Source: Methylobacter sp.
Lineage (GTDB): Bacteria > Pseudomonadota > Gammaproteobacteria > Methylococcales > Methylomonadaceae
Assembly: GCA_028712225.1 (NCBI GenBank)
Contig: JAQTQN010000007.1
Location: 1-39,935 of the forward strand
Direction of reading: 5' to 3'
DNA length: 39,935 nt
The position numbers and the translations under genes are program-made. Under the pieces are notes generated by a model, which was not told where the DNA came from, made no database searches, and saw only the letters and a program-made list of their open reading frames with translations. Positions 1 to 39,935 of this stretch are shown here, piece by piece (the stretch's first letter is position 1; the number at the start of each line of letters is the position of its first letter).

Positions 1-2
1 CT

Positions 3-1040
3 AATGCTGCAAATCAATATAAAGCCGTTCAAGCAGCCGTTAAAAATTCCCCAAAAAACACTGCTTTACAGGCTAATTTAAAGACTGCCAAGCTAACTTT
101 AAATTCTACAAATATTGATCTAAGCAAAGCAATTGCTGCCTATAACTTAGCAGTTAAAAATACAGCTGCCGCCAAAGCGGCATATACAAAGAAAACTACT
201 GAATTGAATACAGCGGAAGCTAACGCAAAAAAAGCGGAAGCTGCCTATGCTACTGAACTTGCCAAGTCAAAGGCGGTGGCTGCCGCTTCATCAACAACCA
301 CTGCAAAAACAACAATTGATTTAATGGTGTTGTATACCACCACTAATCAAACTGCTGCATATGCTAAACAACGGATTCAATATCTAGTCGATGTATCTAA
401 TCAAGCCTACAAAGATTCGGGCATAAATTTGAACCTAAGACTGGTGCATACTCGCGCAACCAGCTATGTAGAAAATAATGCCAATGCCCAAGCATTATCG
501 GATTTAGCCAGTGATAGGGGAGCATTCGCAGGCACTGCGGCACTACGTAATCAATACGGTGCAGACTTGGTGACATTATTCAGACCATTGTATGCACAAA
601 CTGCAGGAAGTTGCGGTACTGCTTATGTAGGCTTTGCTAACGGCACTAACGCTAATGCCGGCTTAGGTTTTGGAACTATCGGCGATGGTTATTCTAAAGA
701 CGCATTATCCAACTATTACTGCGGCGCAAACACCTTCACACACGAGCTTGGTCATAATCTAGGCAATGTGCATGATCGCGAATACAGCAGTATCACCGGT
801 AAATTTGCTTATTCTTACGCATGGGGCATCAATAACAAATTCGGTACTATCATGAGCTATTACGGACCATCAGTGATGTTGTTCTCAACCCCAACCTTGG
901 CAACACAATGTGCAGGCGGTCCTTGTGGCTTTGCTGAAGGCGACCCCAAAGCCTCTGATCAAGTCAAAACCATGAACTACACAACTCCTTTCGTTGCAAA
1001 CTACCGCAGCTCCACTGTAACTACACCGGTTATCCAATAG
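3..1040 (+). CDS. Zinc metalloprotease, metzincin (reprolysin/M12B-like), 5' end outside window
   Basis: The reading frame is open from base 3 to the TAG at 1038-1040, so the true start lies upstream of the window; an internal TTG at 204 is not convincing as a start. The metzincin zinc signature HELGHNLGNVHD is encoded at 741-776 (HExxHxxGxxHD, three His ligands and the catalytic Glu), and a Met-turn (TIMSYYG) follows around 852. Several Cys residues (GSCG, YYCGA, TQCAGGPC) suggest disulphides and therefore an exported enzyme. The part before about base 300 is rich in Ala, Lys, Thr and Asn and looks like a long coiled coil or linker preceding the catalytic domain. The downstream terminator closes the gene. 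Family knowledge indicates a secreted or surface peptidase; the substrate is unknown. The fold and catalytic class are secure, but the N-terminal export signal cannot be seen. Confidence 0.85.
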   Translation, partial: NAANQYKAVQAAVKNSPKNTALQANLKTAKLTLNSTNIDLSKAIAAYNLAVKNTAAAKAAYTKKTTELNTAEANAKKAEAAYATELAKSKAVAAASSTTTAKTTIDLMVLYTTTNQTAAYAKQRIQYLVDVSNQAYKDSGINLNLRLVHTRATSYVENNANAQALSDLASDRGAFAGTAALRNQYGADLVTLFRPLYAQTAGSCGTAYVGFANGTNANAGLGFGTIGDGYSKDALSNYYCGANTFTHELGHNLGNVHDREYSSITGKFAYSYAWGINNKFGTIMSYYGPSVMLFSTPTLATQCAGGPCGFAEGDPKASDQVKTMNYTTPFVANYRSSTVTTPVIQ

Positions 1041-1077
1041 TTGCTTTGTAACTATTTATCAAAAACACTCAGGATTT

Positions 1078-1115
1078 AAATCTCCCCCGGTTTTACCGGG
1101 GGAGATTTATTTTTT
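1078..1115 (+). terminator. Rho-independent terminator after the metalloprotease gene
   Basis: A perfect 13-bp stem (1078-1090 pairing with 1096-1108, arm AAATCTCCCCCGG) encloses a 5-base loop (TTTTA) and is followed at once by ATTTTTT. It lies 37 bases after the metalloprotease stop codon. Confidence 0.93.
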
Positions 1116-1889
1116 AGCTGTTCAGAAATAATCCAAACTATTCCTAATTATCGAAAATGCACTAATCGCAAGCACCATAACCCGCCATCAACACCAATAC
1201 ATCCCTCAATCTCATCATCGCGATCAGTTCCATGCGCCTCCGCGAGTAGATTTAGTAGGATGCAACTACTAAATCTACGGCGTCAATCACATTGCCAGCA
1301 AGCATTATTAGACTGATCTATGGAGTAACCTGAGTCAGCCCAGGCGTTTCTACGAGCAGCTCCAGACGTATACAGTAAAGGCCTATTACGGGCGTATTTA
1401 TCTGGGCAGCGTTGTCATTCGACGGCTGGCAAAAAGCGTTTACACCATTTTATAATCTGGCGGCTTTGCAAATCACCGACACACTGAGCAGTATTGCCGA
1501 CCTCACGATATTTAGCGGAGTCGTAACAATTTTTTATGCTGCCGTGCCCAACAATAAGATTGCGATAATTTCATTCTTCCACGCCCCCCCCCCTTCGACT
1601 GGAATCATATAGGAGATGGCTTTATCTTCACTCTAGAAACCCGCCAATATCGTGTCTTATGCCGTTGCTTATGGCGACCACAATCCGGTCATTTTGGTAT
1701 TAGGCGATCCCAAGCTGGGCAAGACTGGCAGTGGACAGATGGCATATCACCTGCCGACAACGCCCCCTGTTTGAGGAATGAATAAAGTGCGGGACGCTTA
1801 TTGCTGCCTTTTCTAGACTTGCACAGCATTAGAAGCGTTGACCTGTTTTTGTCTCATACCTTTAACAAATCCGAATGTTCAAAAAGTAG
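1111..1889. other. Gene-poor, degraded region
   Basis: No intact gene is visible across about 780 bases. A 66-codon frame at 1412-1612 (non-ATG start) encodes a hydrophobic stretch (FSGVVTIFYAAVPNNKI) that weakly recalls YihY/BrkB-type membrane proteins. It runs into a C10 tract at 1584-1593. Beyond that, a second coding-like stretch at about 1636-1773 (reading PVILVLGDPKLGKT) ends in TGA with no start. The picture is of one or more decayed genes whose identity I cannot establish. Confidence 0.4.
1246..1278. repeat. Perfect 13-bp inverted repeat (hairpin)
   Basis: GTAGATTTAGTAG (1246-1258) and its exact reverse complement (1266-1278) are separated by a 7-base spacer (GATGCAA). No T-run follows, so it is not a standard terminator. 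It sits alone in a degraded intergenic region and could be a REP-like or MITE-derived palindrome. Confidence 0.7.
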
Positions 1890-3500
1890 TCAACTCGGCG
1901 TTTTGCCAACTATATCCAAAGCCACCGCTTCGGCTGCTTTGATACCGTCAACTGCCGCAGAAAGAATACCACCAGCATAGCCCGCGCCCTCTCCTGCCGG
2001 ATACAATCCTTTGGTATTGATGCTTTGATATTGAGTATTGCGTTTGATCCGAATGGGGGATGAGGTGCGTGTTTCAACGCCGGTCAGCACGGCATCAGCC
2101 ATGGCAAAACCTTTTATTTTTTTATCAAACGCAGGCAGCGCTTCGCGGATAGCGTCGATGGCGTAATCAGGCAAAGCCGTACTCAAATCGCCCAGATGCA
2201 CACCAGGAGTATAGGACGGTTGTACAGTACCGAATGCCGTAGACGGCCGTTGAGCGATAAAATCACCAACCAATTGCCCTGGCGCGTCGTAGGTTTCTCC
2301 TCCCAGTTTGAAGGCACGCGCTTCCAATTGTCGCTGAAAGTCAATACCGGCCAGCGGGTGTCCGGGGTAATCTTCCGGGGTAATACCGACCACAATGCCG
2401 CTATTGGCGTTACGTTCATTACGGGAGTATTGGCTCATGCCATTGGTGACCACATGCCCTGCCTCAGAGGTTGCAGCAACCACAGTGCCGCCTGGACACA
2501 TACAAAAACTGTAAACCGAACGGCCATTTTTGCAATGATGTACCAGCTTGTAATCGGCCGCACCCAGCAAAGGATTTCCAGCGTTACTGCCGTATCGACA
2601 AGTATCTATGAGTGATTGAGGGTGTTCTATACGAAAACCAACAGAAAAAGGTTTAGCTTCAATGTAAACGCCTTGGTCATAAAGCATTTTGAAGGTATCC
2701 CTGGCACTGTGACCAACCGCCAAGACAACATGATCGCAAACCAAAGTTTCACCATTAGCTAGTACCACAGCGCGTACTTGATTATTGTCGATGGCAATGG
2801 TATCTACACGGCTTTTAAAACGAATTTCTCCGCCCAATGATTCAATCGTTGCCCGCATTTGTTCAACCATTGTTACTAATCTAAAAGTGCCAATATGCGG
2901 TTTGCTGACATGAAGGATTTCTTCCGGAGCGCCCGCTTTAACAAATTCAGTGAGCACTTTACGACCGTAATGATTAGGGTCTTTGATTTGCGTATACAGC
3001 TTGCCATCAGAAAAAGTACCCGCACCACCCTCGCCAAATTGAACATTCGATTCGGGGTTAAAGACTCTTTTACGCCACAGTCCAAACGTATCTTTGGTAC
3101 GTTCACGCACTTCTTTGCCGCGCTCTAAAATAATCGGTCGAAAACCCATTTGCGCCAAAATTAATCCGGCAAACAAGCCACAAGGTCCGGTACCAATCAC
3201 GATAGGTCGATTAGTTATTTTTGCGGGTGCCTGGGCAACGAAGCGGTAAGAAGTGTCAGGCGTTACCGAAATATGAGCATCATCTTTAAAACGCGTTAAA
3301 ACAGAACCCTCATCTACTGTTTCAATGTCTAATGTATAGACAAGCAAAATATCATTTTTCTTACGTGCGTCATGACCGCGGCGAAAAACAGTATAAGTAA
3401 CCAGTTGATTGTCGAAAATGCCAAGCCGCTGACAAATAGCCTGTTTAAGTTGAGCTTCCGTGTGGTTGAGAGGAAGTTTGAGTTCGGTAATTCTTAACAT
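1890..3500 (-). CDS. NAD(P)/FAD-dependent oxidoreductase (COG2509-type dehydrogenase)
   Basis: This 536-aa flavoprotein has an N-terminal region of about 95 residues before the FAD-binding Rossmann motif (GTGPCG at 103-108, ending in the acidic ILERG). It then has an internal segment with FCMCPGGTVV, and a C-terminal FAD-contact motif YPAGEGAGYAGGI near residue 505, which is typical of the uncharacterised FAD-dependent dehydrogenases related to BaiN/geranylgeranyl-reductase-like flavoproteins. Length and motif order fit the family. It is expected to be cytosolic; the substrate is unknown. The start at 3498-3500 is supported because the conserved N-terminal region begins immediately (MLRITELKLPL). 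It stands alone on the minus strand, with a long intergenic region before the CheY-like gene. Confidence 0.85.
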   Translation of the reverse strand: MLRITELKLPLNHTEAQLKQAICQRLGIFDNQLVTYTVFRRGHDARKKNDILLVYTLDIETVDEGSVLTRFKDDAHISVTPDTSYRFVAQAPAKITNRPIVIGTGPCGLFAGLILAQMGFRPIILERGKEVRERTKDTFGLWRKRVFNPESNVQFGEGGAGTFSDGKLYTQIKDPNHYGRKVLTEFVKAGAPEEILHVSKPHIGTFRLVTMVEQMRATIESLGGEIRFKSRVDTIAIDNNQVRAVVLANGETLVCDHVVLAVGHSARDTFKMLYDQGVYIEAKPFSVGFRIEHPQSLIDTCRYGSNAGNPLLGAADYKLVHHCKNGRSVYSFCMCPGGTVVAATSEAGHVVTNGMSQYSRNERNANSGIVVGITPEDYPGHPLAGIDFQRQLEARAFKLGGETYDAPGQLVGDFIAQRPSTAFGTVQPSYTPGVHLGDLSTALPDYAIDAIREALPAFDKKIKGFAMADAVLTGVETRTSSPIRIKRNTQYQSINTKGLYPAGEGAGYAGGILSAAVDGIKAAEAVALDIVGKTPS

Positions 3501-3933
3501 AACATCTTTGTTTTTTACTTAGGATAAATTCAAAATATCTGGCTATATTACGCTAAGGACATAATCCACGGCTAACCAACATCGTCATTTATTAATAGTT
3601 AATAATGATAATTTTGCAGGCCACACATGCTACAGCACCCCAGAATATCGTCTTTTGGATACCCTCTCAGCATCCATTAATTGTAATCTCGACCAATTAC
3701 ACGTCGCCGTTCGATAAGCCCCCCCCCTGCCCGCAGTGAAAAGAAATGAGTGCATAAAAACTATTAGTGGTTTGATGTATTAACAACAAATGATGAAAAA
3801 AATTTGTCTTTATTCCATTCACATCTATGCTTATGTTTAGTATTTTTTTAACTTTGTCTATGAATTGTATTTTAGACAATTCACGCTCAGGGACTGCATA
3901 TTAGCGTTTTGTTAAAAAAATCTTTGAAGTTGA
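3501..3933. other. Intergenic region with C9 tract and a palindrome upstream of the receiver gene
   Basis: No convincing gene is present between the divergent flavoprotein and receiver genes. A run of nine C occurs at 3719-3727. The palindrome GAATTGT-N7-ACAATTC lies at 3862-3882, overlapping a second inverted repeat TTGTCTA-N12-TAGACAA (3854-3879), about 50 bases before the receiver start. Such a site could be an operator, but no regulator is known. A 60-codon minus-strand frame at 3697-3879 looks spurious. Confidence 0.4.
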
Positions 3934-4359
3934 ATGGCAAGCCCAACACTGAACAAACTCGGAATAAAAATGGAAATATCACAAGAACTATTACAAAAAA
4001 AAATTCTGATTGTCGATGACGCAGCATCAATGCGAACCTTGACCAAAGCTATTCTGCGCGAAGCGGGATTTACTCATGTTTTTGATGCTCCTGGTGGGCG
4101 CGAAGCGTTAATGATGATGAATAAGGTCAGGGTTAATATTGTAATTTGCGACTGGAATATGCCAGGTATGACTGGTTTAGAATTATTTAAAGCTGTGAAA
4201 GAAGACCCCAAACTGCCTACTCCACCTTGGATTATGCTCACTTCGTCATCCGAAGGTGAAAAAGTAAAAGAAGCAATTCTTGCTGGCGTGACATCTTATA
4301 TCGTCAAACCTTTTAAGCCTGATAACTTAATTAAACAAGTTATCAGCAAGCTCTCGTAA
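3934..4359 (+). CDS. Single-domain response regulator (CheY-like receiver)
   Basis: The protein is a stand-alone receiver domain with no output domain. Numbering from the ATG at 3934, the acidic pair is D28-D29 (ILIVDD), the phospho-acceptor is D73 (ICDWNMPGMTG), the switch Thr is T103 (MLTSS) and the conserved Lys is K125 (IVKPF). The WNMPGMTG context is closest to chemotaxis CheY proteins. A second ATG at 3970 (13th codon) gives 129 aa, nearer to the usual CheY length, and may be the real start; neither has a strong ribosome binding site. It presumably acts by phosphorylation-dependent protein contact. No histidine kinase or chemotaxis gene is nearby, so the partner is unknown. Confidence 0.88.
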   Translation: MASPTLNKLGIKMEISQELLQKKILIVDDAASMRTLTKAILREAGFTHVFDAPGGREALMMMNKVRVNIVICDWNMPGMTGLELFKAVKEDPKLPTPPWIMLTSSSEGEKVKEAILAGVTSYIVKPFKPDNLIKQVISKLS

Positions 4360-4375
4360 GTAATTCCTCTTAACC

Positions 4376-4404
4376 GCAGCGGGCAAAATCTAGCTGCCCG
4401 CTGC
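4376..4404. terminator. GC-rich hairpin between convergent genes
   Basis: A perfect 10-bp stem (GCAGCGGGCA at 4376-4385 with TGCCCGCTGC at 4395-4404) and 9-base loop lie in the 54-base gap between the receiver gene (+) and the helicase gene (-). There is no T-run on either side, so it may be a weak bidirectional terminator or a 3'-end stabilising hairpin. Confidence 0.55.
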
Positions 4405-4413
4405 AAACACCAT

Positions 4414-5745
4414 CTACTCGGCTTCTGTAGATTGTTCCTTTTGCTTAGGCACACGCCGCTTGCCAATATTCTTTTTATCCCGCTCCCGTACTTTCACCTT
4501 TTTTGCTGTCACTTTTTTGGGCTCTTCTTTCTTTTTGGATACTGAAGACTTCCCCGACGCTTTAATTTTCTTTGGGCCGTTATATTTGCCCTGTAAACCT
4601 TCAATAATTCTGCGATTGAACTTTTGCTTCAGAAACCTCGCTATGCCGGAAATAATATTCCATTCGGTACTGTTGACTAAAGCAATCGTCCGGCCGGATT
4701 CTTCAGCCCGACCAGTACGGCCAATTCTATGAATATAATCAATACCATTTCTTGGTACATCATAGTTAATTACCAGATTAATCCCTTTCACATCTAAGCC
4801 GCGCGCAGCAAGATCGGTAGCCACGACAATATTAATTGTACCTTCCCGGAATAACTCCATCATCCGGTTGCGATCTTTTTGATCCATATCGCCATGCAGC
4901 ACGCCCACACGCAGCTTATGCCCACGCAAAGGGCCGCGAAGCTCATCTGCTTTTATTTTGGTATTAGTAAACACCAAAGCCTTATCGTAAGTTTCGTTCA
5001 ATAACAACCAAGCCAACAATTTTTGCTTATGTTCATAATCGTCGGCCAACACCATTTGCTGTTCGATATTATCGTGGCCATCATGCAAGGTATTGAGAGC
5101 AATGGTTTTATGGTTTTTTAACACCTTGTCAGCCATTTTGATGACACCGTAGTGGGTCAATGTGGCCGAAAATAACAAAGTTTGTCGTTGCTTATTACAT
5201 TGCTCCACAATAGCAAGGACATCATCACTAAAGCCCATATCGAGCATACGATCAGCTTCATCAAGGATAAGTACTTCCAAATACCTGATATTGACCGAAT
5301 CTTGCGCGATTAACTCCAACAATCGACCTGGCGTTGCCACAATAATTGCCGGATTCTTTCTCAATAGCGATTGCTGTTTTTTAAAATCTTCGCCGCCAGT
5401 AACTAACCCCGAAGTAAGATCGGTAAATTGACTTAATAACTGGCATTGACTGAAGGTTTGTTGAGCCAGTTCCCGCGTTGGCGCCAATATCAACGCACGA
5501 ATACCAAATTTTTCCGAAGGCCGGATTAACAAATTATGTAAGGTTGGCAACAAAAACGCTGCAGTCTTACCGCTACCTGTTTCAGCGCTGACTAATAAGT
5601 CTTTGTCTTCTAGTATGGATGGGATGGCTTGATACTGAACCGCAGTAGGCTTTTCGTAACCAATCTGTTCAACAGCTTTGAGTAACTGTTCTTGTAGTGA
5701 AAGGTCATAAAATGAAGAAGGACTTTCGTTGGGCGTGGGTTGCAT
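4414..5745 (-). CDS. DEAD-box ATP-dependent RNA helicase
   Basis: All core motifs are present in 443 aa: a Q-motif region (YEKPTAVQYQAIP), Walker A AETGSGKT (54-61), PTRELA (89-94), TPGR (138-141), DEAD (162-165), SAT (193-195), ARGLD (314-318) and HRIGRTGR (339-346). The C-terminal 60 or so residues are very Lys/Arg-rich, typical of an RNA-binding tail in the RhlE/SrmB-like group. The likely role is ATP-driven remodelling of rRNA or mRNA structure, for example in ribosome assembly or cold adaptation; the exact subgroup cannot be fixed by eye. The ATG at 5743-5745 starts just before the conserved region. It is transcribed convergently with the receiver gene and divergently from the export permease. 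Confidence 0.95.
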   Translation of the reverse strand: MQPTPNESPSSFYDLSLQEQLLKAVEQIGYEKPTAVQYQAIPSILEDKDLLVSAETGSGKTAAFLLPTLHNLLIRPSEKFGIRALILAPTRELAQQTFSQCQLLSQFTDLTSGLVTGGEDFKKQQSLLRKNPAIIVATPGRLLELIAQDSVNIRYLEVLILDEADRMLDMGFSDDVLAIVEQCNKQRQTLLFSATLTHYGVIKMADKVLKNHKTIALNTLHDGHDNIEQQMVLADDYEHKQKLLAWLLLNETYDKALVFTNTKIKADELRGPLRGHKLRVGVLHGDMDQKDRNRMMELFREGTINIVVATDLAARGLDVKGINLVINYDVPRNGIDYIHRIGRTGRAEESGRTIALVNSTEWNIISGIARFLKQKFNRRIIEGLQGKYNGPKKIKASGKSSVSKKKEEPKKVTAKKVKVRERDKKNIGKRRVPKQKEQSTEAE

Positions 5746-5902
5746 GATTATTTTTATTCGCTATGCTATGAAGGGCTACAGATTAAAGTGTTTCGTAATT
5801 ATAAACGCTAAGTTTTACGGATTTTTTTTAATTAGGTGTAATGAAATTAATTATCCAAAATACGGCACCTATAAAATTCATGTTCTCACAGATCAAATAA
5901 TA

Positions 5903-6721
5903 ATGATTAAAGTAGTTAAAAACCTTTACCAATACCGCGAACTCATCGCAGCACTAGCTTGGAAAAACATAGTTATACGCTATAAACAAGCATACTTAGG
6001 TGTTCTATGGGCAGTGCTTAAGCCCATCATGCTAATGCTGATATTTACGCTGGTGAGAAGTTTTGTCGGCATTGAAAGTGATGACATCCCCTACCCCATT
6101 CTTACTTTCGCAGCACTCATACCCTGGGTATTCTTTCAAGAGTCCGCTTCAGAAGGCGTTAGCAGCGTTACCTCAAATGCTGTTTTAATTAAAAAAATAT
6201 ATTTTCCGCGTGAAGTATTCCCGATTACCGCGATGGTCACCAAAACTGTAGAGCTCGCCATTAGCTTTGTAATATTGGCAGGCATGATGATTTACTACAA
6301 AATGGTGCCGACCGTTTACGCGTTGTGGGTACCAGCCATAATTTTTTACACCATGATCGTCGCTCTAGGCATCAGCTTTTTTGGTGCCGCGGTAAACGTT
6401 TACTACCGTGACATGTCACAAGCATTACCTGTAGCCCTATCGTTATTGATGTACGGTTCCCCGGTCATGTATCCACTTAGCTTAGTACACAAAAAACTAA
6501 TTGAAGAACAAGCAGCAGGTATCTGGTCAAATGACTTATATACTCTATACACTCTCAATCCTCTAGCTGGCATTATCGACACATTTCAACGTGTTTTACT
6601 TAAAGGATTGCCACCCGATTTTAATGCCTTGTATCCCGGAGCTATCTTGACCTTGACTATATTACCATTAAGTTATATTTTTTTTAAAAAGGCAGAAAAC
6701 TGGTTTGCGGATGTCATATAA
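5903..6721 (+). CDS. ABC-2 type polysaccharide export permease (Wzm-like)
   Basis: The protein has the ABC-2 membrane-protein layout of O-antigen and teichoic-acid exporters: an amphipathic N-terminus (YRELIAALAWKNIVIRYKQ) followed by about six membrane segments, with the family-typical LGVLWAVLKPI and AVNVYYRDMSQ. It would form the inner-membrane channel for a lipid-linked glycan. The frame stays open back to 5729, but the upstream codons are unlike the family and overlap the divergent helicase gene. ATG at 5903 gives 272 aa, the usual Wzm length, so I take that start. Its ATPase partner is three genes downstream (9952) instead of adjacent. A hairpin with a T-run follows about 190 bases later. 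Confidence 0.9.
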   Translation: MIKVVKNLYQYRELIAALAWKNIVIRYKQAYLGVLWAVLKPIMLMLIFTLVRSFVGIESDDIPYPILTFAALIPWVFFQESASEGVSSVTSNAVLIKKIYFPREVFPITAMVTKTVELAISFVILAGMMIYYKMVPTVYALWVPAIIFYTMIVALGISFFGAAVNVYYRDMSQALPVALSLLMYGSPVMYPLSLVHKKLIEEQAAGIWSNDLYTLYTLNPLAGIIDTFQRVLLKGLPPDFNALYPGAILTLTILPLSYIFFKKAENWFADVI

Positions 6722-7052
6722 ACCTTATGCACTAAATAAACTAGATACTTATTGACCTACATTAGTCAATTAACAAAACTCTGAATACTTAAGACAAGCA
6801 CAAGGCTTCATCTAATTGATTTAAATTATCTTATCTTTAAGATGTGTCTATATTCGGAAATCCGTAGATTTAACCTAATTTTAATTACTATACTAGACAA
6901 TATTTATAGCGCACTAATAGACATTAGTGCGCATTACGATATTTTTTAATAACATTAAACCATTCATTCAATAAATAAATCAGCGAAATACAAAGCAAAC
7001 TGAATTTCTGTCGCCCCCTAAAACAACCTAATTAAATCGCATGGATTATTGA
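6722..7052. other. AT-rich intergenic region within the glycan locus
   Basis: This 331-base gap contains no gene. It holds ATTGAC-N8-GTCAAT (6751-6770) and the strong hairpin at 6909-6932 (separate entry). It probably separates the permease transcript from the glycosyltransferase run and carries a promoter for the latter, but I could not pick out a clear -35/-10 pair. Confidence 0.4.
6909..6947 (+). terminator. Terminator-like hairpin downstream of the permease gene
   Basis: GCGCACTAAT (6909-6918) pairs perfectly with ATTAGTGCGC (6923-6932) around a 4-base loop (AGAC). A run of six T (6942-6947) begins 9 bases after the stem, further away than ideal. It may terminate the permease transcript, or be an operator-type palindrome ahead of the next gene. 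Confidence 0.5.
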
Positions 7053-8264
7053 ATGAAAATATTATTTATATCACCATTTCTGCCATGGCCAAAAAATATT
7101 GGTGTCGCACTAAGAATGAATTCAATTCTGACAGCGTTACAATTAATAGCTAAGGTTGATTGTGTTTTTTTTGGGGATGAAAATCATATTAAAAAACTAC
7201 CTGTCGGAGTTACTCCAAGAGTAATTAAAGTATTGCCCTTTCCAGATTTATTGAAAAACCCATTCTTAGGCAAACTATTGAAGTTAATTCCACCCGAAAA
7301 TCGAGAATGGTGGCTTTCTTACTTACCTGGATTTCATCTTTTTTATCCTTCTTCAAATGAATTAAATAAGCAATTTTCTACTACTGATGCCACCCAATAT
7401 GATTTGATTTTTTTTGTCAGAATCCCCACCCTTTGGTGGCTGCGGTGGAAATCACAGATACCTACAGTTGTAGATATAGATGACGTAATGCATTTAGGTC
7501 TGCTTAACTCGAACCAATCAGAAAATAAATTCATCAAAAAAATATTTAAAAAATGGCACTACTTCAACGTAAAAATTGCTGAAATTAGTAGTTTATCTTT
7601 AGCATCAGCTGGTTTTGTATGTAGTAATAATGACGCTAAAAGCTTAAGTAATAGAAAAATTAATATATTGCCCAATATTTTTCCAGACAGAGGCCAATTG
7701 CAACGGGAAATTGCTGTTGTTAAGTCACCAATAATTCTTTTCGTTGGAGCGTTGGTCTACAAACCAAATAGAGAAGCACTCGACTATTTTATAAAAGAAA
7801 TATTCCCTTTAATTAAAAAGAGTTGCCCTAAAGCAGTATTGCGTATTGTCGGCAGAACAGCTGTTGATCAAAGATTTTCTTGGTCTAATGAAGAAGGAAT
7901 TGAATTCTTAGGCACAGTTGAAAATATAGATCCAATTATTGAAACAGCAGCTATTGAAGTATGCCCAATGCTATATGGGCTTGGAACACGAATCAAAATT
8001 CTAGAGGCGTTATCGTTCGGAAAATGCGTTGTTTCGACGTCTGTTGGCGCTCACGGGATCGATTTGAACGAACATAGCGGTTTGTATCGAGCTGATACGC
8101 CAGAAAAATTCGCAAATACATGCGTCTCATTATTAAATAACTTAGCCTTACGACAATCCCTTGCTCCTTTTGCTCGAGAAGGGGTAAGCAAATATTATGG
8201 GCAAGATCGTGTAAATTCAATTATTAATAAGGTTGTTCTGGAAGTTACAGGTCGCCAGAAATAA
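7053..8264 (+). CDS. Glycosyltransferase family 4 (GT-B fold)
   Basis: This 403-aa cytosolic or membrane-associated glycosyltransferase opens with the GT4 first strand (KILFISPFLPWP) and has a second Rossmann half beginning near SPIILFVGALVYKPN. The nucleotide-sugar site is GLGTRIKILEALSFGKCVVSTSVGAHGI in the C-terminal third, here given as a motif description. This resembles the PEP-CTERM/exosortase-associated sugar transferases, in line with the exosortase-A-type ligase at 23444. Donor and acceptor sugars cannot be read from the sequence. The ATG has no strong Shine-Dalgarno, but the protein starts exactly at the conserved strand. Confidence 0.88.
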   Translation: MKILFISPFLPWPKNIGVALRMNSILTALQLIAKVDCVFFGDENHIKKLPVGVTPRVIKVLPFPDLLKNPFLGKLLKLIPPENREWWLSYLPGFHLFYPSSNELNKQFSTTDATQYDLIFFVRIPTLWWLRWKSQIPTVVDIDDVMHLGLLNSNQSENKFIKKIFKKWHYFNVKIAEISSLSLASAGFVCSNNDAKSLSNRKINILPNIFPDRGQLQREIAVVKSPIILFVGALVYKPNREALDYFIKEIFPLIKKSCPKAVLRIVGRTAVDQRFSWSNEEGIEFLGTVENIDPIIETAAIEVCPMLYGLGTRIKILEALSFGKCVVSTSVGAHGIDLNEHSGLYRADTPEKFANTCVSLLNNLALRQSLAPFAREGVSKYYGQDRVNSIINKVVLEVTGRQK

Positions 8265-8342
8265 TAGATTTAGCCTTTCTTTTTTTGGCAGGTAACATTA
8301 AAAAGTAACGTAATACAAATTTTAATACTTAGGACAACAAAA

Positions 8343-8936
8343 ATGAAACATTACCATCTAATAGTATTCGTTTTTTCCTTATTTTTCAGTATAGCAGCAT
8401 CAGCACAAGAATCATGGGATCGCGCTGTTAAAAAAGTAAACTACAAAGATTCAACAACAATCCCACCATTTTGTAGAATTAATAACCCTGATCCAAGATA
8501 CAAAAATACTGATTGGAAAAAGAGGTTTGGAGAAGAATTTGTATATATTAACCATTATTGCGGCACTAAAGCTGCAATTCCTGTTTGCTATCAATACCCA
8601 GAAAAAGAAAAAATTGCTTGCTTAACCAGCATGCTAGAAGGAACAACATATTTCTTTGAACATACTCAGGGTGTTTCTCCAATAAACCCATTTTTATATA
8701 CCGAACATGGCGATCTGTTAAAAGAAATAGGTCGATATGGGGAAGCAATCCAAGCTTATAACACTGCTATCCAAAAGAAAAAAACTTATATCCGCGCTTA
8801 CGCTATGCTGGCTGACACTTATATCTTGACTAAACAATACGATGAAGCTGAAAAAATAATCAACGAAGGACTTAAATATAAAAAAAGTAAATTGCTTTAT
8901 AAGAGACTAGAAACAATTAAAACCCATAAAAAATAA
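8343..8936 (+). CDS. Exported TPR-repeat protein of unknown function
   Basis: A 197-aa protein with a clear Sec signal peptide (hydrophobic core at residues 6-18, AxA cleavage after A21), so it is expected in the periplasm. The middle contains four Cys residues (FCRINN, YCGTK, PVCYQ, IACLT), probably disulphide bonded. The C-terminal half holds about two tetratricopeptide repeats (DLLKEIGRYGEAIQAYNTAI and the following unit with YDEAEKIINEGL). TPR proteins usually hold partners together. Its place between the permease and ATPase genes of an export system suggests a role in glycan export or assembly, which is inference. It is flanked by short AT-rich gaps and has no recognised full-length family. 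Confidence 0.72.
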   Translation: MKHYHLIVFVFSLFFSIAASAQESWDRAVKKVNYKDSTTIPPFCRINNPDPRYKNTDWKKRFGEEFVYINHYCGTKAAIPVCYQYPEKEKIACLTSMLEGTTYFFEHTQGVSPINPFLYTEHGDLLKEIGRYGEAIQAYNTAIQKKKTYIRAYAMLADTYILTKQYDEAEKIINEGLKYKKSKLLYKRLETIKTHKK

Positions 8937-9006
8937 GACCAATATTTAAATTTTTTATTCTATATTTTTTAACAGACAAATTTAAAACGTTTTCTTAGGA
9001 AATCAC

Positions 9007-9915
9007 ATGCAGTTAATAAAATCCATTAATAAAGAATACAATCGCAAGGTTTTTAACTGGATAGCTAAAGATATACTGCATACCCCACCAATAATACCAT
9101 CAGGCGACTCACCTGTGATTATTAGTATGCTTTGTCACAAAGATGTACTAATGTATCTACTTGCAATAAAGTCTTTCTATAGAGCACTTGGGCGAGGAAA
9201 GATTGTTATTATTAATGATGGTACATTAACCCAAAAAGATTTCGATATTTTGGATTTTCATGTTCGCCCCAGTGAATATATACAGGCATCCGAGCTAAGC
9301 TCGCCTTTATGCCCAGGATATATAAGCTGGAAAAAGCTATTTTGTATTGCTCACTACATAAAAGACAGCTACACAATACAATTGGATTCAGACACACTAA
9401 CAGTCGCGCGCCAATTACCTGGCATACAATCCCATATCGACACCAACACCAGCTATATTCTTGGCACTTGGCCGGATCAGCAACCCACATCAATGCTTGA
9501 GGCTGCCCAAGCGGCGCAAGCAAGCAATTCCAGCCATGTGCAAATGCTGGCCGAAAAAAGCTTCAACCTACTACCCAATGCCGACACACTCAAATATATA
9601 CGTGGATGCTCCGGATTTGATGGCTTTGCAACAAACTCATTTGATCTTGCTTACCTCGAAGAATTTTCACAACAAATGTACAAGCTCATAGGTAACAAAT
9701 GGAATGAATGGGGCAGCGAACAAACTACCTCTAACGTAATCGTAGCTAACTCTAAAAATAGCGCTGTGCTCCCATATCCTCAATACTATAACTACTGGGG
9801 TAAAGTTGAAGATGATAGCCACTTCGTACACTTTGTCGGAAGCTACCGTTACCATGGCGGTAATTATGGTCGTTTAGCCCGCAAAATTACCCATGAATTG
9901 CTTAAATCAATATAA
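9007..9915 (+). CDS. Putative GT-A-type glycosyltransferase (DXD protein)
   Basis: The 302-aa protein is not a classical GT2, but reads like a GT-A nucleotide-sugar transferase. An N-terminal strand (PVIISMLCHKDVLMYLLAIK) is followed by VIINDGTLT (an NDG-type donor-binding strand) and by IQLDSDT, with D127-S-D129 as a DXD metal site. A GSEQTTSNVIVA segment and a late HFVG follow, as in GT8/GT77-like and related enzymes. No signal peptide or membrane segment is visible, so it is probably cytosolic. A Shine-Dalgarno-like AGGA lies just upstream of the ATG. It sits directly before the ATPase gene inside the glycan cluster. Function is inferred from the motif pattern and context only. Confidence 0.65.
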   Translation: MQLIKSINKEYNRKVFNWIAKDILHTPPIIPSGDSPVIISMLCHKDVLMYLLAIKSFYRALGRGKIVIINDGTLTQKDFDILDFHVRPSEYIQASELSSPLCPGYISWKKLFCIAHYIKDSYTIQLDSDTLTVARQLPGIQSHIDTNTSYILGTWPDQQPTSMLEAAQAAQASNSSHVQMLAEKSFNLLPNADTLKYIRGCSGFDGFATNSFDLAYLEEFSQQMYKLIGNKWNEWGSEQTTSNVIVANSKNSAVLPYPQYYNYWGKVEDDSHFVHFVGSYRYHGGNYGRLARKITHELLKSI

Positions 9916-9951
9916 TTAGATTTTAAAAATTATTAACTCAATAATTAATAA

Positions 9952-11202
9952 ATGAAACCAATAATAGAAGTTAATCATTTAACTAAAGAATATCAATTAG
10001 GCCATATCACCAGCCTGAAAGAGAACGTGCTAAATACATTTAGACGCTTAGGCGGTAAACCCGCCCAACAAAGAGAAAACTTTAAAGCCCTGGATGATGT
10101 CAATTTCACAATTAAACAAGGCGAAGTCGTTGGTATTATTGGCCATAATGGCGCTGGCAAAAGTACACTGCTAAAACATTTAGCCAATATCAGTAATCCC
10201 ACCAAAGGCGAAGTCATCGTGCGCGGTACTATTGCGCCATTAATTGAAGTTGGGGCAGGCGTAAACCCAGAACTCACCGGCAGAGAAAACATTTTTTTGA
10301 ATGGTGCAATTTTAGGTATTCCAAAAAAAGTTATTCAGCAAAAACTTGATGAGATTATCGAATTTTCAGAACTGGAACAATTTATTGATACACCGGTTAA
10401 ACGCTACAGTTCAGGGATGACGGTTAAATTAGGCTTTTCTATAGCGACCAGTTTGGACGCAGATATTCTTATAATTGATGAAGTATTAGCAGTTGGAGAT
10501 TTGGCATTTCAGAGAAAATGTTTTGATAAGATGGAAGATATGATCATTCGTCAAGGCAAAACCGTTTTGCTTGTCAGTCATAATATTCGACAAATTGAAC
10601 GTATATGTAAACGTGTAATCCTCATGGATCATGGAAAAATATTTGCGGATGGAAACTCAGCAGAAACATGTGGTCTTTATTATGCACAAAATGATGAAAT
10701 AATAAAAAAACAGTCAGAAATACAACACAGCAATTCTCGTAAAGAAGAAAAAAATGAAATTGAATTATTATCAATTGAATTACTTACTGAAAATGGCGAT
10801 GCTACTGATTACATCACTTACAATGAAAACATAATATTTAATATTCATTACAAAGTAAATACCCCGCTTGAGAAACCTATTTTTGGGTTTGGTATCCATA
10901 CAACTGATTTTCTATATCTAGCAACAGAAATCACAGACGAGCAGTTTAAAGACCAAACACTACTCCCTGGTGAATATACTGTAACTCTGAACATTCCTTC
11001 TTTCCCTTTATTGCCTGGCGTTTATTCAACTCGGATAGGGGTAGATGTGGGAAAAGTAACTCACAACATACTGTATGAAGAGAATGTATTTAATTTTCAA
11101 GTAAAAAACACAACTAATGAACGCTCACTCGCTTTGTGCGAAGGCTTCATTTATTTAAAAGGGTCATGGCATCTTCAACGAAGTAATAACCTATCCCTAT
11201 AA
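9952..11202 (+). CDS. Polysaccharide export ABC ATPase with C-terminal glycan-binding domain (Wzt-like)
   Basis: Residues 1-250 form the ABC ATPase: Walker A GHNGAGKST (64-72), signature YSSGM (152-156), Walker B DILIIDE (170-176) and H-loop SH (209-210). The IAPLIEVGAGVNPELTGREN segment is characteristic of O-antigen and teichoic-acid exporters. Residues from about 265 to 416 form a beta-rich extension like the Wzt C-terminal domain, which in known systems recognises the capped end of the O-polysaccharide and so sets export specificity. It works with the permease at 5903. The domain predicts a glycan polymerised in the cytoplasm and exported whole, not made by the Wzx/Wzy route. Confidence 0.95.
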   Translation: MKPIIEVNHLTKEYQLGHITSLKENVLNTFRRLGGKPAQQRENFKALDDVNFTIKQGEVVGIIGHNGAGKSTLLKHLANISNPTKGEVIVRGTIAPLIEVGAGVNPELTGRENIFLNGAILGIPKKVIQQKLDEIIEFSELEQFIDTPVKRYSSGMTVKLGFSIATSLDADILIIDEVLAVGDLAFQRKCFDKMEDMIIRQGKTVLLVSHNIRQIERICKRVILMDHGKIFADGNSAETCGLYYAQNDEIIKKQSEIQHSNSRKEEKNEIELLSIELLTENGDATDYITYNENIIFNIHYKVNTPLEKPIFGFGIHTTDFLYLATEITDEQFKDQTLLPGEYTVTLNIPSFPLLPGVYSTRIGVDVGKVTHNILYEENVFNFQVKNTTNERSLALCEGFIYLKGSWHLQRSNNLSL

Positions 11203-11260
11203 AAATATTTTTTATTAGTATATATTGCTAATTTCTTAAGCGTTCTAATAATATTTTTCT

Positions 11261-12163
11261 ATGAATATAGTTAACAATAGTTATCCAAAAATATCAGTAA
11301 TAACACCTACTTTTAATCAGGGTGCCTTCATTGAAAAAACTATCAATTCTGTTTTATCACAAAATTATCCGAATCTGGAATTTATTGTTATTGATGGAGG
11401 CAGCACCGATAATACGGTTGAAATCATCAAAAAGTACGAAAAGCACTTAACATATTGGGTTAGCGAACGGGATCGAGGCCAAAGCCATGCCATCAATAAG
11501 GGCATGGCTTTGGCTAGCGGCGATTTATTGACCTGGCTCAACTCCGATGATTGGTTTACTTCTGGTGCATTACAAAAGTTTGCTGATGTTTTCAGCCAGT
11601 ACCCTGATGCAGGAATGATAGTCGGTGCTGGTCAAGCTATTGATCAAACTGGAAAAAGTATCTATTACAAGGAACCAACTAATCCGATTACTCTTGAAAC
11701 ACTATATGAATGGTTTGACGGTGGCTTCTTTGTTCAATCGTCGGGTATCTTTTCAAGGGAGGCATGGATACGCTGCGGTCCGCTAGATGAAAACGAGCAT
11801 ATCGCTATGGATCTGGATTTATGGCTTAAGATCGCACGCGCGGGGTACCTATTTGTCCCTCATAAAGAACTTCTGTCTGAGGTGCTCATCCATCCAGATG
11901 CAAAAACGACAGCATTCGAGAGCCTGATGCGGGTCGAAGGATTATTGGTCATCGCAAAACATGGTGGTACCGGAGCACTTAAAACTGGAATGATCAAAAT
12001 GAACAAGCAGATTGACGATCTGACTCGGCGGCTGATCTGGTATGAGCGTAATTATGAAATCATAGTCAACCATCCGCTTACCAGGCTTCTTAGACCGATC
12101 GTAAAACGGCTTGCAAAGAAAGACGACTACTGGCAAGACAAGGTGCCGCCATGGGTAAAATAA
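11261..12163 (+). CDS. Glycosyltransferase family 2
   Basis: A 300-aa GT-A enzyme with the standard N-terminal half: ISVITPTFNQG (11-21), donor-site DGGSTDNT (45-52) and the metal-binding NSDD at 94-97. The region around ERDRGQSHAINKGM is typical of GT2 proteins of the WcaA type. No membrane helix is seen, so it acts at the cytosolic face on a lipid-linked acceptor. Its end is 16 bases before the next gene, and a GGAGG ribosome binding site lies in that gap. The DNA from about 11,700 onward looks less AT-rich than the upstream genes, which may mark a recombination boundary in the cluster. The sugar added is unknown. Confidence 0.92.
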   Translation: MNIVNNSYPKISVITPTFNQGAFIEKTINSVLSQNYPNLEFIVIDGGSTDNTVEIIKKYEKHLTYWVSERDRGQSHAINKGMALASGDLLTWLNSDDWFTSGALQKFADVFSQYPDAGMIVGAGQAIDQTGKSIYYKEPTNPITLETLYEWFDGGFFVQSSGIFSREAWIRCGPLDENEHIAMDLDLWLKIARAGYLFVPHKELLSEVLIHPDAKTTAFESLMRVEGLLVIAKHGGTGALKTGMIKMNKQIDDLTRRLIWYERNYEIIVNHPLTRLLRPIVKRLAKKDDYWQDKVPPWVK

Positions 12164-12179
12164 CTTTCTGGAGGAAATA

Positions 12180-13112
12180 ATGGTGACTCCGCTCGTATCA
12201 ATAATTATCCCCACATACAACCGCGCACACTTTCTTCCTGAAACCCTAGAAAGCGTCATTGCTCAGAGTGTTTCCGACATTGAATGTATTGTGGTGGACG
12301 ACGGATCAACAGACGACACAACGGTCCTGATGAAACGGTTTTGCGCTCGCGATTCACGAGTGCGTTACTTGAAACAAGAGAATAATGGACCCTCGGCAGC
12401 TAGAAATTTTGGACTTGCGGGAGCACGTGGCCGCTATATCCAGTTTCTCGATAGCGACGACATAATCGTTCCTGATAAACTTGCGAAACAGCTCGAACAA
12501 CTCAAAAGTACGGAAGACCTATCGCTATCGTATTGCGACTATCGTTACTGTGCACACGACGATATCAACAAAACCGCTAGTCGCGACAATTTACCACAAC
12601 CTCGCTTCTTGATGCAGCGCCCACTATGGGACATAGCTTCACGCTGGGAAACTGGACTCAGTATTCCCATGCACTGTTTTCTTTTTGACGCACGATTCTT
12701 CAAAGAGTGTGACATTCGTTTTGATGAAAGACTCGCCAATCATGAAGATTGGGATTGCTGGATACGAATATTTGCCCTAGACCCAATTATATTGCATATA
12801 CCTGAAGTGCTCGCGAGCTATCGCCTGCACGATGATTCCATCTGTACAGATAGTCGGAAACTTGCTATTGGTTTTGAAAAGGCAATCCGAAAACAGCAAC
12901 GTATTTTTCGAAATGACCCGGTAATGCTGCTTATCTTGAAAGACAAGTTGCAAGAAATAAAAAAGACTTACAATGGTAATCACCCTAACTCAGCCATAAC
13001 GAAATTTCGCATATATGTAAAAAGAATTTACAAAGCAGTTATGCCTTGGCCTATACAAAAATTTATTATAAATATTTCTCACATAATGTCCCAAGGACAT
13101 ACACCTACATGA
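12180..13112 (+). CDS. Glycosyltransferase family 2
   Basis: 310-aa GT-A protein with VSIIIPTYNRA (6-16), VVDDGSTDDT (38-47), the NNGPSAARNFGL acceptor-side motif and the metal ligand DSDD (91-94). A strong Shine-Dalgarno (GGAGG, 8 bases before the ATG) supports the start. The stop codon overlaps the next start as ATGA at 13109-13112, so translation of the two is probably coupled. Together with the neighbouring GT2 and the WbsX-like gene it forms a compact subset of the glycan locus. Donor and linkage cannot be predicted from sequence alone. Confidence 0.92.
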   Translation: MVTPLVSIIIPTYNRAHFLPETLESVIAQSVSDIECIVVDDGSTDDTTVLMKRFCARDSRVRYLKQENNGPSAARNFGLAGARGRYIQFLDSDDIIVPDKLAKQLEQLKSTEDLSLSYCDYRYCAHDDINKTASRDNLPQPRFLMQRPLWDIASRWETGLSIPMHCFLFDARFFKECDIRFDERLANHEDWDCWIRIFALDPIILHIPEVLASYRLHDDSICTDSRKLAIGFEKAIRKQQRIFRNDPVMLLILKDKLQEIKKTYNGNHPNSAITKFRIYVKRIYKAVMPWPIQKFIINISHIMSQGHTPT

Positions 13113-14314
13113 CTTCTCAAGCTGACCACGACGTACAAAACCAGATTCGTGCCATCGCATTCTATCTTCCACAATTCCATCCAGTGACTGAAAACAATGA
13201 ATGGTGGGGAAAAGGCTTTACAGAATGGACCAATGTAACCAAAGCTAAATCTCTATTTCCAGGCCATTATCAGCCGCACTTACCAGCTGACTTAGGATTT
13301 TATGACCTTCGCTTACCCGAAGTACGAGAGCATCAAGCAGAACTTGCTAAACAATATGGAATCCATGGATTTTGTTATTATCATTATTGGTTTAATGGAC
13401 GAAGAATTCTTGAGAGACCTTTTAATGAAGTTCTAGCATCTGGAAAACCAGATTTTCCTTTCTGCCTTTGTTGGGCAAATGAAAACTGGACACGAACTTG
13501 GGATGGTGGAGATCATCAAATACTAATGGCCCAAAAATATAGCGATGAGGACGACCTTAAGCATATCCAAAGTTTAATACCCGCGTTTAAAGATGAACGA
13601 TACATCCGAATCGAAAACAAACCTCTTTTTCTGGTATATAGAACTGAGCTACTTCCTAACCCAGCTAAAACAGCTGAGATATGGCGAAATGAAGCGTTAA
13701 AGCAAGGTATTGGTGATATTTATCTCGCGAGAGTCGAAGGATTCAATAACGATATTAATCCTCAAGACATTGGTTTTGATGCTGCAGTTGAATTTGCTCC
13801 CGATAGAAATAACACAGGCCCGTCTTTGTTTAATAGCCCTATATGTAAACAGCTAAAGAAGTCAGGCATATTTCCTAAAGGAATTACAGAAAATTATATT
13901 TACGATTACGACACAATTGCTTCAACTATGCTTCGAAAACCGGATGTGGATTATGTACGATTTCCCTGTGTAACACCCGCCTGGGACAATTCGGCCCGAC
14001 GTCAAAAAAAAGCTATGATTATTGTTAATTCAACACCAGATAAGTATGAAGAATGGTTGGCTGAAATAATTAATAAATCTAGCAAAAAAGCAATCTCCCC
14101 AGTTGTATTTATTAACGCATGGAATGAATGGGCCGAAGGCAATCATATTGAGCCTGACCAAAAATGGGAGCATGCTTATTTAAACGCAACATTAAATGCG
14201 ATTACCAACCCAAAAAAGAATAGACATGCTATTCGTAGGACGCCAAACCCAATAAACCTAAACATATATTTTAATCATATATTTAATCGCTATTTAGGCT
14301 GGAGGTTTAAATAA
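13109..14314 (+). CDS. GH99-like / WbsX-family carbohydrate-active protein
   Basis: The protein begins RAIAFYLPQFHPVTENNEWW and has GFTEWTNVTKAKSLFPGHYQ, HGFCYYHYWFNGRRIL, FCLCWANENWTRTWDG and the C-terminal FINAWNEWAEGNHIEP. These are hallmarks of the WbsX family found in O-antigen and capsule clusters, related to endo-mannosidase GH99. The many conserved Trp, Glu and Asp residues fit a (beta/alpha)8 barrel acting on glycans. Whether it cleaves or transfers is not settled for the family. The frame is open back to 13046, but the ATG at 13109 gives the usual N-terminus (401 aa) and overlaps the upstream stop as ATGA. No signal peptide is visible, so it probably works in the cytosol. Confidence 0.88.
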   Translation: MTSQADHDVQNQIRAIAFYLPQFHPVTENNEWWGKGFTEWTNVTKAKSLFPGHYQPHLPADLGFYDLRLPEVREHQAELAKQYGIHGFCYYHYWFNGRRILERPFNEVLASGKPDFPFCLCWANENWTRTWDGGDHQILMAQKYSDEDDLKHIQSLIPAFKDERYIRIENKPLFLVYRTELLPNPAKTAEIWRNEALKQGIGDIYLARVEGFNNDINPQDIGFDAAVEFAPDRNNTGPSLFNSPICKQLKKSGIFPKGITENYIYDYDTIASTMLRKPDVDYVRFPCVTPAWDNSARRQKKAMIIVNSTPDKYEEWLAEIINKSSKKAISPVVFINAWNEWAEGNHIEPDQKWEHAYLNATLNAITNPKKNRHAIRRTPNPINLNIYFNHIFNRYLGWRFK

Positions 14315-15264
14315 TGCCTCAAGCGTTAGTTAGTATAATTACCCCAATTTACAATGGCAAACAATATATTTCAGAAACCATTAAAAGCGCCCTAGCTCAA
14401 ACTTATAAAAACTTTGAGCTATTACTTATTAATGATGGATCAACGGATAATAGTGCCGAAATCATCAGATCTTATTTTAATGACGAACGAATAATTTATA
14501 TTGAGCAAAAAAACTCTGGTGTTGCATCTGCACGCAACACAGCAATTCGTGTTGCGAAAGGCAAATATATTGGCTTTCTTGATCAAGACGATCTTTGGCA
14601 TAAAAATAAACTTGAGGAACAAGTTGCCATTCTTGAAAATGACGAAAATATCGCTTTAATTCATTCGAAGCAAGATTTTATTGATTCACAAGGTAACGAG
14701 ATCAACTTCAATTGGATTATTGGCGGCACTGGAGACTGCTTTGCAGACATATTCATAAAGAATAAAATTGCAGTACTCACCGTCCTTATTCGGAAAACCA
14801 TACTTGACGAAATCGGCCTATTTAATGAACAGCTATCAGGTGCTGATGATTATGAAATGTGGCTTCGAGTGACACTTAGGCATCCAATTAAGTATCTTGA
14901 TATACCCTTAGCTACTTATCGATTTCATGACAACAATATAAGTAAAAATAGCTTCAAAATGACTATTCTTGAATTAAACACCATAAATTCAATTATATTT
15001 AATTACCCTGAAGTTTTTAAAAAAATACCAAAAAAAACCATTAAAAATAGATTATATTCACTCAATACGCAATTAGGTGAATGGTACTCATGGCATGATA
15101 AAAATTTTTACCAGGCAAGAAAACATTTTTTTATTGCTATAATTAACAACCCACTAGCATTAAAAAGCTACTTTATGTTTTTACATTGTTTATTATCTAA
15201 TAATCAAAGAAAGACGATAAACTGGTATTTACATAAATTAAATAATATTTTCTCCAAGATATGA
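14314..15264 (+). CDS. Glycosyltransferase family 2
   Basis: 316-aa GT-A enzyme: VSIITPIYNGK (6-16), LINDGSTDNS (38-47), KNSGVASARN and DQDD (90-93) as the metal-binding motif. A GGAGG ribosome binding site lies at 14301-14305 and the ATG overlaps the previous TAA (TAATG at 14312-14316). The 3' end overlaps the next gene as ATGA (15261-15264). The C-terminal third is Lys/Asn-rich and AT-rich without membrane helices. It is part of the same coupled gene run, adding one residue of the glycan; the sugar is unknown. Confidence 0.92.
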   Translation: MPQALVSIITPIYNGKQYISETIKSALAQTYKNFELLLINDGSTDNSAEIIRSYFNDERIIYIEQKNSGVASARNTAIRVAKGKYIGFLDQDDLWHKNKLEEQVAILENDENIALIHSKQDFIDSQGNEINFNWIIGGTGDCFADIFIKNKIAVLTVLIRKTILDEIGLFNEQLSGADDYEMWLRVTLRHPIKYLDIPLATYRFHDNNISKNSFKMTILELNTINSIIFNYPEVFKKIPKKTIKNRLYSLNTQLGEWYSWHDKNFYQARKHFFIAIINNPLALKSYFMFLHCLLSNNQRKTINWYLHKLNNIFSKI

Positions 15265-16649
15265 CCCCCCCAAAAATAATCATGTATATTTCTAGCCGGA
15301 GTGATGTGGGCGCCGGGGGAGAAAATTATCTATTAACACTTTTTCGCAATATTGATCGCAATCGTTTTCAACCTATTGTGATATTGCCGTCAGATGGCTC
15401 GCTTCGCAAAATTTTAGAGGATAGTGAAATTGAAGTTTTTGTTATTGAGGCGAATCATGGTTGGTTAAAACCAGATGCTACATGGTATAGCCTTGTTGAA
15501 GGTTTGCAATCACGAGTTAAAGCTATAGCTGAAATAATCACATCCAAACAAGTTGATATTGTACATACTAACTCAAACCATCGTTTTGAAGGTGCTCTTG
15601 CGGCGCGCCTGTCGGGTATACCTCATATTTATCTTGCGCATATTGAATATCAACCTGATATGCCGATTTTTCAACGCCTGCCTTTTTCTCAAGCTAGTTT
15701 TACCCAGTTGATGAGTGAATTGTCTGATCAGGTAATTGCGGTTTCAAATTCTGTAAGCGCCACACTCATCTCGCATGTTAACGATGACAAACTGCAAGTT
15801 ATACACAATGGACTTGAATTAAATCTATTTGATAGGGCTTTAGCAAAAAAATCAAATTGCCTAAAGGAAGAATTAGATATATCTCTCGACTCCATTTTAA
15901 TAACAGCTGTTGGACGTATAACACCTGACAAAGGTTTTGATTATTTTATCGATGTCGCCAGACTTGTTTTACAAAGTCACAACAATAACGTTCACTTTAT
16001 AATTGCCGGAACTGAAGAAGATATTGATTTTACAGATTCACTAAAACAAAAAGTAGTTGACTACAAAATCACTGATAACTTTGATTTCTTAGGTTTCAGG
16101 CAAGATATACCTGATATTCTCGCAGCTACTGATATTTTTGTGCTCTCGTCCAGAAAAGAGGGGCACCCTTATGTAATGTTAGAAGCCATGGCGTCTCAAT
16201 GTGCAGTTGTTGCATTTAATTGTGCTGGAGTGGACGAAACAATTGAAGAAGGAATATCTGGATATATTATTTCAATGGGAGAAGTCACAGAAATGGCTGA
16301 ACACTTAATTTCTCTTATACAGTCAAATAGTTTGCGTAATTCGTTAGCAACAGCTGCAAGAAAAAGAATCGAAGGTTTTTTTACCGCCAATAAAACTGCA
16401 TCTGAGTTAATGTCCGTTTATGAAAAAATTTTGTCTCGCCCATCAAAAACACCTGGCTCATTCGGAGTTGAACTATTTCTTCAGAACTGTACTGAATTAG
16501 CCCATCTTGGAAAGATGAATCTACAAATGAATGATCGCCTTCGCCGGATTGAGCATGTATTTGAATTTATTGAGACAAACCCATTTACAAAATGCTTCCG
16601 CTTTATTCGGAAACGATTAAATAAACAAAAAAATCATGATAAGTATTAA
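15261..16649 (+). CDS. Glycosyltransferase family 4
   Basis: 462-aa GT-B enzyme. The N-terminal half shows GAGGENYLLTLFRNID and VDIVHTNSNHRFEGALAARL. The C-terminal half begins with VGRITPDKGFDYFIDVARL and has the donor-binding EGHPYVMLE (E-x7-E) followed by AGVDETIEEG, as in classical GT4 retaining transferases. About 60 extra C-terminal residues look helical and basic and may attach it to the membrane. The start overlaps the upstream stop (ATGA), and a run of seven C (15265-15271) lies directly after the start codon, where slippage would switch the gene off. It overlaps the following gene by 14 bases. Confidence 0.92.
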   Translation: MTPPKIIMYISSRSDVGAGGENYLLTLFRNIDRNRFQPIVILPSDGSLRKILEDSEIEVFVIEANHGWLKPDATWYSLVEGLQSRVKAIAEIITSKQVDIVHTNSNHRFEGALAARLSGIPHIYLAHIEYQPDMPIFQRLPFSQASFTQLMSELSDQVIAVSNSVSATLISHVNDDKLQVIHNGLELNLFDRALAKKSNCLKEELDISLDSILITAVGRITPDKGFDYFIDVARLVLQSHNNNVHFIIAGTEEDIDFTDSLKQKVVDYKITDNFDFLGFRQDIPDILAATDIFVLSSRKEGHPYVMLEAMASQCAVVAFNCAGVDETIEEGISGYIISMGEVTEMAEHLISLIQSNSLRNSLATAARKRIEGFFTANKTASELMSVYEKILSRPSKTPGSFGVELFLQNCTELAHLGKMNLQMNDRLRRIEHVFEFIETNPFTKCFRFIRKRLNKQKNHDKY

Positions 16650-18540
16650 GGTCTCGGAAATTTTTGATATTACTGATTCTATCACCGATAACATTCAAAT
16701 AAAGAGTGCTGAGCGTTCCACCCATAATTTTGAATATGGTCAAGTTGTTACTGATCACTTTGGTGAAATTAAATCGGCATTTATTCGTCTCGACACCAAC
16801 GATTCTATTGAATTAATACTAGACGAATCTTATTCCTTTCAATCTGTCGCATCTGGTGGATATTTAGGCCAGCCATTATCCACCGATCAACCTTGCCTAT
16901 GGATTGCTCAATTACCTGTACTTCGCCAGACTAATGAAAGTAGTCAAATAACGTCTGAACAACCAACTTTTTTTTCCGGTTTATCATGGGAAAATGGGGG
17001 CTCTTCATTTACGATAAAACCGTCTCGAAGTTCGTTTTTTGACTTTAATATCTGGCGATTACCAACTAATTTTTCGACTGAACAATTTACGTCGCTTCAA
17101 TCTATTGAAACAGAGGGATACTTTCTTCTTGGCTCCCACGGCTGCATCAATAAACCCGCTGATTTATATCGCCATTTAATTCATGGCGCCGTCTATGACC
17201 TGCGTTATTCCTGGCCATATAACAAAAAATGTTTCTCTGAAAATGAGGCGCATGCGCTATATACAATTTTTTCAGGCCTGGAAAAACAAACCGGTAAAAC
17301 CATTTACCGATATTTCCAATTACAACTGGTACTGTCTCTAATTCAACGCCAAGCCGATGATGGCGGCTGGTATCACGGTATGTGGACAGATAGTTCTGAA
17401 TGTCATTACCGCTTACATACTAGCGGCGTGCATTTATTGATGGATGAATTCCAGCGAACTTCCTGCCCTCAGGTAAAAACGGCGCTAGAAAAAGCGGTAT
17501 CTTTTCTTTCCAAAACAACCGATACGTTGAACTGCGGCACTTGGTTTTTACATGATTCTCTTGAGTTATCGGAGCAAGCGATGAATAGCGGCCCCTTTAA
17601 ATGGATAGAAAACAAGACATTGGGCAAAAGTATTTCCAATATGTTGGTATTAAATACTCATCTTGACACCTCGATCGCTATAAATCGTTATGGGCGACTA
17701 ACAGGCGATGCCCAATATGAGGACTTAGTAGGTTCTGCATTAAATTCGACTCGCGCAGTATTGGGGCTCCGAACAGCAGACTGGCTTTATAAGCCGTTGT
17801 TTTGGGCCATTGGTTTAACCATGCTGCCAACTGAAAAAGCCAGTCGATTGCCTTTTCCGATCAGGGCTATAAAGCGCTTTGCTTGGCAAACACTAATCAA
17901 AATACTCCCCGATATTAAATCTCGCTTCCCTCGTTTAGTTATGCCAACTGGTTATATAGACAGGGAATTATCACTTAGAACCTGGGCTATTGATTATCAA
18001 ACTATTAATTTGATGGATTTGGCACGTCATGCGTATGCATTTCCAAATGCTTTTGATGAATCGATTTTAGATAAAGCAATGGAATTTACTCAAACCAGCG
18101 GATTGATTAAACGATATAGAGAGTTATCGCCAGACAAGCATTATTCTGTGGGTTTTTGGTCGGAAGCTCTTTATTTCCGGTGCCTGTCCAAACCAGATAT
18201 TAAATACCGCCACTGGCTGGCAGAAGCCATGTTGGAATGTCATGATCTTAATTTTGGACTGTCTCCATCTTTATTAGGCACTAATGGTGAAGCGTTAGCC
18301 TTCGATCAACAAGTTGCGATGCCTTTAGCCGATAATCCTGAATTGATAATGGCTAACTTGGCATTTGGAGTAAATAAGGAGTTTTTGCTTGTAAATACCA
18401 GCGACACCCCTATAACTGTTTCCTGGATTTCAATACCAGCCCCTGAGCTAGAATGGCATGACTCAAAGCGAAATAGCATGTCCAAAAAAACGTTAATCGT
18501 GAATAATCGCGACTGGATTATCGGGTCTCATCAAGGTTAA
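16636..18540 (+). CDS. Large protein of unknown function, possibly a glycan lyase/epimerase-like toroid
   Basis: 634 aa with no family I recognise with certainty. The first 170 or so residues look beta-rich. The middle (about 190-560) is helical, with repeated aromatic and acidic stretches such as LIQRQADDGGWYHGMW and ECHYRLHTSGVHLLMDEF, and SLRTWAIDYQTINLMDLARH further on. This pattern resembles (alpha/alpha) toroid folds of polysaccharide lyases, heparinase-like proteins and D-glucuronyl C5-epimerase-type domains. A short beta-like tail follows. There is no signal peptide, which argues for a cytosolic role on a lipid-linked glycan. It is tightly embedded (14-base overlap upstream, 2-base gap downstream), so it belongs to the same assembly pathway. 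The functional class is tentative. Confidence 0.6.
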   Translation: MISIKVSEIFDITDSITDNIQIKSAERSTHNFEYGQVVTDHFGEIKSAFIRLDTNDSIELILDESYSFQSVASGGYLGQPLSTDQPCLWIAQLPVLRQTNESSQITSEQPTFFSGLSWENGGSSFTIKPSRSSFFDFNIWRLPTNFSTEQFTSLQSIETEGYFLLGSHGCINKPADLYRHLIHGAVYDLRYSWPYNKKCFSENEAHALYTIFSGLEKQTGKTIYRYFQLQLVLSLIQRQADDGGWYHGMWTDSSECHYRLHTSGVHLLMDEFQRTSCPQVKTALEKAVSFLSKTTDTLNCGTWFLHDSLELSEQAMNSGPFKWIENKTLGKSISNMLVLNTHLDTSIAINRYGRLTGDAQYEDLVGSALNSTRAVLGLRTADWLYKPLFWAIGLTMLPTEKASRLPFPIRAIKRFAWQTLIKILPDIKSRFPRLVMPTGYIDRELSLRTWAIDYQTINLMDLARHAYAFPNAFDESILDKAMEFTQTSGLIKRYRELSPDKHYSVGFWSEALYFRCLSKPDIKYRHWLAEAMLECHDLNFGLSPSLLGTNGEALAFDQQVAMPLADNPELIMANLAFGVNKEFLLVNTSDTPITVSWISIPAPELEWHDSKRNSMSKKTLIVNNRDWIIGSHQG

Positions 18541-18542
18541 TT

Positions 18543-19691
18543 ATGCATATCGGCATTGTCACTTCTGAATTCCCCCCGGATATTGGCGGGGTGGAAACTT
18601 ATGCTATTGAATTTGCCCAAACGCTAGTAGCGCTTGGGCATCAGGTCAGTGTATTTGTTCATACTCATCACCAATCTGCCTTATACGGCGACAGCATCAC
18701 TTTATATCCGGTTTTAAAGTTTTGTCGCCGAATGGATAGGGAAATTTTGAAGCCATTTAAGGTAGATGCCTGGCACGTAATGAACGCCGCCCATAGCTGG
18801 CTAACTTTGGAGACTGATAAACCTGTGGTGGTGTCCATTCATGGCAATGATTTTCTCAATCCTTATCCACTGACTGGCACACCGGCCTTGGCAAGTTGGG
18901 GACCACTTTGGCGTTGCTCTCGCTTACTAGCTCCACTTGATCGCTGGCTAGGTAAACGTTTAACCCCTTCCTACATGCGCAAAGCGCTACCTAAAGCGCG
19001 TATTATTCTGGCTAATAGTAAGTTCACCGAGCAGGTATTTCTGGCCAATTTTCCGGAATGCGCAGGCAAAACATTGGTTGCCCAAGTGGGCGTCGGCAAC
19101 AATTTTCTAACTTCCCAGCTAACTCCAAAGCTCAGCTCTCCCCCCCTGCTAGTAACAGTTTCCCGGTTATCAGAGCCTCGTAAAAATGTCGATAGGATAA
19201 TTAAAGCCTTGGCTCAATTAAATGCTGACACTGATTTTCGATACAGTATTATTGGTGATGGTGCTTTTAAGCCCCAACTGGAAAGCCTGGTAATTAGCCT
19301 TGGCCTGGAAAATAAGATTAACTTTCTTGGACGACAACCTACTGAACAAGTTATCGAATCAATGAGGAAAGCCGATTTATTTGTCTTGCCGTCATCGACA
19401 TTGCCTGATAGCCATGAAGGTTTTGGCATTGTTTACTTGGAGGCAGCTGCTTGCGGCACGCCTTCGTTAGCAACCCGACAAGCCGGCGCTATTGAAGCTA
19501 TTGACGATGGTAAAAGTGGCTTTTTTGTCGACGATCCTACCGTCGACAACATTAAACATGCTTTGAAGGACTTTCTTGATGGCAAAGTCAGATTTAATAT
19601 AAAAGATTGTCGACACTTCGCTGAACAATTCACTTGGCAAAAAGTCGTTGAAAAAGCCCTGCCTTTCTATCTTCCGGCTAACAACTCATGA
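18543..19691 (+). CDS. Glycosyltransferase family 4
   Basis: 382-aa GT-B enzyme opening with IVTSEFPPDIGGVETYAIEF, the typical GT4 start with the Gly-rich acceptor loop. It has VSIHGNDFLNPYP, VTVSRLSEPRKNVDRIIKAL at the start of the second Rossmann domain, and EGFGIVYLEAAACGTPSLAT (E-x7-E donor site). It starts two bases after the previous stop and overlaps the next gene as ATGA (19688-19691). A C7 run at 19140-19146 lies inside the coding region. Its substrate is not predictable; context places it in glycan assembly at the inner membrane. Confidence 0.93.
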   Translation: MHIGIVTSEFPPDIGGVETYAIEFAQTLVALGHQVSVFVHTHHQSALYGDSITLYPVLKFCRRMDREILKPFKVDAWHVMNAAHSWLTLETDKPVVVSIHGNDFLNPYPLTGTPALASWGPLWRCSRLLAPLDRWLGKRLTPSYMRKALPKARIILANSKFTEQVFLANFPECAGKTLVAQVGVGNNFLTSQLTPKLSSPPLLVTVSRLSEPRKNVDRIIKALAQLNADTDFRYSIIGDGAFKPQLESLVISLGLENKINFLGRQPTEQVIESMRKADLFVLPSSTLPDSHEGFGIVYLEAAACGTPSLATRQAGAIEAIDDGKSGFFVDDPTVDNIKHALKDFLDGKVRFNIKDCRHFAEQFTWQKVVEKALPFYLPANNS

Positions 19692-20623
19692 GTAGACCAC
19701 TTATCTCAATCATTATGCCTTGCTATAACGCTGAGGCCTATATTGAACAAGCTGTAATAAATGTATTTGAGCAAACCTATGGCAACGTTGAACTGATTGT
19801 TGTTGATGATGGCTCTTCGGATAGCAGCCCGGCCTTACTAACAAAGGTTGCAAATACTTATCCTGAATTAACACTCTTGCATCAACCTAATAAAGGCCCC
19901 TACCCTGCTCGTAACTTGGCTCTGCAACATGCAAAAGGTGAATTAATAGCCTTGCTTGATGCTGATGATTACTGGTCCGTAGATTGTTTGGAAAAACTCT
20001 ATTGCACTCTAGTGATTGCCAATGCCGACGTAAGTTATTGTGGTTGGCAAAATATCGTTGAAAATGGTCAAGATGGTCCTCCATATATACCGCCAGCTTA
20101 TGAGCAATCAAATATTCATGAGGCCTTTTTAAATGGCTGCCCTTGGCCAATCCACGCCGCACTTACCCGTAAATCGATTGTCGATCAAGTCGGTGGTTTT
20201 TCTGAGCGCCGCTTTAGTGCAATGGATTATGATTTTTGGATTCGCATTTCCGCTGTTACTCAAAATATTGTAATTGTGCCTGAAGTATTGGCTTTTTATC
20301 GCTGGCATCAACACGGCCAGATTTCATCAGTTAAATGGCGTCAAGTCTTGGATGCCTGGCAAGTAAGAAAAGATTTTGTTGCGCAGAATCCATCTTTATT
20401 TAGCCATTTACCCCTCTCATCATTAACAGTGTTGATCACTAGCCCAGTTTTAAAACAAGCAATTGAAGCATTCTGGAAACGTGATTTGGTGTCCGCGCAA
20501 AAATTATTTCGGGCTATACTGCTTACTTCCTCTTGGCAGAAAAACGATCTTAAATATTTACTGCCAGCATTATTACCACTTGGTCTATATCGACAAGTAG
20601 TACGTCTCTTAGAGAAAAGTTAA
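19688..20623 (+). CDS. Glycosyltransferase family 2
   Basis: 311-aa GT-A enzyme with ISIIMPCYNAEAYIEQA near the N-terminus, VVDDGSSDSS (38-47), GPYPARNLAL and the metal motif DADD (91-94). A YDFWIRIS segment near residue 180 matches the ED/DxxFW-type catalytic region of GT2 enzymes. The start overlaps the previous stop (ATGA). The C-terminal 80 residues are helical without obvious membrane segments. Thirteen bases separate it from the deacetylase gene, consistent with one operon. Confidence 0.92.
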   Translation: MSRPLISIIMPCYNAEAYIEQAVINVFEQTYGNVELIVVDDGSSDSSPALLTKVANTYPELTLLHQPNKGPYPARNLALQHAKGELIALLDADDYWSVDCLEKLYCTLVIANADVSYCGWQNIVENGQDGPPYIPPAYEQSNIHEAFLNGCPWPIHAALTRKSIVDQVGGFSERRFSAMDYDFWIRISAVTQNIVIVPEVLAFYRWHQHGQISSVKWRQVLDAWQVRKDFVAQNPSLFSHLPLSSLTVLITSPVLKQAIEAFWKRDLVSAQKLFRAILLTSSWQKNDLKYLLPALLPLGLYRQVVRLLEKS

Positions 20624-20636
20624 AGCCAAGGTATTC

Positions 20637-21407
20637 ATGAGTCGTTTTATTATTTTGATGTATCACATGATTTCTGAACCCCAAACGGCGGCAGAAGTAC
20701 GATTCGCATGCCCACCAAAGCAATTTGAGAAACATCTGCAATTGCTTTTAAAAAAAGGCTATACACCCGTCAGTATTAATCAAGTCAGCAATTACTATAC
20801 GCAAAACATCCCACTCCCCGATAAAGCAGTTTTAATTACTTTAGATGATGGCTTTGAGGATAATTACTTAAACGCCCTGCCTATTTTTCAACGCTACCAC
20901 ATCCCCGCATTAATTTACTTGGCTACAGGACTCATAGGCAAAACGAATCAATGGATGACATCCCCAACATTCTCAGAGCGTAAAATACTGTCTTGGTCTC
21001 AAATCAAAGAAATGGCAGATTATGGTATTGAATTTGGCTCGCACACAGTTTCACATCCGCGATTAAACGAATTGGGTGATGAAAAAGTTGAACAAGAACT
21101 GACTGTGTCCAAACAAACTATTGAAGAACATTTAGGTAAAGAATGTGCGCATTTTGCATATCCTTACGGATTATTGACTGAAAGCACTAGGGATTTAGTA
21201 AAAAACACAGGGTTTAAAACCGCCTGTTCAACACGTTCTGGATTTAATAATGCCGAGCGAGATCCTTTAATACTGCATCGCATCGAAGTGTACGGTAATG
21301 ACCCAACTTGGAAATTAAACCAAAAAATCAACTTTGGCACTAACGAAGCAAGCCTACTGTTTCCGTTGCAGTATTACGCTAATAGACTACTGACGCGACT
21401 AGGATAA
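20637..21407 (+). CDS. Polysaccharide deacetylase (NodB/CE4 family)
   Basis: A 256-aa protein with the CE4 signature: TLDDGF (68-73), giving the catalytic base D70 and metal ligand D71, the metal ligands H136 and H140 in GSHTVSHP, and FAYPYG as motif 3. Such enzymes remove N- or O-acetyl groups from sugars using a divalent metal. There is no signal peptide, so it probably acts on a cytosolic precursor or lipid-linked sugar and not on secreted polymer; similar short NodB proteins sit in many exopolysaccharide and exosortase-linked clusters. An AAGG-type ribosome binding site precedes the ATG. Substrate is inferred from context only. Confidence 0.9.
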   Translation: MSRFIILMYHMISEPQTAAEVRFACPPKQFEKHLQLLLKKGYTPVSINQVSNYYTQNIPLPDKAVLITLDDGFEDNYLNALPIFQRYHIPALIYLATGLIGKTNQWMTSPTFSERKILSWSQIKEMADYGIEFGSHTVSHPRLNELGDEKVEQELTVSKQTIEEHLGKECAHFAYPYGLLTESTRDLVKNTGFKTACSTRSGFNNAERDPLILHRIEVYGNDPTWKLNQKINFGTNEASLLFPLQYYANRLLTRLG

Positions 21408-21412
21408 TCGTT

Positions 21413-22339
21413 GTGGATATTAGCATCATCATCTGTACTTACAATAGAGTAGGCAATCTTCAAGACTGTTTTGATTGCCTTGCAACTCAAGAAATTAATA
21501 GTGATTTTTCATGGGAAGTTTTACTCGTTGACAATAATTCTATCGACCATACAAAACAGTTTACCGAGGAATATTCAACTAATTGTCATTTTCAACTTAG
21601 ATACACATTTGCCTCTCAGCAAGGTTTATCGTTTGCCAGAAATCATGGCATAAAAGAATCTCAAGGCAGTATTCTGATTTTTATCGATGACGATATTCGC
21701 GTGAATAAAAAATGGCTAGAGTCTATTTACAATACATTTATTATCTATAAATGCGATGCTGTAGGTGGTCGTATACATATAGAAAGCCCTGCTAAATTAC
21801 CCAAATGGATTACTCCTGACATGTACGGTTTTCTTGGACATCAGGATTTTGGAGAGCAACCTCATCAAATGGATGGCTACAAAGAATATCCGTTTGGTGG
21901 CAATATGGCCATTCGCAATTCGGTAGTAGAACAAATTGGTTTATTTGATACAGAAATGGGACGTAAAGGTGAAGGTCTAAAAAAAGACGAATTATTCAAA
22001 GGCGAAGAAACTGATTTTTTTCACCGTCTTGCGGATGTTGGTGGCAAGTTTTACTATCAACCTGACGCTCTAGTGTTTCATAAAATCCTACCCCACCAAT
22101 TGAAACAACGTTTCTTTTTAACATTACATAACAACGCTGGTCAAACTCAAGCGTTGAGGGACACTGAAAAATATAAGCGAAGCTTAGCTGGTATACCCTT
22201 GTTTGTATTTATTCAATTTATTAGATCAATAGGAAAATACCTGAATCAACTAATTTTTAATGGCATTAATCCTTCTTTTCGTCAATTGATGAACATTCAT
22301 TATTTTTTTGGAATGATTCATGGATATTATAAAAAATAA
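21413..22339 (+). CDS. Glycosyltransferase family 2
   Basis: 308-aa GT-A enzyme starting at GTG (21413-21415), 5 bases after the deacetylase stop; the protein begins directly with DISIIICTYNRVGNL, so no other start fits. It has LLVDNNSIDHT as donor site, GLSFARNHGI and IDDDIRV (DDD at 92-94). The later KGEETDFFHRLADVGGKFYY matches the ED-type catalytic segment. This variant resembles GT2 proteins in exosortase-associated exopolysaccharide clusters. The C-terminus is helical and aromatic and may associate with the membrane. Confidence 0.92.
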   Translation: MDISIIICTYNRVGNLQDCFDCLATQEINSDFSWEVLLVDNNSIDHTKQFTEEYSTNCHFQLRYTFASQQGLSFARNHGIKESQGSILIFIDDDIRVNKKWLESIYNTFIIYKCDAVGGRIHIESPAKLPKWITPDMYGFLGHQDFGEQPHQMDGYKEYPFGGNMAIRNSVVEQIGLFDTEMGRKGEGLKKDELFKGEETDFFHRLADVGGKFYYQPDALVFHKILPHQLKQRFFLTLHNNAGQTQALRDTEKYKRSLAGIPLFVFIQFIRSIGKYLNQLIFNGINPSFRQLMNIHYFFGMIHGYYKK

Positions 22340-22423
22340 TATAAATTATCTTCCAATTTTTATTAAAAAACCAAGGTAAATATAAATAAACACCCCATCT
22401 ACATATCTTATTAATATTAGTAA

Positions 22424-23413
22424 ATGAAAAAAATCACTTTAATCACTACTGTCCTAAATGACGAAGAAGGTATTAAGGATCTGTTCAATGCGCTACTCTG
22501 CCAGATTACTCAGCCAGATGAAGTTATTGTTGTAGATGGAGGTTCAAAAGATAATACTGTCGCTACACTAGAATCTTACCTTGCTAATTTCACCCGATTG
22601 AGAATTTTACATGCACCCAATACTAATATTTCTCAAGGTAGAAATTTAGCTATTTCAAATGCTTCCTACCCAATTATTGCCGTCACTGATGCAGGCTGTC
22701 GGCCTGACAAAAATTGGTTATTTGAAATCACAAAACCATTGCTAGAAGGTGATGAAGTTGACGCGGTCTCTAGCAAAATAATTGCTAAAACAAACACTAC
22801 CCTAGAGCATTATAGCGGTTTACTTTCCCTACCCGATCATGCAACAAAAGAACAAGAAGAATTGTTTTATGGTCGGGGCTCAGCGTTTCGAAAAACACTC
22901 TGGGAAAAAGTAGGCGGTTATCCCGAATGGCTTTATACGGCGGAAGATTCTTTATTCGCTTTAGCAGCAAAGAAGAAAGGCTTTTCTATTTTATATAATC
23001 CCAAAGCAATTATTTTTTGGCGACCTCGTAATAGTTTACGAAAAATAGCCAAAATGTTTTTCTTATACGGAAAAGGTAATGGGCGAATAGCTTGGGGCGG
23101 CGAGATTAAAGGCGTTTTTTATTGGTTACGAAATCATATATTGTTGCTCTTAAGCTTTATATTAGGCTTCATTTACCCATTTATATGGTTAGTAACCGCT
23201 TTTATAGCTCTCTATTTATACAAACTAATAGCCTATCCCTCTCTTATAAAGATAAGAATCATTGATAAAGATTGGCGTCGGGAATTTTATGTCCCTTTGA
23301 TTACATTTGTACGCAATATCTCTTCAAACTTAGGTTATCTTTCTGGTTTTATAGAATATAAAACAAACCCTATATTCAAAAATAACCTAGATAAATACTT
23401 GGGGAACAATTGA
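22424..23413 (+). CDS. Membrane-associated glycosyltransferase family 2
   Basis: 329 aa. The N-terminal catalytic half has ITLITTVLNDEEGIKDLFNA, VIVVDGGSKDNT, NISQGRNLAI and TDAGC (88-92, in place of DXD), and a later TAEDSLFALAAKKKG segment. From about residue 230 there are one or two strongly hydrophobic helices (HILLLLSFILGFIYPFIWLV and the next stretch), so the enzyme is membrane anchored. This layout is common for exopolysaccharide GT2 enzymes. It sits just upstream of the O-ligase gene, with a 30-base gap. The acceptor is probably a polyprenyl-linked glycan. Confidence 0.9.
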   Translation: MKKITLITTVLNDEEGIKDLFNALLCQITQPDEVIVVDGGSKDNTVATLESYLANFTRLRILHAPNTNISQGRNLAISNASYPIIAVTDAGCRPDKNWLFEITKPLLEGDEVDAVSSKIIAKTNTTLEHYSGLLSLPDHATKEQEELFYGRGSAFRKTLWEKVGGYPEWLYTAEDSLFALAAKKKGFSILYNPKAIIFWRPRNSLRKIAKMFFLYGKGNGRIAWGGEIKGVFYWLRNHILLLLSFILGFIYPFIWLVTAFIALYLYKLIAYPSLIKIRIIDKDWRREFYVPLITFVRNISSNLGYLSGFIEYKTNPIFKNNLDKYLGNN

Positions 23414-23443
23414 GAAACTGTCTATTTAAAATATACCAATAAC

Positions 23444-24757
23444 ATGCGTGATATCGTCGTACTTATCTTTCTATCCGGCTGTATCATTGCAGCTCTCAAG
23501 CAACCCTGGTGGGGAGTACTATCATTAGCTATTTTTAGCTACTTAAATCCCCATGCTTATGCATGGGGATTTGTGCGTTCTTTACCTGTTTATTATGTGC
23601 TATTCCTGACTGTTGCTTTCCGTACTTTTACTGCTAAAGACAAACAACCGCTACCTAAGGATTGGCGAATTCCTGTTTTTATTATGCTATGGCTGTATTT
23701 CGGCATTACCACAACTCAAGCTTACATGCAGGATGAAGCCTGGCGAAAATATTTAGAGGTTACCAAAATATATATTCCGTTTTATTTCACACTTGTACTG
23801 ATAAACACTCGTCACAAATTGTATTGTTTGATTGTCACAATTGCTGCGTCAATTGGCATCATCGCTGTAAAAGGTGGCTTATTTGCCATCCTAAAAGGCT
23901 TCTCCGCTCGCGTTTATGGCCCACCGGGTACACAGTTTGGGGAAAACAATGCTTTTGCTGTTGCCGTGTTGATTATCATACCCTTGATATTAATATGGCA
24001 AAAAGAAGAGCTTCGACCATGGCTGAAAAAAGGCCTTCTATTTGCAGTACCTCTAACTTACGCCTGCTCACTGTGCTCCTGGTCACGCGGTGCGTTACTA
24101 ACTATGACAGCCTTAACTTTAATGTTAATTTGGCAAAGTAAACGCAAGTATCTTGGTATTCCTCTAGTATTTGCGGGGGCCTTTTTTGTCAAAGATTATT
24201 TGCCTCAAGAATGGTTCGGCCGCATGGAAACCCTTGAGACTTATGATCAAGATGCATCTGCAATGGGTAGGATTCTAGCCTGGACAGATGGCTGGAATCA
24301 TACCTTAGAGCATCCTTTTATTGGCAGCGGCTTTGACGGTTGGATATTTGTTACTCAACTCGACTGGCACAGCTCATATGTTGAAATGTTTTCTGAACAC
24401 GGTTTTATTGCTTTTGGGCTTTGGCTGTCATTGATTTTAGGCACTGTAATTAACCTGACTAATTTGCCAAAAAAGACGCGGGGGGTTGAAGGCATGGAAT
24501 GGGTTGCTCATTATTGCTTTATGTTACGAGCGTCCCTGATTTGTTACATGGTCGGCACTGCATTTTTAGGGCTTTCTTATTGGGATTTACTCTATCATCT
24601 AATTTTTATTGCTGTTCTACTGAAAAAATTTGCTCTTGAAGAGCTAGATGAAAAAAGAGGTAATACTTCATTTAAACGATCATCAATAACAACCAGTCGA
24701 CCAAAAATTAGTGCCCAAGGCATCTTACAATTACAATCAAAAAAATTGCTCTCCTGA
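23444..24757 (+). CDS. O-antigen-ligase-like protein, exosortase-A-associated type
   Basis: A 437-aa polytopic membrane protein. The opening, with LKQPWWGVLSLAIFSYLNPH followed by AYAWGFVRSLPVYYV, and the segment GPPGTQFGENNAFAVAVLII are typical of the putative O-glycosylation ligases linked to exosortase A systems (TIGR03097-like, Wzy/WaaL superfamily). About ten hydrophobic segments are visible, with a large periplasmic loop around ETYDQDASAMGRILAWTDGW and a conserved HSSYVEMFSEHGFIAF. Such proteins transfer or polymerise lipid-linked glycan in the periplasm. It is the last gene of the glycan locus. No exosortase or PEP-CTERM protein is visible in the window, so the acceptor may be encoded elsewhere. 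Confidence 0.88.
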   Translation: MRDIVVLIFLSGCIIAALKQPWWGVLSLAIFSYLNPHAYAWGFVRSLPVYYVLFLTVAFRTFTAKDKQPLPKDWRIPVFIMLWLYFGITTTQAYMQDEAWRKYLEVTKIYIPFYFTLVLINTRHKLYCLIVTIAASIGIIAVKGGLFAILKGFSARVYGPPGTQFGENNAFAVAVLIIIPLILIWQKEELRPWLKKGLLFAVPLTYACSLCSWSRGALLTMTALTLMLIWQSKRKYLGIPLVFAGAFFVKDYLPQEWFGRMETLETYDQDASAMGRILAWTDGWNHTLEHPFIGSGFDGWIFVTQLDWHSSYVEMFSEHGFIAFGLWLSLILGTVINLTNLPKKTRGVEGMEWVAHYCFMLRASLICYMVGTAFLGLSYWDLLYHLIFIAVLLKKFALEELDEKRGNTSFKRSSITTSRPKISAQGILQLQSKKLLS

Positions 24758-25014
24758 ACTTATAAAATTTCCGGCAACTAAAATACGATATAAAACTTTT
24801 CTGTATTTTCCTTTCGACCTGTAATCAGGCTGATCTTTTTTCAATCAATTCATCAATAGAAAAACCAAGCGATGAAGATTATTCAATCCATGCATTCACC
24901 TGACTAAACCACTTAATACAAGGCGCCTGAATAGTTTGCACAACCGCGGCAACTAAAATTGTTAATGACCAAAACGGCATAATCTCGTAAAATTGATCAA
25001 GTTTTGTTTTCTAT
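24758..25014. other. Intergenic region before the carA leader
   Basis: No clear gene. On the minus strand a 33-codon frame (24879-24980) encodes a hydrophobic peptide (MPFWSLTILVAAVVQTIQ at its start) and, past its TAA, continues in frame to about 24825. This could be a remnant of a small membrane protein or chance. The carAB promoter must lie in or near this stretch, but no unambiguous -35/-10 pair is seen. Confidence 0.3.
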
Positions 25015-25050
25015 AACGGGGTGAGTCCTTGGCTGGATTCACCCCGTTTT
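25015..25050 (+). promoter_or_regulatory. carA leader hairpin, terminator-like (possible attenuator)
   Basis: AACGGGGTGAGTCC (25015-25028) pairs with GGATTCACCCCGTT (25035-25048), 14 bp with one G-U, around a 6-base loop and followed by TTTT overlapping the stem end. Only 22 bases separate it from the carA TTG start, leaving no room for a promoter in between. Transcripts of carA therefore most likely pass through this hairpin, as in an attenuator. Confidence 0.65.
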
Positions 25051-25070
25051 GCACATTTGAGGTGACGTAT

Positions 25071-26204
25071 TTGATTAAGTCCGCATGTTTGGTATTGGAA
25101 GATGGAACCGTATTTAACGGTATATCGATCGGTGCAGAGGGGTGTTCGGTGGGAGAAGTGGTATTTAATACTGCGATGACCGGCTATCAGGAAATCCTTA
25201 GCGATCCCTCTTATGCCCGGCAGATTGTCACTTTAACTTATCCGCATATCGGTAATACGGGGACTAATGACGAAGATAATGAGTCTGTTGGTGTATTTGC
25301 CAGCGGCTTAGTCATTAGGGATTTGCCATTATTAGCCAGCAACTGGCGCTCTGAAAAAACCTTGCAACAGTATTTGCAGGATAATAAGGTTGTAGCAATT
25401 GCTGACATAGATACCCGTAAATTAACCCGTATATTGCGTGATAAAGGCGCTCAGCGCGGTTGCATCATGGCAGGCGATTCACTCGATATTGATGTAGCTA
25501 AAGCCGCTATTGCGGGTTTTTCAGGTTTGAAAGGAATGGATCTGGCTAAAGAAGTCACTACGGCTAACACTTATGAATGGACCGAAAATATTTGGGATTT
25601 GATTAACGGTCATGCGCAGACTGGCGATCTGATTAAGCACGTAGTGGCTTATGACTTTGGTGTTAAACGCAATATTCTTAGGTTGTTAGTCAATCGTGGT
25701 TGCCGGGTCACCGTCGTGCCTGCAACCACAAGCGCTGAAACCGTGTTGGCAATGAACCCTGATGGCGTATTTCTTTCCAATGGCCCCGGCGATCCTGAGC
25801 CATGCACTTATGCCATTGAGGCCATTAAAACGATTCTGGAGAAAAAGCTTCCAGTATTCGGCATTTGCTTGGGGCATCAGCTATTAGCGCTTGCCAGTGG
25901 TGCAACAACCGAAAAAATGAAATTCGGCCATCATGGCGCTAATCATCCGGTACAAGAAATAGCCACAGGCCGCGTGATGATCAGCAGCCAAAATCACGGC
26001 TTTGCTGCAAACGAAGCCAGTTTACCTGCCAATGTCGTTGCGACTCATCGTTCATTGTTCGATGGCAGCCTGCAAGGTTTGCGCCGCACCGATTGCCCGG
26101 CATTCAGTTTCCAGGGACATCCCGAGGCGAGCCCGGGGCCGCACGATGTGGAATCTTTATTTGATGAATTCATCGAACTGATGAATAACGCAAGAAAACA
26201 TTAA
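25071..26204 (+). CDS. carA: Carbamoyl-phosphate synthase small (glutaminase) subunit
   Basis: The 377-aa subunit hydrolyses glutamine and feeds ammonia to CarB for carbamoyl phosphate, used for pyrimidines and arginine. The N-terminal CarA domain ([34 protein letters not shown]) is followed by a class I glutamine amidotransferase with the nucleophile Cys in FGICLGHQ and the His-Glu pair in [10 protein letters not shown] choose TTG at 25071 as start: a GAGGTG Shine-Dalgarno lies 7 bases upstream, and the product then begins (M)[12 protein letters not shown] exactly as the E. coli protein, which is also known to start at UUG. An upstream in-frame TTG at 25029 lies inside the leader hairpin and is rejected. 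carB follows after 22 bases. Confidence 0.96.
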
Positions 26205-26226
26205 TCAGACTAGCTAACTCAATAAC

Positions 26227-29200
26227 ATGCCAAAAAGAACCGACATTAAATCGATTTTATTACTGGGAGCCGGTCCGATAGTGATCGGCCAGGCCTGTGA
26301 ATTTGATTATTCGGGCACACAGGCTTGCAAAGCGCTACGTGAAGAGGGATACCGCGTTATCCTGGTTAACTCCAATCCCGCCACTATCATGACCGATCCT
26401 GACATGGCTGATGCGATTTACATCGAGCCGATCGACTGGCAGACCGTGGAAAAAATCATTGCCAAAGAGAAGCCAGACGCCATCTTGCCGACTATGGGCG
26501 GACAAACAGCGCTTAATTGCGCGCTGGATTTAGACGCCAACGGCGTGCTCGAAAAATATAACGTTGAAATGATCGGCGCCAGCAAAGAAGCCATCAATAA
26601 AGCCGAAGACCGCGAATTGTTCAATCAGGCGATGCGCAAAATCGGCTACGAAGTGGCCAAGTCAAAAACTGCGCATTCCATGGAAGAAGCGCTGGCCGCC
26701 CAAAAAGAAGTAGGATACCCAACCATTATCCGGCCGTCTTTTACCATGGGCGGTAGCGGCGGCGGTATTGCTTACAACAAAGAAGAATTTATTGAAATCT
26801 GCGAGCGTGGCTTGTATTTGTCTCCTACCAATGAGCTATTGATTGAAGAATCAGTATTGGGCTGGAAAGAATATGAAATGGAAGTGGTACGGGATTCCAA
26901 AGACAATTGCATCATCGTCTGCTCTATCGAAAATTTTGACCCGATGGGTGTACATACCGGTGACTCCATCACCGTAGCGCCAGCGCAAACATTGACTGAC
27001 AAGGAATATCAAATTCTCCGTAATGTCTCTCTGGCAGTATTGCGCGAAATTGGCGTCGATACTGGCGGTTCTAACGTACAAGTGGCTATCAATCCGGTTG
27101 ATGGACGAATGATCGTTATCGAAATGAATCCGCGGGTATCACGCTCCTCTGCCCTGGCATCGAAAGCCACCGGATTTCCGATTGCCAAGGTTGCCGCCAA
27201 GCTGGCGGTAGGGTACACCCTTGACGAGTTGCAAAACGAAATAACAGGTGGGGCTACTCCGGCGTCTTTCGAACCGACTATCGATTATGTCGTTACCAAA
27301 ATACCACGATTTACCTTTGAAAAATTTCCACAGGCTGACGATCGCCTAACGACGCAAATGAAGTCAGTCGGTGAAGTGATGGCGATAGGCCGGACTTTTC
27401 AAGAGTCTTTACAAAAAGCGCTTCGTGGATTAGAAATTGGTATCAGCGGTTTGGATGAAATTATCGATATTAACGCTGATGATGCACGCGACCGCATGCA
27501 GAGTGAAATGCGTCATCCTGGGCCTGATCGTCTGCGCTATGTAGCGGATGCGTTTCGTAGCGGTATGAGCTTGGTCGACGTGAATGAGGCCAGCAAAATC
27601 GATCCTTGGTTTTTGGCGCAGGTTGAAGATTTAGTATTGACCGAGCAGTCATTGGCTACTAAAACGCTATCGACCTTGAAAGAAGGCGAGCTTTTCAAGT
27701 TAAAACGCAAAGGTTTTTCTGACATCCGTATCGCTAAGTTGCTTGATGCGTCTGAAACTGAAGTCCGTAATGTACGTCATAAGCAAGGCATACGGCCGGT
27801 TTATAAACGCATAGATTCCTGTGCAGCGGAGTTTTCCTCAGATACGGCTTATTTATATTCCACTTATGAAGAGGAATGTGAGGCGCGGGTTTCCGATAAA
27901 GAAAAAATAATTATTTTGGGCGGTGGTCCTAACCGTATCGGCCAAGGCATAGAGTTTGACTATTGCTGTGTCCATGCAGCCTTGGCGTTACGCGAAGATG
28001 GCTATGAAACCATCATGATCAACTGTAACCCGGAAACGGTATCCACCGATTTTGATACGTCGGATCGTTTATATTTTGAGCCATTGACACTCGAAGATGT
28101 GCTTGAAGTCGTGCAGCTTGAAAAACCAAAAGGTGTCATCGTGCAATATGGCGGGCAAACGCCGCTGAAGCTTGCCAGAGCCTTGGAAGCGGCCGGAGTA
28201 CCGATTATTGGTACATCGCCTGATTCAATTGATTTGGCTGAAGACCGCGAACGATTCCAGAAGTTGTTAGAGCGCTTAGGCCTAAAGCAGCCACCTAATG
28301 CAACAGCGCGTTCAGTTGAACAAGCAATAAATGCCGCTAAAGAATTAGGCTATCCGCTGGTTGTCAGGCCATCTTATGTATTGGGTGGGCGGGCAATGGA
28401 AATCGTATTTAACGAAGAAGGCTTGCATCGTTACATGAAAGAAGCGGTGAGCGTGTCTAATGATTCGCCCGTGCTACTGGATCGCTTTCTGGATGATGCA
28501 GTGGAAATGGATGTTGATGCTATTTATGACGGCGAGCGCGTGTTAATCGGCGGCTTAATGGAGCACATTGAGCAAGCCGGCATCCATTCCGGAGATTCAG
28601 CCTGTTCATTACCACCTTACGAATTGGCACCGGCGCTTCAAGACCAATTACGCGAACAAGTAGCCAAAATGGCGGAAGCCTTGGGTGTGCGCGGTTTGAT
28701 GAATACTCAATTTGCAATTCAGGGCCAGGACATTTATGTACTTGAAGTGAATCCAAGAGCATCAAGAACGGCGCCGTTTGTTTCTAAGGCAACAGGTTAT
28801 CCATTGGCGAAAATCGCTGCCCGGGTTATGGCGGGGCAAACCTTGGCTCAGCAAGGTGTAACTGAAGAACGCATTCCGGATTATTTTTCGGTTAAGGAAG
28901 CTGTATTTCCATTTGTTAAATTTCCTGGCGTCGATCCGTTATTAGGGCCGGAAATGAAATCTACCGGTGAAGTGATGGGGGTAGGGAAAACTTTTGGTGA
29001 AGCCTTTGCAAAATCTCAGCGCGCAGCAGGTGTGGATTTGAGTCACACTGGCAAAGTGCTGATTAGCATTCGTGATGCGGACAAGGCTAAAGCGCCGGAA
29101 GTTGCCAGAATGTTAGTGGAAAAAAAATATCAAATAGTGGCGACCGGCGGTACCGCAAAGTTTCTTAAAGAAGCAGGCATTCCCTGTGAAATTGTTTACA

Positions 29201-29445
29201 AGGTTAATGAAGGTAGACCAAATACCGTTGATATGATTAAAAACGACCAGATTCAACTCATTATCAATACATCAGAGGGCAAAAAAGCCATTTCAGATTC
29301 GTTTACCATGCGCAGAGAAGCGCTGCAGCATCGAGTAACTTACTACACCACAATGGCAGGAGCCAAAGCCGCATGCTATGCGCTGGGTGAGTTGGATGCC
29401 GGCGATGTTAATTGCCTGCATGATTTACACAAAAGTCTCATATAA
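26227..29445 (+). CDS. carB: Carbamoyl-phosphate synthase large subunit
   Basis: 1072 aa, essentially the full family length (E. coli 1073). Two homologous ATP-grasp halves are evident: [20 protein letters not shown] at the N-terminus and [20 protein letters not shown] near residue 558. These make carboxyphosphate and phosphorylate carbamate. The C-terminal MGS-like allosteric domain (from about 935, [20 protein letters not shown]) binds UMP or ornithine-type effectors in known enzymes. It forms the heterodimer with CarA encoded just upstream. No frameshift or missing domain is seen. The operon continues to greA after 55 bases, the common gammaproteobacterial order. Confidence 0.98.
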
Positions 29446-29500
29446 GATACAAGGTGAAAGTCTTGTGATCACATTGTTATTATTTGGAGTTGTTGAATAA

Positions 29501-29977
29501 ATGAATAAAGTACCTCTTACCGTAACCGGCGCGGAAAAATTACGGGCAGAATTGGAAGAATTAAAATCAGTTGTCCGTCCGCGAATTATTGCTTCTATTG
29601 CCACTGCACGAGCGCATGGCGATTTAAAAGAAAATGCTGAATATCATGCCGCTAAAGAGCAACAAAGTTTTGCAGAAGGCCGGATTGCTGAAATTGAAGG
29701 GAAGCTTTCGAATGCACAGATCATTGACATTACCAAGGTTAATGCAAATAACAAAGTGGTATTTGGTGCAACTGTAGAAATTGAAGATACTAATTCTGGC
29801 AAACAAGTGACATATCAGATTGTCGGCGAAGACGAAGCCAGCATTAAAGAAGGACGCATCTCAATCGGCTCGCCTATTGCTAGAGCATTGATAGGTAAAG
29901 AAGTTGAAGATGTGGTGACAGTTAAGGCACCCGGTGGCAACATTGAGTATGAAATTATTGCAATCAAATATGTTTGA
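29501..29977 (+). CDS. greA: Transcript cleavage factor GreA
   Basis: 158 aa, the standard GreA length. The N-terminal coiled coil carries the tip motif [20 protein letters not shown], including the acidic residues that enter the RNA polymerase secondary channel and stimulate cleavage of backtracked RNA. The C-terminal FKBP-like domain has [25 protein letters not shown] ribosome binding site lies about a dozen bases upstream of the ATG. It follows carB in a probable common transcript and ends at a terminator shared with the convergent yhbY. Confidence 0.97.
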
Positions 29978-29985
29978 CTAAAACA

Positions 29986-30030
29986 AGGTGCAAGGCAGAA
30001 TGTACTCACGCCTTGCACCTAAGTTATTAT
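29986..30030. terminator. Terminator between convergent greA and yhbY
   Basis: A perfect 11-bp stem AGGTGCAAGGC (29986-29996) with GCCTTGCACCT (30010-30020) and 13-base loop is followed on the plus strand by TTATTATTTTTTT. On the minus strand a TTGTTTT tract follows, so it probably serves both genes. Confidence 0.9.
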
Positions 30031-30311
30031 TTTTTTGTATTTTTCCTATAAATAACCAAAATTTGACCAATAGTTTGTATTAGTTCGGCATTAGTATCGC
30101 TACAAATTTTTTCAGCAATTTGCTTGCGATCATCCCGTTCAGCACGAATACGAAGTTTTATAAGTTCATGACTATCAAGTGCAAGTTCAATTTCTGAAAG
30201 TACTGCAGCGGTGTATCCGGATTGACCAATCATTACAGTGGGATTTAATGTATGAGCTAAGGCCTTAAGTTTCTTTTTGTCAGCAGCTTTCACGCGTTTT
30301 CCTAGATTCAA
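30027..30311 (-). CDS. yhbY: Ribosome-associated RNA-binding protein YhbY (CRM domain)
   Basis: A 94-aa single CRS1-YhbY (CRM) domain. The GxxG-type loop (VMIGQSGYTAAVLSEIELAL) and the sequence ELIKLRIRAERDDRKQIAEK match the family; the fold is like a KH-related RNA-binding alpha-beta domain. In E. coli the protein associates with pre-50S ribosomal particles. Here it is divergent from rlmE with a 30-base gap, the usual arrangement of yhbY and the 23S rRNA methyltransferase gene, so both probably share a small promoter region. The ATG at 30309-30311 begins the conserved domain directly. Confidence 0.94.
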   Translation of the reverse strand: MNLGKRVKAADKKKLKALAHTLNPTVMIGQSGYTAAVLSEIELALDSHELIKLRIRAERDDRKQIAEKICSDTNAELIQTIGQILVIYRKNTKK

Positions 30312-30341
30312 AATATCAATTTTACACTATTTAAAATAGCA

Positions 30342-30959
30342 ATGGCTCGAAGTAAAAGCAGTAACCGCTGGATGCAAGAACATTTCCAGGATGAATATGT
30401 CAAAATGGCGCAGGCTCAGGGTTATCGCTCTCGCGCAGTCTTTAAATTGAATGAAATTCAGGATAAAGATCAGATCATAAAACCAGGCATGAATGTAGTC
30501 GACTTAGGGGCCGCCCCTGGTGGTTGGTCTCAACGTACACGGCAATTATTAGGAAAAAAAAACCGTATTATTGCCTTAGATATTTTACTTATGGAGCCAA
30601 TAGAAGGAGTTGATTTTATTCAAGGTGATTTTCGCGAAGAAGACGTCTTAAATAAATTGAAACTTATTCTTGATGGAGCCAGTATTAATCTAGTAATGTC
30701 AGACATGGCACCAAATATGACAGGAAATAAAGGGGTTGATCAACCCAAAGCAATTTATTTGGCTGAATTGGCTCTAGAAACAGCAATAGCGACCTTATCA
30801 AAAGACGGATCATTTTTGGTCAAATTATTTCAGGGTGATGGATTTGACTTATTTTTTAAAAATGTTCAGCAATATTTTGTTAAAACTGTTATCAGAAAGC
30901 CAAAAGCGTCAAGACCCAGAAGCAATGAAGTATATATTTTAGCGAAAGGCTTTAAATAA
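30342..30959 (+). CDS. rlmE: 23S rRNA (uridine-2'-O-)-methyltransferase RlmE (FtsJ/RrmJ)
   Basis: 205 aa, near the E. coli length (209). The SAM-binding motif is VVDLGAAPGGWSQ (52-64) and the catalytic tetrad K35-D121-K161-E196 is complete (AVFKL, VMSDMAPN, FLVKLFQG, RSNEVYI). The enzyme methylates the 2'-O of U2552 in the A loop of 23S rRNA in known species, and loss gives 50S assembly defects. Its neighbours yhbY and ftsH match the classical rrmJ-ftsH locus. It starts in frame with the conserved MARSKSSNRWMQEH. Confidence 0.97.
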   Translation: MARSKSSNRWMQEHFQDEYVKMAQAQGYRSRAVFKLNEIQDKDQIIKPGMNVVDLGAAPGGWSQRTRQLLGKKNRIIALDILLMEPIEGVDFIQGDFREEDVLNKLKLILDGASINLVMSDMAPNMTGNKGVDQPKAIYLAELALETAIATLSKDGSFLVKLFQGDGFDLFFKNVQQYFVKTVIRKPKASRPRSNEVYILAKGFK

Positions 30960-31089
30960 TTCGTTTTGCCTTCATATTAGTTAAGATATAGCTTATAAAG
31001 GCTCTTTTAATTCCCATTAAAACAGTCAGGATTATTAAGTCCTGATATAATTCAAGCAGTTTTTAAACCGAGAGCCGTTCAGGCCCAGG

Positions 31090-33039
31090 ATGTGTAAATT
31101 GAACGACATGATGAAAAATATAATCCTTTGGGTCGTCATTGCTGTTGTATTGATGTCTATTTTCAACAACTTTGGCCCTCAAAATGACCGTGCCGATTCC
31201 TCCTTATCGTATTCTCAATTTATTGATGCGGTAAAAGCGGGCCAAGTTCAGCAGGTCATGATCAATGAAAATATTATCAAAGGCAAAATGCAAGGTGGAG
31301 AAATATTTAAAACCTATGCGCCTGCCGACCCTCATTTAGTTGATGATCTTTTAGCCAATGGTGTAGAAATTAAGGTTGTTCCACCGGAACAGCCATCCAT
31401 GCTGATGCAATTGTTGGTTTCATTTGGCCCTATGCTGCTATTAATAGGCGTTTGGGTGTTTTTTATGCGGCAAATGCAAGGCGGAGGCGCAGGTGGTCGA
31501 GGAGCCATGAGCTTTGGCAAGAGCAAAGCGCGTATGCTGGAAGAAGATCAAATAAAAGTCACATTTGCCGACGTCGCTGGTTGTGATGAAGCTAAAGAGG
31601 AAGTCGCTGAGATGGTTGATTTCCTAAGAGACCCTGCAAAATATCAAAAATTGGGCGGAAAAATCCCCAGAGGTGCTTTGATGATAGGCCCCCCGGGAAC
31701 AGGAAAAACGCTATTGGCTAGAGCAATTGCCGGTGAAGCTAAAGTGCCGTTTTTTACAATTTCTGGTTCTGATTTTGTTGAAATGTTTGTAGGTGTTGGT
31801 GCATCTCGTGTTCGCGATATGTTTGAACAAGCTAAAAAGCATGCTCCGTGTATTATTTTTATTGATGAAATTGATGCTGTCGGTCGTCAGCGTGGTGCTG
31901 GTTTAGGTGGTGGCAATGATGAACGCGAACAAACATTAAATCAGTTATTGGTAGAAATGGACGGCTTTGAAGGTAACGAAGGAATCATAGTTATTGCAGC
32001 TACCAACCGTCCAGATGTTTTGGATAAGGCTTTATTGCGTCCTGGTCGATTTGATCGCCAAGTAACCGTAGGCCTACCCGATGTTAGAGGTCGTGAGCAG
32101 ATTCTCAAAGTCCATTTAAAAAAAGTACCTACTGCAGACGATGTCACTGTTAAATACATCGCTCAAGGTACGCCTGGCTTTTCAGGTGCTGATTTAGCTA
32201 ATTTGATCAATGAAGCCGCATTGTTTGCGGCAAGAATGAACAAACGCTTAGTCAGCATGATCGATTTAGAAAAAGCAAAGGACAAGCTGATCATGGGCGC
32301 TGAAAGGCATTCTATGGTAATGAGCGAAAAGGAAAAGAAAATGACCGCTTATCACGAAGCTGGCCATGCAATAGTTGGCAAAACCGTCCCTGAGCACGAC
32401 CCTGTTTACAAGGTCAGCATAATGCCAAGGGGCCGTGCATTGGGTGTTACCATGTTCCTGCCAGAAAGCGACCAATATAGTGCGAGCAAACAAAAGCTTG
32501 ATAGCATGATTTCTAGTTTATACGGCGGACGTATAGCTGAAGAGATGATTTTTGGCTGGGAACAAGTTAGTACAGGTGCATCTAACGATATTGAGCGCGC
32601 TACCGATTTGGCTAGAAATATGGTTACTAAATGGGGGCTTTCTCAGCGTTTAGGGCCATTGGCTTACAGTGAAGAAGAAGGTGAAGTTTTCCTTGGTCGC
32701 TCTGTAACTCAGCATAAATCTGTCGCTGAAGACACGGCAAGAGTAATAGACGAAGAAATACGTTCAGTAATTGATAAAAATTATGAACGTGCTGAATCTA
32801 TTCTGAAAGAGAATATCGATATATTGCATGCAATGTCTGATGCATTAATGAAATATGAAACTATTGATAAATATCAAATCGATGACTTGATGGCCCGTAA
32901 GCAAGTTAGAGCACCTGAAGGTTGGGATGATACTCCGCCTCCAGAGTCTGCAAACGATACTTCTATAGAAGAACCCAACCCGCCAAAAGAAGATAATAAA
33001 AACAGTAAATCTATTGGTGGGGCTGCAGAACAAGGTTAA
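31090..33039 (+). CDS. ftsH: ATP-dependent zinc metalloprotease FtsH
   Basis: 649 aa, membrane-anchored AAA+ protease. Two N-terminal transmembrane helices ([16 protein letters not shown] and [17 protein letters not shown]) flank a periplasmic domain. Next come Walker A GPPGTGKT (200-207), Walker [12 protein letters not shown], the second region of homology with [20 protein letters not shown], and the zinc motif HEAGH in [12 protein letters not shown]. The enzyme degrades misassembled membrane proteins and short-lived regulators. The ATG pair at 31108 and 31111 matches the family N-terminus (MKNIILW) better than 31090; ribosome binding sites do not decide. The C-terminal tail is acidic and Pro-rich and variable. 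A strong terminator follows. Confidence 0.97.
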
Positions 33040-33069
33040 GTTTTACTGACATTTACCTAAGGTACTCAT

Positions 33070-33108
33070 AAAAAAGCGGGCTACGATTTTTCGTAACCTG
33101 CTTTTTTT
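33070..33108 (+). terminator. Terminator after ftsH
   Basis: AGCGGGCTACGA (33075-33086) pairs with TCGTAACCTGCT (33091-33102) around TTTT, with one C-A mismatch and one G-U pair, and is followed by a run of seven T. Confidence 0.9.
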
Positions 33109-33325
33109 ATGCCCCCCAAATCCCCATCGATTGTTCGATTCTTTTATTCCCCTGCTTTAGCAAAAGACAATAGGGTACCTCGAAATACCGCCCAAATAAT
33201 TTGATAGATTGCTAATGGCTGTAAATCGGCACGAAAGCTCTCCATTTTTCTTGTTTTGCCCTCGCATGAGGGCTTGTTTTCACCCGAAATCACCGCTTTC
33301 GGCAATTTCAGCCGCACCTTGGCTG

Positions 33326-34319
33326 CTAAAAGGCCACGATCCCACAGCTTTTCAAGCTGCACAGGCGTCGCAAGTTATAGGTTGCCGCCTTCCAATTGAG
33401 CGGCAACGTGGCCCGCTCCAGACCAATGCAGCGTAAGCCTTTGCCGCCCAGTTACTCCAGGCCAGCAAACACATGCTCAACGCGTACCCGCGTTTTAGCA
33501 ATGCGGGTGTTGCGGTGCTTTTGGCAGTCAGATAAGGGCTTACCTGGGGCGGCTTTGCGTTGAATATGCACGCGCCAACCGGCCGCTTTTAATCGGGTTT
33601 CGCGTTCACCGTCTACGCAACCTTTGTCGCCATAGAGATCGCGACTGGTGTTGCTGGCATCCAGTACATCTTCCAGATGACGGGTATCGTGTTCGCTGGC
33701 GGTACTGATTTTGATCTTGCGAATGAGCTTATAACGTCTATCAGCGCAGGCGGATAGCTTATAGCCAAAGTACGATTTACCGTGTTTCTTGGTCCAGGTG
33801 GCATCGACGTCCTTCTGCCGTCGCTTGGCAGGCGACCAATCTATCGGTGTCGCGGCTTGTTTAATCAAGTCCTTTTCTGCTTTATGAAGGTGCTGTTTGG
33901 GTACAGGTACAATGCTGGCGTCTATCATTTGCCCACCACGCGCGATGTAACCGTGCTTGTCCAGCTCACGGTTAACGGCGTCAACCAACAGTAGGCGCTT
34001 TAGGCGATAGGGTTTCACTGGCACCGGCCGCCGCGAGTCGTTCTCGAAAGGTCCAGAACGTGGTGCGATCTGGAATCTGACTGCTGTGGCGCAACCCAAC
34101 AAAGCGTTGAAAACTCAGGCGATCCAACAATTGATACTCCATTTGTTCATCGCTCAGGTTGTAAAGCTGTTGAATGATTAGGGCTTTTACCATTAGTCCG
34201 GTGGGAAACGGTCGCCGACCGCCGCGATCAAGGCTGGGACGCGGTGCTGCCAGGTCAATGGCAGCAGCCAGCGCTGCATAATCAACATGCTGTTCCAAAA
34301 GTTGTAAGGTATCGCCTAG
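33326..34319 (-). pseudogene. IS5-family transposase, broken and 5'-truncated
   Basis: Read on the minus strand, fragments join to one IS5-type DDE transposase: LGDTLQLLEQHVDYAALAAA, then SDEQMEYQLLDRLSFQRFVG and PDRTTFWTFRERLAAAGA. After a frame change near 33990-34011 come GYIARGGQMIDASIVPVPKQ (first Asp), SRDLYGDKGC (second Asp) and RVRVEHVFAGLE (Glu). A TAA at 33452-33454 (probably from CAA) then cuts off LGGKGLRCIGLERATLPLNW and the following YNLRRL to a TAG at 33326-33328. The frame change coincides with about 19-22 extra bases holding TAGGCG twice. The 5' end is replaced by the adjacent IS1182 element, and no matching start is seen on its far side. The copy cannot make transposase. Confidence 0.88.
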
Positions 34320-34332
34320 GAGCCTGTCGGAC
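34316..34332 (+). repeat. Left terminal inverted repeat of the IS1182 element with CTAG
   Basis: CTAGGAGCCTGTCGGAC is identical to the reverse complement of 35943-35959; the CTAG part is palindromic and probably the duplicated target. Confidence 0.9.
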
Positions 34333-35208
34333 TTCCCGGCGAGTCCACCTCGCCATTTGGTAAAATAACCGCCAATATTGAGACAAAAACCGAGAAGAGC
34401 CATGGCCCGATTCATCCAATACGACCGACACCAACAATATCTACTGCCGCCGTCAGTGGATGAATGGTTACCCGATGATCACCTGGCCCGATATATCGTC
34501 GAAGTCATCGATTAACTGGATTTATCGAAGCTGACCAGTCGGTATTCGCGCAGTGGTTCCGAAGCCTATCACCCGGCCTTGCTGCTGGCCCTGCTGGTTT
34601 ACGGCTACGCCACCGGCACCTTCTCCAGCTGTAAACTCGAAAAGGCGACGTACGATTCCGTGGCTTTCCGTTTCATCGCCGCTAACTTGCATCCCGATCA
34701 CGACACCTTGGCCAACTTCCGCAAGACGTTCCTGGTGGAACTGGAAGACCTGTTTATCCAGGTACTGACGATTGCGAAGGCCATGAAACTGGTCAAGCTT
34801 GGAACGATTTCGCTGGACGGCACCAAGCTCAAGGCGAACGCCTCGAAGCACAAGGCTCTGTCCCACGGTCATATCGAAAAACTGGAAGCCCAGCTGCGCG
34901 AGGAAGTCCAAGCCTTATTGGTCAAAGCAGCCCAAACCGATCAACAGGAAGCGGGCGACGAGCACGACTTACCCGCCGAAATCGCCCGCCGCGAACAGCG
35001 CCTCAAAGCGTTGGCTGAAGCCAAAGCCAAGATTGCCGAACGGGTTAAAGAACGCGACCAGCAGGCCCAGAAAGACTATGCCGACAAAGTCGCACGCCGC
35101 GAAGCCCAGCGCGCCGCCGGACAAAAGCCGCGCGGCAAAGAGCCCAAAGCGCCTGAAACCGGGCCAAAGGCCAAGGATCAAATCAACCTGACCGACGAAG
35201 AATCCCGC

Positions 35209-35225
35209 ACTTGTGCCCTGTGGGT
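35209..35225 (+). repeat. 17-base insertion, copy 1, in the transposase gene
   Basis: ACTTGTGCCCTGTGGGT interrupts the codons for ESR and IMPSHEG. It shares the 16-base core TT(G/A)TGCCCTGTGGGTA with copy 2, counting the A that follows it. Confidence 0.8.
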
Positions 35226-35333
35226 ATCATGCCCAGCCACGAAGGCTTCGTGCGGGGGTACAACGGCCAGGCGACCGTCGACGTTGACAGCATGCTCATC
35301 GTCGCGGCCACGCTCACGCAGGACACCAACGAT

Positions 35334-35350
35334 TTATGCCCTGTGGGTAC
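35334..35350 (+). repeat. 17-base insertion, copy 2, in the transposase gene
   Basis: TTATGCCCTGTGGGTAC interrupts the codons for TND and KQQVEP, 108 bases beyond copy 1, in the same orientation and with a core that differs by one base. Confidence 0.8.
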
Positions 35351-35942
35351 AAGCAGCAAGTCGAACCGATGCTGGACGAAGTAGCCAAACTGGAAAACGA
35401 TTTGGGAAAGCCCGATACCTTGCTGGTCGATAACGGTTACTTCAGCCGAGGCAATGTTAAAGTCTGCGAAGACCGAGGCATCACGCCGCTGATCGCCCTG
35501 GGCCGAGATTCGCATCATCTGCCTTTGGAAGAACGACTCGCGGCCGATGTGCCCGCGCCGCACACCGACGATCCGGTGGTCAAGATGGCTCACGCCTTGA
35601 AAACCAAAGAGGAACGCACCTGTTACGGTCAGCGCAAATGTAGCGTCGAGCCGGTGTTCGGTATCATCAAACAGATCATGGGCTTTCGACAGTTCTCGTT
35701 GCGCGGTCTGCAAGCGACTTCCGGCGAATGGAAACTGGTCGCCCTGGCCTACAATCTGAAACGGATGCACGTACTGGCGGCCGGATAAGCCGGAATGATC
35801 GTAAAAGTCTCGCCGGTTGGCGTTGCACGGCGATCAGGTCAGACCGCTTTTGGTTGGGTGCAATCCGGAAATTTGTTTTGCAAGTCGCGCCACCGGCTTC
35901 GTTGCCTCGCGGCCGCCAGAAAATCAGGCGGACAAGGTCATT

Positions 35943-35959
35943 GTCCGACAGGCTCCTAG
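35943..35959 (-). repeat. Right terminal inverted repeat of the IS1182 element with CTAG
   Basis: GTCCGACAGGCTCCTAG, the 17-base exact inverted copy of the left end at 34316-34332. Confidence 0.9.
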
Positions 35960-35984
35960 AATAGATAAACCTTAGAAACTTCAA

Positions 35985-37544
35985 TTACGCCCCTCGATAA
36001 TCAGCCAAATTTATCTGGTATTTTTTCAGCTTCGTGTAAACAGCTCGCGAAGTAACCCCCATGTTTTCAGCAACGCTTTTTATATCCCCTTGATGTTGTT
36101 TTAAAGCTGTTTCGAGAAATGATTGTTCAATCCTGGCAAGAGCGTGTTCTTTTACGTCTTTCCATTCTTCCATGGTTTTCTCAGTGCCGGAAAGCTCCAA
36201 ATCCAGCTCAGTCATTTCTTTACCGTTAGCAAACAACAGACTGCGTTCAAGGATGTTTTCTAGCTCGCGAACATTACCCGGCCAAGAATAGGTACGAATT
36301 TTCTGCATGACTTCCCGGCTGACTGATTCAACGGCTTTGTTATATTTCTTATTCAAACGCTGAATAATCAACTGTACGAGATAAGGTAAATCTTCCGGTC
36401 GCTCGACCAAGGGAGGAATGTTTAAGCGGACTACGTTGATGCGGTAATACAAATCGTTGCGAAACTGTCCTTGTTTAACCAACTCCTCCAAATTTTGATT
36501 GGTCGCTGAGATGATTCTTAAATCAACCGATAATGTTTGTTTGCCCCCTACCCGTTCCAGCTCGCCTTCCTGAATAACACGCAGTAAACGAGTTTGAGCG
36601 GCCGGAGATAATGAATCAACCTCATCAAGAAACAAGGTGCCGCCTTCAGCCCTTTCAAAATAGCCTTGGTGTACTTCTATCGCACCGGTAAATGCGCCCT
36701 TTTCATGACCGAACAAAGCACTTTCGATCAAGCTTTCCGGAATGGCCCCGCAGTTAATCGGGATAAACAGCTTCTGACAACGGTCGCTCATCGCATGAAT
36801 AGCCCGGGCAATTAATTCCTTACCGACACCCGTTTGCCCTTGAATTAATACCGTTGCCAAGGTGGGAGCCACCACTTCTATGGCCTGCAGTATTTTTTGC
36901 ATAGTCGGCGATTTGGCAATAATTGCCGGAGGCTGGTGTTTTTTTGCAGGCAACTTGCTTTGTTTACGCCAGATCTGCTGCATGCTTTCTTCGATACGGG
37001 AATGCAGCTCGTTAATATCTTGTTTTTCTTCAACGAAGGTCGCATCCGTGTATTCCATCCCGGGGCGATCTTTTGCCGCCTGCGGATTGGTGTAGACACA
37101 CACCTCGCACCGTCCATCGTGGCGAGCAATGCTCTGTTTAATTTCAACTTTGGCGTAACCGAAATTCCTGGCGGCAATACCGCCAAAAACACTGGACGTC
37201 ATTCGACATAGTTCAGGAAAATTAGTCACCCGCTCGCCGAAAGGGCAACAAGTATTGGTAACGGTGATGCAGTCCTGGTTACTCGATGCCAATGAAAACT
37301 TACCGCCAATATTGTTTTTAAGGCCGAGTATCAGTTCGGTATAGCTTTCTCTATCTAATAGCTGATTTTTTTTGGTTTCTTCTCGATAGGTTTCTTCAAA
37401 AAAACACCCTGCCGTCTTGGCAATATGCTCAATCAGTTGCTCACAGTGCTGCTGTCCCTGTTGTTCACTGGCATGCATCAACTCGAGGATGAAGGTTTGC
37501 AGAAAAAAAACTGGCGTAATATCGGAAAGGGAATTATTGCTCAT
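35985..37544 (-). CDS. Sigma-54-dependent activator with cysteine-rich N-terminal sensor region
   Basis: 519 aa. The N-terminal 200 residues carry clustered Cys (C99, C100, C113, C146, C149 in NTCCPFGER, ELCRM and GRCEVCVY) and MTSSVFGGIAARNFGYAKVE, like V4R or methanogen-output-type sensor domains that may bind a metal or small ligand. The central AAA+ domain has GQTGVGKE (236-243), the sigma-54 contact loop GAFTGA (283-288) and GTLFLDEVD (302-310). A Fis-type helix-turn-helix ends the protein (GDIKSVAENMGVTSRAVYTK). It should activate a sigma-54 promoter. Such a promoter lies in the 157-base divergent gap, so the adjacent four-gene operon is the obvious target. The signal sensed is unknown. 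Confidence 0.92.
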   Translation of the reverse strand: MSNNSLSDITPVFFLQTFILELMHASEQQGQQHCEQLIEHIAKTAGCFFEETYREETKKNQLLDRESYTELILGLKNNIGGKFSLASSNQDCITVTNTCCPFGERVTNFPELCRMTSSVFGGIAARNFGYAKVEIKQSIARHDGRCEVCVYTNPQAAKDRPGMEYTDATFVEEKQDINELHSRIEESMQQIWRKQSKLPAKKHQPPAIIAKSPTMQKILQAIEVVAPTLATVLIQGQTGVGKELIARAIHAMSDRCQKLFIPINCGAIPESLIESALFGHEKGAFTGAIEVHQGYFERAEGGTLFLDEVDSLSPAAQTRLLRVIQEGELERVGGKQTLSVDLRIISATNQNLEELVKQGQFRNDLYYRINVVRLNIPPLVERPEDLPYLVQLIIQRLNKKYNKAVESVSREVMQKIRTYSWPGNVRELENILERSLLFANGKEMTELDLELSGTEKTMEEWKDVKEHALARIEQSFLETALKQHQGDIKSVAENMGVTSRAVYTKLKKYQINLADYRGA

Positions 37545-37550
37545 AATCGT

Positions 37551-37591
37551 TTGTGAAATTAATTTTCTTTAATTGAAGCACAACTTCACAA
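37551..37591. promoter_or_regulatory. Candidate upstream activator site for the sigma-54 regulator
   Basis: TTGTGAA (37551-37557) and TTCACAA (37585-37591) form an inverted pair, and TGAAG-N5-CTTCA (37574-37588) is nested within. This lies 60-100 bases upstream of the -24 element, where enhancer-binding proteins usually bind. There is no direct proof of binding. Confidence 0.4.
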
Positions 37592-37650
37592 TTCCAGTAA
37601 AGATATAAATCAACCCATTGAAATTTAAGATAAATAATTATAATTACCCA

Positions 37651-37666
37651 TGGCACAGCGTTTGCT
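37651..37666 (+). promoter_or_regulatory. Sigma-54 (-24/-12) promoter
   Basis: TGGCACAGCGTTTGCT matches the consensus TGGCAC-N5-TTGCW, with GG at 37652-37653 and GC at 37664-37665 exactly 10 bases apart. Transcription should start near 37677, about 25 bases before the DUF938 ATG, which has a GAGGA ribosome binding site. Confidence 0.88.
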
Positions 37667-37701
37667 CTAATAGAAATGCTATTAACAATGAGGAATAAGT
37701 A

Positions 37702-38355
37702 ATGACCCAAGAAAAACCACCTTTAGATCCACACCCCCTAAGCGAGTATGTTGCCTGGGCTGGGGGGCGTAACCGCGAACCCCTGCTAGGCGTGTTAAAA
37801 GAAAAACTGCCTAAAGATCCTGGTAATGTTTTGGAACTTGCCAGCGGTAGCGGCATGCACATCAATTACTTTGCGCCGCATTTCGAACACTTGCATTTTC
37901 ATCCCTCCGATAAAGACCAGGAGGTTTTTGATAACATCAAAAAACTGTCAATCGATCATAAGAACGACAATATTGCCGACCCGGTTCATTTAGATTTAAC
38001 CAATCCTGAAACTTGGTTTAATCCCGGCGAACCCCATTCATTTACGGCAATTTTCTGTATCAATATTTTTCAGGTAGCCCCCATTTCGATTGCCGACGGC
38101 ATGATGGAATGCGCCTCCAATTTACTGGATGACGATGGTTTTTTGCTTATTTACGGCCCCTTTCAAGTCGAAGGCAGTTTTACTACGGATTCTAATAAAG
38201 AGTTTCATGAAACATTGAGCTCAGCCGGTGTTTCCGAGTGGGGCTTAAAAGATGTCGCCGACCTGAAAAAAGCAGCAGTCGACCATGGCCTGGAATTAAA
38301 AGAACAAATCAACATGCCGGCCAATAATTTCTCGCTGATATTCGGCAGAAAATAG
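37702..38355 (+). CDS. DUF938-family SAM-dependent methyltransferase-like protein
   Basis: 217 aa. The N-terminus with YVAWAGGRNREPLLGVL and the motif I VLELASGSGMHINYFAPHF match the DUF938 group of class I methyltransferase-fold proteins, whose substrates are not known. A post-motif acidic DKDQEVF and the strand FTAIFCINIFQVAP follow the Rossmann order. It is expected to be cytosolic. This is the first gene after the sigma-54 promoter; a clear ribosome binding site (GAGGA) lies 9 bases upstream. The carbonic anhydrase gene begins 22 bases downstream, so the genes are co-transcribed. Methylation activity is inferred from the fold. Confidence 0.88.
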   Translation: MTQEKPPLDPHPLSEYVAWAGGRNREPLLGVLKEKLPKDPGNVLELASGSGMHINYFAPHFEHLHFHPSDKDQEVFDNIKKLSIDHKNDNIADPVHLDLTNPETWFNPGEPHSFTAIFCINIFQVAPISIADGMMECASNLLDDDGFLLIYGPFQVEGSFTTDSNKEFHETLSSAGVSEWGLKDVADLKKAAVDHGLELKEQINMPANNFSLIFGRK

Positions 38356-38377
38356 TAATTAACTACGAGGAAGAATC

Positions 38378-38950
38378 ATGAGTAATGTATTAAATGAAGT
38401 GTTAATAGCCAATCGCGGCTACGTTGCCAGTTTTGATAAAGGCGATTTACCGATGCCTCCCGGTCGGCATTTTGCAATTCTGACGTGTATGGATGCCCGT
38501 CTGGATCCCGCCAAATACGCCGGTCTTTCCGAAGGCGATGCGCATGTCATTCGCAATGCCGGCGGCAGGGCCAGTGATGATGCGATTCGCTCACTGGTTA
38601 TCTCCTATAAATTACTCGGCACGCGGGAATGGTTTGTTATTCATCACACAGACTGCGGCATGGAAACATTCACTGATGAAATCATGCGCGATTTACTGTC
38701 CAGCAGCTTGAAAACCGCTTCGGTCGATGCCGACGGCTGGCATGATTGCTGTGAAGGTCCTGGCTCTGCCGAAGGCAAATATATTGATTGGTTAACCATT
38801 AAAGATCAGGCACAAAGCGTCCTTGAAGATGTCGTACGCATCAAGTCACATCCGCTGGTGCCTTCTGACATCCCCGTTTATGGTTACATCTATGATGTTA
38901 AATCTGGTGCATTAATAGAAGTCCCTGAAGCAACAACCGCCGGAAAATAA
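38378..38950 (+). CDS. Beta-class carbonic anhydrase
   Basis: 190 aa with the beta-CA zinc site: C37 in LTCMDAR with the catalytic Asp-Arg pair D39/R41, then H90 and C93 in [20 protein letters not shown] matches the family, and the short length is that of the small beta-CA (clade close to Mycobacterium Rv1284-like) proteins. It would interconvert CO2 and bicarbonate in the cytosol, although some of these small members act on other substrates such as CS2 or COS; which applies is unknown. An AGGA ribosome binding site precedes the ATG. It is the second gene of the sigma-54 operon and is followed by the SDR gene after two bases. Confidence 0.92.
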
Positions 38951-38952
38951 TA

Positions 38953-39687
38953 ATGGAGCAAAAATGTTCAGCCGTTATCATCGGAGTGGGTCCGGAACAA
39001 GGATTGGGCGCCTCACTCGCCGTCTATTTTGCCGCAAAAGGCTTGCATGTTTTCATCGCAGGCCGAAGTGAAGATAAACTTCACAAGGTCGCAGACACTA
39101 TCCGGGAAGCCGGAGGAACTGTCACCACCGTGATTGCCGATGCAACGGTTGAACGCGATGTGGCGCATTTATTCAAAATGTCGCAACTGGAGGGTTATCG
39201 TATCGATATTGCTGCCTACAATGTAGACAGCAATATTCCCTCACCGTTACTGGATACAAATACAGAAACCTTTATCAATCTTTGGCAGCAAAATTGTCTG
39301 GGAGCCTTTTTCTTCGGCAAAGAAGCCGTTAAGGTCATGAAAGCCCAGCATCAAGGAACGCTGTTTTTTACCGGCGCGACCGCCTCACTCAGAGCGAAGC
39401 CTCCGTTTACTGCCTTTGCAACAGCAAAGGCAGGCTTAAGAGCTTTAGCTCAAGGCATGGCAAGAGAATTCTCCCCGCAAGGAATACATGTGGTGCATAC
39501 CATCATTGACGGCGTAATTGATGGTGATCGGGCTAAAAATCAATTCCCGGACTACGTTAAAGCGAAAGGCAAAGATGGCTTATTGCAGCTTGAAGCCATT
39601 GCTGAAACTTACTGGGCTATCCACCAGCAACACCCCAGCGCATGGACACATGAACTGGATTTGAGACCGTTTAAAGAACCTTTTTAG
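38953..39687 (+). CDS. SDR-family oxidoreductase-like protein lacking the catalytic Tyr
   Basis: 244 aa with a Rossmann fold: GVGPEQGLG (11-19) in place of the usual TGxxxGIG, the dinucleotide-selecting FIAGRSEDKL, and IADAT. The canonical YxxxK is FATAK here (F155, K159), so the catalytic tyrosine is replaced by Phe, and NNAG is replaced by YNVDS. The FTGATASLRAKPPF segment otherwise aligns with the active-site strand. The protein may bind NAD(P) without standard dehydrogenase activity. The tight spacing on both sides (2 and 8 bases) puts it in the sigma-54 operon. Its substrate is unknown. Confidence 0.88.
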   Translation: MEQKCSAVIIGVGPEQGLGASLAVYFAAKGLHVFIAGRSEDKLHKVADTIREAGGTVTTVIADATVERDVAHLFKMSQLEGYRIDIAAYNVDSNIPSPLLDTNTETFINLWQQNCLGAFFFGKEAVKVMKAQHQGTLFFTGATASLRAKPPFTAFATAKAGLRALAQGMAREFSPQGIHVVHTIIDGVIDGDRAKNQFPDYVKAKGKDGLLQLEAIAETYWAIHQQHPSAWTHELDLRPFKEPF

Positions 39688-39695
39688 GAAATAGC

Positions 39696-39923
39696 ATGTC
39701 GGATACCAACAACTGGATATTACAAGGCAGTTATTTTGAAACCTGTAACTGCGAAATCGCCTGCCCTTGTGTATGGTTACAACCGCCTACAACGGGTGAC
39801 TGCAAGCTGTTAGTTGCATGGCATATTGAAAAAGGACAGTTAAATAATCAACGACTGGATGATTTAAATGTTGCTATGGCATGTTATACCAATCCCAATA
39901 AGTTTTTAATTAAATCCTATTAA
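39696..39923 (+). CDS. Short DUF1326-like protein (probably truncated)
   Basis: 75 aa. The start NNWILQGSYFETCNCEIACP followed by CVWLQPPTTGDCKLLVAWHI matches the N-terminal part of DUF1326 proteins, with the Cys cluster CNCEIACPC that may bind a metal. Family members are about 190-210 aa, whereas this frame stops at a TAA (39921-39923) after FLIKSY. A frameshift, nonsense mutation or end of homology just before the window end is likely. It is the last visible gene of the sigma-54 operon, 8 bases after the SDR stop. The family function is not known. Confidence 0.75.
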   Translation: MSDTNNWILQGSYFETCNCEIACPCVWLQPPTTGDCKLLVAWHIEKGQLNNQRLDDLNVAMACYTNPNKFLIKSY

Positions 39924-39935
39924 TTCTTCAATGTC

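Follow-up and report, generated by a model that had tools for sequence, protein, structure and literature searches.

The two short words that interrupt an IS1182-like transposase gene of Methylobacter sp. are very probably insertions of a dispersed repeat, and they belong to a lineage-wide family of 17-base insertions that follows a sharp target rule and whose mover is unknown. This scope goes beyond the original prediction, which had proposed that near-identical inserts of 17 bases lie behind both frame changes of this one gene. By the window we mean the whole stretch of DNA that was analysed, the first 39,935 nucleotides of contig JAQTQN010000007.1 (assembly GCA_028712225.1).

Alignment with ten homologs confirms the number, length and position of the proposed inserts. 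At the first site (form A), an exact 17-base gap is present in all ten homologs aligned, with CGCA flanking the insert on the left and TCATG on the right; the word originally given as ACTTGTGCCCTGTGGGT is this same insertion, shifted by an ambiguous A. At the second site (form B), the exact 17-base gap is present in nine of the ten, the tenth (L208) being itself damaged there, and the flanks are ACCAACGA on the left and CAAG on the right. One insert is of a CTTG-type and the other of a TTTA-type. The window contains exactly two copies of their common word TGCCCTGTGGGTA, on the same strand (35214-35226 and 35337-35349), versus 0.01 copies expected from shuffling, and two copies were reached in no shuffle of the window. 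The copies are spaced 123 bases start to start, with 106 bases between the inserts. Intact relatives carrying the same words would have refuted the prediction; none of the ten relatives has them.

The host gene matches PF05598, PF01609 and PF13751, and its N-terminal part is 82-86% identical to that of its nearest relatives, whose open frames measure 429-452 aa. Among the ten homologs, most have open frames of 430-465 aa. When the host gene is aligned over a longer stretch with four homologs (L195, L196, L197 and L221), nothing but the two inserts changes the reading frame, if one disregards a 1-base alignment gap near 34489 in L195. The same alignment reveals an in-frame TAA, absent from the lesions listed originally, which as judged from the sequence is a third reason to regard the gene as a pseudogene. 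The positions of these features are collected in Table 1. A neighbouring IS5-like transposase (33452-34415, minus strand) is read in two overlapping frames with DDE_Tnp_1 and DUF772 parts, and the insertion sequence beginning at 34316 interrupts its 5′ end, so that the transposons are nested.

Table 1. The two inserts, their host gene and the surrounding insertion sequence (positions in the window).
Feature	Position	Strand	Remarks
Form A insert, A[CTTGTGCCCTGTGGGTA]T	35210..35226	+	between A35209 and T35227; equivalently 35209-35225
Form B insert, A[TTTATGCCCTGTGGGTA]C	35333..35349	+	between A35332 and C35350
IS1182-like transposase pseudogene, host of both inserts	34402..35788	+	DUF772 N-terminal, DDE_Tnp_1 C-terminal part
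Insertion sequence around host gene	34316..35959	+	perfect 17-nt inverted repeats CTAGGAGCCTGTCGGAC / GTCCGACAGGCTCCTAG at 34316-34332 and 35943-35959
In-frame TAA in host gene	34513..34515	+	glutamine codon CAA or CAG in relatives

At each site the gene departs from the family sequence by exactly 17 bases, which is also what would be seen if the ribosome skipped the 17 bases by translational bypass or recoding, a possibility that had been rated less likely from the outset. Because the gene also carries the TAA, such skipping is unlikely; moreover, the words lie on either strand of genes and equally in non-coding palindromes. Bypass was rejected on these grounds, and we leave it only the faintest chance.

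The words are not confined to this gene. The search of the genome that had been suggested with the prediction finds the core nine times in the genome of origin and its reversed control not at all; when up to three mismatches are allowed, the numbers are 28 places versus 2 for the control. The family consensus is YTTRTGCCC-NNY-GGGTA, 17 bases long and rarely 18. The pattern TTRTGCCCNNNGGGTAY is found in 46, 44, 45, 56, 35 and 189 copies in genomes G003, G001, G020, G252, G189 and G090, respectively, with controls of zero in all six, nearly always zero across all genomes scanned, and many other genomes having none or one copy of the pattern. Only exact patterns were counted, and the copy numbers are therefore lower bounds. 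The words are spread through many Methylomonadaceae-type genomes. Named genomes with the words include Methylobacter, Methylomonas, Methylovulum, Methylotuvimicrobium and relatives; a related form was encountered in Cycloclasticus, Desulfobulbales and some Bacillaceae in the same scan of named genomes. Viral contigs hold few words, without a clear pattern. In a phylum-wide sample of 398 genomes, only single matches were obtained outside the genome of origin; as this is approximately the chance level, the family is lineage-restricted. No Rfam family matches the 17-mer, and a text search of the open literature with variants of the 13-base core retrieved no paper describing the word. In halophilic Bacillaceae (L084, L090, L097, L134 and L147), the word stands in a conserved context, ..GCAGATGTTG..AC[TTRTGCCCTRTGGGTA].AAGC.., which is possibly part of a larger repeat.

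That the host gene is a pseudogene could be taken to mean that the inserts are products of random decay or slippage, or else an assembly error. Set against this, dozens of unrelated sites carry the same word and obey a target rule, and reversed controls are close to zero. Besides metagenome bins, isolate genomes (Methylobacter luteus and Methylomonas lenta) also have the words, and an assembly error, which would have overturned the prediction, is thereby not borne out. Decay is excluded because the pattern is too regular, and assembly error because it is too widespread, and what probability we still grant them is negligible; chance was likewise rejected on the recurrence and the controls.

Evidence for insertion comes from empty sites. 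The flanks of non-REP sites were joined by script and searched in 237 related genomes, and 17 of 28 sites, both window sites counted in, yielded an ungapped homolog that lacks the 17 bases. These homologs are usually 76-96% identical over ~70-120 bases. Their hosts are mostly transposase genes (IS1182, IS3, IS1, IS5, IS21, IS110 and IS701-like), the families other than that of the window gene having been named by inspection of reading frames, without comparison to a library. Apart from a single unassignable A, the target is not duplicated. The M. luteus repeat GTAGGTGCGAATTCA^TTCGCAC is present in empty, singly filled and doubly filled versions: the single filling is CTTGTGCCCNN(N)TGGGTA, while the double filling has TTTATGCCCTTTGGGTA ahead of the first insert. 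A comparison of open frames across joined flanks (four longer versus seven shorter) was uninformative, since frames often run open through the word, and homology decided instead.

Two further loci deserve mention. An IS21-like element of Methylomonas lenta (L088:1000-4300) carries one 17-mer in each of its two genes, a double hit of the same pattern as in the window gene. Homologous IS3-type genes are filled at the same point in different genera (L257:1559; L281, minus strand, 1499; G019:C28:28387-28497), explained either by a recurrent target (GCA^TCA) or by inheritance from long ago.

The insertion points obey a simple rule. When 199 contexts were clustered into 81 independent ones, the -1 base was A in 56 (p=1.6e-16), the -2 base was C in 53 (p=5e-15), and the +1 base was a pyrimidine in 70 (p=5e-12). 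The last figure is somewhat inflated, because some loci were found with a pattern requiring a pyrimidine after the word. The target is (Y)CA^Y. Furthermore, the element types, which differ at positions 1 and 4, are strongly associated with the +1 base (Fisher p=1.5e-14): T follows the CTTG-type in 27 of 33 contexts, and C follows the TTTA-type in 32 of 38. A third type, CTTA, was seen in 10 contexts, mostly within one repeat. From our reading of the alignments, the +1 base of the CTTG-type is unchanged in the closest empty homologs in 8/8 cases, as against agreement in about half of the empty homologs of the TTTA-type; at several form B sites, the C of the filled copy corresponds to A or T in the homolog. 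Given that form B homologs differ there, part of the +1 signal could stem from the element. The rule does not amount to Watson-Crick pairing of the +1 base with position 4, as G4 goes with T and A4 with C. The predicted single-strandedness of target sites is no higher than that of controls.

A CTTG-type insert produces an A^C junction and a TTTA-type insert an A^T junction. An insert of either type thus provides the other with a target, and the doubly filled, side-by-side copies are explained in this way; this mutual creation of targets may also be behind head-to-tail arrays such as L182. In that array (L182:6012-6130), seven 17-mers (TTATGCCCTGCGGGTAT) stand head to tail, the last two with a different loop. 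Of the origins first suggested for the words, a tiny mobile or templated insert is favoured by their dispersal, by exact empty sites at unrelated places and by the target rule.

The unit itself has a regular anatomy. Context-anchored copies, a set that left out candidates with >3 core differences, vary chiefly in the loop NN(N)Y, whose length is 3 nt and occasionally 4 nt; the prefix and the GCCC/GGGT arms are nearly constant. The hairpin is weak in single-stranded DNA (-1.3 kcal/mol). The TGT loop of form B is also that of eight other exact copies in the genome of origin, and within a genome the loops tend to be common to both types (TGT here, TTT in M. luteus), which suggests one element pool rather than two old lineages.

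Constant halves around a loop that varies in both sequence and length (3 or 4 nt) resemble a joint, as if a larger transposon with ends YTTRTGCCC...GGGTA had excised and left a footprint of 17-18 bases with the joint as its loop. We find this doubtful. Throughout 137 kb of M. luteus, wherever a left half stands at the standard repeat (GAATTCACTTGTGCCC), the right half comes directly after it, with no larger filler; the loop is restricted to 3-4 nt; and hundreds of scars would be required without a surviving parent.

Many intergenic copies lie inside REP-like palindromes, perhaps having been copied as a unit. At L319 (G001), a RAYT gene is flanked by three palindromes, each with the word and a 4-base loop, CAGA or CAGG. 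The word lies beside a RAYT gene at L319 and at L342 by way of the host palindromes, and it is absent at most Y1/RAYT loci examined. Separately, a unit of ~54 bases made up of a palindromic repeat (AAAGCTGAGTTGAGCAGC...) and the 17-mer occurs in tandem in L233, L229 (G090), L143, L101 and L078, and this tandem unit spans taxa as distant as Methylobacter oryzae, Cycloclasticus and Desulfobulbales.

The word might accordingly be viewed as a loop-extending module that RAYTs copy along with REP-like palindromes, the genic copies being rare accidents of this process. Most copies in several genomes do sit in palindrome loops, some of these palindromes start with GTAG like classical REPs, and the RAYT gene in L319 has three such repeats around it. 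However, the copies in transposase genes are exact 17-base insertions without palindrome arms; the word is found in several unrelated palindromes, and the same palindrome also exists without the word. We therefore regard such a module as improbable, and continue with insertion of a dispersed repeat as the preferred reading.

A unit of 17 bases is too short for coding, and its mover is hence inferred to act in trans. Among enzyme classes, Y1/HUH single-strand transposases, either of IS200/IS605 or of REP (TnpAREP/RAYT) type, would be the likeliest candidates. In this scheme the 4-base prefix would serve as the guide, the small hairpin would be bound by the enzyme, and cleavage would take place after CA at the left end and after TA at the right. 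In the CTTG-type, T2 and G4 could match the target CA; in the TTTA-type, the element's own right end TA could be what is matched. Known enzymes offer precedents. IS608 uses a tetranucleotide guide ahead of a hairpin, inserts 3′ of the sequence that this guide matches, and prefers C at +1 (PMC5934647). In Marinomonas, TnpAREP cleaves at CA or CT depending on the tetranucleotide that precedes the hairpin, and an altered motif results in an altered cut; the E. coli enzyme is described there as cleaving inside the dinucleotide (PMC8266576), so that the match in register is inexact.

RAYT genes are present in most genomes of the family, and their number shows a modest rank correlation with the copy number of the word (0.36, n=128, uncorrected for relatedness; RAYT counts above ~12 are "at least" values). 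Genomes with at least nine RAYTs can hold zero words, and G193 has six words with no RAYT found. RAYT copy number as the sole determinant was rejected, as the correlation is only modest and the exceptions are clear. Canonical IS200 terminal hairpins were also rejected as the source of the words, their ends being unrelated in the M. luteus and G252 copies.

Considered jointly, and with most of the weight on insertion, the proposal of an ultra-short mobile repeat inserted in trans by an HUH-type mover is one that we moderately favour. The HUH-type identity of the mover, on its own, is a tentative assignment that falls short of being favoured, and no enzyme has been tied to the words. A more ambitious version holds that the 17-mer is the smallest known natural substrate of DNA transposition, a guide-plus-hairpin moved by an HUH enzyme, whose prefix determines the base at the insertion point or is determined by it, and whose types target each other; we would call this rather unlikely, if worth stating.

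Some other trans-acting enzyme could be responsible instead, be it a DDE transposase, a site-specific recombinase or a process based on reverse transcriptase, with positions 1 and 4 dependent on the target. The types share loops within a genome, which would fit positions 1 and 4 being fixed in the course of insertion, and the +1 rule is of a wobble type, not Watson-Crick. On the other hand, a target duplication of ≤1 base is unusual for DDE enzymes, and a candidate gene was not found. We hold this to be an unlikely explanation that nonetheless has to be kept in mind, and return to the trans-acting HUH-type mover and the repeat that it would insert.

The spread of the shortest dispersed repeats in bacteria is not yet understood. 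The 17-mer family, a candidate for being among the smallest mobile DNAs, provides a clean test case: the unit is constant, the empty sites are exact, the target rule is sharp, and two types differ in target preference. Culturable hosts exist in Methylobacter luteus and Methylomonas lenta. If the enzyme is found, a lower size limit for mobile DNA would be set and a class of frameshifts in transposase genes explained; for annotators, such transposase pseudogenes have one common cause.

Several known systems can be compared with the 17-mer. Like MITEs, it is non-coding, dispersed and probably moved in trans; unlike them, it is devoid of known IS terminal inverted repeats and of a target duplication of typical length, and it measures 17 bp versus tens to hundreds. 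It shares with IS200/IS605 elements (IS608, ISDra2) insertion 3′ of a short fixed sequence, the absence of duplication, a +1 preference and a guide-like tetranucleotide 5′ of a hairpin. It is, however, far shorter and without a transposase gene, with one hairpin in place of two subterminal hairpins around tnpA, and its guide-target pairing is not Watson-Crick in a simple register. The resemblance to REP/REPIN sequences consists of a short hairpin after a constant tetranucleotide, the CA/CT cut of the Marinomonas RAYT, and the commonness of RAYTs in the family. In contrast to these, the 17-mer has the prefix CTTG, TTTA or CTTA and not GTAG/GTGG, lies inside genes and REP loops rather than as an extragenic inverted doublet, and is 17 bp long where the cited REPs have 23 or more.

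The closest kind, in what is our best reading of these comparisons, is the very small mobile repeated elements (SDR) of cyanobacteria. According to PMC2884548 and PMC4390886, which cite Elhai et al. (2008), SDRs are ~20 bp, dispersed, non-coding and suspected to be mobile, and SDR5 inserts between bases 3 and 4 of HIP1. The 17-mer is similarly small (17-18 bp), multi-copy (up to 189 exact pattern matches per genome) and precise, with empty sites. It differs in its hosts, gammaproteobacterial methanotrophs, in its length of 17 bp, in its target, CA^Y versus the HIP1 of SDR5, in having two types tied to different target bases, and in that its proven empty sites are mostly in transposase genes. 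The two probably share kind, not ancestry. Taken together, because two features that define REPs, the GTAG prefix and the extragenic location, are lacking, we group the 17-mer with the very small dispersed repeats and not with REPs, although its mode of working is SDR-like and in part also REP-like.
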